Below are positions 1 to 64,000 of a stretch of 64,000 nt of DNA, piece after piece; the stretch's first letter is position 1; every line of letters starts with the position of its first letter. The notes beneath the pieces were generated by a model, which saw only the letters and a program-made list of their open reading frames with translations, did not search any database and was not told where the DNA came from. The position numbers were made by a program, and so were the translations under genes. The DNA comes from Kibdelosporangium persicum (GTDB taxonomy: Bacteria; Actinomycetota; Actinomycetes; Mycobacteriales; Pseudonocardiaceae), in NCBI RefSeq assembly GCF_013280595.1, contig NZ_JAAATY010000013.1:1-64000 (forward strand), given 5' to 3'.

Positions 1-30
1 CCCCACCCCCACCAACCCCAGGTAAACCCT

Positions 31-72
31 CGTGAGTGTTTATCAGGGTTAGAACCCGGATAAACACTCACG
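31..72. repeat. Dispersed palindromic element, copy 1
   Basis: Near-perfect 42-bp palindrome. The outer arms are CGTGAGTGTTTATC and its complement; the inner arms GGGTT/AACCC surround a 2-nt centre, with one mismatch between the arm pairs. The same element recurs at 27320-27371 and 51235-51276, always between genes, and copies 1 and 3 sit in C-rich CCCCACCCCC-like flanks. As RNA it would form a long hairpin. There is no U-run, so a role as terminator is not shown. Confidence 0.85.
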
Positions 73-316
73 ACCCCCACCCAGCCAGGCTGGAAGGCGA
101 CAAGAAGGGAAAAGGCCCCGGACGAAGGCTCGATTTTACAAAGGGTGGGGGCGGCCGGAAACTCTCCGGTGCGGGGAGGCCCCGACTGCCTGCAGGGAGT
201 GGCATGAGCATGGCTGTGGGGGTCTCCCCGGCTCCCTCCCCGAGGCCGCCCCAGGGCCCCCTTTGTCAAATCGAGCCGCCCCGCCCACGACAAGGAGCCC
301 CAGCGCAACAGCAACA

Positions 317-480
317 GAAAGGCCAGAAGCCAGACACCAAAGCGACCCGAAGGCCCAGAAGCCCAATGCCAAAGCGACCGGAAGGTCAAGGACTACCAGC
401 CCAAGGCGGCCGGAAGGTCAAGAGCCACTGAACCAAGGAGACCCGAAGGAACCGGCCAAGCACAAGCCGACCGGAAGGGT
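317..480. repeat. Degenerate ~32-bp tandem repeat in gene-free DNA
   Basis: The core (C/G)GAAGG recurs at about 317, 349, 381, 413, 445 and 474, giving a 32-bp period that drifts to 29 bp at the end. The best-preserved units contain GACCGGAAGGTCAAG. The stretch 73-521 has no convincing gene: open frames here are low-complexity and rich in Pro, Arg and Lys, without a ribosome binding site or domain. Confidence 0.5.
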
Positions 481-521
481 CCGAGCCCAAGGACAAAGTG
501 AGCGGAGAGCCCCAAATGCGG

Positions 522-1409
522 TCACAGAGTCAGCAGGGCCTGAACCGGCAAATGATCGGAAGGAAACTGCCCGCCCTGAGAGTAGGTGTTGATCCCAGCG
601 GCCTGAACGGCAAACCCGTTTCGAGCCAGAATCCAGTCGATCCGGGCTCCGTCCGGCACAAGCGGGCGGTAACCGTGGAAGGTCGCGTAAAGCGGAGTCC
701 GACGTTCAGCCGCAGCGACCCAGGTGTCCGTCAACCCGGCGCCTCCCATCAGGATGTCGTAGGTCGGAGTGCTTTCGGCGGCCGCGTTGAAGTCCCCGGT
801 CAGCACCACGGGCAAGCCGGGAGCCAACGCGTTGATCCGATCCCGGACCAGCTCCGCGCTACGCTGACGGGAATTCTCCGACTCGTGATCGAAGTGCGTG
901 TTGACGACAACGAACTGCCTGCCGGTACGAAGATCCCCGAACCGCACCCAGGTCACCATCCGGATGACGTTGTTGCCCCAGGACTTCGACCCGATGACGT
1001 CCGGGGTGTCGGACAGCCAGTAATGATCGAACTCCAGCGGATCGAGCCGCCGGGAGTCGTAGTAGACAGCCATGAACTCGTCACGGCTGCCGCCTGCCCG
1101 GCCCATCCCGATCCAGTCGTAATACGACGGCAGGTCGCGTTCGATGTCCTTCAGCTGCCCGTACAGGCCCTCCTGCGTGCCGAGCACGGTGGGTTGCTCA
1201 CGACGCAGTAACTGGGCCATCACCGGACGCCGAGCGGCCCACGAGTTCGGCTCGGTCGCGGACGCGTAGCGCAGGTTGAACGACATGACGTGCAGCGCGT
1301 CCCCACGGGCGGGCCCGATCACGGGAGGCTCAGCCGCTTCGGCCGGCCGGACCATGCCGAGGGAGATCAACGCGGCGGCGAGCAGGCTCATGATTCCCAG
1401 TCTGGTCAT
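522..1409 (-). CDS. Secreted endonuclease/exonuclease/phosphatase-fold hydrolase
   Basis: 295 aa. A Sec signal peptide (about residues 1-26, ending AEAA) precedes one EEP (DNase I-like) domain. The family's metal and catalytic motifs are present in order: MSFNLRY, GTQE, VVVNTHFDHES, LTGDFNA, RIDWILA and the C-terminal SDHLPV histidine/aspartate pair. Family members cleave phosphoester bonds in nucleic acids, phospholipids or inositol phosphates; the substrate cannot be told from sequence. The start ATG overlaps the stop of the upstream GH43 gene (ATGA), so the two are translationally coupled and probably exported together. Confidence 0.85.
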   Translation of the reverse strand: MTRLGIMSLLAAALISLGMVRPAEAAEPPVIGPARGDALHVMSFNLRYASATEPNSWAARRPVMAQLLRREQPTVLGTQEGLYGQLKDIERDLPSYYDWIGMGRAGGSRDEFMAVYYDSRRLDPLEFDHYWLSDTPDVIGSKSWGNNVIRMVTWVRFGDLRTGRQFVVVNTHFDHESENSRQRSAELVRDRINALAPGLPVVLTGDFNAAAESTPTYDILMGGAGLTDTWVAAAERRTPLYATFHGYRPLVPDGARIDWILARNGFAVQAAGINTYSQGGQFPSDHLPVQALLTL

Positions 1410-2692
1410 GCCAGCTCCACCTGGTCGAGTTCGGCCCAGCGAGCGCGGTACTGGAAGCGCAGGGTGTTCCAGCCGGGATTGAGTGTCACGTCCAGCCCGG
1501 CTTCGGACCAGTTCTCCCAGCCGGTGTTCGGATAGGTCAACACCAGTTGCGTGCCACCGTTCACTGTCACAGTGTGCTGCGCATCGCCGTAACCAGCGGC
1601 ATATCGGACGTACGCGGTGTAGTTTCCCGCGCCTGGCGCGTAAACGGTGATGTCGACCCAGCTGTCGGCGTAGTCGAGCTTGGCGACGACCGCGTTCTGC
1701 GAAGCGCCCGGTACGCCGGTACGGACCTCCGCGTGGTTGATGGCGCCTCGTTCGGCTTCATACCGGACACGGCTGCCGCGCACGATGGGAAAGTCGTTGG
1801 CCCAACCCAACTCCGCGACGTACATCCACCGCGCGTTGCCGACCCAGCCGTGGAAGAAGATGCGGTTCGGATGCACGTCCGCGCCGCCAGGTCCTTGTAC
1901 CGCGCCGTTGACCGTGGCCGTGGTCATCAACGGCCGGAACGCCTTCGTGTAACCGCCGCGGATCGAGGGCGACACGGCATAGCTCGTGAAGTAGGTGTTC
2001 CCGCCGTACGAGCCGCCTGAGTAGAACAGCACGTACTGCGACGCCCGGCGGACGAGCACAGGTGCCTCGATCACTCCCGCTTCTTCCGGGCGGTCGTTGC
2101 GGATCAGCTCGGTCCGTCCGCCGATGAACGTCACGCCATCCGCCTGAACCTGTTGCAGCCACACGATCGCAGGCCTGCCGACGGCGTTGCCGTCGTTCTT
2201 GTACAACAGGTACCGCGCGCCGTTGGTGTCCACGAAGCTGCTGGGATCGATGTCGCCACCCTCGGCCGCGTCGCACACGAGCGGAGCGCCGCTTGTGGCT
2301 GTGAACGGCCCGGTTGGGCTAGTGGATGTGGCCGCGCCGATGCACATCCGTCCGGTAGCGGTGCTCGGGCCCGTGAAGTACATGAGGAATCGGCCGTCAC
2401 CGCGTCGGGAGACGTCTGGTGCCCAGAAACCGCCGTTCCCGGCCCAGGACGGTCTTATGGGCAGGGCGTCACCGCGCACTGTCCACGGCCCGGACGGCGA
2501 TGGCGCGCTGGCCACCGGCACGCGCCCGGCCCAGCTGCTGGTCGAGTACGCGTAGTACGTGCCGTCGACCTGGAGCACGTCCGGGTCGGGGAAATCCGCG
2601 TTGATCACCGATGCGGGCGGCACCGCCGCGCCGGCAGCACTTCCGCTGACGAGGAGAGAGAGGACAATCGCAGGAACCAGGAGCATGCGCAT
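1406..2692 (-). CDS. Secreted GH43-family glycosidase with C-terminal CBM6/35-like module
   Basis: 428 aa. The start is chosen at 2692 because GGAGG lies 7 nt upstream. A signal peptide (about 1-28) leads into a five-bladed GH43 propeller with the expected acids: NADFPDPDV (base Asp), GGDIDPSSF (pKa-modulating Asp) and GVIEAPVL (acid Glu). From about residue 305 the YEAERGAINHAEV start and the LRFQYRARWAELDQVEL end mark a CBM6/CBM35-type beta-sandwich. GH43 enzymes act on arabinose- or xylose-containing plant glycans; the exact linkage is unknown. First gene of a two-gene unit with the EEP hydrolase. Confidence 0.88.
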   Translation of the reverse strand: MRMLLVPAIVLSLLVSGSAAGAAVPPASVINADFPDPDVLQVDGTYYAYSTSSWAGRVPVASAPSPSGPWTVRGDALPIRPSWAGNGGFWAPDVSRRGDGRFLMYFTGPSTATGRMCIGAATSTSPTGPFTATSGAPLVCDAAEGGDIDPSSFVDTNGARYLLYKNDGNAVGRPAIVWLQQVQADGVTFIGGRTELIRNDRPEEAGVIEAPVLVRRASQYVLFYSGGSYGGNTYFTSYAVSPSIRGGYTKAFRPLMTTATVNGAVQGPGGADVHPNRIFFHGWVGNARWMYVAELGWANDFPIVRGSRVRYEAERGAINHAEVRTGVPGASQNAVVAKLDYADSWVDITVYAPGAGNYTAYVRYAAGYGDAQHTVTVNGGTQLVLTYPNTGWENWSEAGLDVTLNPGWNTLRFQYRARWAELDQVELA

Positions 2693-2708
2693 ACGGCTGC
2701 CTCCAATG

Positions 2709-2723
2709 CAGGGATACTCCCTG
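2709..2723. promoter_or_regulatory. Inverted repeat upstream of the GH43 gene
   Basis: CAGGGA-TAC-TCCCTG is a perfect 6-bp inverted repeat that begins 17 bp upstream of the GH43 start, in the 139-bp gap shared with the divergent membrane-protein gene. It could be an operator. No cognate regulator is adjacent. Confidence 0.35.
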
Positions 2724-2831
2724 TCATACAGCAACCAACTCACGTCCGAAAGTGTCAATCCTTGACCACGTGGTGAACGCTGAAGTGGTGCGCAGTGGTT
2801 TTTCCGCCTGTGCGGGCGGGTAGATCACGAG

Positions 2832-3905
2832 GTGGTGACTGAATCGAACGAAACTTCCCCGCGGTCGGCGGCAGTCGGCCTGCTCGCCGACCCCGGACTG
2901 CCCGCGGTGCTGGCAGACCTGCTGCACGACACGCTGTCCGACCGTCTCCGCGCTGAGGCCAGTGACGCGGTGAAGTGGACTGTGGACACAGTGCACGAGC
3001 CGTTCGAGGCGATGTATCCGGACGACGACCAGCTGATGGGCAAGGCACGCCAACATGTCCGCGACACCGTGTGGGACCTCGTGGTGTGCATCACCGACCA
3101 ACCGATGTGGGACGAGTCGGGCGTTGTCGTCGCCAGCCTGCACACCGACGAACGGGTGGCCGTGGTTTCGTTGCCCGCGCTGGGTGCGTGGGATCTGCGC
3201 CGCCGGTTGGGTGACTTGGTGGTGCGGATCATCGCCTATCTGACCGGATTGTCGTCGCGGTTGCCCGGCGACGTGGTGCACGAATCGCCCTACGTGGACA
3301 TTGTGCGGCCACGCCGGTGGGCCGTGGCGCGACTGCTGACGGGGATGGTCCGGATGAACCGGCCGTGGCAGTTGTTCTGTGGCCTGTCCAGGGCGCTCGC
3401 CGGTGCGCTGACCGGGATGACGTTCGGCGTGCTCTACTCGACGATCTGGACGCTCGGCGCGTCACTGGGGCCGTGGCGGCTGGCCGCGTTGACCACGGTG
3501 GCCGTCGGCGCCTTGACCGTCTGGATCGTCGCCGGGCATGACCTATGGGAACGTCGGCCGCACGTGCGGCTGCGTAATGCGAGTACGGTCGTCACGATCC
3601 TCGTGGGTACGGTCGCGTTCTTCCTGGCCATGTTCCTGATCGCGCTGGCCGCCGTGGCGCTGGTCATCCCGCCCGACTACCTGTCGAACACGCTCGGCCA
3701 CGCGGCCGACGTGTCCGACTATGTGATCGTCGCACTGATGGCGAGCGTGCTCGGCACGATCGCCGGGGCGGTCGGCTCGGGCCTTGAGGACGACGTCACC
3801 GTCCGCGAGGCGACCTACGGCTACCGTGAGCAGCAGCGCCGCCGTCGAGTCGAACGCGAGGCCGAGGACGGCACGACGCCTACCCGCCGGTACCGCCGGA
3901 GTTGA
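2832..3905 (+). CDS. Membrane protein of unknown function
   Basis: 357 aa with a GTG start; a second in-frame GTG follows directly at 2835. The first ~185 residues are soluble and not recognised. Four hydrophobic segments follow at about 190-215, 217-240, 252-280 and 290-312, and the tail is very basic (REQQRRRRVEREAE). It resembles actinobacterial integral membrane proteins without assigned function. It is divergent from GH43, and its 3' end overlaps the 3' end of the convergent glucoamylase gene by 26 bp. Confidence 0.75.
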   Translation: MVTESNETSPRSAAVGLLADPGLPAVLADLLHDTLSDRLRAEASDAVKWTVDTVHEPFEAMYPDDDQLMGKARQHVRDTVWDLVVCITDQPMWDESGVVVASLHTDERVAVVSLPALGAWDLRRRLGDLVVRIIAYLTGLSSRLPGDVVHESPYVDIVRPRRWAVARLLTGMVRMNRPWQLFCGLSRALAGALTGMTFGVLYSTIWTLGASLGPWRLAALTTVAVGALTVWIVAGHDLWERRPHVRLRNASTVVTILVGTVAFFLAMFLIALAAVALVIPPDYLSNTLGHAADVSDYVIVALMASVLGTIAGAVGSGLEDDVTVREATYGYREQQRRRRVEREAEDGTTPTRRYRRS

Positions 3906-6003
3906 GGTATCGGTCGGCGACAACGGCGGGCTGTTCGACGGGTTTGCCCGCGTCGATCGACCACGCCAGCCGGATGTACTGCGCGTGTGTCCACACCAGC
4001 GGTGTCGCGGACGTCGTCGGCGTTCCCGGTCGTTCACCGGGCGGTGCCTGGTGGTCCCATACCTGTTCCGGAAGCATCATGCCGTCGTTGGCGGTGGCCG
4101 CGATGGCGCGCAGCCGGGACTTGGCGGTGTGCGGCTTTCCGGCCAGCAGTTCGTATTCGCCGCGTTCTCCCGCGAAGATCGGCCATAGCCTGCCGTACGT
4201 GCGTTCTCCGCCGATGTCCCACGGGCCGCCGTCGGCGCGTTCGCCGTAGCCGTCGTTGGTGAACCGGTGCCAGAACTGCCCGGTGGGCGTGATCTCGCCC
4301 AGCACCCGGTCGACGACGGCGACGGTGTTGCGGATCGTCGCGTCCTGGGGGGATTTCACACCCAGCCGGACCAGTTCGAGGAAACTCGGGTCTACCTGGG
4401 TTCGCTGATCGACCGTGCCGGGGTAGTTGTCGCCGGGGTTGTACGCGGTGCCTTCGTTGGGCCTGCCGTCCTTGGTGAGCCGGAGGTAGTACGGCTGCGC
4501 TGAATGCGGCCCGTTGCTGGTGACCGTCCACGACTCGACGCGCGCGGCCCAGTCGTCGGCGATGGAGCGGTACCGCTGGGCGGTGGCCGCGTCGCCGGAA
4601 CGCTCGATCATGTCGGCCGCGCACACCAGGCCCGCGATGGTCGCGGCGATCGTGCCGGGGGAGTAGCCGCTCTGGTTCTCCCAGCGTTCCTGCTGGCTCC
4701 ACGGCGCCGAGAACCCGTCCTGCTCGTAGCCGACGATGAAGTCGGCGGCCCGCCGGACCATGGAGATCGTCTTCTCGTCCCGCCGGTCCAGGTGCCACGC
4801 CAGCACAATCGGCAGCGCGGACTCGTCGAGCTGGATGCTCGTCCAATAGGGACGGCCGGAAACGGTGTTGTTCTGCGGGAAGTGGCCGTCCGGTTGCTGC
4901 ACGCCGATGAGGTGGTCGACAGCGCGGTTCGCGGCGTCCCGATCTCCCGCCGCGATCAGCGCGGTCGCGACCTGGTACAGATCCCGCGGCCACACCAGGT
5001 GGTACGGCCCCGGTGTCGGCGACAGTTCCGGATTCGTCCCGAACGCCCACGGCTCGGAGGGGGACGCGATGAACGCGCCGCGGTTGTGTTTGTCCTCACT
5101 CGCCGCGAGAACCAGCAGAGACGAGTCGTAGACGGCCCGCTGGGCGCTGGCCGGGGTCTTCAGGCCACGCAGATACTCCTCCCAGCCCTGGACGTAAGCA
5201 CGGCGGACGTCGTGGAAACGTTGCTGCGCGGACGCTCGGGCGGTCGCGATGGCGCTCTGCTCGTTCTCGCCATAGCCGAGGACCACTACGACGTTCCGGT
5301 CGCGTACGCCGTCGACCGTCAGCTGCCCTGTCTGCCCGAGATTGCCCGGCCCGGCTTGGGGATAACGGGAGGTCAGAGCGCGATGGCGGGACAGGTCGGT
5401 CCATCCGTCGCTCGTACCGAGATAGCCCGAGGAGGTCGCGGAGAAGGGCGGCTGGGCCAGGAGCGCGCTCGCGGCGGACCCGTCGGTGGCGACCAGTGCG
5501 TCACCGACCGATTTTCCCTGGTCGTCGGCGCCTTTGGCGGACAGGGTCGGTTCGTGGAGAACGTAACTGTGCAACGGGCGGTGCGACCGCAGCTCGAAGC
5601 TGACCATCACCGACGGCCGAGCGGGATCGGTGATGTACGTGATCGTCGCCGTCCAGCCGCGTCCCCGCGCGATCCGGCGGTAGGACAGCCGGTCCTGGTC
5701 GGTGCGTACCGGCACGTCGGACACGCGTTGCACGAACGTCTCACCGTCCGTGACCACGAAGTCAAGGCGGCGGGCGGCCGGCGTGGACAGGTCCGGGTGG
5801 AACGTCTCGGTCAGCCCGCCGCGGCCGAGGGTGAACCAGACCGGGCTGCCGGCCGGGCGGGCCGTGCCGAAGCCCTGCTTGTCAGCGGGCGGATAGCCGG
5901 GGTTGACGCCGGGAGCGCCGGGTGGCGTGCCGGTGTCGCCGAGCGCGGGTGGAGCGATCATGATGAACAGACCTGCCAAGGCGGATAACAGCCGACGCCG
6001 CAC
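3880..6003 (-). CDS. Secreted GH15 glucoamylase/glucodextranase-type enzyme
   Basis: 707 aa. The GTG start at 6003 is preceded by GGAGG and gives a signal peptide (RRRLLSALAGLFIM...). The same frame stays open to 7011, but that part is antisense to the oxidoreductase gene and is His/Arg-rich. An N-terminal beta-sandwich (about 30-300) precedes the alpha/alpha-barrel, which carries WPRDLYQVA, the general acid in RWENQSGYSPGTIAA and the general base in LPEQVWD. These match the two glutamates of glucodextranase and bacterial glucoamylase in order and spacing. It should release glucose from starch- or dextran-like alpha-glucans outside the cell. The product likely feeds the neighbouring alpha-glucan gene pair transcribed the other way. 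Confidence 0.9.
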   Translation of the reverse strand: MRRRLLSALAGLFIMIAPPALGDTGTPPGAPGVNPGYPPADKQGFGTARPAGSPVWFTLGRGGLTETFHPDLSTPAARRLDFVVTDGETFVQRVSDVPVRTDQDRLSYRRIARGRGWTATITYITDPARPSVMVSFELRSHRPLHSYVLHEPTLSAKGADDQGKSVGDALVATDGSAASALLAQPPFSATSSGYLGTSDGWTDLSRHRALTSRYPQAGPGNLGQTGQLTVDGVRDRNVVVVLGYGENEQSAIATARASAQQRFHDVRRAYVQGWEEYLRGLKTPASAQRAVYDSSLLVLAASEDKHNRGAFIASPSEPWAFGTNPELSPTPGPYHLVWPRDLYQVATALIAAGDRDAANRAVDHLIGVQQPDGHFPQNNTVSGRPYWTSIQLDESALPIVLAWHLDRRDEKTISMVRRAADFIVGYEQDGFSAPWSQQERWENQSGYSPGTIAATIAGLVCAADMIERSGDAATAQRYRSIADDWAARVESWTVTSNGPHSAQPYYLRLTKDGRPNEGTAYNPGDNYPGTVDQRTQVDPSFLELVRLGVKSPQDATIRNTVAVVDRVLGEITPTGQFWHRFTNDGYGERADGGPWDIGGERTYGRLWPIFAGERGEYELLAGKPHTAKSRLRAIAATANDGMMLPEQVWDHQAPPGERPGTPTTSATPLVWTHAQYIRLAWSIDAGKPVEQPAVVADRYLNSGGTGG

Positions 6004-6120
6004 TGCGTCCCTCCGTGCCGGTTTCCGTGAGCCCCACTTGCGAGTCTCCTCGCCGCCGCGCGATCCGCAACTTGAAACCGGGGACGTTCGGCGCGGGACC
6101 GGAGCGGGTAACAACCGGAC

Positions 6121-7089
6121 ATGACGGTCTTCGGGATACATGCCTCGCACGAACAGGTTCACCCGACCGCGCTGCTGGCTGCCGTGCGGCGCGCCGAAGC
6201 CGCCGGGTTCGGCGCCGGCATGTGTTCGGACCACTTCTCGCCGTGGAGCGAGCGGCAGGGGCAGTCCGCGTTCGCGTGGTCGTGGCTCGGGGCCGCGCTC
6301 CAGGCCACGGACCTGCCGTTCGGCGTGGTCAACGCGCCGGGACAGCGGTACCATCCGGCGATCATCGCGCAGGCCATCGGCACGCTCGGCGCGATGTACC
6401 CGGGCCGGTTCTGGGCCGCGCTGGGCACCGGTGAGGCCAGCAACGAGCACATCACCGGGGGTGGCTGGCCCCGCAAGGAGATCCGGGACGCCCGGCTGCT
6501 CGAATGCGTCGAAGTGATCCGTGAGCTGCTGGCGGGCAACGAAGTCAGCCACGACGGGCTGGTCAGGGTCGACCGCGCGCGGCTCTGGACCCGGCCCGCC
6601 GAGGTGCCCAAGCTGGTCGGCGCCGCGGTCAGCGTCGCGACTGCCCGCAGGTGCGCCGCGTGGGCGGACGGCTTGATCACGGTCAACGCGCCCGCTGACC
6701 ACCTGCGGAAGATGATCGACGCGTACCGTTCGGCCGGCGGTCGCGGCAAGCTGTACCTCCAGGTGCATCTCAGCTGGGCGCCGGACGACGAAACCGCAGC
6801 GGCGATCGCGCACGAACAGTGGCGCAGCAACGTGTTCGCGCCGCCTGTCTGCTGGGACCTCGAAATGACCGAGCATTTCGACGAGGTGTCGCGGACCGTC
6901 ACCGCTGAGGAAGTCGCGCGGGTGGTGAACGTGTCGTCGCAGCCCGACCAGCACGCCGACTGGCTCCGTCAGTACATCGACCTGGGGTTCGACGAGATCT
7001 ACCTGCACCACGTCGGCCAGGAGCTCGACCCGTTCATCGACGTGTTCGGTGAGAAGGTACTGCCTCAGCTGCGAAGGGACGCGTCGTGA
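6121..7089 (+). CDS. LLM-class (luciferase-like) flavin oxidoreductase, TIGR03885-type
   Basis: 322 aa. A bacterial luciferase-like TIM barrel spans nearly the full length: FGIHASHEQ at the start, GMCSDHFSPW, VNAPGQRYHP, FWAALGTGEASNEH and a C-terminal IYLHHVGQE. The sequence matches the non-F420 flavinoid branch, which is repeatedly found next to trehalose-synthase-like GH13 genes. The substrate is unknown. Its stop overlaps the start of the GH13 gene by 4 bp (GTGA), so the pair is translationally coupled. It is divergent from the glucoamylase gene. Confidence 0.85.
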   Translation: MTVFGIHASHEQVHPTALLAAVRRAEAAGFGAGMCSDHFSPWSERQGQSAFAWSWLGAALQATDLPFGVVNAPGQRYHPAIIAQAIGTLGAMYPGRFWAALGTGEASNEHITGGGWPRKEIRDARLLECVEVIRELLAGNEVSHDGLVRVDRARLWTRPAEVPKLVGAAVSVATARRCAAWADGLITVNAPADHLRKMIDAYRSAGGRGKLYLQVHLSWAPDDETAAAIAHEQWRSNVFAPPVCWDLEMTEHFDEVSRTVTAEEVARVVNVSSQPDQHADWLRQYIDLGFDEIYLHHVGQELDPFIDVFGEKVLPQLRRDAS

Positions 7090-8747
7090 GACTCACCCGG
7101 ACCGCCGACGTCTGGTGGAAGGACGCCGTCATCTACTGCCTCGACGTGGAGACGTACCGGGACGGCAACGGCGACGGCTGTGGTGACTTCCTGGGGCTGA
7201 CCCAGCAGATCGACCACCTCGCCCGGCTCGGCGTCACCTGTGTGTGGCTGATGCCGTTCTTTCCCACGAAGGAACGCGACGACGGCTACGACATCACGGA
7301 CTTCTACACCGTGGACCCGCGGTTGGGGACGTTGGGCGACTTCGTCGAATTCGTCCGGACGGCCCGCGACCGGGGGCTGCGGGTGATCTCGGACCTCGTG
7401 GTCAACCACACGTCCGACCAGCATCCGTGGTTCCGGAGTGCGCGCTCGGACCGCGATTCGCCGTACCGCGACTGGTACGTCTGGCGTGACGAGCCGCCGG
7501 CGGACGGTCCACAGGGGATCGTCTTCCCGGACAAGGAGAAGAGCCTCTGGGACTACGACGAGCGGACCGGTCAGTACTACCTGCACCGGTTCTACAAGAC
7601 GCAGCCGGACCTGAACGTCGCCAATCCCGCGGTGCGCGACGAGATCGCCCGGATCATGGGGTTCTGGATGGAACTGGGCCTGTCCGGGTTCCGGGTCGAC
7701 GCGGTGCCTTTCCTGCTGGAGACCTCGGGCCAGCTCGACGCCGCCGAACTGCCCGACCCGCACGACTACCTGGCGGATCTGCGCGCGTTCCTGACCCGGC
7801 GCAACGGTGAGGCCGTCCTGCTCGGCGAGGTCAACCTGTCCTATCCGGACACTTCGCGGTTCTTCGGTGACCCGCGGAGTGTCGGCGACGAGCTGACCAT
7901 GTGCTTCGACTTCATCGCGATGCAGAAGTTCTACCTCGCCATGGCCCGGCGCTCGGCCGCGCCACTGGCCGACGCGCTGCGGGAGCGCCCGCGCCCGCCA
8001 CGTGACGCCCACTGGGCCACCTTCGTGCGCAACCACGACGAACTGACCCTGGACAAGCTGTCGAAGGACGAACGCCAGGAGGTGTTCGACCAGTTCGGGC
8101 CGGACGAGAACATGCGGCTCTACGACCGCGGGCTGCGACGGCGGCTGCCGTCGATACTCGGCGACGTCGAGCGCACGAAAATGGCCTACAGCCTGCTGTT
8201 CAGCCTGCCCGGAACCCCGGTTCTGTTCTACGGCGAGGAAATCGGCATGGGCGAGAACCTCGCGGCCGAAGGCAGGCTGGCCGTGCGCACGCCGATGCAG
8301 TGGAAACCCGACCCCAACGGAGGTTTCTCCACCGCGGACCGGGACCGTTTCCCCGGCCCTATGGTGGAGGGTGAGTACGGCCCTGAGCATGTCAATGTGG
8401 CCGATCAGCGGCGCAGCGACGACTCGTTGTTGTCCTGGATCAGGTTGTTGATCGAGCGGTATCGCGAATCACCCGAGCTGGCGTGGGGCGAGTACGAAGT
8501 GATCGACCCCGGGCACCCGGCCGTGCTGGCCCATCGTTGCAGTATCGGCGACGACATCGTGATCGCCCTGCACAACCTGGACGAGGAACCGGCCGAGGTC
8601 TCGTTGACGATCGAAGGCCTGGACGATTCCTCGTCGCTGACCGATCTTCTCGTCGACGGCACGACGAAGGTGTCCCCGGACGGTTGTGCGAAGGTCTCGC
8701 TCGGCCGTTACGGCTGCCGCTGGTTCCGCGTTTGCCCGGCCGAATGA
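7086..8747 (+). CDS. GH13 alpha-amylase-family enzyme (trehalose-synthase-like)
   Basis: 553 aa, GTG start inside the upstream stop, no signal peptide, so cytoplasmic. The (beta/alpha)8 barrel has all GH13 landmarks: DLVVNHTS (region I), GFRVDAV with the nucleophile Asp near residue 204, VLLGEVNL with the acid/base Glu near 247, and VRNHDELTL with the transition-state Asp near 316. WWKDAVIYCLDVETYRD and DGYDITDFYTVDPRLG resemble TreS and oligo-1,6-glucosidase. It probably isomerises or hydrolyses maltose-sized glucosides. The length is near TreS without the fused maltokinase. Which of these activities it has is not decidable here. Confidence 0.87.
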   Translation: MRLTRTADVWWKDAVIYCLDVETYRDGNGDGCGDFLGLTQQIDHLARLGVTCVWLMPFFPTKERDDGYDITDFYTVDPRLGTLGDFVEFVRTARDRGLRVISDLVVNHTSDQHPWFRSARSDRDSPYRDWYVWRDEPPADGPQGIVFPDKEKSLWDYDERTGQYYLHRFYKTQPDLNVANPAVRDEIARIMGFWMELGLSGFRVDAVPFLLETSGQLDAAELPDPHDYLADLRAFLTRRNGEAVLLGEVNLSYPDTSRFFGDPRSVGDELTMCFDFIAMQKFYLAMARRSAAPLADALRERPRPPRDAHWATFVRNHDELTLDKLSKDERQEVFDQFGPDENMRLYDRGLRRRLPSILGDVERTKMAYSLLFSLPGTPVLFYGEEIGMGENLAAEGRLAVRTPMQWKPDPNGGFSTADRDRFPGPMVEGEYGPEHVNVADQRRSDDSLLSWIRLLIERYRESPELAWGEYEVIDPGHPAVLAHRCSIGDDIVIALHNLDEEPAEVSLTIEGLDDSSSLTDLLVDGTTKVSPDGCAKVSLGRYGCRWFRVCPAE

Positions 8748-8789
8748 TGGTGGTGTGGCAGCTCTGCCGAGAGGTTGCTGTCGCTGTGA

Positions 8790-9662
8790 TCAGGCGCTGG
8801 TGCCGACGGGTTCGCGCGCCGGCGGCGCCGGCAGCGCGGCCGCGGCGTCCCGGGCGCGGGCCAGCTGGGCCACGCCGTAGCCGCTGAGCACCGCACAGAC
8901 GACGGCGAAGGCGATTTCGAGGTTCGTGGTGGCGAGCTCCTCGCCGAGCAGTGCGACTCCGATGAGGGTCGCGGAGGCCGGGTTCACCAGGTTGGTCACG
9001 GCCAGCGGAGCGCTGAGCCCGTTGCGGTACGAGCGCTGCGTGAGCACGGTGGCCACGACCGCGAAGGTCGCGATCGAGATCATCGCGAAGATCGTGCTGG
9101 GCCACGCCAGTGCTCCGGCACCGGTGTCGCCCACTCGCACCACGACGGTCTGGCACAGCGCCGAACAGACACTGAACGCCAGGCCACCGGCGATGGCCTC
9201 CCACAGCGTCGACGCTCCTGGCCGCCGGCCCAACAGGCCGAGCACGACGACAACGGCGACGGTCGCGAGGATGAGCATGGTCAGCTCAGCAGACGTGAGC
9301 GTGTCCGGCTTGCCTGTGGTGGTGACGAGCAGAGCGAGCCCGGCGAGGCCGATCACCGTGTTGGCCATACCGGTCAGTTCGAGCCTGGTGGCCTTGCGGT
9401 GTGCCGTCACCGCCGCCAGCGGAACGGCGATGACGAGCGTGAGCACGCCGAGCGGCTGGATCAGCGACAGCGGGCCGAAGTTGAGCGAGGTCACGTGCAG
9501 TGCGGCGCCGAGACCGTTGAGCCCGATCGCGAGCCATAACACCGGAACGCGGACCAGTTCGAGCACGGTGAGGTGGGCGTAGCGGGCCTGGATGAGCGCC
9601 GCCGCCGCGTAGGCGATGGCCACTGCCACGCACAGCACGATCGCGATGATCAAGTCGGTCAT
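8790..9662 (-). CDS. DMT-superfamily membrane transporter (EamA-like)
   Basis: 290 aa with about nine or ten hydrophobic segments across the whole length, in the pattern of the drug/metabolite transporter superfamily (two EamA-like halves). The first helix is DLIIAIVLCVAVAIAYAAAAL; a short Ala-rich cytoplasmic tail follows the last. Such proteins export or import small metabolites, and the substrate is unknown. It is convergent with the GH13 gene, with a 42-bp gap. Confidence 0.8.
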   Translation of the reverse strand: MTDLIIAIVLCVAVAIAYAAAALIQARYAHLTVLELVRVPVLWLAIGLNGLGAALHVTSLNFGPLSLIQPLGVLTLVIAVPLAAVTAHRKATRLELTGMANTVIGLAGLALLVTTTGKPDTLTSAELTMLILATVAVVVVLGLLGRRPGASTLWEAIAGGLAFSVCSALCQTVVVRVGDTGAGALAWPSTIFAMISIATFAVVATVLTQRSYRNGLSAPLAVTNLVNPASATLIGVALLGEELATTNLEIAFAVVCAVLSGYGVAQLARARDAAAALPAPPAREPVGTSA

Positions 9663-9782
9663 GGCAAGCAGTCGCCCAATCTCGGTTCGCCCGACGGAAC
9701 GGGGGTGGTTAAGCGTCCTCGTTCGGACGTGCCGAGGGCCCGGGCCGCTGTGGCGCCAGGACGCTCCTTCTCACCCTATCCT

Positions 9783-9822
9783 CCTGACGATCACCGCGGG
9801 GCAGTTTCGCGGTGATCTCAGG
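9783..9822 (-). terminator. Hairpin terminator candidate after the HTH regulator gene
   Basis: The arms GATCACCGCG/CGCGGTGATC around a 9-nt loop are extended by CCTGA/TCAGG beyond a single bulged C, giving about 15 bp. It lies in the 209-bp gap downstream of the HTH gene and upstream of the DMT gene on the same strand. No strong U-run is present, which is usual in high-GC actinomycetes. Confidence 0.6.
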
Positions 9823-9871
9823 AATATCCGGCGGGCGGCGTAGCGCACCGCGATCATGCGGGCACGGATCG

Positions 9872-10756
9872 TCAAGCCCATTCCCAGCCGATGCCGATGA
9901 CTCCGGGTTTCACGGCACGTTCGGCGCGATGGACCCAGTGACCCGAGGTGACCGCCAGTTCGTCGCCGACGATGACACAAGCGTGGGGTTTCGGCTGGGT
10001 GAAGCCGTGGATGCGGGCGGGCAGCACGTCATCGGCGAACCGCACGCACAGCAGGAACACGTCGGCCGGATAACGGAAGCCACGGCGGTAATCGAAACTG
10101 ATCGCCGGTGCGGAAACCGTGACCTCGTAGTCGAAGAAGTGGGTCTCGCCGAATCCGAGCCTGCGGTCGAACAGCAGTTCCGCGGCGATCACGGGTGCGT
10201 CGGCATGCCGACGCACCCGGCCGAGGCGGCAGTTCGTGCCGGCTTTCACCGCGATCTCCGCGGAATCGGTGTCCGGCTCGGCGCAGTACACCGCCAGGTG
10301 CCGGTCAGGACCGTCCGCGGTGGCCTCCACCACCAGCCGGGTGTGCACCGAACGGATCGTGCGATCCGCGCCGACCAGCACGCTGTCCTCCTGGCTGAAC
10401 ACGGCCAGCTTCGAGTCGGACGGACCGAGCATCGGCGTGACGGCCTCGGCCAGTGCTTCGGCAGGCCCGAGAATGCCGTCGTAGTAGCGGTCCCGCTTGG
10501 TCCAACGGCCACGGGGACGAGGCGGGCCGAGCAGGCCTGCCAGGGAATGCCGGGGCATTCCGAGGATGCTCTCGATGGCGTGCACGGCCCGGAGGGAATC
10601 GGCGCGTTCCGGTCTGCTGCGGCCCTGCTGCCAGTAGCTCAGGCTGGTCACACTGACCCGGATGCCGCGCTGCGCCAGCCGGTGCCGCAACCGGTCGAGC
10701 GTCAGGCCGCTGTCCTCGATAGCGGCCCGCAACGCGGAATGGAACTGCTCCGCCAT
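9872..10756 (-). CDS. HTH (XRE-like) transcriptional regulator
   Basis: 294 aa from the ATG at 10756, preceded by GGGGGTG; the frame is open further upstream but has no better start. The N-terminus (residues 5-65) reads as a helix-turn-helix: LDRLRHRLAQRGIRVSVTSL then SYWQQGRSRPERAD, typical of XRE-type proteins. The remaining ~200 residues are an unrecognised sensory domain, probably beta-rich. Its start lies only 22 bp from the proposed start of the divergent peptidase gene, so it may control that gene as well as itself. Confidence 0.75.
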   Translation of the reverse strand: MAEQFHSALRAAIEDSGLTLDRLRHRLAQRGIRVSVTSLSYWQQGRSRPERADSLRAVHAIESILGMPRHSLAGLLGPPRPRGRWTKRDRYYDGILGPAEALAEAVTPMLGPSDSKLAVFSQEDSVLVGADRTIRSVHTRLVVEATADGPDRHLAVYCAEPDTDSAEIAVKAGTNCRLGRVRRHADAPVIAAELLFDRRLGFGETHFFDYEVTVSAPAISFDYRRGFRYPADVFLLCVRFADDVLPARIHGFTQPKPHACVIVGDELAVTSGHWVHRAERAVKPGVIGIGWEWA

Positions 10757-10778
10757 CACGGCACCCCCGGGTGATTTT

Positions 10779-11807
10779 GTGAACGAACACAGTCTTCGTC
10801 CGCCTGATCCCTCCAACGCCGCACCACGCCGCTGGTCACGGCCGTTCACAGTTTTGCGGCACACGTTCAAGGACTGCGGCGGACCACTGAGCGCGTTGTT
10901 CGTCGCCCGCTATCTCGGCAGGAAATGGCGGGTCGAACTGGAAGGCACGGCCGGTTTTGCCGAACTGGCCCGGCAGGCGCCGCGCGAGGTGGTCAGCGAC
11001 AGCGAGAAGGACCTGTTCACACGGAACTTCGAAGTCCGGCCGCTGGCCGACACCGGGCTCGGGTTGCCGTGGCCGGAGGGCGTCGCGTGGTGGATGGGCG
11101 GTGGCCCGCACGGCAACAGCGGGCAGAGCCGGCCGTTCAGCTCGATCGACTTCAACGGCGGCGACGGCCGTGTGCTGGCCGCCGGGCCGGGCAAGGTCTA
11201 CAAGAGCTGTGTCCGTGGCCGTAGCGCGCTGGTGAAAGTCGTGCACCCCAACGGATACAGCACGACCTACTACCACATGTACGACCTCACCACGCTGCCT
11301 GACGGCTCCGACGTGCAAACCGGGACCTATCTTGGGCACATCGGCAACGAACTGCCGTGTGGTGGCTCGAGTTCGGGCGCCCACGTGCACTTCTCCCTGC
11401 TGCGTGGCAACACGCACGTCAGCGTGAACAACCAGACCATCGGCGGCTGGACGTTCTACGAAGGTACGCAGGCATACCGCGGCTACGCCATGCGCAACGG
11501 CGTGCGTGTCAACGTCGGTGGACGCGTGACCAACTACGGCGCAGGCACGTCACTGCCTACGGGCACGGTGAACGCCGGGGACAACACGACCGTCAACATC
11601 CGGTCCGGCCCGGGTTTGGGCTATGACGTGACGGGCACCGTCGCGGACGGCGCTGTCGTGCGGATTTCCTGCACGGCACGAGGTGACACGGTGGAAGGCG
11701 TGTGGGGCCCGACGGACCTGTGGAACAAGCTCGACACGAACGGGTGGATCAGCGACGGATTCGTGGACACCGGTTCCAACGACCCTGTGGCTCCTGCCTG
11801 TACCTAG
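10779..11807 (+). CDS. M23A (LasA/beta-lytic-like) metallopeptidase with SH3-type domain, signal peptide not evident
   Basis: 342 aa from a GTG at 10779; the start is uncertain. ALFVARYLGRKWRVELEGT resembles the propeptide that precedes LasA-like beta-lytic endopeptidases. The catalytic domain carries the M23 zinc motifs GGPHGNSGQSRPFSSIDF and GAHVHFSLL. A bacterial SH3-like domain (VNIRSGPGLGYDVTG, then NGWISDGFV) ends the protein and should bind the cell wall. Relatives are secreted and cut peptidoglycan cross-bridges, but no signal peptide precedes the propeptide here: the upstream ~40 residues are Arg/Pro-rich and run up against the divergent regulator. The 5' end may have been lost. Confidence 0.72.
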   Translation: MNEHSLRPPDPSNAAPRRWSRPFTVLRHTFKDCGGPLSALFVARYLGRKWRVELEGTAGFAELARQAPREVVSDSEKDLFTRNFEVRPLADTGLGLPWPEGVAWWMGGGPHGNSGQSRPFSSIDFNGGDGRVLAAGPGKVYKSCVRGRSALVKVVHPNGYSTTYYHMYDLTTLPDGSDVQTGTYLGHIGNELPCGGSSSGAHVHFSLLRGNTHVSVNNQTIGGWTFYEGTQAYRGYAMRNGVRVNVGGRVTNYGAGTSLPTGTVNAGDNTTVNIRSGPGLGYDVTGTVADGAVVRISCTARGDTVEGVWGPTDLWNKLDTNGWISDGFVDTGSNDPVAPACT

Positions 11808-11858
11808 CCGCCTGGGAGTCTCACGGTCTGACGCGCCCGGCTGGGCGATCAGAACGGG

Positions 11859-11902
11859 CGCGGCAGGCGGCCGCCCCGGTTTCGGGGTGGCCGCCTGCCG
11901 CG
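11859..11902. terminator. Bidirectional hairpin terminator between peptidase and ridA genes
   Basis: A 19-bp stem with one mismatch (arms CGCGGCAGGCGGCC and CCCCG, with complements) closes a 4-nt loop. It sits between the convergent peptidase gene and RidA gene and should serve both strands. Confidence 0.8.
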
Positions 11903-11914
11903 ACGAGGCGCGGT

Positions 11915-12340
11915 TCAGTTCCCGGAGCCGACGATGGCGGTGACGCGGATTTCCACGCGCATGGCGGCGAGACCGAGGGCCGTCACGCCGGTCTCGGTCC
12001 AGATCGGCGCGCGGCCGCCGAGGCGACGGCGGAACTGCTCGGCCATGACCTTGTTGTGGTCGTCCCCGATGACGTCGTCTCCCGGTGCGACCTTGTGGTA
12101 CGAGTTGACGTGGATGACGTCCTTCCAGGTCGCGCCGACCGTGGCGAGCGTGCGCTCCACGTTGTCGAAAGCCAGGATGATCTCGTCCTCCAGCGAGTCG
12201 GGGACGACCAGGTCGTCGTCCACCCCGGCCTGGCCGGAGATCTCGACCCGGTCGCCGACGCGGACGGCCCCGCTGTAGCCGAGGGCCTTGTGCAGCTTCT
12301 CGCCGAAGCCCGGAGTGATGCCGAAGGTGACGGTGCTCAT
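11915..12340 (-). CDS. RidA/YjgF-family protein
   Basis: 141 aa, the usual size for the family. RidA trimers hydrolyse reactive enamine/imine intermediates such as 2-aminoacrylate; other family members act on different imines. VEISGQAGVDDDL, FDNVERTLATVGATWKDVIHVNSYH and the end AMRVEIRVTAIV follow the YjgF fold. The usual substrate-binding Arg in the IR(V)E-type motif is represented by MRVEIRVTA near residue 130. The gene is divergent from a MarR regulator gene, and repeated half-sites lie in the gap, so MarR control is likely. Confidence 0.88.
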   Translation of the reverse strand: MSTVTFGITPGFGEKLHKALGYSGAVRVGDRVEISGQAGVDDDLVVPDSLEDEIILAFDNVERTLATVGATWKDVIHVNSYHKVAPGDDVIGDDHNKVMAEQFRRRLGGRAPIWTETGVTALGLAAMRVEIRVTAIVGSGN

Positions 12341-12396
12341 GATGCCTGCTCTTCCTGTCCACAGTGCCGCGTTCGCTCCTGAATGAGTTCACGCGT

Positions 12397-12436
12397 AAAG
12401 TGACGCTAGCAAGCGATCACTTCAAGCGCAAAGTGA
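12397..12436. promoter_or_regulatory. Candidate MarR operator with three AAGTGA half-sites
   Basis: AAGTGA at 12398-12403 and TCACTT at 12417-12422 form an inverted repeat (AAGTGACGCT facing AGCGATCACTT, one-base offset). A third AAGTGA at 12431-12436 repeats the left half. The cluster lies between the divergent ridA and marR genes, where an autoregulated MarR dimer is expected to bind. Confidence 0.6.
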
Positions 12437-12465
12437 TGAACTTCGCCGGAGGAGCGGGAAGAGCC

Positions 12466-12954
12466 ATGAGCGGCACGGAGGAACACGAGGACCACGAGGA
12501 GCCGCGATGGCTCGACGAACAGGAGAAGGCGGCGTGGACGGGGCTGATCTCCCTTGTCCTGCTGCTGCCCGGCAAGCTGGAGACGCCGTTGCGCCAGCAA
12601 CACGGCCTCACCCTGTTCGAGTACCTCGTGCTCAGCCACCTGTCCGAGGCCCCGCGGCGCACGCTGCGGATGGGCGAGCTCGCCTTCCTCGCCAGCGGGT
12701 CGCTCTCCCGCCTGTCCAACGTCGTCAAACGCTGCGAACAGCGTGGCTGGGTCGTCCGGACACCCGACCCGGCCGACGGCCGGTACACCCTCGCCGAACT
12801 CACCGACGCCGGCTTCGACATCGTGCACCGGGCGGCGCCCACACACCTGCGCTCGGTACGCCGCATCGTGCTCGACTCGCTCAACGCGACCGACCAGAAG
12901 GCCCTCACCCGCATCGCGCACAAGCTCCGCATCGTCCCCGACGACTTCCTCTGA
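12466..12954 (+). CDS. MarR-family transcriptional regulator
   Basis: 162 aa. The ATG at 12466 is chosen for GGAGGAGCGGGAAG just upstream; the open frame before it overlaps the operator region. It is a winged helix-turn-helix: LTLFEYLVLSHLSEAPRRTLRMGELA, recognition helix GSLSRLSNVVKRCEQRGWV, then the wing RTPDPADGRYTLAELTDAG. MarR proteins are dimeric repressors released by small ligands. Its position suggests that it represses itself and the divergent ridA gene. Confidence 0.85.
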   Translation: MSGTEEHEDHEEPRWLDEQEKAAWTGLISLVLLLPGKLETPLRQQHGLTLFEYLVLSHLSEAPRRTLRMGELAFLASGSLSRLSNVVKRCEQRGWVVRTPDPADGRYTLAELTDAGFDIVHRAAPTHLRSVRRIVLDSLNATDQKALTRIAHKLRIVPDDFL

Positions 12955-13060
12955 CAGCCGTGGACGTCCAGCCGGGAAACTTGTCCGATTTCTGACATTG
13001 ATACCCGCCGAACGGCTGTACCACCGCGCACGGGTTCCATGCGTGGATGGAGGTCAGCGC

Positions 13061-13078
13061 TTTTCCAACGTTGTAAAA
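13061..13078. promoter_or_regulatory. LacI-type operator candidate upstream of the GH2 gene
   Basis: TTTTCCAACGTTGTAAAA is an 18-bp palindrome with a CG centre and one mismatched pair, the symmetry expected for LacI-family repressors of sugar genes. It ends 19 bp before the GH2 start codon. No lacI gene is in the window, so the repressor would act in trans. Confidence 0.5.
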
Positions 13079-13097
13079 ACGAATGGGGATCGGATCA

Positions 13098-16000
13098 ATG
13101 GCGAGAGTCGTCACCACGCTCGTCGCGCTGTTGCTGGCGGTGGGCGTCGCATCCGGGACGCCACCGGCAGGTGCGGCGGAACCAGTGCACGGGCTGAAGG
13201 GCGAGTACTTCACCACGTCGGCGCCGGGAGCACGGGACTTCGCGAACCTCGCGGGCACCGTGCTCGATGCCGAGGTCAACCACGCCGACCTGACGTCGGT
13301 GTTCCAGTTGCTGTCCGGACGCACCGAACACACGACCGCGCGCTGGACCGGCCGCCTCACCGCACCGCAGACCGGCGACTACACCTTCCACGCCATTGGG
13401 GACAACGGGTTCCGCCTGTTCGTCGACGGCAAGCCGGTGATCGACCACTGGGTCGGTGACTGGGACCGCGAGCAGACCAGCGCGCCGGTGCCGCTGACAG
13501 CCGGCCGCCAGTACGACTTCCGGCTGGAGATGTTCCAGGACACCGGCGGCGCGAACATGTTCCTGCGGTGGTCGAGCGGATCGATGGCCAAGCAGATCGT
13601 GCCGGAGTCGGCGTTCACGCCACCGCCGGACTTCCAGGCGGTTCCCGCCACGGCGGCGGTGGATGAGCACGGCCGTGTGCTCACCGCGGAGTTCGACGGG
13701 CGCGTCACGAACCTCGGGGACCTGCGAAACCACCTCCGGGTGGAGGTGGACTCGACGCCGATGCCGATCGCGCTCACCAGCGCCAACCGCAACCGTGTCA
13801 CCGTCAGGCTGAGTGAGCGAGTGCTGCGGAGCCAGCGGGTGCGCCTGTTCTACGACGGCGCGGGCGAGCTGGAGGTTGACGGCGAGAAGGTGCCGAAGAC
13901 CGCGCGCACCGTGGCGAACGCGTCGAAGCAGCGGCTGAAGACGCCGTGGGGCGAGCAGTTGGACACACGCAACCCGTTGCCGGAGTACCCGAGGCCGCAG
14001 CTGGAACGCGACAAGTGGCTCAACCTCAACGGGCCCTGGGAGTTCGCGGCGGCGAAGGCCGGCCAGCAGCCGGTGTTCGGACAGCGCCTGCCCGAGCGGG
14101 TGATCGTGCCGTTCCCGATCGAGTCGCAGCTCTCCGGGCTGGAACGGCACGAGGACCACATGTTCTACCGCCGCACAGTGACCGTTCCCCGCGACTGGCG
14201 GATCGGGGCCGGGCACCGGTTGCGGCTCAACTTCGGTGCCGTGGACCACAAAGCCAAGGTGTGGGTGAACGGCAAGCTTGTCGCCGAACACTCCGGTGGT
14301 TACACCGCCTTCAGCGCGGACGTCACCGACGCGCTGCGCCGTGGCGGGGAACAGGAAATCGTCGTCGGTGTCACCGACACGACGGGTCCGCACCAGCCGA
14401 AGGGCAAGCAGTCGCGAAACCCCAGCGGGATCTTCTACACCCCGTCGTCGGGAATCTGGCAGACCGTGTGGATGGAGCCCGTTCCGGACGCGGCGGTCGA
14501 CGAGCTCAAACTGACGCCGGACGTCGCGACGAGCACGCTGACCGTGGAGGTCGCTTCCGCGTCGAAGTCCGCCACCGTCATGGTTGTCGCGCGGGACGCG
14601 AAGGGCAAGCAGGTCGGCGAGGTCTCCGGTCCGGCCAACACCAAGCTGACGCTGCCGGTGCCGAACGCGCACCTGTGGACGCCGGACGACCCGTACCTGT
14701 ACAAGCTGGACGTCACGCTCGCGAACGGCTCCAGCAGGGACAACCTGAAGAGCTACTTCGGCATGCGGTCTCTTGGCCTGGCGGACGTCGGCGGGCAGCG
14801 CAAGCTGACGCTCAACGGCAAGCCGTTTTTCTCGCTGATGATGCTGGACCAGGGCTTCTACCCGGACGGCCTGAACACGCCGCCCAGCGACGAGGCGCTG
14901 GTGTTCGACCTGAAGGCGCAGAAGGACCTCGGTTTCAACTCCGTCCGCAAGCACATCAAGGCCGAGCCCGCCCGCTGGTACTACCACGCGGACCGGATGG
15001 GACTGCTGGTGTGGCAGGACTTCGTGTCCGTCGAGGACGGCTCCGTGGCCGAGGGCCAGCAGGCGTTCCTCACCGAGAGCCGCGAGTTGATGAAGCAGCT
15101 GCACAACTCGCCGTCGATCGGCGCGTGGATCGTCTTCAACGAGGGCTGGGGCGAGTGGGACCGTGAGGTCACCGGTCAGATCACGACCGACGTCAAGGCG
15201 GCGGACCCGAGCCGGATCGTCAGTGCCCACAGCGGCGTGAACTGCTGTGCCTCCAAGGGCGACTCGGGCAAGGGTGACGTCATCGACCACCACGACTACA
15301 ACAACACCGACCCGCCGCGCCCGGACGGCGTACGCGCCGTGATGGACGGTGAGCACGGCGGCTTCACGCTGCGCACGCCGGGGCACATGTGGCCGGGTGC
15401 TCCCGCGAACATCTACAGCGGTGTGGCGGACAAGGCGGCGCTGACGGCGAAGTACGTCGACAACACCCGCACGTTCTACCTCGGGCAGGCCCGAGCCGAA
15501 CTCTCCGCGTCCGTCTACACCCAGGTCACCGACCTCGAGAACGAGCTGAACGGGTTCTGGACCTACGACCGCAAGCGCATCAAAGTCGACCCCGGCCCGG
15601 TCCGCGAGATCAACCAGCGGGTGATCGCCGCCGGTGCGGAGGCGGGCAAACCGTACCCGTACCCGGCTCGTGGTCAGTGGGAGCTGAACGAGAACAGGGG
15701 AGCGGTGGCCAAGGACTCGAGCGGTGGCGGCACTCCGCTCACCCTCAGCCCGACCGGCGCCGCGTGGACGCAGGGTGTGACCGGCTCGGCATTGCGGTTC
15801 AACGGTGGCTACGCCGAGACCCTCGGTCCGGTGGTCGACACGACCGGCGACTACACGGTCTCAGCGCGGGTGAAGCTGGACGAACTGCCCGGGAACTACG
15901 CCACCGCCGTCAGCCAGGACGGCAGGCAACAGGAGAACCCGTTCTACCTGCAGTACGGCCAGGGCGGGTTCGCGTTCAGCACACCGGGAGGCAACCGGGC

Positions 16001-16256
16001 CAGGTTCGAGACGACGCCTGAGCTCGGTCGCTGGTACCACCTCACCGGTGTGCGCGCCGGTGGCGAGCTGCGGCTGTACCTCGACGGTGAGCGAGTGGCC
16101 ACGACCGCGGCCGGTCCGGCGTTGCTCAGCACCGGGGCACTGGCGGTGGGACGGGCCAAGTACGGCGGCCAGAACACCGACTTCTGGCCTGGCGCGATCG
16201 ACGATGTGCGCGTCGTCGGCCGGGCGGCGGGCGACGCCGAGATCGCGGCCTGGTGA
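13098..16256 (+). CDS. Large secreted GH2-family glycosidase with PA14 and LamG-like modules
   Basis: 1052 aa from the ATG at 13098, which has GGGGA upstream; an ATG at 13083 has no ribosome binding site. Order: signal peptide (to about 30), PA14 domain (about 33-165; GDYTFHAIGDNGFRLFVDGK), GH2 N-terminal sandwich (about 310-465), Ig-like domain, TIM barrel (about 560-830) and a C-terminal LamG/concanavalin-like module (about 880-1050). The acid/base Glu is in VFNEGWGEWD, and a nucleophile candidate is the Glu in MDGEHGG. GH2 covers beta-galactosidases, mannosidases and glucuronidases; the substrate is open. The accessory modules suggest binding to polymeric glycans outside the cell. Its 3' end faces the P450 gene across a terminator. 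Confidence 0.88.
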   Translation: MARVVTTLVALLLAVGVASGTPPAGAAEPVHGLKGEYFTTSAPGARDFANLAGTVLDAEVNHADLTSVFQLLSGRTEHTTARWTGRLTAPQTGDYTFHAIGDNGFRLFVDGKPVIDHWVGDWDREQTSAPVPLTAGRQYDFRLEMFQDTGGANMFLRWSSGSMAKQIVPESAFTPPPDFQAVPATAAVDEHGRVLTAEFDGRVTNLGDLRNHLRVEVDSTPMPIALTSANRNRVTVRLSERVLRSQRVRLFYDGAGELEVDGEKVPKTARTVANASKQRLKTPWGEQLDTRNPLPEYPRPQLERDKWLNLNGPWEFAAAKAGQQPVFGQRLPERVIVPFPIESQLSGLERHEDHMFYRRTVTVPRDWRIGAGHRLRLNFGAVDHKAKVWVNGKLVAEHSGGYTAFSADVTDALRRGGEQEIVVGVTDTTGPHQPKGKQSRNPSGIFYTPSSGIWQTVWMEPVPDAAVDELKLTPDVATSTLTVEVASASKSATVMVVARDAKGKQVGEVSGPANTKLTLPVPNAHLWTPDDPYLYKLDVTLANGSSRDNLKSYFGMRSLGLADVGGQRKLTLNGKPFFSLMMLDQGFYPDGLNTPPSDEALVFDLKAQKDLGFNSVRKHIKAEPARWYYHADRMGLLVWQDFVSVEDGSVAEGQQAFLTESRELMKQLHNSPSIGAWIVFNEGWGEWDREVTGQITTDVKAADPSRIVSAHSGVNCCASKGDSGKGDVIDHHDYNNTDPPRPDGVRAVMDGEHGGFTLRTPGHMWPGAPANIYSGVADKAALTAKYVDNTRTFYLGQARAELSASVYTQVTDLENELNGFWTYDRKRIKVDPGPVREINQRVIAAGAEAGKPYPYPARGQWELNENRGAVAKDSSGGGTPLTLSPTGAAWTQGVTGSALRFNGGYAETLGPVVDTTGDYTVSARVKLDELPGNYATAVSQDGRQQENPFYLQYGQGGFAFSTPGGNRARFETTPELGRWYHLTGVRAGGELRLYLDGERVATTAAGPALLSTGALAVGRAKYGGQNTDFWPGAIDDVRVVGRAAGDAEIAAW

Positions 16257-16308
16257 CAGCGGTCCACAGTGGAACGTTGAGCACCTGACCGGCTCAGCCC
16301 GGCTCCGG

Positions 16309-16340
16309 CGTGGTGCCGTGATGGCGATCACGGCACCACG
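16309..16340. terminator. Bidirectional hairpin terminator between GH2 and P450 genes
   Basis: A perfect 14-bp stem (CGTGGTGCCGTGAT and complement) with a GGCG tetraloop lies in the 92-bp gap between two convergent genes. Confidence 0.85.
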
Positions 16341-16348
16341 CACGGGAG

Positions 16349-17572
16349 TCAGGTACCGAACCGGAGCGGAAGTGTTGTCGGGCCATGGATTCCGAGGGGT
16401 GGGTGCCAGGCGACAGGACCGGTGATGATGGGCGGCCCCAGTCGTTCGGTCAGTGCGGGCAGTGCCTCGCTGAGTTCGGCGCGGGCCAGTGCGGCGCCGA
16501 GGCAGTGGTGCGGTCCGGCCCCGAACTGGATGGGCGCGGCCTGCGGGGTGGCGGTGATGTCGAACAGGTGCCCGTCGGGGAAGACGTGTGGATCGCGCTG
16601 GGCCGGAACCACCAGGACCGTGATCATCGTGCCGGTCTTCAGGTGCAGGCCGCGGTAGTCGAAGTCCTCGGTGGCGAACCGGTAGACCGTGCCGGTGGAC
16701 GGGCACCAGCGCATGATCTCCTCGATGGCGTTGCCGATCAGGTCGGGTTGCCGCGCCAGCAGCGTCCATTGCTCGGGGTGCTGGGCGAAGGCGACCATGG
16801 CGTTGGAGAGCTGGTGACGCGTGGTGTCGTGGGCGGCGAACACAAGCGTGACGATGAGGTTGCGTAGTTCCTCCTCGTTCACCTGTCCGTCGTCCCGCTG
16901 CACGGTGACCAGCGCGGAGATCAGGTCGTTGCCCGGCTTCGCCCTTTTCTCGGTGATCAGTCCGTTGACGTATCCGTACAGTCCGGTCACGGCGGCCTCG
17001 ACCCGGGCCCGGATGTCCCCGCCGTGCGCGAGGCTGAACACCAGACCGATGTCCGTGGTCCACCGGCGGAAGGTCGAATGGTCGGCCGGGGGAACCCCCA
17101 GCAGTTCGGACAGCACCGCGAGCGGCAGCGGATCAGCGAAGTCGTCGACGAAATCGCATTCGCCCGCCGTGGCGACTTGATCGGCCAGTCGCTCGGCGGT
17201 ATCGCGGATGAAGGGACGAAGATTGTTGACCATGCGCGGCGTGAAAGCCTTGCTCACCAGTCCTCTCAGGCGGCGGTGGTGGTCACCGTCGTGATTGACG
17301 ATCATCGGCACGAACCAGTCGAAGATCGGTCCGTCGACAACTCCGTTCGCCGCGAGGTACTTGTCACCGCCGCCGTGGTCCATCCGCTGGTCACGCAGCA
17401 ACTCCTGGGCCTCGGTGTACCGCAGCACGACCAGTCCGATCGGACTTTCGGCATACCAGTTGCCGTTCTGTGCCGCGATCATTTCCGGGCCCCGGAAATC
17501 GAACTCGGGGTCGATGACGTTGAGGAAGGGGATGGTGTCCGATGTCGCCGCTGATCGTGCAGCCGTTGACAT
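16349..17572 (-). CDS. Cytochrome P450 (soluble bacterial type)
   Basis: 407 aa from the ATG at 17572, which has GGAGG 5 nt upstream. It has the P450 signatures: heme-binding FGAGPHHCLGAALAR with the thiolate Cys, the K-helix ExxR in EEIMRW, and the I-helix LVFAAHDTT, where the usual AGxDT is AAHDT. It should hydroxylate or otherwise oxidise a small hydrophobic substrate using external ferredoxin and reductase. Neither partner is adjacent, and no biosynthetic cluster surrounds it, so the substrate is unknown. Confidence 0.92.
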   Translation of the reverse strand: MSTAARSAATSDTIPFLNVIDPEFDFRGPEMIAAQNGNWYAESPIGLVVLRYTEAQELLRDQRMDHGGGDKYLAANGVVDGPIFDWFVPMIVNHDGDHHRRLRGLVSKAFTPRMVNNLRPFIRDTAERLADQVATAGECDFVDDFADPLPLAVLSELLGVPPADHSTFRRWTTDIGLVFSLAHGGDIRARVEAAVTGLYGYVNGLITEKRAKPGNDLISALVTVQRDDGQVNEEELRNLIVTLVFAAHDTTRHQLSNAMVAFAQHPEQWTLLARQPDLIGNAIEEIMRWCPSTGTVYRFATEDFDYRGLHLKTGTMITVLVVPAQRDPHVFPDGHLFDITATPQAAPIQFGAGPHHCLGAALARAELSEALPALTERLGPPIITGPVAWHPPLGIHGPTTLPLRFGT

Positions 17573-17791
17573 TCCGCCTCCAAGCAGAGCAGTCCGCCTG
17601 TTCAGGGAAACGAGAAATTTCGAGTGTAGCGGAGAATCGCAGATCAATTGTTTGCCGAAAGGAAGTCGCCCGTGGTGGGTGACGCCTTCTCCGCACCGGC
17701 ACCCATCGTTGCCCCGGAGCCGCGGGCCACCAGGTCGAGCCGCTGTCCTGGCGGAGTCGTCGGCTGATCACAAGAATGCCGCAAGCGCCCG

Positions 17792-18154
17792 GTGGGACGC
17801 TGGCTGGACCTGTCGGTGAAGGACTCACTCCTAGGGGGAATCCTGAACACGATCAAGCAGATGGCGGAAGAACGCCGGAACATCCAGGCCCCGCCGGCTC
17901 GTCCCGGCGAGCACCGCGGCAAGTGTGTCGGGGTGTACGAGGTCAGCGGGGTCCGCAAGGTCGTCCGTGTCCTGTTCGCCAGCGGATTTGTCGTCACCGC
18001 GTATCTCGGCGCCAGTGCCGTGACACCCGAGGTGGGATCCGATGTCGTGGTCGCGGGCGTGCTGGGCGGCGACTCCTCCGGGCAGGGCCGGGTGATCGAC
18101 GCCGGTGACCCGCCTTATCCGGACCGGCCGGCCGCCCGCTACCAGATCGCCTGA
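17792..18154 (+). CDS. Hypothetical protein upstream of rimO
   Basis: 120 aa from a GTG; the start is uncertain, with alternatives at 17816 (GTG) and 17861 (ATG). Codon use is typical for the window (strong G/C at third positions), which supports a real gene. No domain is recognised. The middle, [21 protein letters not shown], looks beta-rich and the end is Pro-rich. It stops 4 bp before rimO and probably shares its transcript. Frames on the other strand here look like shadows. Confidence 0.5.
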
Positions 18155-18158
18155 CGAG

Positions 18159-19520
18159 ATGACGGCCGATCGCACGGTATCCCTGGTGACACTGGGCTGC
18201 ACGCGCAACTCGGTCGACTCGGACGAGCTCGCCGCCCGGCTGGACCAAGCCGGGTGGCGGTTCGCCGAGGCGGACGAGGCCGCGGTGGTCATGGTGAACA
18301 CCTGCGGGTTCATCGAGACAGCGAAGAAGCAGTCGATCGACGCCCTGCTCGCCGCGTCCGGGTCGGGCGCCAAGGTGGTCGCGGTCGGCTGCATGGCCGA
18401 GCGGTACGGCAAGGAACTCGCGGACGCGTTGCCTGAAGCCGATGCCGTGCTGTCGTTCGACGACTACCCGGACATCGGCGAACGTCTGGACGACGTGGTG
18501 CAGGGCAATGCCAGGACCGCGCACACGCCCCGCGACCGGCGCACGTTGCTGCCGTTGACACCGGTGCGGCGCAAGGAATCCACAGTGCACGTTCCGGGAC
18601 ACGCGCCCGCCGGCGGCCCACGGGTTCTGCGGCACAGGCTCGGCGGCGGGCCGGTCGCGCCGTTGAAGCTGGCGTCCGGGTGCGACCGCCGGTGCGCGTT
18701 CTGTGCCATTCCCAGCTTCCGGGGCGCGTTCGTGTCCCGGCCGCCGGACGACATCGTGACGGAGGCGCAATGGCTTGCCGCACACGGTGTTCGTGAGGTC
18801 ATCCTGGTCAGCGAGAACTCGACGTCGTACGGCAAGGATCTCGGTGACATCCGTGCGCTGGACAAGCTGTTGCCGCGCCTGGCGAGCGTGGTCGACCGGG
18901 TACGGGTGAACTACTTGCAGCCAGCCGAGCTGCGGCCGGACCTGGTGGAAGTCATCGCCTCGACGCGCGGTGTGACGCCGTACTTCGATCTGCCGTTCCA
19001 GCACGCGAGCGGGCCGGTGCTGCGCCGGATGCGCCGGTTCGGCGACCGGGAACGGTTCCTCGACCTGATCGGGTCGATCCGGGCGGTGAACCCGGACGTG
19101 GGCATCCGGTCGAACTTCATCGTCGGCTTCCCGGGCGAGTCCGAATCGGACTTCGCCGAGCTGTGCCGGTTCGTCACGCAGGCGCGGCTCGACGTCGTCG
19201 GCGTTTTCGCGTACTCCGACGAGGAAGGCACCGAGGCCGCAGGCTTGGAGGACAAAGTGGACGCCGGAACGATCCGGGACCGGGCGGACGAACTGTCCAT
19301 CCTCGCCGACGAGGTATCCGGTCACCGCGCCGAGGAACGTGTCGGCCAGACGATCGAGGTGCTCGTGGGACCCGGCTCTGAGGGGTGGGCCGGGCACCAG
19401 GCGCCTGACGTCGACGGCAAGGTCACGCTCAGCGGCGGTGATCCGCAGCCGGGTGACATCGTCCAGGCGGTGATCACCGGGACCCATGGGATCGACCTGT
19501 ACGCGACTGTGCAGGAATGA
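18159..19520 (+). CDS. rimO: Ribosomal protein S12 methylthiotransferase RimO
   Basis: 453 aa. RimO adds a methylthio group to the conserved Asp of ribosomal protein S12. Three domains are visible: the N-terminal MTTase domain with its cluster cysteines in [25 protein letters not shown] and VGCMAERYG; the radical-SAM barrel with [17 protein letters not shown] (CxxxCxxC); and a C-terminal TRAM domain. The start at 18159 gives the usual short N-terminus before VSLVTLGC. It follows a small hypothetical gene by 4 bp and ends at a strong hairpin shared with the ABC-F gene. Confidence 0.95.
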
Positions 19521-19521
19521 C

Positions 19522-19564
19522 GTGTGAGGGGTGCCGCACAGGACATGCGCGGCACCCCTCACAC
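19522..19564. terminator. Bidirectional hairpin terminator between rimO and the ABC-F gene
   Basis: A perfect 16-bp stem (GTGTGAGGGGTGCCGC and complement) with an 11-nt loop fills the whole 44-bp gap between two convergent stop codons. Confidence 0.9.
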
Positions 19565-21166
19565 TCAGAGCGCCAACCGTTGCCAGGACTCCGTGTCCCG
19601 CAACAGTTGCCGGTCGTGCGTGGCGAGCACGACCGCCGCCGCGGTCACTTGCAGCGCGTCGGTCAGCTCGTCGACGAGCGTGGCGGACAGGTGGTTCGTC
19701 GGCTCGTCGAGCAACAGCACGTGGGGACGACCGGCCAGGACCAGCGCGAGATCGAGCCGTCGCCGGGCACCGACCGACAGCTCGGCCAGCGGCCGGCGAA
19801 CGTCCTGCCGGTCCAGCAAACCCAGCTCGCCCAAGCCTGGTGCGGACTGTCCCGATCGGACGACTCGTTCGGCGTACAACTCCAAGGCGGTACGGCGGCC
19901 CGACGGATCGGACTCTTGCCCGAGCCGGCCGACCCGCACCGGCTTGGCGCGGTTCACCGTTCCCGTGCTGGGCGCCAGTTCGCCCGCCAGCACAGCGAGC
20001 AGCGTCGATTTGCCCGCGCCGTTGGGGCCGGTGACCACCAACCGGTCCGCTGAGTCCAGCGCCAGCGTGACCGGCTGTTTCAGTCGTTCAGCCACTGTCA
20101 CGTTGTCCGCACGCAACAGTGTGGCGCCGCGGTACTCAGGCAGTTCCGGCATCGTGAACCGCGTCGGCGGTGGCGGCACCGCGACCACATGCGCCGCCAG
20201 CTCTTCCTGCCTGCGGTGCACGGCCCGGACCAGCCCAGGCGCCCGCGTCGCGCGGGTGTGCTTGCCATGGCCTTTCTCCGGGCGCCAGTTGTCACGCAAC
20301 CTGTTCTGCGCCGCGGACAGGTCGTCGGCAAGCCGTTGCCGCTCAGCGACCTGGTCAGCGTGCAACGCTTCCCAGCGAGCTCGCTCAGCACGACGGCCTT
20401 CGACGTAGGCGGCGTAACCACCGCCGTACACCCGTGGCCTGCCGTCGCTGGACGGGTCCAGATCCACCACCGTGGTGGCCACGTCGGCCAGCAGGGCCCG
20501 GTCGTGGCTGACCAGCACGACCACACCTGGATAGGTGCGGAGCTGTTCGGTGAGGTGCTGCAGCCCGCTCGCGTCGAGGTGGTTGGTCGGCTCGTCGAGC
20601 AACAGCACCGAATGCCTCGCACCGAGCAGGCACGCGAGCCGCACCCGGTGGCGTTGCCCGACCGACAGGGTGCCGAGCTGGCGGGTGCGATCGTTGACAG
20701 CGGACAGCGCGGCCAGCGAGACCTCGACCCGCCGGTCGGCGTCCCACGCGTCGAGCGCCTCGGCCCGTGCCAACGCCGCGGCGTAGGCGTCGTCCGCGCC
20801 TGGACGCTCCTCGGTGAGCGCTTCGGTGGCGCTTTCCAGGTCGGCCAGTGCGTTGCGGACCGCCGCCAGTTCGAGGTCGATCAGGTCGCCGACGGTGCGG
20901 TCGGCGTCGAGCGGGATCTGCTGGTCGGCGACGCCGAGGGAACCGGCGCGGTGCACGTCGCCGCGGTCGGCGGGCAGGTCACCGGCAAGCACCCGCAACA
21001 GGGTGGTCTTGCCACGACCGTTCTCACCGACCACGGCGACGCGATCGCCCGCTGCGGCGACAAGGTCGACCCCGGCGAGCACAGGGCGCCCGCCGAAGGA
21101 GAGATGTACGCCGGACGCGCGGACGTGCGCCGCGCGCGCAGGGGCGAGCGAAAGGTGTGACGACAT
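19565..21166 (-). CDS. ABC-F family ATPase (ribosome-associated, possible antibiotic resistance)
   Basis: 533 aa from the ATG at 21166, which has GGAGGC 9 nt upstream. It contains two soluble ABC domains and no membrane segments. Walker A motifs are GENGRGKTT and GPNGAGKST, the signatures [12 protein letters not shown] and [12 protein letters not shown], and both Walker B motifs are [10 protein letters not shown]. The charged helical linker between the domains (about 230-320) is the element that reaches the ribosomal P/E sites in this family. ABC-F proteins rescue or protect ribosomes. The leader peptide and pairing structure upstream fit the antibiotic-inducible subgroup, but no drug can be named. 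Confidence 0.9.
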
Positions 21167-21175
21167 GAAGGAACT

Positions 21176-21278
21176 GCCTCCAGCGAAGAGGTGATACAGC
21201 AAGGACGAGGTACGGCACCGCGGTCCGCGGCACCGGTGGAGGCGTCGTCCCTCAGAGGAAGAGCAGTTGCTGTATCAC
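21176..21278 (-). promoter_or_regulatory. Candidate ribosome-mediated attenuator in the ABC-F leader
   Basis: In the mRNA a 12-nt segment GTGATACAGCAA (21278-21267), which starts the leader ORF, is fully complementary to TTGCTGTATCAC (21202-21191) just before the gene. A GCCTCCA (21243-21237) is complementary to the Shine-Dalgarno region TGGAGGC (21182-21176). The two pairings cross, so they should be alternatives. Between them lies a strong GGTGCCGCGG/CCGCGGTGCC hairpin. The layout fits control by ribosome stalling on the leader. Confidence 0.65.
21252..21278 (-). CDS. Leader peptide MIQQLLFL upstream of the ABC-F gene
   Basis: An eight-codon ORF with a GTG start and TGA stop encodes MIQQLLFL, 86 bp before the ABC-F start. 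Its first four codons form one arm of the long-range pairing with the region before the ribosome binding site. The proposed -10 box ends 7 bp upstream of the GTG, so the transcript may begin at or near the start codon. Short hydrophobic leader peptides of this kind precede many ABC-F and erm resistance genes. Confidence 0.6.
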
Positions 21279-21285
21279 GTCCGCC

Positions 21286-21315
21286 AGGTTAGATCATGTC
21301 GCCGGCGACCGTCAT
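21286..21315 (-). promoter_or_regulatory. Promoter candidate for the ABC-F leader
   Basis: On the minus strand ATGACG (21315-21310) and TAACCT (21291-21286) are separated by 18 bp. An AAAA run just upstream of the -35 box is reminiscent of WhiB7-dependent promoters, though weak. It lies just past the stop codon of the xylanase gene. Confidence 0.45.
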
Positions 21316-21326
21316 CCGGTTTTGTC

Positions 21327-22001
21327 CTACCGAACAGTGATGTTGGAGCTGCCGCTGCTCTGGTAGCCCTCGGTCGCCATGATCATGTAGTAGCGGAAGC
21401 TGCCGAGCGCCATTCCGGCCCGCGACCACGCGTCGAAGTGGGCTCCGGTGTTGATGCTGCCGCCCGTGCGGCGTTGTTGGCGGACGCTCCAGAATTGCGG
21501 GAATGTCTTCGTGCCTTCGACGGACGGGGCGTTGTAGCGCATTGTGCGATAGATGTCGTACGTGCCGCCGTCGCTGGTGATCGTGCCCCGGTGTTCGCCG
21601 GTCGGGCGGTAGTTGCCGAAGTTGTCGACGATGTAGTACTCGACCAGCGGGTTCGAAGTCCAGCCGTAAAGACAAAGGTAGCCGTTGCCGGACGGGCTGA
21701 AACTGCCGGAGTAGTTCACCGTGCGGCGGCTGCCATTGCTCCAGCCCTTACCGCAGACGAAGTTGCCGGTGTTGCGCCAGGAAGTGCTGTACTGGCCGCC
21801 CGAACCCATCGTCATCGACACGGTGTTCTGGGCATCGGTCCAGAAAGAGTAGTAGTACCCGTTGTGCGTGCCGGTCTGGTTGGTCGTGACGGTCTGGGCG
21901 TGTGCGGTGCCCGGGATCACGAGCGTGGACGTGGCCAGCGCCAACGCGCCGGCCCGGCCGATGAAACCGCGGCGGGTGAGTGGGTTGTCTTCCCAGTTCA
22001 C
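21327..22001 (-). CDS. Secreted GH11 endo-1,4-beta-xylanase
   Basis: 224 aa from the GTG at 22001, which has GAGGAGGAAG just upstream. A twin-arginine signal ([13 protein letters not shown], cleaved after TAHA) leads to a single GH11 jelly-roll. The two catalytic glutamates are in [13 protein letters not shown] (nucleophile) and [12 protein letters not shown] (acid/base). It cuts the backbone of xylan outside the cell. It has no carbohydrate-binding module, unlike several Streptomyces paralogues. Two CGAAA/TTTCG palindromes upstream suggest xylan-responsive repression. Confidence 0.95.
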
Positions 22002-22166
22002 GTCTTCCTCCTCGCTGAGGCCGACAGAATTTCCGGGCAGCATGAAAGACGCGGTTGTCTCACGATTGACGACCGGCGAATCAGCTCTCACGCGTGACCC
22101 GGATGGACAGGGGGTGAGTTCTGTCGATGGCGCCAGTATCGAACCAGCTCCGCAGAGTAGTCAACA

Positions 22167-22190
22167 ACTTTCGGAAAAGTTTCGATAATC
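22167..22190. promoter_or_regulatory. Xylanase operator candidate, proximal copy
   Basis: CTTTCGGAAAAGTTTCGAT contains an imperfect TTTCG/CGAAA-type inverted repeat about 170 bp upstream of the xylanase start. It resembles the perfect copy at 22312-22326. The 439-bp gap 22002-22440 otherwise holds no convincing gene. Confidence 0.5.
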
Positions 22191-22311
22191 TCGGTCCTGC
22201 CGTGGATGCCCGGTTGACGCGTAATTCCTGGACAACCCGCCGATCTGCCTCGGGCAATCCGGAGTCGATCTCCACGGCGGCATTGAAAGATCATTTTTCC
22301 GGTCACGCGCG

Positions 22312-22326
22312 ATCGAAACTTTCGAT
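22312..22326. promoter_or_regulatory. Xylanase operator candidate, distal perfect palindrome
   Basis: ATCGAAACTTTCGAT is a perfect 15-bp palindrome around one central base. It closely resembles the CGAAAxTTTCG repeats described upstream of Streptomyces xylanase genes. It lies about 310 bp upstream of the xylanase start and about 115 bp past the end of the SGNH hydrolase gene. Confidence 0.6.
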
Positions 22327-22440
22327 TCGGCGGTGCCCGCACTCACGTGTTCGTGTGCGATCAGTGAGCTGCGGCCGGGCAGTCGCACGGCCATGCCGGC
22401 TCCGCGCGGCCGAGTGCCAGTGCACGGCCGGACGTGGAGG

Positions 22441-22968
22441 TCAGCGGCCGGATATGACCCGGGCCAACTCTGGAATCAGTCGCATGTAGCTGTCGGAAGT
22501 GAGATGCAAGCCATCGTCTGCGAGCCCGTCGGTGCCGATGTGGGCACCTGTCTCCAGGCACCCTCCGGGCCCCACGGCCGACCGCAGAACCTCGCGATAA
22601 GCATCAAGCTCCCGATTGGTGCGCACGCCATTCTCTGACGTGACCGCTTCCCGGATCGTCGGCGGCAGAAAGCCCACCGCCCGGGCGCCTGCGAAAGCCT
22701 CGACAATCCCCGTGATGTTCGCGGCGAACTGGTCAAGCGGCACGTGCTTCCACGGAGCGCAGTCATTGGCGCCAAACGAAAGAACAACGACTGACCAGTC
22801 CAGCCGGCCGAGAGCGGGGGCACGGGCAAGGCCGTCCGAGCTGTCGAAACCGCCCGTGGCACAGGTGAAGACGGTGCAGCCCGCCCCGAGTTCCCGCTCC
22901 AACAGCTGAACGTGCGGCTTCCGAAGCCGGGCCACCATGCTGTCCCCGAACAGAAGCACGTCGCTCAT
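22441..22968 (-). CDS. SGNH/GDSL-family hydrolase
   Basis: 175 aa from the ATG at 22968; a GTG two codons upstream is also possible, and neither has a clear ribosome binding site. The SGNH blocks are all present: LLFGDSMVARL (block I, nucleophile Ser), the Gly in ATGGFDS (II), SFGANDCAP (III, Asn) and DDGLHLTSDS (V, Asp-His). There is no signal peptide, so it is an intracellular esterase- or acyl-hydrolase-like enzyme of unknown substrate. Confidence 0.85.
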   Translation of the reverse strand: MSDVLLFGDSMVARLRKPHVQLLERELGAGCTVFTCATGGFDSSDGLARAPALGRLDWSVVVLSFGANDCAPWKHVPLDQFAANITGIVEAFAGARAVGFLPPTIREAVTSENGVRTNRELDAYREVLRSAVGPGGCLETGAHIGTDGLADDGLHLTSDSYMRLIPELARVISGR

Positions 22969-23049
22969 GTGCACAGCCTATCGTCCGAAGGAGACGAACA
23001 CGTCAGGTCGCCGTCGGGTTGCGGCCGACGGTGCTGGACGGAATTTCCA

Positions 23050-23077
23050 GGGTCTGGACGTTTGGTATAGGGTCTGG
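23050..23077. promoter_or_regulatory. Direct repeat GGGTCTGG around the dauR-like promoter
   Basis: GGGTCTGG occurs at 23050-23057 and 23070-23077, exactly 20 bp apart (about two helical turns). It flanks a TATAGG (23066-23071) that could be the -10 box of the regulator gene starting at 23080. The placement fits an autoregulatory operator. Confidence 0.45.
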
Positions 23078-23079
23078 GT

Positions 23080-23730
23080 ATGGAGTTCACCCAGGACGCG
23101 ATCCTTGCCGCCCTGCACCCGGTGATCGAGGGGCTGGCGGCGACTTTCGGCCCGTCCTGTGAGGTCGTCCTGCATGACTACCGCAAAGGAAAGCATTCGG
23201 TTGTCGGCGTGGCCGGGCAGGTGACCGGGCGACGGGTGGGCGGCGCGATGAGTGAGATCGGGCTCGCCGTGCTGAGCAAGGGGCCCGAGGCGCAGAACGA
23301 CCTCAACTACGTCACCCGGACGCCGGACGGCCGGGTTGTCAAGTCGTCGACCATGCCGCTGCGAGACGCTCAAGGCGAGGTGTTCGGGGCGTTGTGCGTC
23401 AACATGGACGTGACCGCGCTGCGCCAGGCCGGGGACATCCTCGGGGCGCTCGCCGGAACCGGCCCGGTGGAACTGCCGACGACGACGTTCACCAACGACT
23501 TCGACGACGTGGTCGACGCGGTGATCCGCAACCAGGAACTCGTCATGGGCAAGCCGTTCCCGGCGCTCAGCCGTGCCGAGCGGCTTGACGTGATCGACGC
23601 TCTCGACCAGCTGGGAGTCTTCAAGGTTCGCAACGCGGTGGCGCGTGTCGCCGAACGCCTCGGGATGTCACGTTCCGGGCTCTACGCCGATCTCGCCGCC
23701 GCCAGGAAGACAGGTGACACACGTGCTTGA
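23080..23730 (+). CDS. YheO/DauR-like PAS-HTH transcriptional regulator
   Basis: 216 aa. The N-terminal YheO-type PAS-like domain (about 5-115: GLAATFGPSCEVVLHDYRKG, then SSTMPLRDAQGEVFGALCVNMD) is followed by a DauR-type helix-turn-helix (about 165-212: GVFKVRNAVARVAERLGMSRSGLYADL). In Pseudomonas, DauR represses D-arginine catabolic genes, and other members control amino-acid pathways. It heads a three-gene unit with two amino-acid enzymes, overlapping the next gene by 17 bp, so it probably senses their substrate. Confidence 0.88.
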   Translation: MEFTQDAILAALHPVIEGLAATFGPSCEVVLHDYRKGKHSVVGVAGQVTGRRVGGAMSEIGLAVLSKGPEAQNDLNYVTRTPDGRVVKSSTMPLRDAQGEVFGALCVNMDVTALRQAGDILGALAGTGPVELPTTTFTNDFDDVVDAVIRNQELVMGKPFPALSRAERLDVIDALDQLGVFKVRNAVARVAERLGMSRSGLYADLAAARKTGDTRA

Positions 23731-24817
23731 CGGTCCGGACACCCCTTTTCTGGCTCTGGATGAGGGAAAGCTCGACGCGAACATCGCCCGGCTGCGCGAC
23801 CGGCTGGCGCGGCTGGACACGGCCCTGCGTCCCCATGTGAAGACCGCCAAGTCCATTGAGGTGGCGCGCAGGTTGTTCGACGGCGGGGCCGGTCCGATCA
23901 CCGTGTCGACGCTCGCTGAAGCGGAAGCGTTCGCGGACGCGGGTTTCACCGACATCCTTTACGCCGTCGGCATTTCACCGGCGAAGCTCGGCCGGGTCGG
24001 CAAGCTGCGGGAACGCGGCGTCGATCTTGTCGTCCTGCTCGACAGCGTGGACCAGGCCGACGCGGTCGCCGGGGCGGGCATCCCCGCGTTGATCGAGATC
24101 GACTGCGACGGACACCGTGGCGGAGTACAGCCGAACTCGCCTGAGCTGGTGAAGATCGCGCAGAAGCTCGGAGCTCGGACGCGCGGAGTCCTCGCACACG
24201 CCGGTGAGTCGTACTTCGCCTACACGCCAGAGGCATTGGCCGCTGCCGCCGAGAACGAGCGGCGCTGTGCCGTGGAGGCCGCCGAAACGCTCCGCGCGGC
24301 CGGTCATGCGGTTGCCGTTGTCAGCATCGGCTCCACGCCGACCGCGCACTTCGTCGAAGACCTCACGGGCGTGACCGAGGTCCGGGCAGGCAACTTCGTC
24401 TTCTTCGACCTCGTCATGGCGGGGATCGGAGTGTGCCAAGTGGACGATCTCGCGTTGACGGTCGTGACCACCGTGATCGGGCACCAGCCGGACAAGGGGT
24501 GGATCATCACCGACGGCGGGTGGATGGCGACGTCCCGCGACCGGGGGACCGCGAGTCAACCCGTCGACCAAGGCTATGGCCTGGTCGCCGACATCAACGG
24601 TCGCGTCCACGAAGACCTGTTGATGACCGGCGCCAGCCAGGAACACGGAATCCTGTCCGTGCGTCCGGGCAGCACGGCCACACTCCCGGACATCCCGATC
24701 GGCACCCGGTTGCGTGTCCTGCCCAACCACGCCTGCGCGACCGCCGCGCAGCACGACCGCTACCACGTCATTTCGCCGGATTCCCAGCGTGTCTGGCACC
24801 GTGTCCGAGGATGGTGA
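23714..24817 (+). CDS. DSD1-family PLP enzyme (D-threonine aldolase / D-serine dehydratase-like)
   Basis: 367 aa from the GTG at 23714, with AGGA upstream and overlapping the regulator gene. It has the fold-type III (alanine-racemase-like) barrel: PHVKTAKSIEVARRL carries the PLP lysine, and ALIEIDCDGHRGGV, VSIGSTPT and PNHACAT (a His-x-Cys metal site) match D-threonine aldolase, D-serine dehydratase and beta-hydroxyaspartate aldolase. It should cleave or dehydrate a beta-hydroxy amino acid, giving glycine plus an aldehyde or an oxoacid. Coupling to an ornithine-cyclodeaminase-family gene recalls the bhcC/bhcD pair, but the aminotransferase and dehydratase of that cycle are absent. Confidence 0.82.
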   Translation: MTHVLDGPDTPFLALDEGKLDANIARLRDRLARLDTALRPHVKTAKSIEVARRLFDGGAGPITVSTLAEAEAFADAGFTDILYAVGISPAKLGRVGKLRERGVDLVVLLDSVDQADAVAGAGIPALIEIDCDGHRGGVQPNSPELVKIAQKLGARTRGVLAHAGESYFAYTPEALAAAAENERRCAVEAAETLRAAGHAVAVVSIGSTPTAHFVEDLTGVTEVRAGNFVFFDLVMAGIGVCQVDDLALTVVTTVIGHQPDKGWIITDGGWMATSRDRGTASQPVDQGYGLVADINGRVHEDLLMTGASQEHGILSVRPGSTATLPDIPIGTRLRVLPNHACATAAQHDRYHVISPDSQRVWHRVRGW

Positions 24818-24819
24818 CC

Positions 24820-25737
24820 ATGCGCTACTTGTCCGAGACCGAGTCGGCTTCCCTTGTCACGGAAGAACTCGCCTACACCGCGGTCAGGCAGGCGTTGATC
24901 GAGGCCGCGGACAGCCAGGCCACCGTCTTCCCGGTGGTGCACGGGCACGCGGCCGAAGCCACGAACCGGTTCACCGTGAAGTCCGCGTCGTCGCCGAGCC
25001 TGGTCGGCCTGAAGATGGGCAGCTACTTCCCGGGCAACGACGCCAGGGGAATTCCGCGGCACGGCTCCAGCATCCTGTTGCTGGACAAGGACACCGGCCG
25101 GCTGGCAGCCGTGGTCGAGGCCGCCAGGGTCAACGCCTACCGCACGGCTGCGGCTGACGCGGTGGCCGCCGATGTTCTCGCCCGGCCTGACGCCCGCACC
25201 TTGACGGTGTTCGGCACCGGCCATCAGGCGCTGTACGAATGCGTGGCGTTGAGCAAGATCCGGGACCTCAAAGCGATCCACGTGGCCGGACGGTCGGCCG
25301 AACGAACCCGGCAGTTCGTCGAAGCCCTGGCGGACAAGGGCCTGGACGCGGACCGTGCCGAACCGAGGGAAGCCTGCGAACAGGCGGACATCATCGTGAC
25401 GGCGACCACGGCCACCAGCCCACTGTTCGAGGCGGACTGGGTCAGGCCGGGCACCCATGTGGCGAGCATGGGCTCGGACGCCCGTGGCAAACAGGAACTG
25501 CCACCGGACCTGCTCCGGCGTGCCAGGCTCTGCTGCGACCTGCCGTCCCAATCGGTCACCATCGGCGAGTTCCAGCACGTCGCGGACCTCGCGGACACCG
25601 TCACGGCGATCGGTGACGTCCTGGTGGGCGCGGCTGAAGGGCGTCGTTCCCCTGAGGACATCACGGTCTTCGACAGCTCGGGCATCGCACTTCAGGACCT
25701 GCATGTGGCGCAGGCTCTGCTGGCGATCCGTAAATGA
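24820..25737 (+). CDS. Ornithine cyclodeaminase/mu-crystallin-family oxidoreductase
   Basis: 305 aa. The ATG at 24820 is preferred, with GAGG 9 nt upstream; an ATG at 24811 overlaps the previous stop. A typical OCD-fold pattern is visible: KMGSYFPGN and AARVNAYRTAAADAVAA form the substrate domain, and VFGTGHQALYECVAL is the Rossmann dinucleotide loop. Members include ornithine cyclodeaminase, iminosuccinate reductase and ketimine reductases. Context with a DSD1-type lyase favours a reductase that turns an imino acid into an amino acid, but this is inference. Confidence 0.82.
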   Translation: MRYLSETESASLVTEELAYTAVRQALIEAADSQATVFPVVHGHAAEATNRFTVKSASSPSLVGLKMGSYFPGNDARGIPRHGSSILLLDKDTGRLAAVVEAARVNAYRTAAADAVAADVLARPDARTLTVFGTGHQALYECVALSKIRDLKAIHVAGRSAERTRQFVEALADKGLDADRAEPREACEQADIIVTATTATSPLFEADWVRPGTHVASMGSDARGKQELPPDLLRRARLCCDLPSQSVTIGEFQHVADLADTVTAIGDVLVGAAEGRRSPEDITVFDSSGIALQDLHVAQALLAIRK

Positions 25738-25773
25738 GGCGGGATTCCGGCGAACAGCAACTATGGTGGATCC

Positions 25774-26208
25774 ATGCCGTCGGTCAAGCAGTTCCAGGTC
25801 ACCTTCGACTGCGCGGAACCGGAGCGCGTCGCTCGTTTCTGGTGCGAGGTGCTGGGGTACGTCGTACCGCCGCCACCGCAAGGGTTCGCCACGTGGGACG
25901 AGTTCGACCGCTCGCAGCCGCCGGAAGAGCAGGGTTCGGCGTTCGCCTGCGTTGATCCCTCAGGTGTGGGCCCGCGGCTGTTCTTCCAGCGTGTCCCCGA
26001 AGGCAAGGTCGTCAAGAACCGGGTGCACCTCGACGTGCGGGCCGGCACCGGCCTCGTGGGTGACGAGCGCCTCGCCACACTCGAGGCCGAGTGCGCACGA
26101 CTGGTCGCGCTCGGCGCGGTACGCGTGCGCCTGCTGCCTGCCGATGACGTGAACGAGTCCTGCATCGTGATGCAGGACGTCGAAGGCAACGAGTTCTGCC
26201 TCGACTGA
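25774..26208 (+). CDS. VOC-superfamily (glyoxalase-like) protein
   Basis: 144 aa, a single vicinal-oxygen-chelate domain: VKQFQVTFDCAEPERVARFWCEVLGY at the start, GPRLFFQRVPEGK in the middle, NRVHLDVRA, and an ending VMQDVEGNEFCLD that keeps the metal-ligand Glu position. This actinobacterial type often appears as an orphan gene, and a role in lyase, dioxygenase or resistance chemistry cannot be separated. It lies 36 bp after the OCD-family gene and may be its last co-transcribed member. Confidence 0.82.
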   Translation: MPSVKQFQVTFDCAEPERVARFWCEVLGYVVPPPPQGFATWDEFDRSQPPEEQGSAFACVDPSGVGPRLFFQRVPEGKVVKNRVHLDVRAGTGLVGDERLATLEAECARLVALGAVRVRLLPADDVNESCIVMQDVEGNEFCLD

Positions 26209-26233
26209 GGCGCCGCCCCGCAGGGCAGCGCCT
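26208..26233. terminator. Hairpin terminator between the VOC and aldo/keto reductase genes
   Basis: The arms AGGCGCCGCCC and GGGCAGCGCCT pair with one mismatch around a CGCA loop. They lie between two convergent genes separated by 44 bp. Confidence 0.6.
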
Positions 26234-26252
26234 CGGCCTCCGCACCGGCTGG

Positions 26253-27254
26253 TCAGTACGTGGTGTCCAATGTGGTGCGCTGTTCCTCGGTCAGTTCCAG
26301 GTCCACCGCGGCAAGGCTTTCCTCGATCTGCGCGACCGAGGAAGCGCCGACCAGGGGGATGACCGGGGTCTCGGCACCGATCATCCAGGACAGCACGACC
26401 TGGTTCACCGTCGCGCCGGTCTGCTTCGCGACCTCCCGCAAAGCCGCGCGCCGCAACGGGGTCCCGGCGTGATCCCAGTCCGGGCCGAGCGGACGGTCGT
26501 CACGGACGTACGCGCCGGCAAGCAGAGGCGAGTACGCCACCAGCGACAGTTCGGGCGTCTCACTCAAATACGCCAACAGGTCACCGCTCACATACCCCTG
26601 GTTGCCGTAGGGCGAACGACGTCCCGGCCGGTCCGTCCTCGCCCGCAGGTAGCTGTGTTGGTACTGCAACACCTCGTAACCCGGCAGCCCGGCGGCCGCG
26701 GCGAGCGCACGAGCCCGCTCCAGGCGCCATGACCAGTGATTGCTCGCGCCCAACAGGCCGACAGTGCCGTCCGCGACCAGCTCGGCGAAGGCTTCGACGG
26801 TTTCCCGCAGCGGTGTGACCGGATCTTCCACGTGCGCGTAGAGCAGGTCCAGCTTCGGCACGCCCAAGGTGTCGCGGCTGCGTTCGGCGGACTCGCGGAT
26901 CGCCTTGGCGGTGAGGCCTTCGACGTTCTCCCGCTTGGCCGTGTCGGCGAAGCCGAGACCCGCCGCGACCGGGCGGCCGCCCAGCTTGGTGGCGATCACG
27001 ACCTTGTCCCCGGCGTCACGGCTGGCGAGCCACCGGCCGAGCACGGCCTCGCTGTGCCCGCCCTGGCTGCTGTCGGCCCAGAACGCGTAGTTGTTCGCGG
27101 TGTCGATGAACGTGCCACCGGCCTCGACGTACCGGTCGAGGATCGCGAACGCGGTCTGCTCGTCGGTGCCGGTGCCAAAGTGCATCGCGCCGAGCGCGAG
27201 CACGCTGACCTCGCGGCGGGTGCGCGGATCATGGCCGATCGTGCGGTACTTCAT
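26253..27254 (-). CDS. Aldo/keto reductase
   Basis: 333 aa, full length for the family. The catalytic tetrad is present: Asp in FIDTANNYAFW, Tyr in NNYAFW, Lys in VIATKLGGR and His in LYAHVEDP. The C-terminal part has the usual NADPH-binding segment (VIPLVGASSVAQIEESL). It reduces aldehydes or ketones with NADPH; the natural substrate is unknown. It is monocistronic, with the palindromic repeat and the kinase gene upstream on the other strand. Confidence 0.9.
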   Translation of the reverse strand: MKYRTIGHDPRTRREVSVLALGAMHFGTGTDEQTAFAILDRYVEAGGTFIDTANNYAFWADSSQGGHSEAVLGRWLASRDAGDKVVIATKLGGRPVAAGLGFADTAKRENVEGLTAKAIRESAERSRDTLGVPKLDLLYAHVEDPVTPLRETVEAFAELVADGTVGLLGASNHWSWRLERARALAAAAGLPGYEVLQYQHSYLRARTDRPGRRSPYGNQGYVSGDLLAYLSETPELSLVAYSPLLAGAYVRDDRPLGPDWDHAGTPLRRAALREVAKQTGATVNQVVLSWMIGAETPVIPLVGASSVAQIEESLAAVDLELTEEQRTTLDTTY

Positions 27255-27319
27255 GAGATTCGTCCCCCAGTGATCGTCTGGATGGCCCAGCCTACTCGTC
27301 CACTATGGATCCGCTCGCC

Positions 27320-27371
27320 CCCCTCGTGAGTGTTTGTCAGTGTTAGAACACGGACAAACACTCACGAGGGG
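27320..27371. repeat. Dispersed palindromic element, copy 2
   Basis: This 52-bp copy is the longest and most regular: 19-bp outer arms (CCCCTCGTGAGTGTTTGTC and complement), an A/G mismatch, inner GTGTT/AACAC and a 2-nt centre. Compared with copy 1 it has compensated changes, T-A to C-G in the outer arm and G-C to T-A in the inner arm. This shows that pairing has been conserved. It lies between the divergent aldo/keto reductase and kinase genes. Confidence 0.88.
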
Positions 27372-27426
27372 AATGTGGGCAAACTTGCCGACCCGCGCGA
27401 CCTGCCCGACTCGATAGGTTTCGCGA

Positions 27427-30400
27427 ATGGTGGCGGGAGCGCTGAACGTCGAGCCCATGGATGCCCCGGTGTTCGGCCCGTATCGGATCCAAGGCCTGCT
27501 CGGCCGGGGAGGCATGGGCGTGGTCCACCGTGCCTACGACACCGTGCACGACCGCGTGATCGCGCTCAAGCGGCTGCCCCAGTCGGTCACCGACCGGGAC
27601 TACCGGGCCCGTTTCAAACGGGAGGCCCGGCTGGCCGCGGCGTTGAGCCACCCGAACGTGATCCCGGTCAACGACTTCGGCGAGGTCGACGGCGACCTGT
27701 TCATCGACATGATGCTGGTCGAAGGCACGGACCTGCGCCGGGCGATGGGCGCGGGCACGCTCGATCCCGACCGGGCCCTCCACATCCTGACCCAGGTGGC
27801 GGCGGCACTGGACGCCGCGCACCGGGAAGGCCTGGTCCACCGGGACGTCAAGCCGTCGAACATCCTGATCGACGAGCATGATCACGCCTACCTCGCCGAC
27901 TTCGGCATCGCGCGGGAGACCTCCCCGGAGGCGACCGCGCTGACCGGCTCCGGCGACCTGATCGGTACGTGGGACTACATGGCGCCGGAACGCTTGTCGG
28001 CGGGCCCGGTGGACGGCCGATCGGACCAGTATTCGCTGGCCTGTGTGCTGTTCGAGTGCCTGACCGGCAGGGCGGCGCATCCGGCGTCCGACCCGGCCGC
28101 CAAGATCGCGGCACACCTGTTGCAGCCACCGCCCGCGCCGTCGGTGTTCGTCCCGGCGATCACACGGGAACTCGACACGGTTGTCATGCGGGGCATGGCC
28201 AAGGACCCGGCACGCCGGTTCGCCACGGCCACCGAACTGATCACCACGGCGAAAGCGGCCGCGTACGCCGGGAACACCGCGAAGGCCGCGCCCGCCACCG
28301 AGGACCAGGCGAAACTGGTCAAGGCGATCCTGCGGTCGAGCGCACCACGGCTCACCCCGACCAAGCCGATCACCGCCACCGCGCCTTACCCGGGCCTGGC
28401 CGGGTTCGAGGAGCAGGACGCCGAACTGTTCCACGGCCGCACTCACGTCGTCACGGATCTGTTGGTACGAATGGCCGAACAGCTCGACGGCGGCGAACCC
28501 GTCGTGCTGGTCGGGGCCTCCGGGGCGGGCAAGTCGTCGGTGCTGCACGCGGGCCTGTTGCCGAGGTTGACCGACTGGCCGCACGTCGTCATCGCGCCCG
28601 GGCCGGACCCGATCGGCGCGCTGGCGACGGCGATCGCGCCGCACGTCGGCGGCGATCCAGCCGGGCTCGCCGCCCGGATCAGGCAACAGCCGGACGAATT
28701 CGGGGCACTGTACGGGCATGACGCGGCTGGGAACCGCATGGTGATCGTGATCGACCAGTTCGAGGAACTGTTCACCCACGGCGTTCCGGACACGGACCGC
28801 CGGGCGTTCGCGACCGCGCTGGCGCATGCCCGTCCCGCGTTGGCCGTCCTCGCGGTTCGCGCGGATCTGGTCGACCGGTGCATCGAGCTGTCGCCCCTGA
28901 TCCCGGCGTTGACCGCGCCGGTGTTGCTGGGCGCCATGGACGCGACCGAACTGCGGCAGGCGATCGTGCGACCGGCGCGCGACTTCGGTGTGGACATCGA
29001 ACCCGGCCTGCCGGAACGGTTGATCGCCGATCTGGGCGTGCGCGGGGAAACCGGCTACGACCCGGGCGCCCTGCCCAGGATGGCGCACGCCCTACGGGAG
29101 GCGTGGAACTTCCGCGAGGGATCAGTGGTGACGCTCGCCGCGTACCGCAAGGCGGGCGGGATCGACGGCGCGGTGTCCCGGACCGCGGAGGACATCTACG
29201 CGCGACTCGATCCGGCTGGGCGGGAGGCGCTGCGCTCGGTGATGCTGCGGCTGGTGACCGTGTCGGACGAGGGCACGGTCACCCGGCGGCGAGTGCAGCA
29301 GCACGAGATCAGCGGACACATCCTGGACGGCCTGATCAAGTCCCGCCTGGTGACGGTGGACGCGACCGGGGCACGGCTGAGCCACGAAGCGCTGCTCACG
29401 GCATGGCCGCGATTACGGGACTGGATCGACGAGGACCGTGCCGGTCTGATCCAGCACCGGCGCTTCACGGACGCGGTCCGAGTCTGGTCGGAATCCGGGC
29501 AGCAGGACGACGACCTCTACCGCGGTGCCCGCCTCGCGACCGTCAACGCATGGCTTGAGCAGGGACGTACCGAGCTGCGACCGTCCGAACAGGAATTCCT
29601 GGACCGGTCGAACGCCGCCGAGCACGCGGGGCAGATCGCGGCACGCCGCCGGACCCGGCGACTGCGCACCATGGTGGCCGCACTGAGCGTGCTTCTGTTG
29701 GTGGCCACGGGTGCCGTTGTCGTGGCGACACAGCTGCAACGCGATGCCAGCAACGAGCGTGATCGAGCCGATTCCGGCCGTCAGCTGAATCTGTCTCGTC
29801 AGCTCGCGGCGGAGTCCGAACTGGCCAGAGGCATCGACCACGCCCGGACCGGGTTGCTGGCGTTGGGGGCGTGGCAGGCCGGGCAGACCGTGGAGAGCCG
29901 CAGCGCTTTGCTGGGCGTGCGGGCGGATCACTACCGCGGCCGGATGCTCGGTCATGACGGGCCGATATCGGGGCTCGCGATGACCGTGGACGGCAAGCTC
30001 GCGGCGAGCGGTGGCCGTGACGGCTCACTTCGGCTGTGGGATGTGCCCAGCCGCCGTGAACTGGCTGTGTTGCATGACGGTGACGGGTGGTACCGCTCGG
30101 TTTCGCTGAGCGACGACGGCAGGCTCCTGCTGGCCGCCGACGTGCTCGGAACCAAGGTGACGTTGTGGAACGCGCCGGAGCGCAAGGAGATCTTCACCGT
30201 GCCGGGCAGGTCGCTCGACGGGCGGATCGCGCCGGACGGGAAGACCTTCGTCGCGTACACCGAGCAGGGGATGACGGTGTGGGACACGGCGAAGCTCACG
30301 CAGACCACACGGTTCGCCACCGCCGGCTCACTCGTGATGTCCTACAGCCCGGACGGCAGGTTCGTCGTGTCGACCAACGAGAAGAACGTCGACGTCCGGC

Positions 30401-31830
30401 GGGCGAGCGACGGAACAGTGGTCGCGACACTCACCGGTCACACCGACCCGGTGGCGGCGATGGCGTTCGACCGCGCGGGAACCATGCTCGCGACCGTGTC
30501 GCCGGACCGGCACCTCAAGCTGTGGGACACGGAGAAGTGGACACAGAAACTGGACAGGGAGATCTCCGAGCCCGGGCTGACGGCGGTCACGTTCAACTCC
30601 ACCGGGACGTCGGTGCTCGCCGGTGGGGTGGGAACGTCCATCTATGTCTGGGATGTGGCGTCCGGCGAGCACATGTTGGGCCTCGGCACAGGGGCGGTGA
30701 CCACGTTCGCACTCGCCATGAGCGGCGACGGGCACACGTTCCTCAGCGCGGACTCGGCCGGGCAGATCACCGTGTGGGCGTTCCAGCGAACCGTGCTGGG
30801 ACCGCGGGACGGCGCGCTGGTCGGCGTCGCGTCCCAGCCGAACGGCAACCTGATCGCCACCGTGACCGGTGATGGCGCGATCCGGTTGTGGGACGGCACA
30901 AACGGTGATCTCGTCCGGCAGTTCACGCACGGCGGCAAGGCCGGGGCCCTGACCTTCACGCCGGACGGCACGCGGTTGATCACCGTCGGCCCGGACGGCG
31001 CGGCCGTCGCCTTCGATGTCGCCACCGGAGCCGAGAGACTCCGGTTCGGCAGGCCTGGTACGGAGTTCACCGATGTGGTGGTCAGCCCGGACGGCAGGAC
31101 TGTCGCACTGGCGGGCAGGACGCCCGCGCAGAAGGGGGCGCAGCAGCAGGACCGCGACGAGATCGTGTTCCTCAGGGCCGACGACCTCACGATGACCAGC
31201 CGCCGGCCGACCCGGCAGGAGCCACGCAACGATTCGGTCGTCGACGCCAACTACCCGACTTCGGTCGTCTACAGCCCGGACGGCAGGACGTTGGCGACCA
31301 CCCTGTCCGGCGGCCGGGTGGGACTGCTCAGCCTGGCCGATCCCACCGGCCCGATGAAGATCCTGCCCGGGCACACCGGTCTGGCCATGGACGCGCGGTT
31401 CACGCCGGACGGCAACACGCTGGCCACCGGCGGGTCGGACCGGCTCGTACGGCTCTGGCGGGTGCCGGACGGCCAGCCCGTCGGCGAACTCGGCGGGCAC
31501 GACTCGCCGATCCGCGCGATCCGGTTCAGCCCGGACGGCAGGACCATGGCGACCGCGAGCCAGGACGCCGTCGCCCGGCTGTGGGAGTACCCCAGCGGCC
31601 GGCCGTTGGCGCGCCTTGACCGGCACGACGACGACCTCAACGACGCGACTTTCGACACCACCGGCACCCGCGTGCTCAGTGCGTCGGCCGATGGCACCGC
31701 ACGGATCTGGGATCTCGACACCGGCGCGGCCGTCCGGGAGGTCTGCGGGCGGCTGGATCGGGCCACGCTGGCCGATCAGTGGGCGGCGATCGGTTCGGAC
31801 CGGGGGAGTGTGCCGACGTGCCCGAGCTGA
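27427..31830 (+). CDS. Ser/Thr protein kinase-nSTAND1 NTPase-WD40 fusion protein
   Basis: 1467 aa; an alternative start at 27457 begins nearer the kinase fold. Residues 18-280 are a Hanks-type kinase: LGRGGMGVVHRAYD, the Lys in IALKRL, HRDVKPSNIL near 139, DFGIAR near 160 and MAPERL. Residues 320-730 are an nSTAND-type NTPase with Walker A GASGAGKSSVLHAG near 362 and Walker B VIVIDQFEELF near 438. One membrane helix (about 748-770) follows, then a coiled stretch and about 14 WD40 repeats (840-1440) with recurring SPDG and LWD motifs. The topology places the kinase and NTPase inside the cell and the WD40 propeller outside, if the helix is used. Such fusions act as signalling or conflict-sensor proteins. 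The stop overlaps the FHA-like gene. Confidence 0.92.
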   Translation: MVAGALNVEPMDAPVFGPYRIQGLLGRGGMGVVHRAYDTVHDRVIALKRLPQSVTDRDYRARFKREARLAAALSHPNVIPVNDFGEVDGDLFIDMMLVEGTDLRRAMGAGTLDPDRALHILTQVAAALDAAHREGLVHRDVKPSNILIDEHDHAYLADFGIARETSPEATALTGSGDLIGTWDYMAPERLSAGPVDGRSDQYSLACVLFECLTGRAAHPASDPAAKIAAHLLQPPPAPSVFVPAITRELDTVVMRGMAKDPARRFATATELITTAKAAAYAGNTAKAAPATEDQAKLVKAILRSSAPRLTPTKPITATAPYPGLAGFEEQDAELFHGRTHVVTDLLVRMAEQLDGGEPVVLVGASGAGKSSVLHAGLLPRLTDWPHVVIAPGPDPIGALATAIAPHVGGDPAGLAARIRQQPDEFGALYGHDAAGNRMVIVIDQFEELFTHGVPDTDRRAFATALAHARPALAVLAVRADLVDRCIELSPLIPALTAPVLLGAMDATELRQAIVRPARDFGVDIEPGLPERLIADLGVRGETGYDPGALPRMAHALREAWNFREGSVVTLAAYRKAGGIDGAVSRTAEDIYARLDPAGREALRSVMLRLVTVSDEGTVTRRRVQQHEISGHILDGLIKSRLVTVDATGARLSHEALLTAWPRLRDWIDEDRAGLIQHRRFTDAVRVWSESGQQDDDLYRGARLATVNAWLEQGRTELRPSEQEFLDRSNAAEHAGQIAARRRTRRLRTMVAALSVLLLVATGAVVVATQLQRDASNERDRADSGRQLNLSRQLAAESELARGIDHARTGLLALGAWQAGQTVESRSALLGVRADHYRGRMLGHDGPISGLAMTVDGKLAASGGRDGSLRLWDVPSRRELAVLHDGDGWYRSVSLSDDGRLLLAADVLGTKVTLWNAPERKEIFTVPGRSLDGRIAPDGKTFVAYTEQGMTVWDTAKLTQTTRFATAGSLVMSYSPDGRFVVSTNEKNVDVRRASDGTVVATLTGHTDPVAAMAFDRAGTMLATVSPDRHLKLWDTEKWTQKLDREISEPGLTAVTFNSTGTSVLAGGVGTSIYVWDVASGEHMLGLGTGAVTTFALAMSGDGHTFLSADSAGQITVWAFQRTVLGPRDGALVGVASQPNGNLIATVTGDGAIRLWDGTNGDLVRQFTHGGKAGALTFTPDGTRLITVGPDGAAVAFDVATGAERLRFGRPGTEFTDVVVSPDGRTVALAGRTPAQKGAQQQDRDEIVFLRADDLTMTSRRPTRQEPRNDSVVDANYPTSVVYSPDGRTLATTLSGGRVGLLSLADPTGPMKILPGHTGLAMDARFTPDGNTLATGGSDRLVRLWRVPDGQPVGELGGHDSPIRAIRFSPDGRTMATASQDAVARLWEYPSGRPLARLDRHDDDLNDATFDTTGTRVLSASADGTARIWDLDTGAAVREVCGRLDRATLADQWAAIGSDRGSVPTCPS

Positions 31831-32618
31831 GTGTCATGGTGCGGGGAACCGGGATGGCTTCGGTGGTGCTCAAGCCGGGGGAGTCGGTGCTGTTCGGGCG
31901 GGCGCCGCACCACGCGGTCAAACCCGGTGGCATCGCGTTGACGTTGCCGGACTGTGCCCCGCACATCTCACGCCTGCTCGGCGAGCTGGTCGTCGGCACG
32001 GACACCGTGACGCTGACCTGGCTGGGTTCGGGCGAGGCGCAGCTGTCCGGGTTGTTCGACGCCCCGGGCGGCGCCCGGCGGGTGATCATGACCAGGTCGA
32101 TGTCCGCGCTTCTGGACGACGGGGAGAACCAGCTCGTGATCCTGCTCGGCAGGCAGACCGCGCGGGGCCTCGCGGACATGCTGATCAGCATCGACGTCAG
32201 CCTCGCCCGGGACAGCCCGGCGGTTCCCGACGCCGTCACCGGCCAGGTCACCGCGGCCGGGCCGGGCCTGGTCCGGCAGAGCCGGGACTGGTACGTCGCC
32301 CTCGCGCTGACCGAACCCTGGCTGGCGGGCGAGGACGACTACCCGCGGCCGCCGTCCAACCGCGAGATCTACGAACGAGTCCTGTACTGGCATGGCTACG
32401 CCTGGAACCTGCAACGCCCGCAACGGGTCGACGACGCCATCCGGGTCATCTCCGCCATCGCCTTCGGCGCGCGTGACGACCCGTACCTGGCGCCGCACGA
32501 CGGCAGGCTGCAGAACATCCGGTTCGCCGTGGCCCGTCGTGCGGCGGAGATGCGCCTGGTCACGGTGACGGATCTGGCTGAGGTGGAACGGGCGGCGCGG
32601 AACCGGCCCGTCGTCTGA
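31818..32618 (+). CDS. FHA-like protein coupled to the kinase gene
   Basis: 266 aa from the GTG at 31818, which has GGGGGAG upstream; it overlaps the kinase gene by 13 bp. The first ~100 residues look like a divergent FHA domain: SVLFGRAPHH, a TLPDCAPHISRLLGELVV stretch where the Gly-Arg and Ser/His anchor positions are expected, and VTLTWLGSGEAQL. The rest (YVALALTEPWL, RPQRVDDAIRVI) is unrecognised. FHA domains bind phosphothreonine, so it is probably the kinase's partner or substrate. Its 3' end overlaps the convergent pseudoprotease gene by 59 bp. Confidence 0.72.
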   Translation: MPELSVMVRGTGMASVVLKPGESVLFGRAPHHAVKPGGIALTLPDCAPHISRLLGELVVGTDTVTLTWLGSGEAQLSGLFDAPGGARRVIMTRSMSALLDDGENQLVILLGRQTARGLADMLISIDVSLARDSPAVPDAVTGQVTAAGPGLVRQSRDWYVALALTEPWLAGEDDYPRPPSNREIYERVLYWHGYAWNLQRPQRVDDAIRVISAIAFGARDDPYLAPHDGRLQNIRFAVARRAAEMRLVTVTDLAEVERAARNRPVV

Positions 32619-33513
32619 GCAACCACACTCCGAGCCCGCCCGCGATGAGCGTCACCCCTCCGAAGACGTAGATGAGCAAGGTCTGCAGGGACGTCGCGTC
32701 GCCCGGGGAGCCACCCTTGGCCGCGGCCTTGGCCCGGAACTCGGCCGCGTGGGTGTTGGCCGGGGATTCGGCGACCACGGCGTCGAAGTAGTCGATGGCC
32801 GAGTCGTAGTTCCCGGCGTGGTAACGGCTGAGGCCCACCCGGTAGTTGCGGTCGTGCGCGCCCAGTTCGGGCTTGACGTCCCGTAACAGGCCTCTGGCCA
32901 GGCGAGCCTCGGCGATGGCGCCGTCGCGGCCGACGAGACCGACCAGACGGCCTTCCTCGTCGATCACCACGCCGCCGCTGGTGATGACGGCCGGTGGCCG
33001 GTCGTCGCGGATCTCCACGGAAGGCAAGCCGGATCGGGGGATTCGCAGCACGGCGATGTCACCGTCGGCGGGTGCGACGAGATCGACGACGGACGCGGTG
33101 TCGTCGCCGACGGTGATCACCCGGTCGATCGGCCGGTCCGGTGCGGCACCCTCCGCGACGGCACGCTCCGTCAGCATCCGGCGTGCCTTCGCGGGATCGC
33201 CGATCCGGCCCATCTTCGCCAGATCCGCCATGGCCCGCTCGACCAGCGCGGCCGTGCCACCCTCCGGTCCACTGTGGACGCAACTGCTGGTGGTGACGAC
33301 GTACCCGGCCGGGTTGATCACCGCGCCCGCGCACCTGGTGGTGGCCTCGTAACCCTTGGCACCGCCGAAGACCTCGCCGGTCTGCTTGTCCCGTACCCAG
33401 CCGTGCCACGTCACGGTGACCGGCACCACCGATGGGCGGGCGATGTCCTCCGGATTCACCTGCGGTGGCGCGGGGAAGGCGACGAGCGAGGCCAGGAACA
33501 CGGCGCGGATCAT
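32560..33513 (-). CDS. Membrane-anchored trypsin-like protein lacking the catalytic His
   Basis: 317 aa from the ATG at 33513. A signal peptide (about 1-17) precedes a chymotrypsin-like fold. The His-loop normally reading TAAHC reads TTSSCVH, so the catalytic His is a Ser; the Asp is kept in GDIAVLRI, and a Ser remains in VITSGGVVIDEEG. A TPR-like hairpin (YRVGLSRYHAGNYDSAIDYF) and one C-terminal membrane helix (about 283-306, ending WLLRRR) follow. It is probably a binding or sensing pseudoprotease outside the membrane. Its start overlaps the upstream gene by 4 bp (ATGA), and its 3' end overlaps the convergent FHA-like gene. Confidence 0.75.
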   Translation of the reverse strand: MIRAVFLASLVAFPAPPQVNPEDIARPSVVPVTVTWHGWVRDKQTGEVFGGAKGYEATTRCAGAVINPAGYVVTTSSCVHSGPEGGTAALVERAMADLAKMGRIGDPAKARRMLTERAVAEGAAPDRPIDRVITVGDDTASVVDLVAPADGDIAVLRIPRSGLPSVEIRDDRPPAVITSGGVVIDEEGRLVGLVGRDGAIAEARLARGLLRDVKPELGAHDRNYRVGLSRYHAGNYDSAIDYFDAVVAESPANTHAAEFRAKAAAKGGSPGDATSLQTLLIYVFGGVTLIAGGLGVWLLRRRAGSAPPVPPQPDPSP

Positions 33514-34136
33514 CCGTACACCCCGGTTTCCCCGGTACGAACCCACACTGACCGGAACCCGGTGACGGGCGCGCCGGTCTCGGTCAGCCGGGTGGCGTCA
33601 CACGTGTACCCGTCCACCTCGTTGAGGTTCGGGTTCGCCCGCATCGGCTGTGTTTCGATCAGGCCCCGGTGGTCGTAGTACCGGTAGGTCACCGTCGTGG
33701 AGATGTGCCCGTGGTACGTGATCGCCTTGGCGTCCGCGCTCCACCGGAAGTCGAAGGTGCCGTCGCTGACCAGTTTCAGCACCCGGCCACTCCAGTGCCC
33801 GGTCAACGTGAACCCTTCGCGGCGTTCGCTGCCGGTCCCGTCCGGCCGGAAGGACAGGTAGCGGCCCCTGCCGGTGAACGGCATGGGAGGCTGGTCGGAG
33901 TAGAACTTGAAGTTCGTGTACTCGTCGACACTGCGCCAGGTCCCGATCAGGCACGCGGGTGGCCCGGTCACCCGGTCGGCCGAGGACCCCGCGGCCGCCT
34001 CGACGTCGACGACCGGCGGCGGCGCTTCGCCGGCGCGTTCGGGGACGTCGGCGGAGATGACGATCGCGGTCAACGTCGTCGCCGCGATGAACGCGCTTCC
34101 GGCGACGGCGAACAACACCACCACGCGACGGTGCAA
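33510..34136 (-). CDS. Single-pass exported protein of unknown function
   Basis: 208 aa from a TTG at 34136, chosen because GAGGGGAG lies 7 nt upstream; a GTG at 34190 would add 18 residues but has no ribosome binding site. One hydrophobic helix near the N-terminus (VVVLFAVAGSAFIAATTLTAIVI) is followed by a Pro-rich linker and an outside domain. This domain is rich in beta strands: CLIGTWRSVDEYTNFKFYSD, YLSFRPDGTGSERREGF and FRWSADAKAITY. That pattern resembles lipocalin-like domains. It is coupled to the trypsin-like gene. Confidence 0.65.
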   Translation of the reverse strand: MHRRVVVLFAVAGSAFIAATTLTAIVISADVPERAGEAPPPVVDVEAAAGSSADRVTGPPACLIGTWRSVDEYTNFKFYSDQPPMPFTGRGRYLSFRPDGTGSERREGFTLTGHWSGRVLKLVSDGTFDFRWSADAKAITYHGHISTTVTYRYYDHRGLIETQPMRANPNLNEVDGYTCDATRLTETGAPVTGFRSVWVRTGETGVYG

Positions 34137-34220
34137 CGGTGAACTCCCCTCGGGCCAGATGTGCTGAGCGGTCAGGGTAGGGCCGGTCACGACCGGGCCA
34201 CGAGGGGAGAACTACCGGAA

Positions 34221-34298
34221 CTTTCCGCCACCGCGTGTCCACCATTCCGGCACCGCGTGTCCACCATTCCGGCACCCCGAAACACCCGTTGCGGCACC
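34221..34298 (-). repeat. 22-bp tandem repeat array (GGTGCCGGAATGGTGGACAC family), copy A
   Basis: On the minus strand three full 22-bp units and a partial fourth follow each other, consensus GGTGCCGGAAYGGTGGACAC plus GC or GG; two adjacent units are identical. The same unit is tandemly repeated at 38863-38932. The gap 34191-34758 around it has no convincing gene: the open frames in both strands are low-complexity and no ribosome binding site or domain is seen. Confidence 0.8.
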
Positions 34299-34758
34299 GC
34301 GAAAGCTCCCGCACGAACCCCGCTCAGGGATCTCGCCGTGTCGGTTTGCCGACGGACAGGCAGGGGCGCCCGGCTTCAGGCCTTCGCCCACCGGACCTGG
34401 CGCCGTCCCGGCCGGAATCGCCGATCGCACCACGCCGGTCCCGCCAGATCGGTCCGCTGACGACCAGCAGGGGCAGCCACCCTGAGACCCTCCGGGCCGG
34501 AACGCCACCGAACCGGCGGGTATCGGTGCGGCGGGCCCACAGGGCTCCATCGTGGACGTCCATTCGGAGCCATGCAGGCATTCCGGGGTGCTGGAACGTG
34601 CGACCCGCCGTGCCGGACAGGACGACACGGCGGTGGAACGGAACTTCTCGGCCATGGCGTACGTTCTTCGTTGCAGAGAGGCCCGTACCCGATCGAGAGA
34701 GGATCATGGACCCCTCCCGAAGTACCAGCCGCGCACGCTCCCAGGTGGAGGGTGCGCG

Positions 34759-36057
34759 ATGACCATCCTGCTCGGTGTTCTCGTCGTGATCGCGCTGACC
34801 GCGCTCACCGGATATTTCGTGGCGCAGGAATTCGGCTACATGGCCGTGGACCGGTCCCGGCTCAAGGCTCGCGCCGCCGTCGGCGACACAGGTGCCACCC
34901 GTGCACTCGCGATCACCCGCCGTACCTCGTTCATGCTGTCCGGCGCCCAGCTCGGCATCACTGTGACGGGTCTGCTCGTCGGTTTCGTGGCCGAGCCGAT
35001 GATCGGCGCGGGCCTGGGTGAACTGCTCGGCGGCGCCGGAATCCCGCAAGGCGTGGGCGTCGCGGTCGGCACTGTGCTCGCGTTGCTCTTCTCCACCGGC
35101 GTGCAGATGGTGTTCGGCGAGCTCGTGCCGAAGAACCTGGCCATCGCGCGCCCGGAGCCCGTCGCGCGCCGGCTCGCCCTGTCCACCGGCCTCTACCTCA
35201 AGGTTTTCGGCTGGTTGATCCGGCTGTTCGACCACGCGTCGAACCTGCTGTTGAAACTGCTGCGGATCACACCGGTGCACGACGTCGAGCACGCCGCGAC
35301 CCCGCGGGACCTCGAGCACATCGTGGCCGCGTCCCGGGACAGCGGCGACTTGCCCGTCGAACTGTCCACATTGCTGGAGCGCACGCTGGACCTGCACGAA
35401 CGGACGGCCGAGCACGCGATGATCCCCCGCCCGCGGGTCACCACGATCAGCGCGGGCGAACCGGTCAGCCGCGCCGTGGAGCTGATGGCGTCCGGGAACT
35501 CCCGGCTGCCGGTGCTGGGTTCCGACGTGGACGATGTGATCGGGATGATCTGCCTGCGGGACGTGCTCGAACTGGACGGTCGCCTGGACATCGCCGTCCG
35601 CGACGCGGCACGGCCGACCGTGATGGTTCCCGCTTCCCTGCCCCTGCCGACGGTGCTGGCGCGCCTGCGTGAATCGGGTGACCAGTTCGCGTGTGTCGTC
35701 GACGAGTACGGCGGCCTGGCCGGCGTGATCACGTTGGAGGACATCGCCGAGGAACTCGTCGGCGAGATCACCGACGAACACGACCCGGCGGACGAAGGCG
35801 TCGCCGAACCGGCCGAGGACGGCTGGTTGCTGTCCGGCACAACGCATATCGACGAGGTGGAACGACTGATCGGGCACGACCTGCCGGACGGCGAGTACGA
35901 GACCATCGCCGGTCTGGTGATCACGGTGATGCAGCGACTGCCCCAGCCGGGCGACACGGTCACTGTCGGCTTGCCGCGTGGCAGTGAGATGACCGTGACA
36001 GTGCGGAACATCGCCAGGCATGTGCCGGAGACTGTGCTGCTGCGGGTGACGGCGTGA
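34759..36057 (+). CDS. CNNM/CorC (HlyC)-type membrane protein with CBS pair, first of two
   Basis: 432 aa from the ATG at 34759, which has GGAGG 7 nt upstream. The DUF21/CNNM membrane domain (about 1-190) carries FVAQEFGYMAVDRSRLK, LSGAQLGITVTGLL and VFGELVPKNLAIARPE. A CBS pair follows (about 210-335; MIPRPRVTTIS, LEDIAEELVGEI) and a CorC/HlyC C-terminal domain (345-430). Family members are implicated in Mg2+ or Co2+ efflux. Its stop overlaps the next gene by 4 bp (GTGA), so the two paralogues form an operon and probably a heterodimer. Confidence 0.9.
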   Translation: MTILLGVLVVIALTALTGYFVAQEFGYMAVDRSRLKARAAVGDTGATRALAITRRTSFMLSGAQLGITVTGLLVGFVAEPMIGAGLGELLGGAGIPQGVGVAVGTVLALLFSTGVQMVFGELVPKNLAIARPEPVARRLALSTGLYLKVFGWLIRLFDHASNLLLKLLRITPVHDVEHAATPRDLEHIVAASRDSGDLPVELSTLLERTLDLHERTAEHAMIPRPRVTTISAGEPVSRAVELMASGNSRLPVLGSDVDDVIGMICLRDVLELDGRLDIAVRDAARPTVMVPASLPLPTVLARLRESGDQFACVVDEYGGLAGVITLEDIAEELVGEITDEHDPADEGVAEPAEDGWLLSGTTHIDEVERLIGHDLPDGEYETIAGLVITVMQRLPQPGDTVTVGLPRGSEMTVTVRNIARHVPETVLLRVTA

Positions 36058-37055
36058 GCGGCCTGAGCACGTGGGTGGCCGTGATGATATCCGTCGGTGC
36101 CGTGGCGCTCAGCGCGTTCTTCGTCGCCGTCGAGTTCGCCTTGGTCGCCGCACGTCAGTACCGGCTTGAGGAGGCGGCCGAGTCGAGCCTGCCGGCCCGC
36201 GCCGCGCTGCGTAGTTCACGAGAACTGTCGTTGCTGCTGGCCGGTTCCCAGCTCGGTATCACGTTGTGCACGCTCGTCCTCGGCGCGGTCACCAAACCGG
36301 CCGTGCACAACATGATGACGCCGTTGCTGCACAGCTGGAACCTGCCTGATGTGACCGCGGAAGTGATCGCGTTCATCCTGTCGTTGATCGTCGTGACGTT
36401 CGTGCACCTGGTGGTCGGCGAGATGGCGCCGAAGTCGTGGGCGATCGCGCATCCCGAGTTCTCGGCGACGCTGCTCGCCCTGCCGATGCGCGGCTTCATG
36501 TGGCTGACCAGGCCGCTTCTGGTGGCACTGAACAACATCGCCAACTGGTGCCTGCGCAGGTTCGGCGTCGAGCCGGTGGACGAGGTGAGCACCGGCCGCA
36601 GCGCGGACGACCTGCGTCAGCTGCTCGACCACTCGGCACGCGCCGGGGCGCTGGACGATTCACGGCACGAGCAGCTGGCCACCGCGTTGGAGCTCAACTC
36701 CCGGCCGTTGCGGGAGATCGTGCGCGCCGAAGTGGCGTCCGTCCCGCCCGATGTCAGCTGCGCGCGGATCAAGGCGGTGGCCCGGTCGAGCGGGCACCTC
36801 AGGCTGGTCGTGCTGGCCGACGGGCAGCCGGTCGGCGTCGTGCACGTCCGCGACGCGCTGCTGCGACCGCCGTCGACCACAGCCGAGTCGCTCATGCGCC
36901 CGGTGTTGACGCTGGACGCGCAGACCCCGATCTACGCGGCGTTGAGCACGATGCGGGAGACGCGTAACCACTTGGCGGTCGTACAAGCCGACGGCGCGAT
37001 GACCGGCCTGGTGACGCTGGACGACGTCCTCAACCAGCTGCTGCCGGTAACCTGA
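36054..37055 (+). CDS. CNNM/CorC-type membrane protein with CBS pair, second of two
   Basis: 333 aa, GTG start within the upstream stop. It has the same DUF21/CNNM core (SAFFVAVEFALVAARQYRLEE, LAGSQLGITLCTLV, VGEMAPKSWAIAHPE) and a CBS pair ending VTLDDVLNQLL. It lacks the CorC/HlyC C-terminal domain of its neighbour, a division seen in paired actinobacterial copies. The pair should work together in divalent-cation homeostasis. Confidence 0.9.
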   Translation: MSGLSTWVAVMISVGAVALSAFFVAVEFALVAARQYRLEEAAESSLPARAALRSSRELSLLLAGSQLGITLCTLVLGAVTKPAVHNMMTPLLHSWNLPDVTAEVIAFILSLIVVTFVHLVVGEMAPKSWAIAHPEFSATLLALPMRGFMWLTRPLLVALNNIANWCLRRFGVEPVDEVSTGRSADDLRQLLDHSARAGALDDSRHEQLATALELNSRPLREIVRAEVASVPPDVSCARIKAVARSSGHLRLVVLADGQPVGVVHVRDALLRPPSTTAESLMRPVLTLDAQTPIYAALSTMRETRNHLAVVQADGAMTGLVTLDDVLNQLLPVT

Positions 37056-37059
37056 CGGT

Positions 37060-37788
37060 GTGATCGTCTTTCTGCATGGCGTGCCGGAGACGGCGGCCGT
37101 CTGGCGCAAGGTCCAGGCAGCGATCGGCGTGGAATCCGTCGCGCTGTCGCTGCCTGGGTTCGGCTGCCCTCGTCCGGACGGCTTCGGTTGCACCAAGGAC
37201 GAGTACGTCGCCTGGGTGGCCGGCCGGCTGGACCAGTTCGACGAGGTCGACCTGGTCGGCCATGACTGGGGCGCGGGCCTGACCTACCGCCTCGCCATGA
37301 CCTACCGGTTGCGCTCATGGGTCGCTGACGTCGCCAACATCATGCACCCGGACTACGTCTGGCACTCCATCGCCCAGGTCTGGCAGACGCCTGGCGAGGG
37401 CGAGGCCGCGATGCGAAGGACGCTCGCGACGCCCAGGGAGACACTCGCTGATCGGTATACCGCGTTCGGCGTGTCTCAGGAGGACGCGCTGGAGATGGCC
37501 CGCGGCCAGGACGAGACCATGGGCGGCTCGATCCTGTCGCTGTACCGGTCGGCGATGCCGAACCCGCACGACGACTGGGGTCCGCTGACCGCCACCGAAG
37601 CGCCAGGGATGGTGCTGCACGCGACCGGCGACCAGTTCTCCGACGAGGCCAGGGCGCGGGACGTCGCGAACGCACTGGGCGCCCGCTATCACCCGATCGA
37701 GGCAAATCACTTCTGGCCGTACCAGGCTCCGGACCGCGCCGCGGAGGTCCTGACGTCCTTCTGGAGCTCCGTCCCGCCGGGCCGGTGA
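37060..37788 (+). CDS. Alpha/beta-hydrolase (haloalkane dehalogenase/epoxide hydrolase-like)
   Basis: 242 aa, GTG start 4 bp after the previous gene. HG oxyanion motif FLHGVPE; nucleophile elbow LVGHDWGAG with Asp instead of Ser, as in epoxide hydrolases and haloalkane dehalogenases; catalytic His in EANHFWPYQ near the end. It is smaller than the typical 290-aa family, because the cap is short. The natural substrate is unknown. It is probably part of the CNNM transcript by spacing only. Confidence 0.85.
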   Translation: MIVFLHGVPETAAVWRKVQAAIGVESVALSLPGFGCPRPDGFGCTKDEYVAWVAGRLDQFDEVDLVGHDWGAGLTYRLAMTYRLRSWVADVANIMHPDYVWHSIAQVWQTPGEGEAAMRRTLATPRETLADRYTAFGVSQEDALEMARGQDETMGGSILSLYRSAMPNPHDDWGPLTATEAPGMVLHATGDQFSDEARARDVANALGARYHPIEANHFWPYQAPDRAAEVLTSFWSSVPPGR

Positions 37789-37846
37789 AACGTCCACAGC
37801 GGACTTGCCGGTTTGGATGACCGCCTCTCCTGGTCATCCCGGAAGC

Positions 37847-38626
37847 ATGAGCCCACGGCCACGCGGAGTCCTAGGTGTACTCGTCGCGACCACCGCCATG
37901 CTGACCGGGTTGGCCGTCACGCCCGCCTCAGCGCACACGTACAGCATCGTCGACGGCCACGCGGTGGACGTCCGGACGGGGCCTGGCATGCAGGAGGGGA
38001 CGATCGGCGCCGTCAGCGGCGGACAACGTGTCGCCGTCGCATGCACCGTCCGCGGTGAGAGCGTCACCGGGCCGAACAGGACGACGGATGTGTGGGATTA
38101 CATCCACCTGAAGGGCTACATCCCGGACGCGTATGTCCACACCGGAGTGTCCACGGCGGTCGGTCCGCCGTGTGGCGGCAGCGAGCTGCACTGGGACCCG
38201 TCCGAGATGAACCTGCGAGCCGAACAGCCGGGCACGCGCAGGCTCTACGACGAGATCAAGGCCAACCCGGCGTGGAACCTGCGCGGCGGGGACGCCCACT
38301 TCGCCGGGATCTACGCCGACAGACGCGGTGAGCACGGCGAAGGCCGGGCGCTGGACTACTGGATGGACGTGGACGTGCCCGCCGAGTTCACCGCCGGCTG
38401 GGAGCTCGCCGACTACCTGCGCGCCAACGCCGGGCCGTACGGCATCCAGACGATCATCTGGAACGACAAGGCGTGGCTGGCAGGCAACCCGGACGCGGGC
38501 TGGCAGGAGTACGACGAGATCGCCAACTGCGGCGCGTCGACCAAGACCTGCAAGCACAACGATCACGTGCACATCGGCCAGAACTGGGCCGGTGCCGTGC
38601 TGAAGACCGCACACTGGGGACACTGA
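37847..38626 (+). CDS. Secreted SH3-domain protein with ARB_07466-like peptidase-type domain
   Basis: 259 aa from the ATG at 37847. The signal peptide ends near TPASA. A bacterial SH3-like domain (about 30-100: VDVRTGPGMQEGTIG) comes first. The C-terminal domain (105-259) has the LAS-type metal motif pattern EHGEGRALDYWMD and HNDHVHIGQ, so a D,D- or L,D-peptidase-like activity on peptidoglycan is plausible. It resembles the uncharacterised ARB_07466-like family. The regular His-x-x-x-x-x-x-Asp and His-x-His ligands appear intact. Confidence 0.8.
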   Translation: MSPRPRGVLGVLVATTAMLTGLAVTPASAHTYSIVDGHAVDVRTGPGMQEGTIGAVSGGQRVAVACTVRGESVTGPNRTTDVWDYIHLKGYIPDAYVHTGVSTAVGPPCGGSELHWDPSEMNLRAEQPGTRRLYDEIKANPAWNLRGGDAHFAGIYADRRGEHGEGRALDYWMDVDVPAEFTAGWELADYLRANAGPYGIQTIIWNDKAWLAGNPDAGWQEYDEIANCGASTKTCKHNDHVHIGQNWAGAVLKTAHWGH

Positions 38627-38862
38627 GAACGAAGCGACGAACCCCGCTGACCACGGCATGCCTCACGGGGCAGGGCGGCCGTCAACTCGTCGGCGCTCCA
38701 GAGGCCTGGCGGCTGAACTTCCGATTCGAGCGTTGCCTCCGTGGAGGGCCTCCCGGGCCTACCTCTGCGAGGCCGCTCGGGCACCCACCAGGAGCGAGGC
38801 CCGGCTCCTTCGTCATACCGCCCGGGGACAAGGCACCAGGAGTCCGCCCAGGGGAATCCCGG

Positions 38863-38932
38863 GGTGTCGCAAAGGCCGACACGGGGTGCCGGAACGGGGA
38901 TTTCGGGGTGCCGGAATGGTGGACACGGGGTG
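38863..38932 (+). repeat. 22-bp tandem repeat array, copy B
   Basis: Units at 38863-38884, 38885-38906 and 38907-38928 plus the start of a fourth repeat the 22-bp consensus GGTGCCGGAAYGGTGGACAC (units 1 and 2 diverged). Unit 3 differs from the copy A units only in its last base. The surrounding stretch 38627-38974 has no convincing gene. Confidence 0.8.
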
Positions 38933-38974
38933 GGGCCAGGGGATTGTTGTTGCCGGTGGGTGGCTGTTGCGGCG

Positions 38975-39003
38975 TTGTCGCTTCGGATTCTCGGTCCTAT
39001 CTT
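38975..39003 (+). promoter_or_regulatory. Sigma-70-like promoter of the CDF exporter gene, leaderless
   Basis: TTGTCG and TATCTT are separated by exactly 17 bp, and the ATG at 39011 starts 7 bp after the -10 box. Transcription would then begin at or next to the start codon. This would be a leaderless mRNA, which agrees with the lack of a ribosome binding site before the gene. Confidence 0.6.
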
Positions 39004-39010
39004 GTGGGAC

Positions 39011-40006
39011 ATGGGTCACGGGCATGGACACGGGCACCGGAAAGGTCTTCTGGCGGCGCTGAGGCCGCACAGCCATGCCGCCGGGGACATTGTGGACAGT
39101 ACGCTCGAAGCCAGTCGCCGGGGCATGCGGGCGTTGTGGATCTCCTTCGCCGCCTTGATGATCACGGCCGTCGCGCAGGCCGTCCTGGTGGCCTTCACCG
39201 GATCCGTCGCACTGCTTGGCGACACGCTGCACAACTTCGCCGACGCGTTGACCGCTGTGCCGTTGGGAATCGCGTTCCTGCTGGGCAGGCGGGCGGCGAC
39301 CCGGCGGTTCACGTACGGACTCGGCCGCGCGGAGGACCTGGCCGGGCTGGTGATCCTCGCGGTGATCGGCACGTCCGCCGGACTGGCGGGCTGGGAGGCG
39401 GTCCAGCGCCTGGTCGAGCCGCGCGACATGCGCAACGTCGGCTGGGTGGCCGCCGCCGGGCTGATCGGTTTCCTGGGCAACGAACTCGTCGCCCGTTACC
39501 GGATCACGGTCGGCAGGCAGATCGGATCGGCCGCGCTGGTCGCCGACGGGCTGCACGCCCGGACCGACGGATTCACCAGCCTCGCCGTCCTGCTCTCGGC
39601 CGGTGGTGCGGCGGTGGGCTGGCAGTGGGCCGATCCGGTGGTCGGCCTGCTGATCACCGCGGCCATCCTGTCGGTGTTGTGGGGCGCGGCCAAGCAGGTC
39701 TTCGGCCGCCTGCTCGACGGCGTCGACCCGACTCTGGTCGACCAGGCCGAGCACGCGCTCGCCGCGTCGCCGGAAGTGCTTGCCGTGCACCAACTCCGGC
39801 TGCGCTGGGTGGGCCACGCCCTGCACGCGGAAGCGGAGTTGTCCGTCGACCCTGGGCTGACGTTGACAGCCGCACACCGCATCGCGCACGACGCCGAACA
39901 CAGGCTCATGCACGCGTTGCCCCGGGTGTCACGGGCGGTGCTGCACGCCCATCCCGCCGCACCGCACTGCGACGCCGCGCACGAGCTGGTGGCGCATCAC
40001 CACTAA
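39011..40006 (+). CDS. Cation diffusion facilitator (zinc-type) exporter
   Basis: 331 aa. The N-terminus MGHGHGHGHRK is a His-rich metal-binding tail. Six membrane segments follow, with TM2 SVALLGDTLHNFADAL and TM5 LVADGLHARTDGF carrying the HxxxD pairs that form the transport site of Zn2+-transporting CDFs. The cytoplasmic C-terminal domain (about 215-300) ends in another His-rich tail (HCDAAHELVAHHH). It should export Zn2+ (or Cd2+/Co2+) by proton antiport. No ribosome binding site is seen; a promoter directly upstream suggests a leaderless mRNA. The stop overlaps the convergent gene by 4 bp. Confidence 0.92.
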   Translation: MGHGHGHGHRKGLLAALRPHSHAAGDIVDSTLEASRRGMRALWISFAALMITAVAQAVLVAFTGSVALLGDTLHNFADALTAVPLGIAFLLGRRAATRRFTYGLGRAEDLAGLVILAVIGTSAGLAGWEAVQRLVEPRDMRNVGWVAAAGLIGFLGNELVARYRITVGRQIGSAALVADGLHARTDGFTSLAVLLSAGGAAVGWQWADPVVGLLITAAILSVLWGAAKQVFGRLLDGVDPTLVDQAEHALAASPEVLAVHQLRLRWVGHALHAEAELSVDPGLTLTAAHRIAHDAEHRLMHALPRVSRAVLHAHPAAPHCDAAHELVAHHH

Positions 40007-40656
40007 CGCGGTCCCTCGGGCGCTCCGTCCGACGTGAGCGCCCCTTGCCCCGGCTTGGACGGCAGGAAGATGTGGGCGTGCCCGCGGCCGGAGTCGATGT
40101 TGAGCACGTCGAGCTGGGTGGCCGCGATCGACCAGGTGACGATCGCCGCGTCACGCTGCCGTCCTGCGGTCTGCAGCCAGGTCTCCTTGCCGGGGGCGTC
40201 CAGGGCTTGGGCGTACGTGTCGACGGCCAGGTCGAGCTGCTGCACGCTGGAGGCGAGGCCGGAACGGGCGATGTTCACGGCGGTCCCGGCTGACGGCCGC
40301 TCCGCGAACTCGGCCACGTAACCCTTCGTGATCTGCTTCCAGCCGCTGACCTGTTCCTTCGTGGCCGTGGTGGTGTTCAGGCCCTCCAGCACGGGCAGCA
40401 GGCCGTCGTGGATGCGCCTGGCCTGGTCGGTGAGCGTGCCGATCTGGGCGTGATCGCGTTGCGCGTCCTGTTTCTTCATCTCCGCGACCGGATCGGACTC
40501 GGCCGTGATCTCGGCGGCCGGGCGCCCGAGGAACAGCCCGGCGACGAACGCGACCACGATGATCGGGACCGACCACCACAGCTTCGCCCGGCCGGATTGG
40601 TCCGAGGATTCGCCGCCCCAGCGTTCACTGCGCACAGGACGAGGACGCGAGCGCAC
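40003..40656 (-). CDS. Membrane-anchored protein of unknown function
   Basis: 217 aa. A short Arg-rich inside segment, one membrane helix (about 27-45, SVPIIVVAFVAGLFLG) and a ~165-residue outside domain with mostly helical character (EMKKQDAQRDHAQIGTLTD, VQQLDLAVDTYAQALD). Actinomycete hypothetical proteins of this shape lack an assigned role. Tail-to-tail 4-bp overlap with the CDF gene. Confidence 0.7.
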   Translation of the reverse strand: MRSRPRPVRSERWGGESSDQSGRAKLWWSVPIIVVAFVAGLFLGRPAAEITAESDPVAEMKKQDAQRDHAQIGTLTDQARRIHDGLLPVLEGLNTTTATKEQVSGWKQITKGYVAEFAERPSAGTAVNIARSGLASSVQQLDLAVDTYAQALDAPGKETWLQTAGRQRDAAIVTWSIAATQLDVLNIDSGRGHAHIFLPSKPGQGALTSDGAPEGPR

Positions 40657-40721
40657 AACCGCCTCCAGTGGTAGCCGACCCGGCCCGTCATGTTATTGGT
40701 CGGACCTATCCGGCGAAAGAC

Positions 40722-41042
40722 TCAAACGTCGATCTTTCCCGCGTGGAACAGCGCTTGGTCGAGCAAGCTCCGGACGTGCTCGTTGGCGGCCGAGTAGTAC
40801 ACGAACGTGCCCTCCCTGCGGCCCTTGACAAGACCCGCGAGCCGGAGTTTGGCCAGGTGCTGACTGACCGCGGTGGGCGCGGCGCCGGCCAGTTCGGCGA
40901 GGCACGCGACCGAGGACTCGCCCTGCAACAGCGCCCACAGCACCCGGATCCGGGTCGGATCGGCCAGCAGCCGGAAGGTTTCGGCGGCGAGGTGGACCTG
41001 CTCGTCGGAGGGCATGTCGAAGTCCGGCAGTGACGAGTGCAT
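40722..41042 (-). CDS. ArsR/SmtB-family metal-responsive repressor
   Basis: 106 aa, the standard size. Winged helix: LADPTRIRVLWALLQGESSVACLAELAGAAPTAVSQHLAKLR, with wing LVKGRREGTFVYYSA. Candidate metal ligands are the His residues in MHSS, QVHLAAE, NEHVRSLLDQALFHAG and the Cys in VACLAE. Divergent from a P1B-4 ATPase gene and with an inverted-repeat operator between them, it should repress the efflux pump until bound by Co2+, Ni2+ or a similar metal, like NmtR, KmtR or CmtR in mycobacteria. Confidence 0.88.
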   Translation of the reverse strand: MHSSLPDFDMPSDEQVHLAAETFRLLADPTRIRVLWALLQGESSVACLAELAGAAPTAVSQHLAKLRLAGLVKGRREGTFVYYSAANEHVRSLLDQALFHAGKIDV

Positions 41043-41071
41043 ACCTCAGCATAGCCCGCATAGTCAACTGG

Positions 41072-41102
41072 TTGCGTATCTGCATGACTGCGCAGATAGG
41101 AT
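41072..41102 (+). promoter_or_regulatory. ArsR operator overlapping the promoter of the metal ATPase
   Basis: TATCTGC (41077-41083) and GCAGATA (41092-41098) form a perfect 7-bp inverted repeat with an 8-bp centre. TTGCGT and TAGGAT could be the -35 and -10 boxes, 19 bp apart, so the operator fills the spacer and would block RNA polymerase. The GTG of the ATPase gene follows the -10 box by 6 bp, so this mRNA may also be leaderless. Confidence 0.62.
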
Positions 41103-41108
41103 GTCAAT

Positions 41109-42968
41109 GTGCTTGTTGACGTGGAACGCCCAGCCGCTCGGTCCGCCCGCCGAGTGAGCGCGTGGACGCTGCCTGAAGTGCGGTGGGCGACCGTCGCGAC
41201 CGCGCTGTTCGGCCTCGGCCTGCTCGCCCAGGTCTCGGGCGCGCCCGCGTGGTCGTGGTGGGGTCTATACCTGGCCTGCTACGTCACCGGTGGCTGGCAA
41301 CCGGCGCTGGACGGGCTGAAGGCGTTGCGTGACCGGACGCTGGACGTCGACCTGCTGATGGTCGTGGCGGCGGCGGGCGCCGCGGCGATCGGGCAGGTCT
41401 TCGACGGCGGGCTGCTCATCGTGATCTTCGCGACGTCCGGCGCGCTCGAGGCCATCGCGACCAAGCGCACCGAGGATTCGGTCCGCGGCCTGCTGGACCT
41501 CACGCCCCAGACGGCGACCCGGCTGACCGCCGACGGCGCGCAGCAAGTCGACGCGGCGGAGCTGCGGGCCGGGGACGTGATCCTGGTCCGTCCCGGTGAG
41601 CGGATCGGCGGTGACGGCGAGGTCATCGACGGCGCGAGTGAGGTCGACCAGGCCACGATCACCGGCGAACCGCTGCCGGCCGCGAAACACGTGGGCGACG
41701 AGGTCTTCGCCGGGACGCTGAACGGCACCGGCGCGCTGCACGTGCGCATCACCAGGCCCGCCGAGGACACGGTGATCGCCAGGATCGTCGCGATGGTCGA
41801 GCAGGCGAGCGCGACCAAGGCCCGCACCCAGCTGTTCATCGAGAAGGTCGAGCAACGCTATTCGGTCGGCATGGTCGCCGTGACGCTCGCCCTTTTGGTC
41901 GTGCCGTTGCTGTTCGGCGCGGCGTTCGAACCGACACTGTTGCGTGCCATGACGTTCATGATCGTCGCGTCGCCATGTGCCTTGGTGTTGGCGACGATGC
42001 CGCCGCTGCTGTCGGCCATCGCCAACGCGGGCAAGCACGGTGTCCTGGTGAAATCCGCGACCGTGCTGGAGCGCCTCGGCACGGCCAAGCGCGTGGCCTT
42101 CGACAAGACCGGCACACTGACGTCAGGCACGCCTGAGGTCGCCGTGGTGCACCGGATCATGGACGTCGACGTGCTGAGTCTCGCGGCAGCCGTGGAAAGC
42201 CGGTCCGAGCACCCGGTGGCCCGCGCGATTGCCGCCGCGTGCCCGTCCGTTCGCCCGGTCACCGAGTTCGTTTCCCTGCCCGGCAAGGGAGTCTCCGGCC
42301 GGGTCGACGGGCGTCTGGTCGAAGTGGGCAGCCCGGCCCACCTGCCCACGGGCCCTGTGGTGGACGAGGTGGAGGCCGCCGGGCACACCGCGATCGTGGT
42401 GTGCGTCGACGGTGCCCTCGCCGGAGTCATCGGCGTGACGGATCGGCTCCGCGCGGGCGCGGCCGGCGCTGTGTCCGATCTGGCCGAGATGAACCCCGTT
42501 CTGCTCACCGGGGACAATCCGCGCGCGGCCGCCAAGATCGCCGCGGACGTCGGGATCACGGACGTCCGCGCGAGCCTGCTGCCCCAGGACAAAGTGGCCG
42601 CCGTGCGGGAACTGCCCAAGGCGATCGTGGTGGGCGACGGCGTGAACGACGCACCCGCCCTGGCGGCGGCGCACGTCGGCATCGCCATGGGCCGCAGCGG
42701 GTCCGACCTGGCGCTGGACACCGCCGACATCGTGATCACCCGAGACGACCTCACCACCGTCCCCGCCGTGGTGGCGCTGGCCCGCCGGGCGCGTCGAGTC
42801 GTGATCGCGAACCTGGTCATCGCCGGGACGTTCATCGTGGTCCTGGCGGCGTGGGACCTCTTCGGAACGCTGCCGCTGCCGCTCGGGGTCGCCGGCCACG
42901 AAGGCTCCACGGTCATCGTGGGCCTCAACGGCCTTCGCCTGCTCCGCCGGTCGGCCTGGCGGGCCTGA
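41109..42968 (+). CDS. P1B-4-type metal-transporting ATPase (CtpD/CoaT-like)
   Basis: 619 aa from a GTG. P-type ATPase core: the phosphorylation motif FDKTGTLTSG, TGEP in the A-domain (TITGEPLPA), the HP motif in SEHPVARAI, and GDGVNDAPAL. It lacks an N-terminal heavy-metal domain, carries SPC (VASPCALVLA) instead of CPC in the sixth helix, and ends with the P1B-4 motif HEGSTVIVGLNGLRLL. P1B-4 pumps export Co2+, Ni2+, Fe2+ or Zn2+. The divergent ArsR gene is its likely repressor. Confidence 0.92.
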   Translation: MLVDVERPAARSARRVSAWTLPEVRWATVATALFGLGLLAQVSGAPAWSWWGLYLACYVTGGWQPALDGLKALRDRTLDVDLLMVVAAAGAAAIGQVFDGGLLIVIFATSGALEAIATKRTEDSVRGLLDLTPQTATRLTADGAQQVDAAELRAGDVILVRPGERIGGDGEVIDGASEVDQATITGEPLPAAKHVGDEVFAGTLNGTGALHVRITRPAEDTVIARIVAMVEQASATKARTQLFIEKVEQRYSVGMVAVTLALLVVPLLFGAAFEPTLLRAMTFMIVASPCALVLATMPPLLSAIANAGKHGVLVKSATVLERLGTAKRVAFDKTGTLTSGTPEVAVVHRIMDVDVLSLAAAVESRSEHPVARAIAAACPSVRPVTEFVSLPGKGVSGRVDGRLVEVGSPAHLPTGPVVDEVEAAGHTAIVVCVDGALAGVIGVTDRLRAGAAGAVSDLAEMNPVLLTGDNPRAAAKIAADVGITDVRASLLPQDKVAAVRELPKAIVVGDGVNDAPALAAAHVGIAMGRSGSDLALDTADIVITRDDLTTVPAVVALARRARRVVIANLVIAGTFIVVLAAWDLFGTLPLPLGVAGHEGSTVIVGLNGLRLLRRSAWRA

Positions 42969-43068
42969 CCACCGCTCCAGCGGCATATCACCCGTAGGGG
43001 CTAAGTCGCATAACGGTGTCTTGGCCGGGTAGTCCACATGCGCCAGACAACGACACCGGGAGGAACCA

Positions 43069-43251
43069 GTGTTCGAGAAGGCCAAGGAAAAGCTGCAGAA
43101 GTTCACCGAGGACAATCCGGAGAAGACCGACCAGGGCATCGACAAGGCCGCGGAGCTCGCCGACGAGAAGACCGGCGGCAAGCACGGCGACAAGATCCAG
43201 CAAGGTGCCGACAAGCTCAAGGACCACATGCAACAGCAGCGCCCGGAATGA
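43069..43251 (+). CDS. MT0933-like antitoxin (small hydrophilic protein)
   Basis: 60 aa, GTG start with GGGAGGAAC upstream. It matches MT0933-type antitoxins: Lys/Glu/Asp-rich helix, FEKAKEKLQKFTE then QGIDKAAELADEKTGGKHGD. Members are annotated as antitoxins, but many are orphans. No toxin-like gene is adjacent here, so either the partner lies elsewhere or the function differs. It stands alone between the ATPase gene and a terminator. Confidence 0.72.
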   Translation: MFEKAKEKLQKFTEDNPEKTDQGIDKAAELADEKTGGKHGDKIQQGADKLKDHMQQQRPE

Positions 43252-43265
43252 CATGCCCGGAACGC

Positions 43266-43297
43266 GTCCAGGCAGGCCGAGGGTGGCCTGCCTGGAC
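43266..43297. terminator. Bidirectional hairpin terminator between antitoxin and LysR genes
   Basis: A perfect 13-bp stem (GTCCAGGCAGGCC and complement) with a 6-nt loop occupies the 51-bp gap between convergent genes. Confidence 0.88.
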
Positions 43298-43302
43298 ACC
43301 CT

Positions 43303-44205
43303 TCATGCCGGGGCGAGGATCTCCCGCATGAAACCGACCAGCCAGTGCTGGGCCGGGCTGCGGGCATGGGCGTGCCTGGCGTAGACCGACACCTGGACGG
43401 GGTCCATCTCCAGCGGCAGTTCCAGCAGCCGGACCCGGTGTGTGCCGGCGAAGACCTCGGCGACATCGCGGGGAACCATCGCGAACAACTCGCCTTGCTG
43501 AACCAGGTATGGCAGCGCCGCGAACCTGGTCACCTCCAGCACGACCCGGTCGAGCAGACCGTGTGCCGCCAGAGCTTTGCGTGGCCCGTCGTGCCCGGCC
43601 GGGCCGAACACCGTGATGTGCCGTTCGGCGGCCAGTGCCCGCAGACCGACCCGGTCGCCGCGTAGCCGCGGGTGGCTCTCGGCGACCATGCCGACGTACC
43701 CCTCGGAGAACAAGGGGATTCTGGCCACCCGCTGGGATCTGATCAGCGGTGACGCGACGAACGCGTCGATGTCGCCCCGGCCGACCTGGTCGGCGGCGTT
43801 GTCCACGTCCAACGGCCGGACGGTCAACGTGACGTGCGGTGCGTGGCTGGGCAGGGCTGCCAGCAACCGCGGCAGCAACGACACCTCGCCCAGATCGGAC
43901 AAGCAGAGCGTGAACGAGGCGCGGGCGGACGCCGGGTCGAACGAAAGCGTGCCGCTGACCGCCGCCTCGATGTCCGCCAGCGCGCCGTGCAGCGGTTCGT
44001 AGAGCTCGCGGGCCGTCGTCGTGGGCACGAGGCCGCCCTTGGCACGGCGGAACAGTTCGTCACCGAACCGGCGGCGCAGCTTCTGCAGGCTGTAGCTGAT
44101 CGTCGGCTGCGTGACGTGCAGCGACTCGGCCGTGGCCGTGACACTTCGGGTCTCGTACAGCAGGACGAACGTGCGCACCAGGTTCAGGTCGAAGTCCGGC
44201 ATCAT
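43303..44205 (-). CDS. LysR-type transcriptional regulator
   Basis: 300 aa; starting at 44205 or 44202 makes little difference. The N-terminal winged HTH reads DLNLVRTFVLLYETRSVTATAESLHVTQPTISYSLQKLRRRFGD; the rest is the periplasmic-binding-like effector domain. It is divergent from the benzoylformate decarboxylase gene and likely activates it in response to an aromatic 2-oxo acid or hydroxy acid. A T-N11-A inverted repeat in the gap is a probable binding site. Confidence 0.9.
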   Translation of the reverse strand: MMPDFDLNLVRTFVLLYETRSVTATAESLHVTQPTISYSLQKLRRRFGDELFRRAKGGLVPTTTARELYEPLHGALADIEAAVSGTLSFDPASARASFTLCLSDLGEVSLLPRLLAALPSHAPHVTLTVRPLDVDNAADQVGRGDIDAFVASPLIRSQRVARIPLFSEGYVGMVAESHPRLRGDRVGLRALAAERHITVFGPAGHDGPRKALAAHGLLDRVVLEVTRFAALPYLVQQGELFAMVPRDVAEVFAGTHRVRLLELPLEMDPVQVSVYARHAHARSPAQHWLVGFMREILAPA

Positions 44206-44218
44206 CGATCCCGTCGAT
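44204..44218. promoter_or_regulatory. LysR binding-site candidate (T-N11-A)
   Basis: ATCGA-TCCCG-TCGAT is a perfect 5-bp inverted repeat fitting the T-N11-A consensus of LysR proteins (T at 44205, A at 44217). It overlaps the regulator's start codon, which is consistent with autoregulation and control of the divergent gene. Confidence 0.45.
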
Positions 44219-44276
44219 ATCGGTCGTCGGCGACATCTATTGGAACATGCCCGAGCGGTCCGCCTATGGTCCAGCC

Positions 44277-45851
44277 ATGCCGACCGTCCGCCAGCTCGCC
44301 CATGAATTCCTGGAACGCCGCGGCCTGACCACCATCTTCGGCAACCCGGGGTCGAACGAACTGCCGTTCCTGGCCGATCTGCCCGATTCGTTCCGCTACG
44401 TGCTCGGCCTGCACGAAGGCGTCGTGGTCGGGATGGCCGACGGTTACGCGCAGGCCACCGGCCGGCCGGTGCTCGTGAACCTGCACGCCGCCGCCGGCTC
44501 GGGCAACGCCATGGGCGCGCTGACCAACGCGGTCTACTCCCGTTCCCCGTTGGTGATCACCGCGGGCCAGCAGGTTCGGCCGGCCATCGGGCTTGAGGCG
44601 ATGCTCGCCAACGTCGAGGCCACGCAGTTGATGCGGCCGCTGGCCGGCTGGTCCGGCGAACCGAGCTGTGCCGCTGACGTGCCACGGTCGCTCGCGCAGG
44701 CCGTGTTCGAAGCGGAGTTGCAGCGTCGGCCGACCTACCTTTCGGTGCCTTACGACGACTGGGCCGTGGAACTCGACACGAACGCGGCTGTCACGCTCGC
44801 CCGCACTGTCCGGCGCGGGCTCTCGCCGGACGAAGCCCACCTTCGTGAACTCGCCGAGCAGGTCGGAACGGCGCGGAATCCCGTGCTGGTGCTCGGCGGC
44901 GACATCGACGCCACGGGATTGTTCGACCGTGCCGTGGCGTTGGCGGAACACCTCGACCTGCCGGTGTGGGTGGCGCCGTCGCCGCACCGGCTGCCGTTCC
45001 CGAACCGGCACGGACTGTTTCGTGGCGTGCTGCCCGCCGGGATCGCGCCGGTCTCCGGCCGGCTCGCCGGGCACGACCTGATCCTGGTGCTCGGCGCGCC
45101 GGTTTTCCGTTACCACCAACACGTTCCCGGCCCCTACCTGCCCGAGGGCAGCAGGCTGGTCCAGGTCACCGACGATCCCGGCGCGGCGGCGCGCGCCCCG
45201 ATGGGGGAGGCGCTGGTGGCCGATCCCGGCGCGGTGATCGAAGCACTCCTGGCCCGGCTTCCCTCGCGCCGCCAGGCACGTGACTTCGTGCCGAACCCAC
45301 CGGCCGAGACCGCCGAGGCGGCCTTGCACCCGGAACAGGTGTTCGCCGCGCTCCGCGACACGCAGCCCGCGGACACCAGCTACGTCGTGGAGTCGACGTC
45401 GACGAATTCCGCGTGGTGGCGGCAGATGGACCTGCGGCACGACAGTTCCTACTTCTTCCCCGCGTCCGGCGGGCTCGGATTCGGCCTGCCCGCCGCGGTC
45501 GGAGTGGCCATGGGCCGGCCTGACCGGCCGGTGGCCGGCGTGATCGGCGACGGCTCCGCGAACTACGGCATCACTGCTTTGTGGACAGCGGCGAACTACG
45601 CCGTACCGGTCACTTTTGTCATTCTGCGCAACGGAACCTACGGCGCCCTGCGCTGGTTCGCCGGTCTGCTCGGCACGCCGGACGTGCCGGGCACCGACAT
45701 CCCGGGCCTGGACTTCACCCGGATCGCCGAGGGCTACGGCGTTCCGGCGACCGCCGTCACCGAACTCGACGAGCTGCGTTCGGTGTTGAAGACCACCACT
45801 GACGGCCCGCGCCTGATCCAGGTCGACACCCAGCTGACCACACCGGAGTGA
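44277..45851 (+). CDS. mdlC: Benzoylformate decarboxylase (ThDP-dependent)
   Basis: 524 aa from the ATG at 44277. It converts benzoylformate (or a related 2-oxo acid) to an aldehyde and CO2. It follows the Pseudomonas putida enzyme closely: FGNPGSNELPFL (substrate Ser), GLHEGVVVG (cofactor Glu), NLHAAAGSGNAMGALTNA (active-site His), APVFRYHQH (second His) and the ThDP site IGDGSANYGITALWTAANY. Length matches (528 aa). Next comes an aromatic-acid MFS symporter gene, and a LysR regulator gene is divergent, so this is the core of a mandelate-type pathway. Mandelate dehydrogenase and racemase are not in the window. Confidence 0.93.
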   Translation: MPTVRQLAHEFLERRGLTTIFGNPGSNELPFLADLPDSFRYVLGLHEGVVVGMADGYAQATGRPVLVNLHAAAGSGNAMGALTNAVYSRSPLVITAGQQVRPAIGLEAMLANVEATQLMRPLAGWSGEPSCAADVPRSLAQAVFEAELQRRPTYLSVPYDDWAVELDTNAAVTLARTVRRGLSPDEAHLRELAEQVGTARNPVLVLGGDIDATGLFDRAVALAEHLDLPVWVAPSPHRLPFPNRHGLFRGVLPAGIAPVSGRLAGHDLILVLGAPVFRYHQHVPGPYLPEGSRLVQVTDDPGAAARAPMGEALVADPGAVIEALLARLPSRRQARDFVPNPPAETAEAALHPEQVFAALRDTQPADTSYVVESTSTNSAWWRQMDLRHDSSYFFPASGGLGFGLPAAVGVAMGRPDRPVAGVIGDGSANYGITALWTAANYAVPVTFVILRNGTYGALRWFAGLLGTPDVPGTDIPGLDFTRIAEGYGVPATAVTELDELRSVLKTTTDGPRLIQVDTQLTTPE

Positions 45852-45855
45852 TCAC

Positions 45856-47058
45856 ATGACGACCGCCGTGAAGCGTCCAGTATGGACGGCCGTGCTCTGC
45901 TGGCTGACCGTCCTGATCGAGGGGTACGACCTCGTCGCCCTCGGCGCCGCCATCCCGACCCTGCTGAAGAGCGGGGACGTCGGCTTCACTCCGGCCGGGG
46001 CCACCCTGGTGGCCACGGTCTCCCTGGTCGGTGTCGCGGTCGGCGCGGCCGGGCTCGGGCCGCTCACCGACCGGTTCGGCCGCCGCTGGATGCTGATCGG
46101 CTCGGTCCTGGTGTTCTCGGTGTTCACCCTGGTGATCCCGCTGGCGCCGAACGTCGCGGTGTTCGGGTTTTTCCGGTTCCTGGCCGGACTGGGACTCGGT
46201 GCCTGCATGCCGGTCGCGCTGACCGTGATGACGGAGAACCTCCCCGCGGGGCGCGGAGCCAGTGCGAGCACGTACACCATGACCGGTTACCACGTCGGCG
46301 CGGTCCTCACCTCGCTGCTTGCGTTGGTGGCCAAGGAGAACTGGGAGCTGCTGTTCTACGGCGGCGGCATCGCCGGACTCGTCGTGCTGCCGGTCATGTG
46401 GTGGAAACTGCCGGAGTCGTCGGCGTTCCTCGAAGCCAGACAGCGCGGCGACACCGAACGGTTCGCGCTGCGGGAACTGGTCGGGCCGCGGTTCCGGCGG
46501 ATCAGCGTCGCGGTGTGGACCGGCTCGTTCATGGGACTGCTGCTGGTCTACGGCCTGAACACCTGGCTGCCGCAACTGATGCGCACTGCCGGGTATCCAC
46601 TGTCTACTTCGGTCACCTTGCTGCTCGTGCTCAACGTCGGCGCGATCATCGGGTTGCTCGTGGCAGGCACTGTCGCCGACCGCCTGGGCATCCGCCGTAT
46701 CGCCCGGATCTGGTTCGGTGCCAGTGCCGTGCTGCTCGCCGCGCTCAGCCTGCGGATCGACAACAGTTTCCTGCTCAACGTGATGGTCCTGCTGACCGGT
46801 GTGTTCGTGTTCTCCGCCCAGGTGCTGATCTACGGGTATGTCGCGCAAGCATTCCCGGCGCAGGCAAGGGGAACGGCCTTGGGCATGACGTCGGCCGTCG
46901 GCAGGCTCGGGTCGATCGTCGGCCCCTTCATCACCGGCGCGCTGGTGACGGCGGGTGTCGCCTACCCTTGGGGTTTCTGGGTCTTCGCGGCAGTGGCGGC
47001 GTTCGCGTTGCTCGCTGTGCTGCTGCTGGGAAAGGACGGCTTGCGGCCGGTCGGATAG
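45856..47058 (+). CDS. MFS transporter of the aromatic acid:H+ symporter (AAHS) type
   Basis: 400 aa with twelve hydrophobic segments. AAHS landmarks: LIEGYDLVALGAAIP in helix 1 (the DxxD-like acidic motif region) and the loop 2-3 motif GPLTDRFGRRWMLIG. It begins 5 bp after the decarboxylase gene and is surely co-transcribed. It likely imports benzoylformate, mandelate or a benzoate-like acid. Confidence 0.9.
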   Translation: MTTAVKRPVWTAVLCWLTVLIEGYDLVALGAAIPTLLKSGDVGFTPAGATLVATVSLVGVAVGAAGLGPLTDRFGRRWMLIGSVLVFSVFTLVIPLAPNVAVFGFFRFLAGLGLGACMPVALTVMTENLPAGRGASASTYTMTGYHVGAVLTSLLALVAKENWELLFYGGGIAGLVVLPVMWWKLPESSAFLEARQRGDTERFALRELVGPRFRRISVAVWTGSFMGLLLVYGLNTWLPQLMRTAGYPLSTSVTLLLVLNVGAIIGLLVAGTVADRLGIRRIARIWFGASAVLLAALSLRIDNSFLLNVMVLLTGVFVFSAQVLIYGYVAQAFPAQARGTALGMTSAVGRLGSIVGPFITGALVTAGVAYPWGFWVFAAVAAFALLAVLLLGKDGLRPVG

Positions 47059-47115
47059 CCGCAAGCCGCCCCGAAGGCACCGACGATCGGGATCAGTGCC
47101 CGGATCAGTGCGCTG

Positions 47116-47775
47116 TCAGAACGTCGTGTTGGCGAATCCGTGCCGGGCGATCGCGGACAACATCTGCTGGTAGGGCGTGGCGCCGCTGGTGGGATCGCCC
47201 GTGATGCCCAGGGCGGACTTCGCGGAGTTGTACGCGGACTGGGTCAGCGGGCCCCAGTCGCCGTCGACCGTGAGCCCGGTGTCGCGGAAGTTGTTGCACA
47301 TGGCCTGGATGAACTTGGTGTCGCTCGCCGAACCGGTGCCCAGCCGGATCGGCAGACCACCGAAGTCGGCGTGGATGTGGTCCGCGTGGTCGGCGTTGTA
47401 CCAGCCGTCCAGGACGTACCGGAACCTGCGCCGGGTGACCGCCTCGAGCGCGAGATAACGCCTGCGCAGCGCGGCATTGCTGGACGCGTGATGCCGATCC
47501 AGCGGCGTGCAGACGGTTCCGCTGCTCCACTGGATGTGGTCGATGTCCACGGCCGTGCCCGCGCCGTGCTCACCGGGCTTGTTCACGTAGAACCCGGCCG
47601 ACACGATGTAGGAGACGCTGCCGTAGGCGGTGGAAAGTGACCGCAGATCCCGGATCCAGAGCACGAGGCGGTCGTAGAACTCCTGGGTGCACTGCCAGTT
47701 GCGGGCCGTGGTGTTCGGCCGGTTCGAGCGCCAGTAGTAGACCGGCGTGCCGTCGATCTTGCTGAACGTGATCAT
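47116..47775 (-). CDS. Extensin-like/VanY-type D,D-peptidase-like protein with peptidoglycan-binding domain
   Basis: 219 aa from the ATG at 47775, with GAGGAGG upstream; the frame stays open beyond, but that part is antisense-like. N-terminal domain (1-140) resembles extensin-like and M15-type carboxypeptidases: KPGEHGAGTAVDIDHIQW and NADHADHIHADFGG provide His/Asp metal-ligand candidates. A C-terminal peptidoglycan-binding (PG_binding_1) domain follows: GLTVDGDWGPLTQSAYNSAK. No signal peptide is seen, so it may leave the cell by an unknown route or act after lysis. It follows the next gene upstream by 11 bp. Confidence 0.75.
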   Translation of the reverse strand: MITFSKIDGTPVYYWRSNRPNTTARNWQCTQEFYDRLVLWIRDLRSLSTAYGSVSYIVSAGFYVNKPGEHGAGTAVDIDHIQWSSGTVCTPLDRHHASSNAALRRRYLALEAVTRRRFRYVLDGWYNADHADHIHADFGGLPIRLGTGSASDTKFIQAMCNNFRDTGLTVDGDWGPLTQSAYNSAKSALGITGDPTSGATPYQQMLSAIARHGFANTTF

Positions 47776-47786
47776 CGCGGGCCTCC

Positions 47787-48647
47787 TCAGATCCCAGCCG
47801 TGACGAGGCGGCCATCGACGAGCCAGTAGGACAACGGACCGCGCCTGGTCCACACCGCGCCGACGGCATGCGCGTCCTCCCGGACAGCCACGGGCCCGCG
47901 GCCTCCGCCGACCGTGCCGGTGATCGCCGCGGACCCGCCGATCGCGTTGGCCACCCAGCGAACCGCGCCGTTGCCGTCCAGCAGAATGCCCTGCACCGCG
48001 GCGTCCTCCAGCCGGCCTGCGGCGACCGCGGCCCACGCCGAACCGTCGGGGGAGTGGTACAGCGTCGTGGCCTCCTGGGTGATCGCGGCGGCGACCCAGC
48101 CGGAACGGTTGCCCGACAACGTGGTGATGGCGTGTTCGGCGGTCTGTTCCAGTCCGGTGACCGGGATCTGCGACCACGTCCGTTGCCACCGCCGGGCGGC
48201 GACCGTCCTCGCCGGGGCACGTTCCTCGGTCAGCGCGGAACCCAACGCCATCGCCGTGCCCGGACCGAAGCCGACCCCGGTGAACTCGGTGTTCGTGCCG
48301 GCCAGCCGCATCACCTCGGTCCAGGTCACGCCATCCGCGGACTGCCAGATCGTGGCCTCGGTGAACGGCGGCGCGGGACGCGACCCGACCGCCAGGACGC
48401 CGCGGTCGTCAGCGGCCACGTCGATGACGTCGGCACCTTCCAGTCCGGTCGTCGGATACGTCGTGCCGTCCTCGTCGACCAGGACCCAGCTGGTGCCGAG
48501 CAGGCATAACGCCTTGGCCGACTGACCGAGCACCGCGACGCCGGCGGCCCGGGTGAACAGTGGTCGGGCGGTGGCCGTGGTCCCGGCGGCGGACGCCGCG
48601 GCGACTATGCCCAGTACGAAGGTCCGTCTGCCCAGGGCGCGATCCAT
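47787..48647 (-). CDS. Tat-exported propeller-like protein of unknown function
   Basis: 286 aa from the ATG at 48647, with GGAGAC upstream. The N-terminus RALGRRTFVLGIVAAAS is a twin-arginine signal. The rest has recurring Asp-box-like strands (IWQSADGVTWTEV, LYHSPDGSAWAAV) that suggest a beta-propeller of the BNR/sialidase type, but catalytic motifs are not visible. It lies 11 bp upstream of the extensin-like gene and is likely in the same transcript. Confidence 0.72.
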   Translation of the reverse strand: MDRALGRRTFVLGIVAAASAAGTTATARPLFTRAAGVAVLGQSAKALCLLGTSWVLVDEDGTTYPTTGLEGADVIDVAADDRGVLAVGSRPAPPFTEATIWQSADGVTWTEVMRLAGTNTEFTGVGFGPGTAMALGSALTEERAPARTVAARRWQRTWSQIPVTGLEQTAEHAITTLSGNRSGWVAAAITQEATTLYHSPDGSAWAAVAAGRLEDAAVQGILLDGNGAVRWVANAIGGSAAITGTVGGGRGPVAVREDAHAVGAVWTRRGPLSYWLVDGRLVTAGI

Positions 48648-48817
48648 CGCGTCTCCGTTCGGTAGTGACAACCTAGCAGGGGTGGTTGGTTTTTCCTTTA
48701 CCGAAACGGATGCGAGTGTATGAGCGGCTTGGTCATCCGGGATACGGCCGTTCTGCGCAATGTGCGGCGAACGTCCCTTCAGGAACCTGCATCCCGCCCG
48801 GGCTCGTCCGGGTCCTG

Positions 48818-51112
48818 TCAGCTCGTGCGCAGGCAGGTGATCCAGTAGTCGCCGTTGGTGTCCCTGGTGACTCCGTGGGTCTCGCTCGGGAAGCCGGGGA
48901 AGTGCCGGTCGAAGTCCTCGAGAGCTCGCAGGTACCGCAACGTCGGCTCGTCGTGTTTCCCGGCGTTCTCGCCGGGCATGAGCACTGGGATGCCGGGTGG
49001 CGTGGTGACGACCTGGGTGGCCACTGTGCGGCCGGCGAGTTCGCCGAGACGGACGGGCTCGGTCCCGCCTCGCAGGAGCCGTTGGTAGGTCTGTGCGGGC
49101 GTCAGTTCAGGGCGAGGTGGATGCGTGAACGCGTCGTCCAGCAACGGGATCAGGTTGCTGGCACACAGGTGGGCGTGCATCTGGTCGCACAGATCGCGCA
49201 ACGTGAGACCGCGGTACCGGTCGGGATGCTGTTTCACCAGGTCGGGGAGGACCGCGACGAGCGGAGTGGCCGCGTCGTAGAGGGCCTTGAAGTCGAGCAG
49301 CGCGTCGATCAGGGTGCCCCACTTGCCCTTCGTGATGCCCATCGAGAACAGGATCAGGCAGGTGTAGGCGTCGGTCTTCTCCACGACGATCCGCCTGGTC
49401 TCCAGGTAGGCCGTGAGAATCCTGGCCGGGATGCCCATCTCGGCCCGCGTGCCCTGCGCGTCGGTGCCCGGGCACGTGACGCTGACCTTGATCGGGTCCA
49501 GCATGCAGTAGCCGGACTCCATGCCCGGGAAGCCGTGCCAGTCCGCGCCGGGCTCCAGCGTCCAGCAGGACGGCTCGGTCCGCAGCAGGTCCAGTGGGGC
49601 GTCCGCGAAACAGTAGCGCTCGCCGTCGCGCGGGTCGGTGACCGAGTCGGGTTGCCACGTGCCGAAGAACCACGGTGGACGGTCTCCGGCGGCGGCGATC
49701 CGCCTGCCGATGCGAGCCAGGGACTGGCGGAAGCGGATCGCCTCGGTGATCGCCTCGTCGGTGAGCCACTCACCGCCCGCGCCGTCCATCATGCCCGCCG
49801 CCACGTCGAGCCCGGCGATCATCGGGTACATCGGCGACGTGGTGGCGTGCATCATGAACGTCTCGTTGAACTGGTGGTGGTCCACTGGCGACCGCGGCGA
49901 GTTCTTCACGTGCAGCATGGCGCTCTGGGAGATCGCGGCGAGCAACTTGTGCGTCGACTGCGTCGTCAGGACCGTGGGCCGGATGTCATCAGGCACCGCG
50001 TCCGCGTCCACGGACATGCCGTACCGGCGTGCGTAGAGCGGGTGGAACCGGGCGTAGGCGAACCACGCCTCGTCCAGGTGCATCCGCGGCACGTTCGGTC
50101 CCAACAGCTCGGCCAGACGTACGGCGTCGTAACAGAGGCCGTCGTACGTGGAGTTGGTGATCACCGCGTACACAGGGGACGAGCCGGTGCCGAGCGGGCT
50201 TCGCCGCAGCTCGTCGTCGACGGCCTCGCCGGCCATCGCGGCCGGCGGGATGGGCCCCATGAGCCCGTAACCGTTGCGGGTCGGCACAAGGTAGACCGGG
50301 CGGCCGCCGGTCAGGGTCAGGCCGTGGTAGATCGCCTTGTGGCAGTTGCGGTCGACCAGCACCAGTTCGTCGGTGGCGATGCTGGCGTGCAGGGCGAGCC
50401 GGTCGGCTGTGGAGTCGCCGTGCAGCACGAAGTACGTCAGGTCCGCGCCGAAGATCCGGGCCGCGTTGCTTTCCGCGTCGCCGATCGGTCCGGTGTGCTC
50501 GAACAGCGACCCCAGTTCCGCCACCGAGATCGACAGGTCGGTGCGGAACAGCCGTTCGCCGTAGTAGTCGAACAACGCCCGTCCGACGGGTGACTTCAGG
50601 AACGCCACCCCGCCCGCGTGTGCCGGAGTGTGCCAGGAGTACTCGTGCGTGTCGTCGAAGCGGCGCAGTTCGCGGAAGAAGGGCGGCAGCAGCTCGTCCT
50701 GGTAGCGTCGCGCGGCCACGCCGATCCGGCCGGCGATGAAGTCGGGGGTGTCCTCCAGCAGCCACACGTACCCGCACACCACTTGGGACACCCACAGCGG
50801 CAGGTCGTCGACGGCCGTCGCGGTGGTCACCAGGAACACCGGAAGCCGCGTGAACCGGCCCAGCAACGCCTTCAGGACCGCCTCGGCCGGTCGCTGCACG
50901 ACGCCTTCGTCGTCGTGCAGGTCCCAGCTCACCAGCGCGGCGGTCAGGTCCGCGCGGCTTTGCACAAGCGCCAGCGCGTCGTCGTCGGTGCCCGCCCGTA
51001 CGACGTCGTGGCCGTCCTCGGTCAGGTGTCTGCAGATCCGCTCCAGCTGGTCCGCCATCACGGTTCGATTGGTGATGTCGTTGAGTGCCAAGAGGATCGT
51101 CGAGCCGGGCAT
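48818..51112 (-). CDS. Orn/Lys/Arg decarboxylase (AdiA/LdcC-like)
   Basis: 764 aa with GGGGGA upstream of the ATG. N-terminal receiver-like wing domain (about 1-125), then the fold-type I PLP domain with VLTTQSTHKLLAAISQSAMLH (the PLP Lys) and DEAWFAYARFHPLY, and the C-terminal domain. It is full length for the inducible biodegradative amino-acid decarboxylases. It would make agmatine from arginine, cadaverine from lysine or putrescine from ornithine; which one is not decidable. It is divergent from the guanidine hydrolase-like gene; the 216-bp spacer from its start to the riboswitch holds a TATATA (51159-51154) that could be its -10 box. Confidence 0.9.
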   Translation of the reverse strand: MPGSTILLALNDITNRTVMADQLERICRHLTEDGHDVVRAGTDDDALALVQSRADLTAALVSWDLHDDEGVVQRPAEAVLKALLGRFTRLPVFLVTTATAVDDLPLWVSQVVCGYVWLLEDTPDFIAGRIGVAARRYQDELLPPFFRELRRFDDTHEYSWHTPAHAGGVAFLKSPVGRALFDYYGERLFRTDLSISVAELGSLFEHTGPIGDAESNAARIFGADLTYFVLHGDSTADRLALHASIATDELVLVDRNCHKAIYHGLTLTGGRPVYLVPTRNGYGLMGPIPPAAMAGEAVDDELRRSPLGTGSSPVYAVITNSTYDGLCYDAVRLAELLGPNVPRMHLDEAWFAYARFHPLYARRYGMSVDADAVPDDIRPTVLTTQSTHKLLAAISQSAMLHVKNSPRSPVDHHQFNETFMMHATTSPMYPMIAGLDVAAGMMDGAGGEWLTDEAITEAIRFRQSLARIGRRIAAAGDRPPWFFGTWQPDSVTDPRDGERYCFADAPLDLLRTEPSCWTLEPGADWHGFPGMESGYCMLDPIKVSVTCPGTDAQGTRAEMGIPARILTAYLETRRIVVEKTDAYTCLILFSMGITKGKWGTLIDALLDFKALYDAATPLVAVLPDLVKQHPDRYRGLTLRDLCDQMHAHLCASNLIPLLDDAFTHPPRPELTPAQTYQRLLRGGTEPVRLGELAGRTVATQVVTTPPGIPVLMPGENAGKHDEPTLRYLRALEDFDRHFPGFPSETHGVTRDTNGDYWITCLRTS

Positions 51113-51234
51113 GGGTCAATCCCCCGTCCGCGGTAGCCGTGTACCGGACAGGTATATAGGCCGTTCGGGGGTAAACGCGAGAGCCCGAATGGCTGAGTGA
51201 CCCCACCCCCCGTTCAGGTGACCCACCCTCCTCT

Positions 51235-51276
51235 CGTGAGTGTTTATCAGGGTTAGAACACCGATAAACGCTCACG
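51235..51276. repeat. Dispersed palindromic element, copy 3
   Basis: The third copy of the palindromic family (arms CGTGAGTGTTTATC and GATAAACGCTCACG; inner GGGTT facing AACAC), less perfect than the other two. It lies between the decarboxylase gene and the guanidine riboswitch, in a C-rich flank. Confidence 0.8.
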
Positions 51277-51328
51277 AAGCGTGGCCAGGTGAAATAGACT
51301 TGTGACCGACTCACCGAGGGTGAGGCGC

Positions 51329-51423
51329 GTCTAGGGTTCCGTTCCGCACGCGGGAGTCTGGTCCGAGGGACGCAGGCGGCAGTGCGGATGCCGTCCCACG
51401 GCGGGACAAAAGCCCGGGAGACA
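51329..51423 (+). ncRNA. Guanidine-I (ykkC-yxkD) riboswitch
   Basis: The diagnostic blocks of the ykkC class appear in order: CTAGGGTTCCG (51331-51341), TCTGGTCCGAGGGACG (51357-51372) and CACGGCGGGACAAAAGCCCG to GGGAGA (51398-51421). The last block reproduces the conserved 3' domain with the ACGG and GGGACAAAAGCCCGGG elements. The class binds free guanidinium and turns on guanidine-export or -breakdown genes. An alternative hairpin pairs GGGAGACAGCTG (51417-51428) with CGGCTGTTTCCC (51435-51446) and could be the expression platform. The regulated gene starts at 51475. Confidence 0.93.
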
Positions 51424-51474
51424 GCTGGTGGTGTCGGCTGTTTCCCGCCGGTGCCCGACTGTGGAGGAACGGAC

Positions 51475-52668
51475 GTGCACTACAACCCCAACCGCCCCGG
51501 CCATACCCCGGACGGCGAGCCGATCGACCCGGTCCAGGCCGAACAGGACGCCAAGCAGTTGCACGGCAACTACGGGCCCGAGGCCGCCTACGCCGTCGAC
51601 GCCGAGGCCAAGCTGCCCACCACGAAGTACGAGGAAGAGATCGCCCGCGGCCTCGAGCTGGGCCTGCCGGGCGCGGACTCGATCGTGGACCGCACCATCC
51701 CGACGTTCTCCCGCGGCGAGTTGCCGCACTTCGCGGGCATCAACACGTTCCTCAAGGCACCCTACGTGGAGGACGTCCGGCGCTGCGGCGAGTACGACGT
51801 CGCGGTGCTCGGCGTCCCGTTCGACGGCGGCACGACCTACCGGTCCGGCACCCGGTTCGGTCCGCAGGGCATCCGCAAGATCTCCGCGCTGTACGGGCCG
51901 TACTCCTTCGAGCTGGGCGTCGACCTGCGGGAGTCCATCACCATCGCCGACCTCGGCGACGTCTTCACCATCCCCGGCAACATCGAGAAGTGCTTCGACC
52001 AGATCACCAAGGCGGTCTCGCACGTCTACGAGTCCGGCGCGTTCCCGGTGGTCCTCGGCGGGGACCACTCGATCGGCTACCCGACGACCCGCGGGGTCGC
52101 GCCGCACCTGAACGGCGGGAACCTGGGGATCATCCACTTCGACCGGCACGTCGACACCCAGGAGACGGACCTCGACGAGCGGATGCACACCACTCCGTGG
52201 TTCCACGCCACGGACATCCCGAACGTGCCGCCGAAGAACCTGGTGCAGATCGGCATCGGTGGCTGGCAGGCGCCGCGGCCGGGCGTGAAGGTCGGCCGGG
52301 AGCGCGGCACGACGATCATGACGGTGACCGACTGCGTGGAGATGGGCATCGAAGCCGCCGCGCAGAAGGCGTTGGACGTCGCGTGGGACGGCGCCGACGC
52401 CGTGTGGCTCAGCTTCGACGTCGACTGTCTCGACGCGGCGTTCGTGCCGGGCACCGGCTGGCCGGAGCCGGGCGGGTTCCTGCCCCGTGAGGTGCTGAAG
52501 TTCATCCAGATCATCGCCGACGCCCGTCCGCTCGCCGGGATCGAGGTCGTCGAGTGCGCCCCGCCGTACGACAACGCCGAGATCACGGCACTGATGGCCA
52601 CCCGGGTCATCTGCGACACGCTCGGGTGCCTCGTGCGGTCGGGGCACCTCCCGAAGCGCAAGTCCTGA
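51475..52668 (+). CDS. gdmH: Guanidine hydrolase, agmatinase/ureohydrolase family (GdmH-like)
   Basis: 397 aa from the GTG at 51475, preceded by GGAGGAACGG. It carries the ureohydrolase metal motifs, but altered: LGGDHSIG, HFDRHVDTQETD (canonical agmatinases have FDAHxD) and SFDVDCLDAAFVPGTGWPEP (canonical GTGTPxP). About 85 N-terminal residues precede the usual SpeB fold, close to the length of the Ni-dependent guanidine hydrolase of Synechocystis (about 390 aa). The guanidine riboswitch directly upstream supports guanidine to urea plus ammonia rather than agmatine hydrolysis. The HypA/HypB-like nickel factors reported for GdmH are not in the window. It would read as agmatinase (speB) by similarity alone. 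It converges on the kinase gene with a 4-bp gap. Confidence 0.83.
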   Translation: MHYNPNRPGHTPDGEPIDPVQAEQDAKQLHGNYGPEAAYAVDAEAKLPTTKYEEEIARGLELGLPGADSIVDRTIPTFSRGELPHFAGINTFLKAPYVEDVRRCGEYDVAVLGVPFDGGTTYRSGTRFGPQGIRKISALYGPYSFELGVDLRESITIADLGDVFTIPGNIEKCFDQITKAVSHVYESGAFPVVLGGDHSIGYPTTRGVAPHLNGGNLGIIHFDRHVDTQETDLDERMHTTPWFHATDIPNVPPKNLVQIGIGGWQAPRPGVKVGRERGTTIMTVTDCVEMGIEAAAQKALDVAWDGADAVWLSFDVDCLDAAFVPGTGWPEPGGFLPREVLKFIQIIADARPLAGIEVVECAPPYDNAEITALMATRVICDTLGCLVRSGHLPKRKS

Positions 52669-52672
52669 CGTG

Positions 52673-54454
52673 TCAGCGCGGCAGCTTGGCGGCGGCCGCC
52701 GCCAAGCTCGTCGCCGGGGCGCAGTACTCGTCGCCTCGCCGCTCGCCGCTGACTGTCAGCACCATCACGTCGACGGTTGCCCGCCGGGGCCGGTCGGCCG
52801 GCACGTGCAGCACGCTCACCGTGCAGCTGGTGCCCGAATCCGTGTCCAGCTTGACGAAGGCGTCGTGGCCGGCGAGCCAGGTCGGCTGGCCGGTGATCGG
52901 CTCCAGCGCGGCGTGCTGGTCGTAGCGCAGGTTGATCTCGGTCCGGGTCGCGTGGTGGTACCACTTGCACGCCCACTTGCCGAACCCGTCGACCGCGGAC
53001 CGGGGGTCCACCCCGGGCAGCACGGCCAACGCGGTTCCGTCCACCAGCGGACAAGCGTCCACATAGGCCAGTGAGCCTTCCGGGAAAGGCGTGCCGCGCC
53101 GGGGAATCGGCCCCTGGCGCAGCGTGTCCATCACGGCGTTCGTGGCCACCTCGGCGATGTCGCACAGGTTCATCGGCGGATCGGGGACCTTCGCCGTCAC
53201 CCGGATGCTGTACTTGTCGTCGACCGGGATCGACCGGTCGCATTCCTCGGCGCTGGACGGTTCCTCGACGACTTCGAACGGTTCCCCGCGCACCGGCCGT
53301 GACTTGCGGGTGATCAGTTGCACCTCGACGTCGACGGTCTCCCGGGCGCCCACGTTGACCAGCAGGTCGCAGCGGTTGAAGTTGCCGTAGGTCGTGTGCA
53401 GTTCCACCGGGCCGAACTGCGCCAGCGCCGTCCGGTCGATCAGCGCGCACGGATTCGCTGTCCGCTCGTCACCGATGAGATCGGTGCTGGACATGGATAT
53501 GGTGCTCGGTCTGGGCACGGAGTCCGCCGGGACGAAGATCACCGCGCCGGCCGCGCCGGCCACCGCCAACGCCGCGAGCGCCTGGTAGGCCGGACGGCGC
53601 CAGAGCGGCGTCCGGGCGGCCGCGATCGCCGGGTTGGGCGTTTCCCAGTCACCGACGAACTGCTTGAGCCGCTGGTGAACCTGGCTCGCGGTGGGCCGTT
53701 TCGCCGGCCGCGCCTGGAGGATCTGCGACAGCAGCGGAGCGAGCGGGCCCGCCAGCCGCATCGGGAGCATCTCACCGCGGCGCGCCCGGTCCAGCATCTC
53801 CTCGGGCTGACCGTGGCCGAACGGCGGCACACCCTCCACCGCCGCGAAAAGCGTGGCACCCAGGGAAAACACGTCGGACGCCTCGGTCGCCGGTCTGCCG
53901 TCGGCCACTTCGGGCGCGGCGTACGCGGGCGTTCCGCTGATCGTCCCGGCGTCGGTGAGGGTCTCCGCACGCCAGATGGAGATGCCGAAGTCGGTGAGCT
54001 TCGCGAAGTCGTTCGCGTCGAGGAGGATGTTGCCGGGTTTGACGTCCCGGTGCACGATGCCGCGGGCGTGCACCGCGGCCAGCGCCGCCGCGACCTGCAT
54101 CCCGATCCGCGCGACCCGTTCCGGCGGCATCGGGCCACCCGTGACCAGCACCTGGTCGAGGCTCTCGGCGGGCGAGTACTCCATCACGAGCCAGCACTCG
54201 TCGCCGTCCACGGTGTCGAACACCGAGACGGCGTTCGGGTGATGGACCTGGGCGGCGGTCTCGGCCTCGCGGCGGAACCGGAGCCGATCGGCCTGACTGG
54301 CCACCACGTGCGGCCGTTTGAGCGCGACGATTCGTTTCAGCTTCTTGTCGAAGGCAGTCCAGACCACGCCGCCGCCCCCTGAGCCACGGGCGTCTTCCAG
54401 GCGGTACCGCCCGTCAACCACATCCCCGGTGCGCACTCTGCGTAGTCTAGCCAT
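52673..54454 (-). CDS. Membrane Ser/Thr protein kinase (PknB-like) with outside domain
   Basis: 593 aa from the ATG at 54454; the frame continues upstream without a better start. Kinase domain (about 14-275): GSGGGGVVWTAFD glycine loop, IVALKRPH, HRDVKPGNILL, DFGISIW and YAAPEV. One membrane helix (about 315-335, AYQALAALAVAGAAGAVIF) leads to an outside region of ~255 residues with paired Cys that looks like two copies of a DUF3558-like domain (CALIDRTALAQFGPVELHT and CPLVDGTALAVLPGVD). It has no PASTA repeats. It should phosphorylate partners in response to an outer-surface signal. Confidence 0.9.
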   Translation of the reverse strand: MARLRRVRTGDVVDGRYRLEDARGSGGGGVVWTAFDKKLKRIVALKRPHVVASQADRLRFRREAETAAQVHHPNAVSVFDTVDGDECWLVMEYSPAESLDQVLVTGGPMPPERVARIGMQVAAALAAVHARGIVHRDVKPGNILLDANDFAKLTDFGISIWRAETLTDAGTISGTPAYAAPEVADGRPATEASDVFSLGATLFAAVEGVPPFGHGQPEEMLDRARRGEMLPMRLAGPLAPLLSQILQARPAKRPTASQVHQRLKQFVGDWETPNPAIAAARTPLWRRPAYQALAALAVAGAAGAVIFVPADSVPRPSTISMSSTDLIGDERTANPCALIDRTALAQFGPVELHTTYGNFNRCDLLVNVGARETVDVEVQLITRKSRPVRGEPFEVVEEPSSAEECDRSIPVDDKYSIRVTAKVPDPPMNLCDIAEVATNAVMDTLRQGPIPRRGTPFPEGSLAYVDACPLVDGTALAVLPGVDPRSAVDGFGKWACKWYHHATRTEINLRYDQHAALEPITGQPTWLAGHDAFVKLDTDSGTSCTVSVLHVPADRPRRATVDVMVLTVSGERRGDEYCAPATSLAAAAAKLPR

Positions 54455-54497
54455 CGCACCGGCATGACGGGACCGTTCGGCGGGTACCACCACCTGA

Positions 54498-54983
54498 ATG
54501 CAGACGTTTCTCCCGTATCCGGGCTTCCGCGCCACCGCGGCCGTGCTGGATCCACGACGGCTCGGCAAGCAGCGCGTCGAGACGATCCAGGTGCTCAGAG
54601 CGCTGACGATCCCGGGCTACGGGTGGCGCCACCACCCCGCGGCAGCCATGTGGGCGGGCTACGAGGAGGCCCTGACCCGATACGGTATCGACATCTGCGA
54701 AGTCTGGTGCGAGACGGGACGCCAGGACACCTGCCAGGCGACCCTCCGTACGGACCTGTACGCCGCGACTGGGCTGGAACAGGTGCGTGACCAGGCGGAA
54801 CTGGCCGAGGCCGAGGAGTTGCCGCCGTGGCTTGGCGACCCTCTGTTCCACGACAGCCACCAGTCCGCGCTGGTCCGCAAGGACCCCGCGTTCTACCGCC
54901 CGCACTTTCCCGCCGTGCCCGACGACCTGCCGTACGTGTGGCCCTCGTCGGACCGGCCGCGGCGGGCGGCTCAGCGGTCGTAG
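54498..54983 (+). CDS. Pyr_excise-type protein (pyrimidine dimer DNA glycosylase-like, MSMEG_6728 family)
   Basis: 161 aa. It matches the MSMEG_6728 group: MQTFLPYPGFRATAAVLDPRRLGKQRVETIQVLRAL, HHPAAAMWAGYEEAL and the ending LPYVWPSS. Distant similarity to T4 endonuclease V-type glycosylases suggests DNA repair of UV damage, but that has not been shown for this group. Its start is 43 bp from the divergent kinase gene, and its 3' end overlaps the convergent DUF6069-like gene by 13 bp. Confidence 0.85.
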   Translation: MQTFLPYPGFRATAAVLDPRRLGKQRVETIQVLRALTIPGYGWRHHPAAAMWAGYEEALTRYGIDICEVWCETGRQDTCQATLRTDLYAATGLEQVRDQAELAEAEELPPWLGDPLFHDSHQSALVRKDPAFYRPHFPAVPDDLPYVWPSSDRPRRAAQRS

Positions 54984-55492
54984 TAGTTCGGCGGCGGCTG
55001 GTCCCACTGCTGGGTGGGCGCGTTGTCCGCTGTCCGCTCCCGCCGGACGGTCTGGGACGCGGCGGCGACGCTGTTCAGGGTCGCCGTGATGGCGAGCCCG
55101 ATCGCCAGGTTGACCACGGCGGTCGCGACCTTGGCGCCGGGCTCGACGGTCAGGGTGAGCGGCAGCACCACGGCGATCAGGGTCGCGAGCACCATGATCC
55201 ACGTGAAGAACTGGCGGGGCGCGGCCACCGCCAGCATGAGCAGGTGCATCAGGCCCGTGGCCAGCAGCGCCGCCAGGCCGGACAGCAGGGCGTAGGTGAA
55301 CGTGTTCGCGTTGCCCCAGATGCCCTCGCCCTTCGGTGCCAGCACGGGCACTTCGAAAATGCCCCTGGCGATCAGGATGCCGGCCACGGCCAGCAACGCC
55401 GCGACCACGGCGGCGGCCAGGCCGCTCGCCCACAGCCTCCCGGCGTCGACACCGGGACGGTCGAACCGGGCATTCCCGCCGTAGTCGGACAT
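54971..55492 (-). CDS. Four-helix membrane protein (DUF6069-like)
   Basis: 173 aa. Four hydrophobic segments (about 18-43, 62-88, 93-115 and 119-145), with a Pro/Asp/Tyr-rich C-terminal tail (QQWDQPPPNYYDR). It matches DUF6069-type actinobacterial membrane proteins with no known function. Convergent overlap with the Pyr_excise gene. Confidence 0.8.
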   Translation of the reverse strand: MSDYGGNARFDRPGVDAGRLWASGLAAAVVAALLAVAGILIARGIFEVPVLAPKGEGIWGNANTFTYALLSGLAALLATGLMHLLMLAVAAPRQFFTWIMVLATLIAVVLPLTLTVEPGAKVATAVVNLAIGLAITATLNSVAAASQTVRRERTADNAPTQQWDQPPPNYYDR

Positions 55493-55580
55493 CAGGCGAA
55501 TCCCTCCGTGGTGACGAGCCGGGATGACGACCGGACAAGCCGATTGTCACCCGTCCGGCCGGGATTCGCCCGACCAACGC

Positions 55581-56042
55581 TCAGCCGCCGAGGAACGCCT
55601 CCAGCTGCTCGACGACGAACGCGTGATCCTCTTCCTGCGGCAGCCCCGACACGCCCACTGTCCCGATAGGACCGGTCCCGCGCACGATCACCGGGAACAC
55701 GCCGCCGTGCGCGGCGTACAGCTCCGGGTCCAGCCGGGACTTCTCCTCGAACGAACCGCCGCCGTTCTCCTCGTTCAGCATTCCCATGTAGTAGGAGCTG
55801 TGCCCGTAGCGGTCGACGATCCGGGCCTTGCGGTCGACCCAGGCGTCGTTGTCCGCCGACGTGCCGGGCAGCGCGGCGTGGAACAGTCGCTGGCCGTTGC
55901 GGCGCACCGAGATCACCAGTGGCAGGCCACGCTCCCGTGCGGCGGTGAGCATTCGCTGGCCCAGGGCGATCGCGGTGTCGTTGTCGAATCGGTCGAACTG
56001 CAGCCGTTCTTCCTGTGCTGCGAGTTCCTGACTGGTCGCCAA
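55581..56042 (-). CDS. UPF0303/HbpS-like (heme-degrading-domain annotated) protein
   Basis: 153 aa, the usual length of UPF0303. LERLQFDRFDNDTAIALGQ-like N-terminal strand order (here EERLQFDRFDNDTA), SVRRNGQRLFHAALPGTSADN, RKARIVDRYGHSSYYMG and GTVGVSGLPQEEDH follow the family. Members share the HbpS/GlcG fold, and some bind heme; the annotation of heme degradation rests on similarity. No heme-uptake genes are nearby. It lies 40 bp past the end of the GH78 gene, a possible distal member of that transcript. Confidence 0.83.
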   Translation of the reverse strand: MATSQELAAQEERLQFDRFDNDTAIALGQRMLTAARERGLPLVISVRRNGQRLFHAALPGTSADNDAWVDRKARIVDRYGHSSYYMGMLNEENGGGSFEEKSRLDPELYAAHGGVFPVIVRGTGPIGTVGVSGLPQEEDHAFVVEQLEAFLGG

Positions 56043-56082
56043 GGCATTCCTTCCGATCAGGCTGACGTGCCTGTCAGGTGTA

Positions 56083-58806
56083 TCACGTCAGGAGCCCGCG
56101 GAAGGCCTCCTCGGCGGTGTGGGGATCACCATCGAAATCCAGCAGCCGGGGCAACCGGCCCACGGGGAAGTCGAGGTACCGGGCGGCCCGCCGGGCGATG
56201 GCCGCGTCGTCCGTGCCGAGGCCGTGCTCGACCAGCAGCGCGGCCGCCTCGCGCCACAGGCCGGGCGTGTCGAGCAGATCGCGGACCGTCTCGACCGGAC
56301 GGGACATGGGCTCCAGGTCCGGCACCGTCCAGGAATGACGGCCGTGCCGGATGTCGAACGGTTCCCGACCAGGCAGGTGAACGGTCGCCGTGGCTCCTGC
56401 GGGGATGACCGCTTCGACGATCACCTGTCCGTCCGCACGCCGCCAGCCGGCCGACGCTTCGCCGTAAGGCGTGAGATGCCGTGCGGACGCGTGGGACAGA
56501 GCACTGTGCGGGATCGGCTTGACGGTGATATGGCGGTAGCCAGGAGCGGACGCGGACAGTCCGGCGAGCGTTCGGTGCATCCAGTCGGCGACGGCACCGA
56601 GTGCGTAGTGGTTGAACGACGTCATCTCGCCAGGATTGATGGTGCCGTCGGGCAGCATGCTGTCCCAGCGTTCCCAGATCGTGGTGGCCCCCATGGTGAC
56701 CGGGTAGAGCCAGGACGGGCAGCCCTTCTCCAGCAGCAGGCGGAAAGCGAGATCCGCGTGCCCGCTCGTGGTCAGCGCGTCGGTGATCAACGGCGTTCCG
56801 ACGAAGCCAGTGGCGATCCGGAAACCGTTGCCACGCACGAGGTCCGCGAGGCGACTTGCCGCATGCCGGCGCTGCTCCGCGGAAGGCAGGAGCGCCCACT
56901 CGATGGCGAGCGCGTACACCGTGGGTGCGTCGGAGATGATGCGACCGCCAGGCGTGACGTAGTGCCGTGCGAAGGCCTCTCGGGTCGCTGCGGCGAGCTT
57001 TTCGTAGTGTTCGCCGTCGCGTCCCAGCACGGCGGCTGCTTCGGCGACGATCTCGGCGGAGCGCGCCAGGTACGCGGTGGCCACAACGTCGCTGTCGGCC
57101 TTGGCGGCGAACGGATCGTCCGGCGGCGCGGTGGGGTCGAGCCAGTCCCCGAACTGGAATCCGCCTGCCCAGACGCCGTCGGTGGTCAGCGACGCGATCT
57201 TGTCGACCCAGCCGCGCATCGAGTCGAACTGCCGTGCCAGGATCTGCGGGTCGGCATAACGCTGGTACAGAACCCACGGAACGACAGTCGCGGCATCACC
57301 CCACGCTGTGGCAGTCGGCGCTTCTGTGCCGAGCACTTCCGGAACGACGTACGGGACCGAACCGTCAGGATGTTGTTCGACGGCCAGGTCGGCGAGCCAC
57401 GAGGAGAGGAATCCCGCGGTGTCGAACAGGAAGGCGGCGGTGGGCGCGAAGATCTGGATGTCGCCGGTCCAGCCCAGCCGCTCGTCGCGCTGCGGGCAGT
57501 CGGTGGGGATGTCGACGAAGTTGCCGCGCATGCTCCAGACCACGTTGCGGTGGAACTGTTCCAGGTCGGCGTCCGAACAGGAGAACCAGCCGGTACGGCG
57601 CAGGTCCGAGCCGATCACCACGGCCCGCACGTCCTCAGGCCGTACGTCCAGGCCGGTGACTTCGGCGTACCGGAAGCCATGGAACGTCAGGGACGGCTCA
57701 AGCACGACCTCCTGGGCGTCATCCAGCAGATAGGTGTCGGTCGCCTCGGCACTGCGTAGCGGACGAGTACCGAGCTCGTCGTTGTCAAGCACCTCCGCGT
57801 GCCGCACGACGACCTCATCGCCCGCGCGGGTGTTCCGTGCCGTGAGCCGGACCCAGCCGACCACGTTCTGGCCGAAGTCCACCAGCGTCCTGCCGGACGG
57901 CGACTGCCAGACCCGCACCGCGGGCAGCACGTCGGTGACCCGGATCGGCGGGCCTTCGGGCGCCACCAGCCTGCTCAGATCTCCGGGCACCACCACCACG
58001 GTGTCTACAGTGGATTCCGCTGGCCGCAGGTCGGTCCGTTGCCCGTCGTAGAGGTCGTTGGCGAGGATTCCGCTGGTGCGTGCTGACCACGTGGTGTCGG
58101 TACCGATGACCTCGATCGAGCCGTCGTCGTAGGTCACCTCCAGTTGTGCCAGCAGCGCCAAGCGGTCGCCATACAGGGCGCGCTTTCCGGTCCACGCGAG
58201 CCTGCCGCGATACCAGCCGTTGCCCAGCAGGAACTCGATCTTGTTGTCGCCCTCTCGCAGCAGGGACGTGACGTCGTGGGTCTGGTAACGCAACCGGTGG
58301 TGATAACTGGTCCAGCCGGGAGCCAGGATCTCCTGTCCGACACGGTGACCGTTCACAGTCGCGGAGTAGACGCCGTGCGCGGTGGCGTAGAGCCGTGCTG
58401 AGGCGATGTTCGCCCGAACCGTGATCTGCCGGGACAGGATCGGTGCGGGCGAGTCGAGATCATCGCGCGTCGGGCTGACGAACTGTGCCGCCCAGTCTTC
58501 CGGCGCGAGAAGACCAGCTTCTACAGTGGACGGATCGCTCCAGTCCGTCCACTGGTTGCCAGAAGCGACCCGTACCCGGACGTCGGCCCGGCCGCGTGCG
58601 GCGAGCGGCTCGAACGGCCAGGGCACCAGCACCTGTTCGGCTGAATCCACGCGCACGACGTCGCCGTTGGACTCGAGTTCGTACGCGGTCTGTGCCCAGT
58701 CCGGATCGTCCGTGACCACCTGCCACGACAGCCTGGGCGTGGCGGTTCCGATCCCGAGTGCCGCGTCCCGGTGCTCGAACCGGACGGGAGTGACGGCCGT
58801 GCTCAT
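56083..58806 (-). CDS. GH78 alpha-L-rhamnosidase
   Basis: 907 aa from the ATG at 58806, with GGAGA upstream. Fibronectin-like N-terminal domain, two Bac_rhamnosid sandwich domains (TARLYATAHGVYSATVNG-like stretch near 150), the catalytic (alpha/alpha)6 barrel with PTDCPQRDERLGWTGD and QFGDWLDPTAP (acid Asp/Glu region), ERWDSMLPDGTINPGEMTSF (base Glu region), and a C-terminal sandwich. No signal peptide is seen, so it likely acts on imported rhamnosides. It overlaps the upstream GH106-like gene by 4 bp. Confidence 0.92.
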   Translation of the reverse strand: MSTAVTPVRFEHRDAALGIGTATPRLSWQVVTDDPDWAQTAYELESNGDVVRVDSAEQVLVPWPFEPLAARGRADVRVRVASGNQWTDWSDPSTVEAGLLAPEDWAAQFVSPTRDDLDSPAPILSRQITVRANIASARLYATAHGVYSATVNGHRVGQEILAPGWTSYHHRLRYQTHDVTSLLREGDNKIEFLLGNGWYRGRLAWTGKRALYGDRLALLAQLEVTYDDGSIEVIGTDTTWSARTSGILANDLYDGQRTDLRPAESTVDTVVVVPGDLSRLVAPEGPPIRVTDVLPAVRVWQSPSGRTLVDFGQNVVGWVRLTARNTRAGDEVVVRHAEVLDNDELGTRPLRSAEATDTYLLDDAQEVVLEPSLTFHGFRYAEVTGLDVRPEDVRAVVIGSDLRRTGWFSCSDADLEQFHRNVVWSMRGNFVDIPTDCPQRDERLGWTGDIQIFAPTAAFLFDTAGFLSSWLADLAVEQHPDGSVPYVVPEVLGTEAPTATAWGDAATVVPWVLYQRYADPQILARQFDSMRGWVDKIASLTTDGVWAGGFQFGDWLDPTAPPDDPFAAKADSDVVATAYLARSAEIVAEAAAVLGRDGEHYEKLAAATREAFARHYVTPGGRIISDAPTVYALAIEWALLPSAEQRRHAASRLADLVRGNGFRIATGFVGTPLITDALTTSGHADLAFRLLLEKGCPSWLYPVTMGATTIWERWDSMLPDGTINPGEMTSFNHYALGAVADWMHRTLAGLSASAPGYRHITVKPIPHSALSHASARHLTPYGEASAGWRRADGQVIVEAVIPAGATATVHLPGREPFDIRHGRHSWTVPDLEPMSRPVETVRDLLDTPGLWREAAALLVEHGLGTDDAAIARRAARYLDFPVGRLPRLLDFDGDPHTAEEAFRGLLT

Positions 58807-61800
58807 GGCGTCTCCTTGTGCTGTACCAGGGTCACGGGACCGAACAGGCCGGTACGGACCTGCCCGGCGGCGACCGCGGTGGTGGGGGAGGCGTCGTCGA
58901 GGTAGCCCGCGAGAGTGCCACGGATGACGACTTCCAGTTCGTTGGTGCCCGGCCGTAGAGCGTGGGTGATCTCGGTGCGCCACGGCGCCCATACCAACTG
59001 GTCGACGAGCGTGCCGTTGACCAGAACGTCCGCGGTACCACGGACTTCGCCGAGATCCAGCACCACTCGTCCGCTCGGCGCCGGGAACGTGGTGCGGTAG
59101 CGCACGTGCCCGCCGAGAACGCGCAGGCCCAGTTCTTCCCAGCCTGCCAACGGTGTGTCGACTTCGGTGACGTCTACTTCGATCGCCGAGTCGAGCAGTG
59201 CTCCACCACGACGGCCGTCCACCGCGTGCACCTCCAGAGTCACGAAAGTGCCTGCGGGCAACGGTTCAGGGAGCCGCACGCGCTGATCGACAGGGTGGTA
59301 CTCGGATTCGCCGATCCGAACGGTCACAGCCAGGTCTGTGGGAATCCGTAGCGCGGTGGTTCCCAGCGGTGCCAGGAAACGGAGTTGCTCGACTCGTTCC
59401 GGGCCAGGTCTCATGTCCGGGATGATCGGTATCACGGTGTCACCACCGGCCGCCGCGGGCTCCAGCCAGTGCGCCCCGGGCAGCGGATGCGGACGTGCGG
59501 AGGCGCAGAGGAACCTCGGGTCGCGTGGCTGGCTCCGGCGCACTTTCGCGCCTTCCCAGCCAGGGCCGCTGATCAGGCCGAGCCCGGGCGAGTCCACAGT
59601 GGCCGCGGCGTCCCCGGTGAGCCGCAGGGCGATGGTGTTCTCGCCGACCATCAGGAAGTCGGCCAGATCGTACGGGTGCACACGGATCTCACGATGACCG
59701 GGATAGGGGTTGAAATCGCCCTGACGCCCCACCTCCACGCCATTGACCACGACACTGCACGCGCACTCGCTGGCCACCATGGCCGTTGTGTCGCCCGGGA
59801 TCGTGTCGAGCCGGAACGTGTGCGTGATCTCGTTGCCGGTCAACCACTCCGGACGGCGGTAGGCGGCCGGATCGGCCACCACGGCGAACGAGGCACGCAA
59901 CGGCCCGTCCTGCTCCGCGATGAACTCGATCTCCACCGCGACGGTCCGGCCGTGCGGAAGCGGGCTGAACGACTGGTAACCGTCGCCGTGTATCGGCAGT
60001 TCCCGGCCGTCGACCACGACTCGGCGTGCTGCTCCGGCGCCGACCGCCAGGTGCAAGCCGCGACGGTCCGGCAAGGCCAGGTGCGTACGCACGGCGACCC
60101 GTTCGCCGGTCCGGACGTGGCGCCAGTCGAGGAACTCCTCAGGGACGTATCCCTTCGGGCCCAAAGTGTTGTTGTGCACGGGATCGTTACGGATGCCCCG
60201 CGACAGCGACCACTCCACCGGGTGCCACTGGCCGCCGGGGTCGCGTGCTTCGGCGAAGGGGCCGTAGCCGGCGATCGTTCCGTCTTCGAAGCGCCAGACC
60301 TCGATCGGCAGCACGCCGGTGCGTGTCGAGGCAGCGAAATCGCCATCCCGGTTGTCCAAGGTGGACTCGGCGAGAGCCCGCCACGGTCCGTGCACCGGGA
60401 TTCGGTCCATGACTTCGCCAGGCGGCTGTGCGGTCGGTTCGGGCAGGTTGTCGCCGAAGATCACCAGGGCGATCGAGCCGTCGTCGAACGGAACCTCGAC
60501 CATCCCCTCCGCGCTCACCGCCAGCCGGGTGCGCTGCCCGGTGCGGGGATTCCACCGCTGTGCGTGCCGGGGGAGGTGTCCGGCGTCGATCCGGGCGACC
60601 CGACCCGTCGGCGGAACGAACCGGTACCCGTTCTCGCGCAACTGCCGCCAGTACTCCTCCCAGGGGAATCCCTTGGTGGTCCAGTCATCCAGATCGAGCG
60701 AGACTATCGGCGCCATCGTCCCGCTGTGTTCGTCGTGCGCTGTCACCATCATCACGAACGTGTCGTCATATCGCCGCAGCAGGAAGGGGGCATCCGCGCG
60801 AACCAACGCTGCCGGGAGCACATCGGGCACCTCATCTGGACTGTCCACAATGGTCGCGTTGGGCAATGGTGCTGTGCCTACGCAGACCACGGTACCACCA
60901 GCTCGGGCGAACTCGGAGAGCCTCTGGGCCGCGTCCGGGTGCAGGACCTCGGCATTCGGCAGGATTACTGTGCGGTAGACCTCGTCACCGATCTTGAGGC
61001 CGTGGTCCACCACGACGCCGCCCGCGATGGTGGTTTCGTCCAGCGTGTCGTGGTCGATCCCGGCTCGTTCCAGGACTCCCGGCTGTTCCGCGAACCACGC
61101 GCTGACCCCGTTGAGCCTGTGGAAGCAGTCCGCGGCGCGTTGGGCGGGCGGCAGAGGACCGTCAAGGGTGGTGTAGGCCTGCACCGTCGACGTCGGCGAG
61201 AGCAACACGGTGTCGCAGACGTGCGTGCCTCCGCTCAACACCGAGCACAGCCGGGTCACCGCGGTGGCGAACTGGTGGTACGACGGCCAATAAGGCTGCC
61301 GCCAGCAGGTGGACGGCGGCGCCCACTCCCACCAGCCACCCACGGTCGCGTAGTACACCGCGTGCGGGTCGTAGAGAGTGGCGCCGCGCCGCAGCAAAGG
61401 CGCGAGCCAGTCGTAGGTCTCCTCAAGCGTGCCGCCCCAGCCGGACGAGTGGAACGCCTCGACCCATGTACGCGGCTTGCCATGGGCGTGTGCCAAGGAG
61501 CTGTGCACTTTCGGGTCGCCCCAGTGGTCGCTGCCCGGTGCGCCGAACGTCGAATGTGTACCCAGATAGTCGCCGTACAACTGGACGCCGCCGACGGGGT
61601 CACCCTCTCGCGCCGGGCTGGCCTGGTCGAACCCGCAGATCAGCCCGCGTTCGGCGAACCAGGCGGCCAGTGGGTCGAAGAACGCGCGGCGGGCGAGCCG
61701 AGCCCGGTGCTCGTGGTAGTCACGGCGTATCCGTGCCGACATTTCATCGGCTCCCTCGAACAACGCCGGCAGCACGATCTCGTACCCGTAGTGCTCGGCG

Positions 61801-62360
61801 AACGTCTCCGCGAAGTCACGGCCCCACGTCGGCATCGGAGGGAGCTCGTCCTGGAAGAACCCGGGAATCACGGTGCCGAACCAGCGGCCCACGTGTTTGT
61901 CCAGCGTTCCGTGCACCTGGTCGAGCAACGCAGCGCACGCGTCGGCACCGAAGTAGTCGAAGCCGCTGACGCGCTGTGAGATCCCGCCGGCATCCCGGTA
62001 CAGCGCGAGACCGGCGTACTGCGGGTTCGCCGCGGTCAGCCTGCCTTGGAAGTTCGCGCCGGAGAAGCCGATCTGGTCGTACATCCAGAGCTGGAACCCG
62101 AGTTCGGCGGCGTCCGAGCAGGCCCCGTCCAGCAGTCCGATCCACTCCGGACTCAGGAACGGCGGATCGTCCGCCACCGAGCCGAACATCGGCCCGGTGG
62201 GTGCGAGGCACATCACCACCGCCTGCCGGACACCTTGGGACACCAGCTGTTCCATCTGCCGGCGCACCCGGTCGCGGGTGACCCTGGCCCCGCTCCACCA
62301 CCAGATCGGCAGCGGACTGTACCCGGGGCCAGGGCCGGTGAAGCGTTCGAGCAGACTCAT
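58803..62360 (-). CDS. GH106-like alpha-L-rhamnosidase-type protein
   Basis: 1185 aa from the ATG at 62360, which overlaps the transporter's stop by 4 bp (ATGA). The N-terminal barrel (YSPLPIWWWSGARVTRDRVRRQM, QGVRQAVVM, WMYDQIGFSGA) and the C-terminal jelly-roll domains (VRYRTTFPAPSGRVVLDLGE, ADVLVNGTLVDQLVWAPW) follow GH106-like architecture. GH106 enzymes release L-rhamnose from rhamnogalacturonan side chains or flavonoid glycosides. No signal peptide is seen. The assignment to the family is by pattern; the substrate is inferred from the GH78 neighbour. Confidence 0.72.
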   Translation of the reverse strand: MSLLERFTGPGPGYSPLPIWWWSGARVTRDRVRRQMEQLVSQGVRQAVVMCLAPTGPMFGSVADDPPFLSPEWIGLLDGACSDAAELGFQLWMYDQIGFSGANFQGRLTAANPQYAGLALYRDAGGISQRVSGFDYFGADACAALLDQVHGTLDKHVGRWFGTVIPGFFQDELPPMPTWGRDFAETFAEHYGYEIVLPALFEGADEMSARIRRDYHEHRARLARRAFFDPLAAWFAERGLICGFDQASPAREGDPVGGVQLYGDYLGTHSTFGAPGSDHWGDPKVHSSLAHAHGKPRTWVEAFHSSGWGGTLEETYDWLAPLLRRGATLYDPHAVYYATVGGWWEWAPPSTCWRQPYWPSYHQFATAVTRLCSVLSGGTHVCDTVLLSPTSTVQAYTTLDGPLPPAQRAADCFHRLNGVSAWFAEQPGVLERAGIDHDTLDETTIAGGVVVDHGLKIGDEVYRTVILPNAEVLHPDAAQRLSEFARAGGTVVCVGTAPLPNATIVDSPDEVPDVLPAALVRADAPFLLRRYDDTFVMMVTAHDEHSGTMAPIVSLDLDDWTTKGFPWEEYWRQLRENGYRFVPPTGRVARIDAGHLPRHAQRWNPRTGQRTRLAVSAEGMVEVPFDDGSIALVIFGDNLPEPTAQPPGEVMDRIPVHGPWRALAESTLDNRDGDFAASTRTGVLPIEVWRFEDGTIAGYGPFAEARDPGGQWHPVEWSLSRGIRNDPVHNNTLGPKGYVPEEFLDWRHVRTGERVAVRTHLALPDRRGLHLAVGAGAARRVVVDGRELPIHGDGYQSFSPLPHGRTVAVEIEFIAEQDGPLRASFAVVADPAAYRRPEWLTGNEITHTFRLDTIPGDTTAMVASECACSVVVNGVEVGRQGDFNPYPGHREIRVHPYDLADFLMVGENTIALRLTGDAAATVDSPGLGLISGPGWEGAKVRRSQPRDPRFLCASARPHPLPGAHWLEPAAAGGDTVIPIIPDMRPGPERVEQLRFLAPLGTTALRIPTDLAVTVRIGESEYHPVDQRVRLPEPLPAGTFVTLEVHAVDGRRGGALLDSAIEVDVTEVDTPLAGWEELGLRVLGGHVRYRTTFPAPSGRVVLDLGEVRGTADVLVNGTLVDQLVWAPWRTEITHALRPGTNELEVVIRGTLAGYLDDASPTTAVAAGQVRTGLFGPVTLVQHKETP

Positions 62361-63634
62361 GCCTGAGTGCGCTCCTGTTCGATCTGCTCGAGCGACTTGC
62401 CGGACGTGTCCGGCATGAAGAAGAACCCGACCGCACCGCTGATGACCAGGCATGCCGACAGCAGCGCGGCGACCGGGCCGATCCCCGCGCCGGCCAGGAC
62501 GGGCACGAAGAAGCTCCAGATGCCCAGGAACGTCCGTGCGACACCGAAGGTGAAGCCCTGTGCCGTGCCGCGCAGCATGGTCGGGAACAGTTCCTGGCTG
62601 AAGGTCTTGTACATCGCCTCACCGGCGAAGGCGGCGCCGACGGCGAACAGCACGATGTTGGCGATCACGACCGGGATGGTGAACGGGAACAGCAGGAACA
62701 GCACGTATGCGGCGATCTGGAGCACCGCGCCGAGGCCCCACAACAACTTCCGGGTGGCGTGTGACTGGTCGACCAGCCGCATGAAGATGACCGTCATCAC
62801 GATGCCGATCACGAAGCCCGCACAGGACAGGGCGACACCCGCGGCCTGGCTGCCCGCGTCGAGCGTCTCGACGATGTACGGGGTGAAGATCCCGGCCGTG
62901 CCCGCGGCGATGTTCCAGAACAGGTAGATCGTGCCGGTCCAGAGCAGCGCCTGCAGGTTCGCGCCGCTGAACAGCGCACGCAGCCGGTGTTTGGTGGCCA
63001 CCGCACTGCCGGCGGCCGTCTCCCAGCGTGCGGACTCCGACAGGCCACGGCGCAGTGCCCAGGTCACCAGGGCGGCGACGAACAGGTGCAGGAACACGAT
63101 CCGGACGCCGAGCAGGTCCAGTGAGGACAGTGCCAGAGCCAGCAGGAGCACGACCACCGGGCCGAGGTTCCAGGCGATCTGGGTGAACGACAGCAGCTTG
63201 CCGCGGGCCTTCGCCGGCGCGAACTCGCCGACCAGCGCCAGTGACGTCGGCACGTCCGCACCGACCGCGACGCCGACGACGAAGGTCCCGATGAACAGCA
63301 TGGGGGAGTTGACCGCCAGCGCGATGCATAAGATGCCCGCGGCGTACACCAGCAGGTCGTACTTGTAGATCCGCTTGCGGCCCAGCTTGTCGCCCAGCCT
63401 GCCGCCGATGAACGCGCCGATCGCGCAGCCGATCGCGTTCGGGCCGATCGCCGCGAGCAGGCCGACCGCGCCGCTGGACAGTCCCAGGTACGACTGGAAA
63501 AGGGTGAGACCGGCGCCGAGCGCGACGATCGATCCGGCGTCCAAGTAGGACGCCATGCCGGCCAGGACCGACCACTTCCACTGCTGGCGGGTGATGGTGT
63601 TCTCGGCGGTGACCGCGCCACGGGCTGCTGTCAT
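62357..63634 (-). CDS. MFS transporter (sugar-porter type) of the rhamnoside operon
   Basis: 425 aa with twelve membrane segments. It has the loop 2-3 motif GGRLGDKLGRKRIYKYD and the central loop typical of metabolite/H+ symporters. The N-terminus (ENTITRQQWKWSVLAGMASYLDAG) is inside. GGAGCAGGAAC lies before the ATG. It is first in an operon with two rhamnosidase genes, each overlapping the next by 4 bp. It probably brings rhamnosides or rhamno-oligosaccharides into the cell for cytoplasmic hydrolysis. Confidence 0.88.
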   Translation of the reverse strand: MTAARGAVTAENTITRQQWKWSVLAGMASYLDAGSIVALGAGLTLFQSYLGLSSGAVGLLAAIGPNAIGCAIGAFIGGRLGDKLGRKRIYKYDLLVYAAGILCIALAVNSPMLFIGTFVVGVAVGADVPTSLALVGEFAPAKARGKLLSFTQIAWNLGPVVVLLLALALSSLDLLGVRIVFLHLFVAALVTWALRRGLSESARWETAAGSAVATKHRLRALFSGANLQALLWTGTIYLFWNIAAGTAGIFTPYIVETLDAGSQAAGVALSCAGFVIGIVMTVIFMRLVDQSHATRKLLWGLGAVLQIAAYVLFLLFPFTIPVVIANIVLFAVGAAFAGEAMYKTFSQELFPTMLRGTAQGFTFGVARTFLGIWSFFVPVLAGAGIGPVAALLSACLVISGAVGFFFMPDTSGKSLEQIEQERTQA

Positions 63635-63667
63635 GTTCCTGCTCCTCGTCGACGGTGACGGGACGGG

Positions 63668-63693
63668 TTGAAACGTATCAATGTCCTAGGGTA
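63668..63693 (-). promoter_or_regulatory. LacI-type operator and promoter of the rhamnoside operon
   Basis: TTGAAACGTATCAA (63668-63681) is a palindrome with a central CG and one mismatched pair. A related half-site TGAAACG (minus strand, 63758-63752) lies upstream. TACCCT (63693-63688) could be the -10 box, placing the operator over the transcript start. Repression by a LacI-family protein encoded elsewhere is likely. Confidence 0.55.
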
Positions 63694-63831
63694 AACAGAA
63701 CCGTAGCGCTCGCACAAGAACCTTGGTACAACAGGGAAACTGAACATAAATCGTTTCAGTCGGTTGTAGGTTTCTTGTATCGGCATGAGTGATGCTGCCC
63801 TGCGTGTCCCACCACCACTGGAGGTCTTGAC

Positions 63832-64000
63832 GTGACGCGTACCGGACGGGTTTCCCGTCGGCAACTGCTGGGTTTCGGCGGCGCGAGTGCCGCGGCCGTG
63901 CTGCTGGGCAACGGGGTTTGGGACGCGGCGAGTGCCTATGCCGCGCCGGCCGGGACCGGCAACCCGTTCACCCTGGGGGTCGCTTCCGGTGATCCGTCGG
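63832..64000 (+). CDS. phoD: PhoD-type alkaline phosphatase, cut by the window end
   Basis: Only the first 56 codons are in the window. GTG start with GGAGGT 6 nt upstream. The twin-arginine signal RVSRRQLLGFGGASAAA is followed by NPFTLGVASGDPS, the characteristic start of mature PhoD. PhoD enzymes are Ca2+/Fe3+-dependent phosphodiesterase/alkaline phosphatases exported by the Tat pathway for phosphate scavenging. It is divergent from the rhamnoside operon. Confidence 0.85.
   Translation, partial: MTRTGRVSRRQLLGFGGASAAAVLLGNGVWDAASAYAAPAGTGNPFTLGVASGDPS

Follow-up and report, generated by a model that had tools for sequence, protein, structure and literature searches.

GdmH/Sll1077 of Synechocystis is the subject of Wang et al. 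(2021) and Funck et al. (2022). Guanidine hydrolysis by Synechocystis GdmH and by the N. inopinata guanidinase has been shown by others (PMC8390497; PMC11410670). The comammox paper (Nature 2024) supplied the N. inopinata guanidinase together with its structure (9FEK); it describes riboswitch control, the gene order riboswitch, APC permease and gdmH, and no adjoining nickel chaperone genes, and it reports guanidine-I as a transcriptional ON switch (PMC11410670). In Synechocystis PCC 6803, an upstream guanidine-I riboswitch is likewise described for gdmH (7OI1, 7ESR), which shares its operon with hypA/hypB-like genes and an ABC transporter (PMC8390497). Wang et al. (2021) concluded that Sll1077 is probably a guanidinase rather than the agmatinase of its annotation; they also pointed to riboswitch-controlled 'agmatinase'/arginase genes in very diverse microbes, frequently accompanied by hypA, hypB and ABC genes (PMC8390497). 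Riboswitch-controlled guanidinases annotated as agmatinases are already published, and the locus described here is a new example of this known pair. A full-text literature search, with subscription journals and supplements outside its scope, returned no study of an actinomycete guanidinase and, within the same scope, no literature on a guanidine riboswitch in Pseudonocardia; the supplementary lists of the guanidinase papers may name actinomycete genes of this type.

The locus lies in a stretch of 64,000 nucleotides from Kibdelosporangium persicum, the whole of which is referred to as the window. In contrast to N. inopinata, gdmH directly follows the riboswitch and adjoins no APC permease, and unlike the Synechocystis gene it has neither hypA/hypB-like genes nor an ABC transporter beside it. 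The following features were assigned:

48821-51112, minus strand: Orn/Lys/Arg decarboxylase, upstream and divergent (NCBIfam/Pfam matches)
51320-51422, plus strand: guanidine-I (ykkC) riboswitch aptamer, RF00442 (cmscan, full length)
51412-51452, plus strand: predicted hairpin that takes the aptamer 3' end and competes with the aptamer fold, with no T-run after it (strand folding)
51463-51467, plus strand: Shine-Dalgarno-like GGAGG (sequence)
51475-52668, plus strand: gdmH-type guanidine hydrolase (guanidinase) of the ureohydrolase superfamily, 397 aa (PF00491, structure matches, residues, tree)
downstream of gdmH, convergent: protein kinase with a DUF3558 match (profile matches)

A cmscan search of the whole window returned RF00442 as the single Rfam match above gathering score (80.8 bits against a threshold of 63, E 8.4e-13, model positions 1-107). 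The ykkC/guanidine-I element claimed in the preliminary description was thus recovered by the covariance search suggested there, although its 5' boundary had to be moved, as the match begins 9 bases before the start originally assigned. No second guanidine-I element was found elsewhere in the 10.35 Mb host genome (150 of 298 candidates scored), and no guanidine-III element among the 150 of 4985 candidates that were scored. Whole-genome searches of 50 gdmH-bearing genomes detected RF00442 in 43, in 37 of them above cut-off, and the aptamer 3'-end pattern occurred within about 450 bases upstream of gdmH in 45 of 57 non-Nitrospira sequences, the window included. More than one guanidine-I match was present in nine of the 50 genomes (those of L012 and L018 among them); in Kutzneria sp. 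744 and in Dactylosporangium fulvum, for example, the second match is below cut-off and far from gdmH. In the interval between decarboxylase and riboswitch, an imperfect palindrome (CGTGAGTGTTTATC, 14 bases, GATAAACGCTCACG; 51235-51276) was found by eye; it is absent from the list of the repeat finder (9-base seed) and might represent an operator.

The gene opens with a GTG start at 51475, 52 bases downstream of the aptamer end at 51422 and with the GGAGG motif in between, and its intact frame of 397 codons runs to a stop ending at 52668, in line with the ureohydrolase gene 52 bp behind the riboswitch that had been noted before. PF00491 (arginase domain) was the only Pfam match of the protein (264 bits) and begins at residue 108, while the alignment to proclavaminate amidinohydrolase begins at residue 84; both agree with the N-terminal extension pointed out earlier, a trait shared with the N. 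inopinata guanidinase. The best matches among solved structures were 9FEK (743 bits) and 7ESR/7OI1 (564 bits), followed by proclavaminate amidinohydrolase as the next chain (178 bits). Identity amounted to 84.5% with the N. inopinata guanidinase (311 of 368 aligned residues) and 65.7% with Synechocystis GdmH (236 of 359), compared with 32-36% for guanidinobutyrase, guanidinopropionase and proclavaminate amidinohydrolase. Agmatinases such as SpeB belong to the same superfamily, PF00491, but the protein scored below the curated cut-offs of both agmatinase models (TIGR01230, 164.3 bits against 174.3; PRK02190, 212.1 against 302).

The active-site motifs that had been read as deviating from agmatinase, FDRHVD (from residue 222) and GTGWPEP (from residue 326), are indeed present, and 9FEK and 7ESR/7OI1, the characterised guanidinases, carry both in identical form. 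All ten published metal and specificity residues were found. The six Ni/Mn ligands H198, D223, H225, D227, D315 and D317 correspond to H182, D207, H209, D211, D299 and D301 of the N. inopinata enzyme, and Thr121, His238, Trp329 and Glu360 are the four residues linked to guanidine hydrolysis. Three of the latter (Thr121, His238 and Trp329) match the guanidinase rule of the comammox paper, namely Thr105, His222 and Trp313 in N. inopinata numbering (PMC11410670); the Thr/Trp signature is also shared with Synechocystis GdmH. Proclavaminate amidinohydrolase, guanidinobutyrase and guanidinopropionase carry Thr at the guanidinase Trp position, and guanidinopropionase has the guanidinase Thr in common, but without the Trp; the comparison of Trp329 refers to these three non-guanidinase ureohydrolases, SpeB not being aligned by residue. 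The ten key residues were common to all 82 gdmH proteins of relatives that were retained from 84 examined (L044 and L086 were dropped because of stops within the aligned stretch; three identical pairs remain among the 82). In a phylogeny, the kind of check also suggested at the outset, the 82 sequences, the window protein and the two characterised guanidinases formed one 85-row branch with 100/100 support, in a tree of 90 rows with just five outgroup rows on very long branches and bootstrap values that had not fully settled. Inside this guanidinase branch, the window protein grouped with Pseudonocardia pini and one other member of the family (100/88), and its end branch was short (0.036).

Identity to an assayed guanidinase, the Thr/His/Trp rule, the agmatinase scores below cut-off, the riboswitch and the urease cluster of the host (see below) agree with the initial proposal of a guanidine hydrolase rather than an agmatinase. 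Judged from the sequence, the locus is very probably a one-gene guanidine-degradation unit, made up of a guanidine-I riboswitch and a GdmH-type guanidine hydrolase. The riboswitch in the 5' leader would sense free guanidinium and turn on gdmH; when no guanidine is present, the hairpin at 51412-51452 would capture the aptamer 3' end. The GdmH-type enzyme, probably nickel-dependent, would split guanidine into urea and ammonia, and the host urease would split the urea, so that one guanidine could give three ammonia. From these comparisons we infer guanidine binding, the ON direction, guanidine hydrolysis, nickel use and a growth benefit, and the host may use nitrogen from free guanidine. The window suggests that one more actinomycete uses guanidine. 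As had been cautioned, annotation at superfamily level would label this gdmH an agmatinase, a mislabelling already published for other guanidinases.

The window aptamer resembles the guanidine-I class in its full-length covariance match above gathering score, but differs in that no intrinsic terminator was detected and the competing hairpin is not followed by a T-run. In predicted folds, the hairpin at 51412-51452 includes the final 11 bases of the aptamer match. A fold of 51396-51490 further predicted that, with the aptamer unformed, its CCACGG (51396-51401) pairs with CUGUGG (51459-51464), which overlaps the GGAGG. Because no terminator-like site was found downstream of the window aptamer and because this CCACGG/CUGUGG pairing lies over the ribosome site, the switch may act either through a terminator without T-run or by masking of the translation start. 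Among 41 homologous leaders, 33 showed more downstream pairing of the aptamer 3' end than the average for their shuffled versions (mean rank 0.32, Wilcoxon p 0.0002), a group result for related sequences, eight of which show the opposite direction. For the window leader alone the signal was weak, 7 of 100 shuffles pairing equally well or better. The alignment covered 41 of 45 leaders and left out L016, L021 and L022, which have longer spacers, and L089, whose sequence is the same as that of L023. In L073, a hairpin at the equivalent position is followed by TTTTT, like a classical terminator; this arrangement fits an ON switch acting by antitermination.

The genomic surroundings of gdmH were surveyed by tblastn (E 1e-25) in 57 non-Nitrospira sequences, including the window, with about 6 kb of flanking sequence at most and less where a contig ended. 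An ABC transporter permease was found near gdmH in 34 of these, an APC permease in nine, a sodium:solute symporter in five and urease alpha in ten (before the gene in five, after it in five), some sequences having two of them. Overall, 51 of 57 had urease or a transporter of at least one of these types nearby; the window is one of the remaining six, with none of the four nearby. An APC permease also occurs in 24 of 28 Nitrospira-type loci. In the nearest relatives (L007, L088), a symporter (Pfam SSF) begins about 50 bases past the gdmH match; no close homologue of this SSS symporter was found in the host genome (best E 1.5e-4, 30% identity). An APC protein near the host urease genes is 24-27% identical to gdmH-linked APC proteins.

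At E 1e-60, gdmH was found in five of 60 genomes searched, the host's own included, and in none of the seven congeners among those searched. It is thus an accessory trait, since all seven congeners lacked a match. Over the stretch aligned, the gdmH of one Pseudonocardiaceae genome (G014) does not differ from that of Lentzea aerocolonigenes. Genes about 60-65% identical to gdmH also turned up in a plasmid collection (11 records matched; H9-H18 from Sinorhizobium fredii, Rubrobacter and others), labelled 'agmatinase family protein' where named.

The host genome contains a urease alpha gene, and the adjoining UreG scored 264.3 bits against a curated cut-off of 204.2 and 225.6 bits to a solved UreG. 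Further frames in this cluster on contig C31 were tentatively taken for UreF and UreD from their position and appearance alone. With urease and UreG in the genome, urea from guanidine can therefore be used. HypA gave no match in the whole host genome, and no cobW/HypB-family protein was found on the window's contig, C13 (150 of 178 candidates scored), which bears out the earlier remark that HypA/HypB-like nickel factors are not nearby. The host-wide search for the cobW/HypB family gave two strong matches, UreG (C31) and a CobW/ZigA-like protein (C15), both far under the cut-off of the HypB model, and four weaker ones. No hypA/hypB-like loader of the Synechocystis type thus emerged from these searches, either in the operon or, among the strong cobW-family matches, in the genome. 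Among the 50 gdmH-bearing genomes, HypA (PF01155) was above cut-off in 27 and not in 23, eight of the latter being titled MAG and 15 not. For the N. inopinata guanidinase, the comammox paper describes nickel loading as unclear, with no chaperone found (PMC11410670), and the gdmH hosts that lack HypA bear on this question. That actinomycete guanidinases obtain nickel without HypA/HypB-type loaders, either by way of UreG, the GTPase of urease maturation, or without help, is a tentative and rather unlikely proposal; if true, the clustering of gdmH with urease in several lineages would stem from a common nickel supply in addition to the common urea. The relatives constitute a testable set, in which the same enzyme is combined with a transporter (SSS, APC or ABC) or with urease, in genomes that do or do not contain HypA.

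The divergent decarboxylase could suggest that the gene encodes an agmatinase acting with it in a route from arginine via agmatine to putrescine. Among NCBIfam models, the neighbour is closest to arginine/lysine decarboxylases; its best match, arginine decarboxylase PRK15029, reached 782 bits and is below the cut-off of 1167. A search of the host genome for agmatine deiminase gave no match, and the three other ureohydrolase homologues of the host, 22-29% identical to the window protein, have arginase as top model, far below every cut-off, with none reaching that of agmatinase. The divergent decarboxylase, the lack of an agmatinase-grade ureohydrolase and the missing deiminase therefore leave room for a role in agmatine metabolism, and very minor agmatine activity is reported for the N. 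inopinata guanidinase (PMC11410670). Against this stand the two agmatinase model scores given above and the Trp at a position where the three other ureohydrolases compared carry Thr. The decarboxylase is moreover not a conserved partner of gdmH: neither the 80 gdmH loci, with flanks of 6 kb at most and less where a contig ended, nor the short stretches beside gdmH in L088-L091 contained a match, and the decarboxylase gene lies outside the riboswitch transcript. Of eight genomes of the genus, the host's included, one congener has a close relative of the decarboxylase gene, read with one internal TGA, but that genome yielded no gdmH match, and neither gdmH nor the kinase was matched within 5.3 kb around the gene. 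On account of the family scores, the residues and the missing conservation of the divergent decarboxylase, the agmatine pathway with this neighbour was rejected, and we regard it as highly improbable.

Equally improbable in our view is that the enzyme acts mainly on some other small guanidino compound, such as methylguanidine or guanylurea, with guanidine being a side activity or a signal only. The authors of the comammox paper raise this alternative themselves, and the guanidine Km of their enzyme is high (13.6 mM; PMC11410670). A riboswitch-led gene run in L040, described below, combines gdmH with a Rieske oxygenase and a second ureohydrolase without the Thr/Trp pair. However, the same paper reports that the enzyme, which is 84.5% identical to the window protein, yields no urea from methylguanidine (in one place printed 'methylguanine'), arginine, creatine, guanidinobutyrate or guanidinopropionate (PMC11410670), and both proteins carry the same ten key residues. 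The locus could also be a remnant, decayed or silent, that arrived without uptake or nickel factors and has fallen out of use; this would be compatible with the family assignment. Such a remnant is favoured by the isolated position of the gene, by the genome having no close SSS homologue and no HypA match, and by the seven congeners searched having no gdmH match; the last three points, together with no neighbouring transporter of the three types, also count against an active guanidine-degradation unit. The intact open frame, the complete set of key residues, the full-length aptamer above gathering score and the short end branch within a well-supported group argue against decay, which we consider very unlikely.

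Two related loci showed further arrangements around the guanidine-I riboswitch and gdmH. In L091 (1131-1452), an order-level relative, a guanidine-III riboswitch lies directly 5' of a 66% identical gdmH, and a guanidine-I riboswitch in opposite orientation faces an APC permease, so that two switch classes stand back to back in one pathway. In L040 (1282-5850), a guanidine-I riboswitch (82.4 bits) heads a series of tightly packed genes. The first encodes a ureohydrolase in which Val/Ser replace the guanidinase Thr/Trp (1471-2583); genes for a Rieske oxygenase (2580-3818) and a protein of the metallo-beta-lactamase superfamily (3815-4627) follow, and gdmH (4720-5850) comes last. The run could serve to strip a substituent off a guanidine and pass the product on to GdmH; the literature search found no title on such an arrangement of a guanidine riboswitch with a Rieske oxygenase. 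Within the window itself, positions 54498-54980 encode an MSMEG_6728-family protein with a match to a pyrimidine dimer DNA glycosylase domain.
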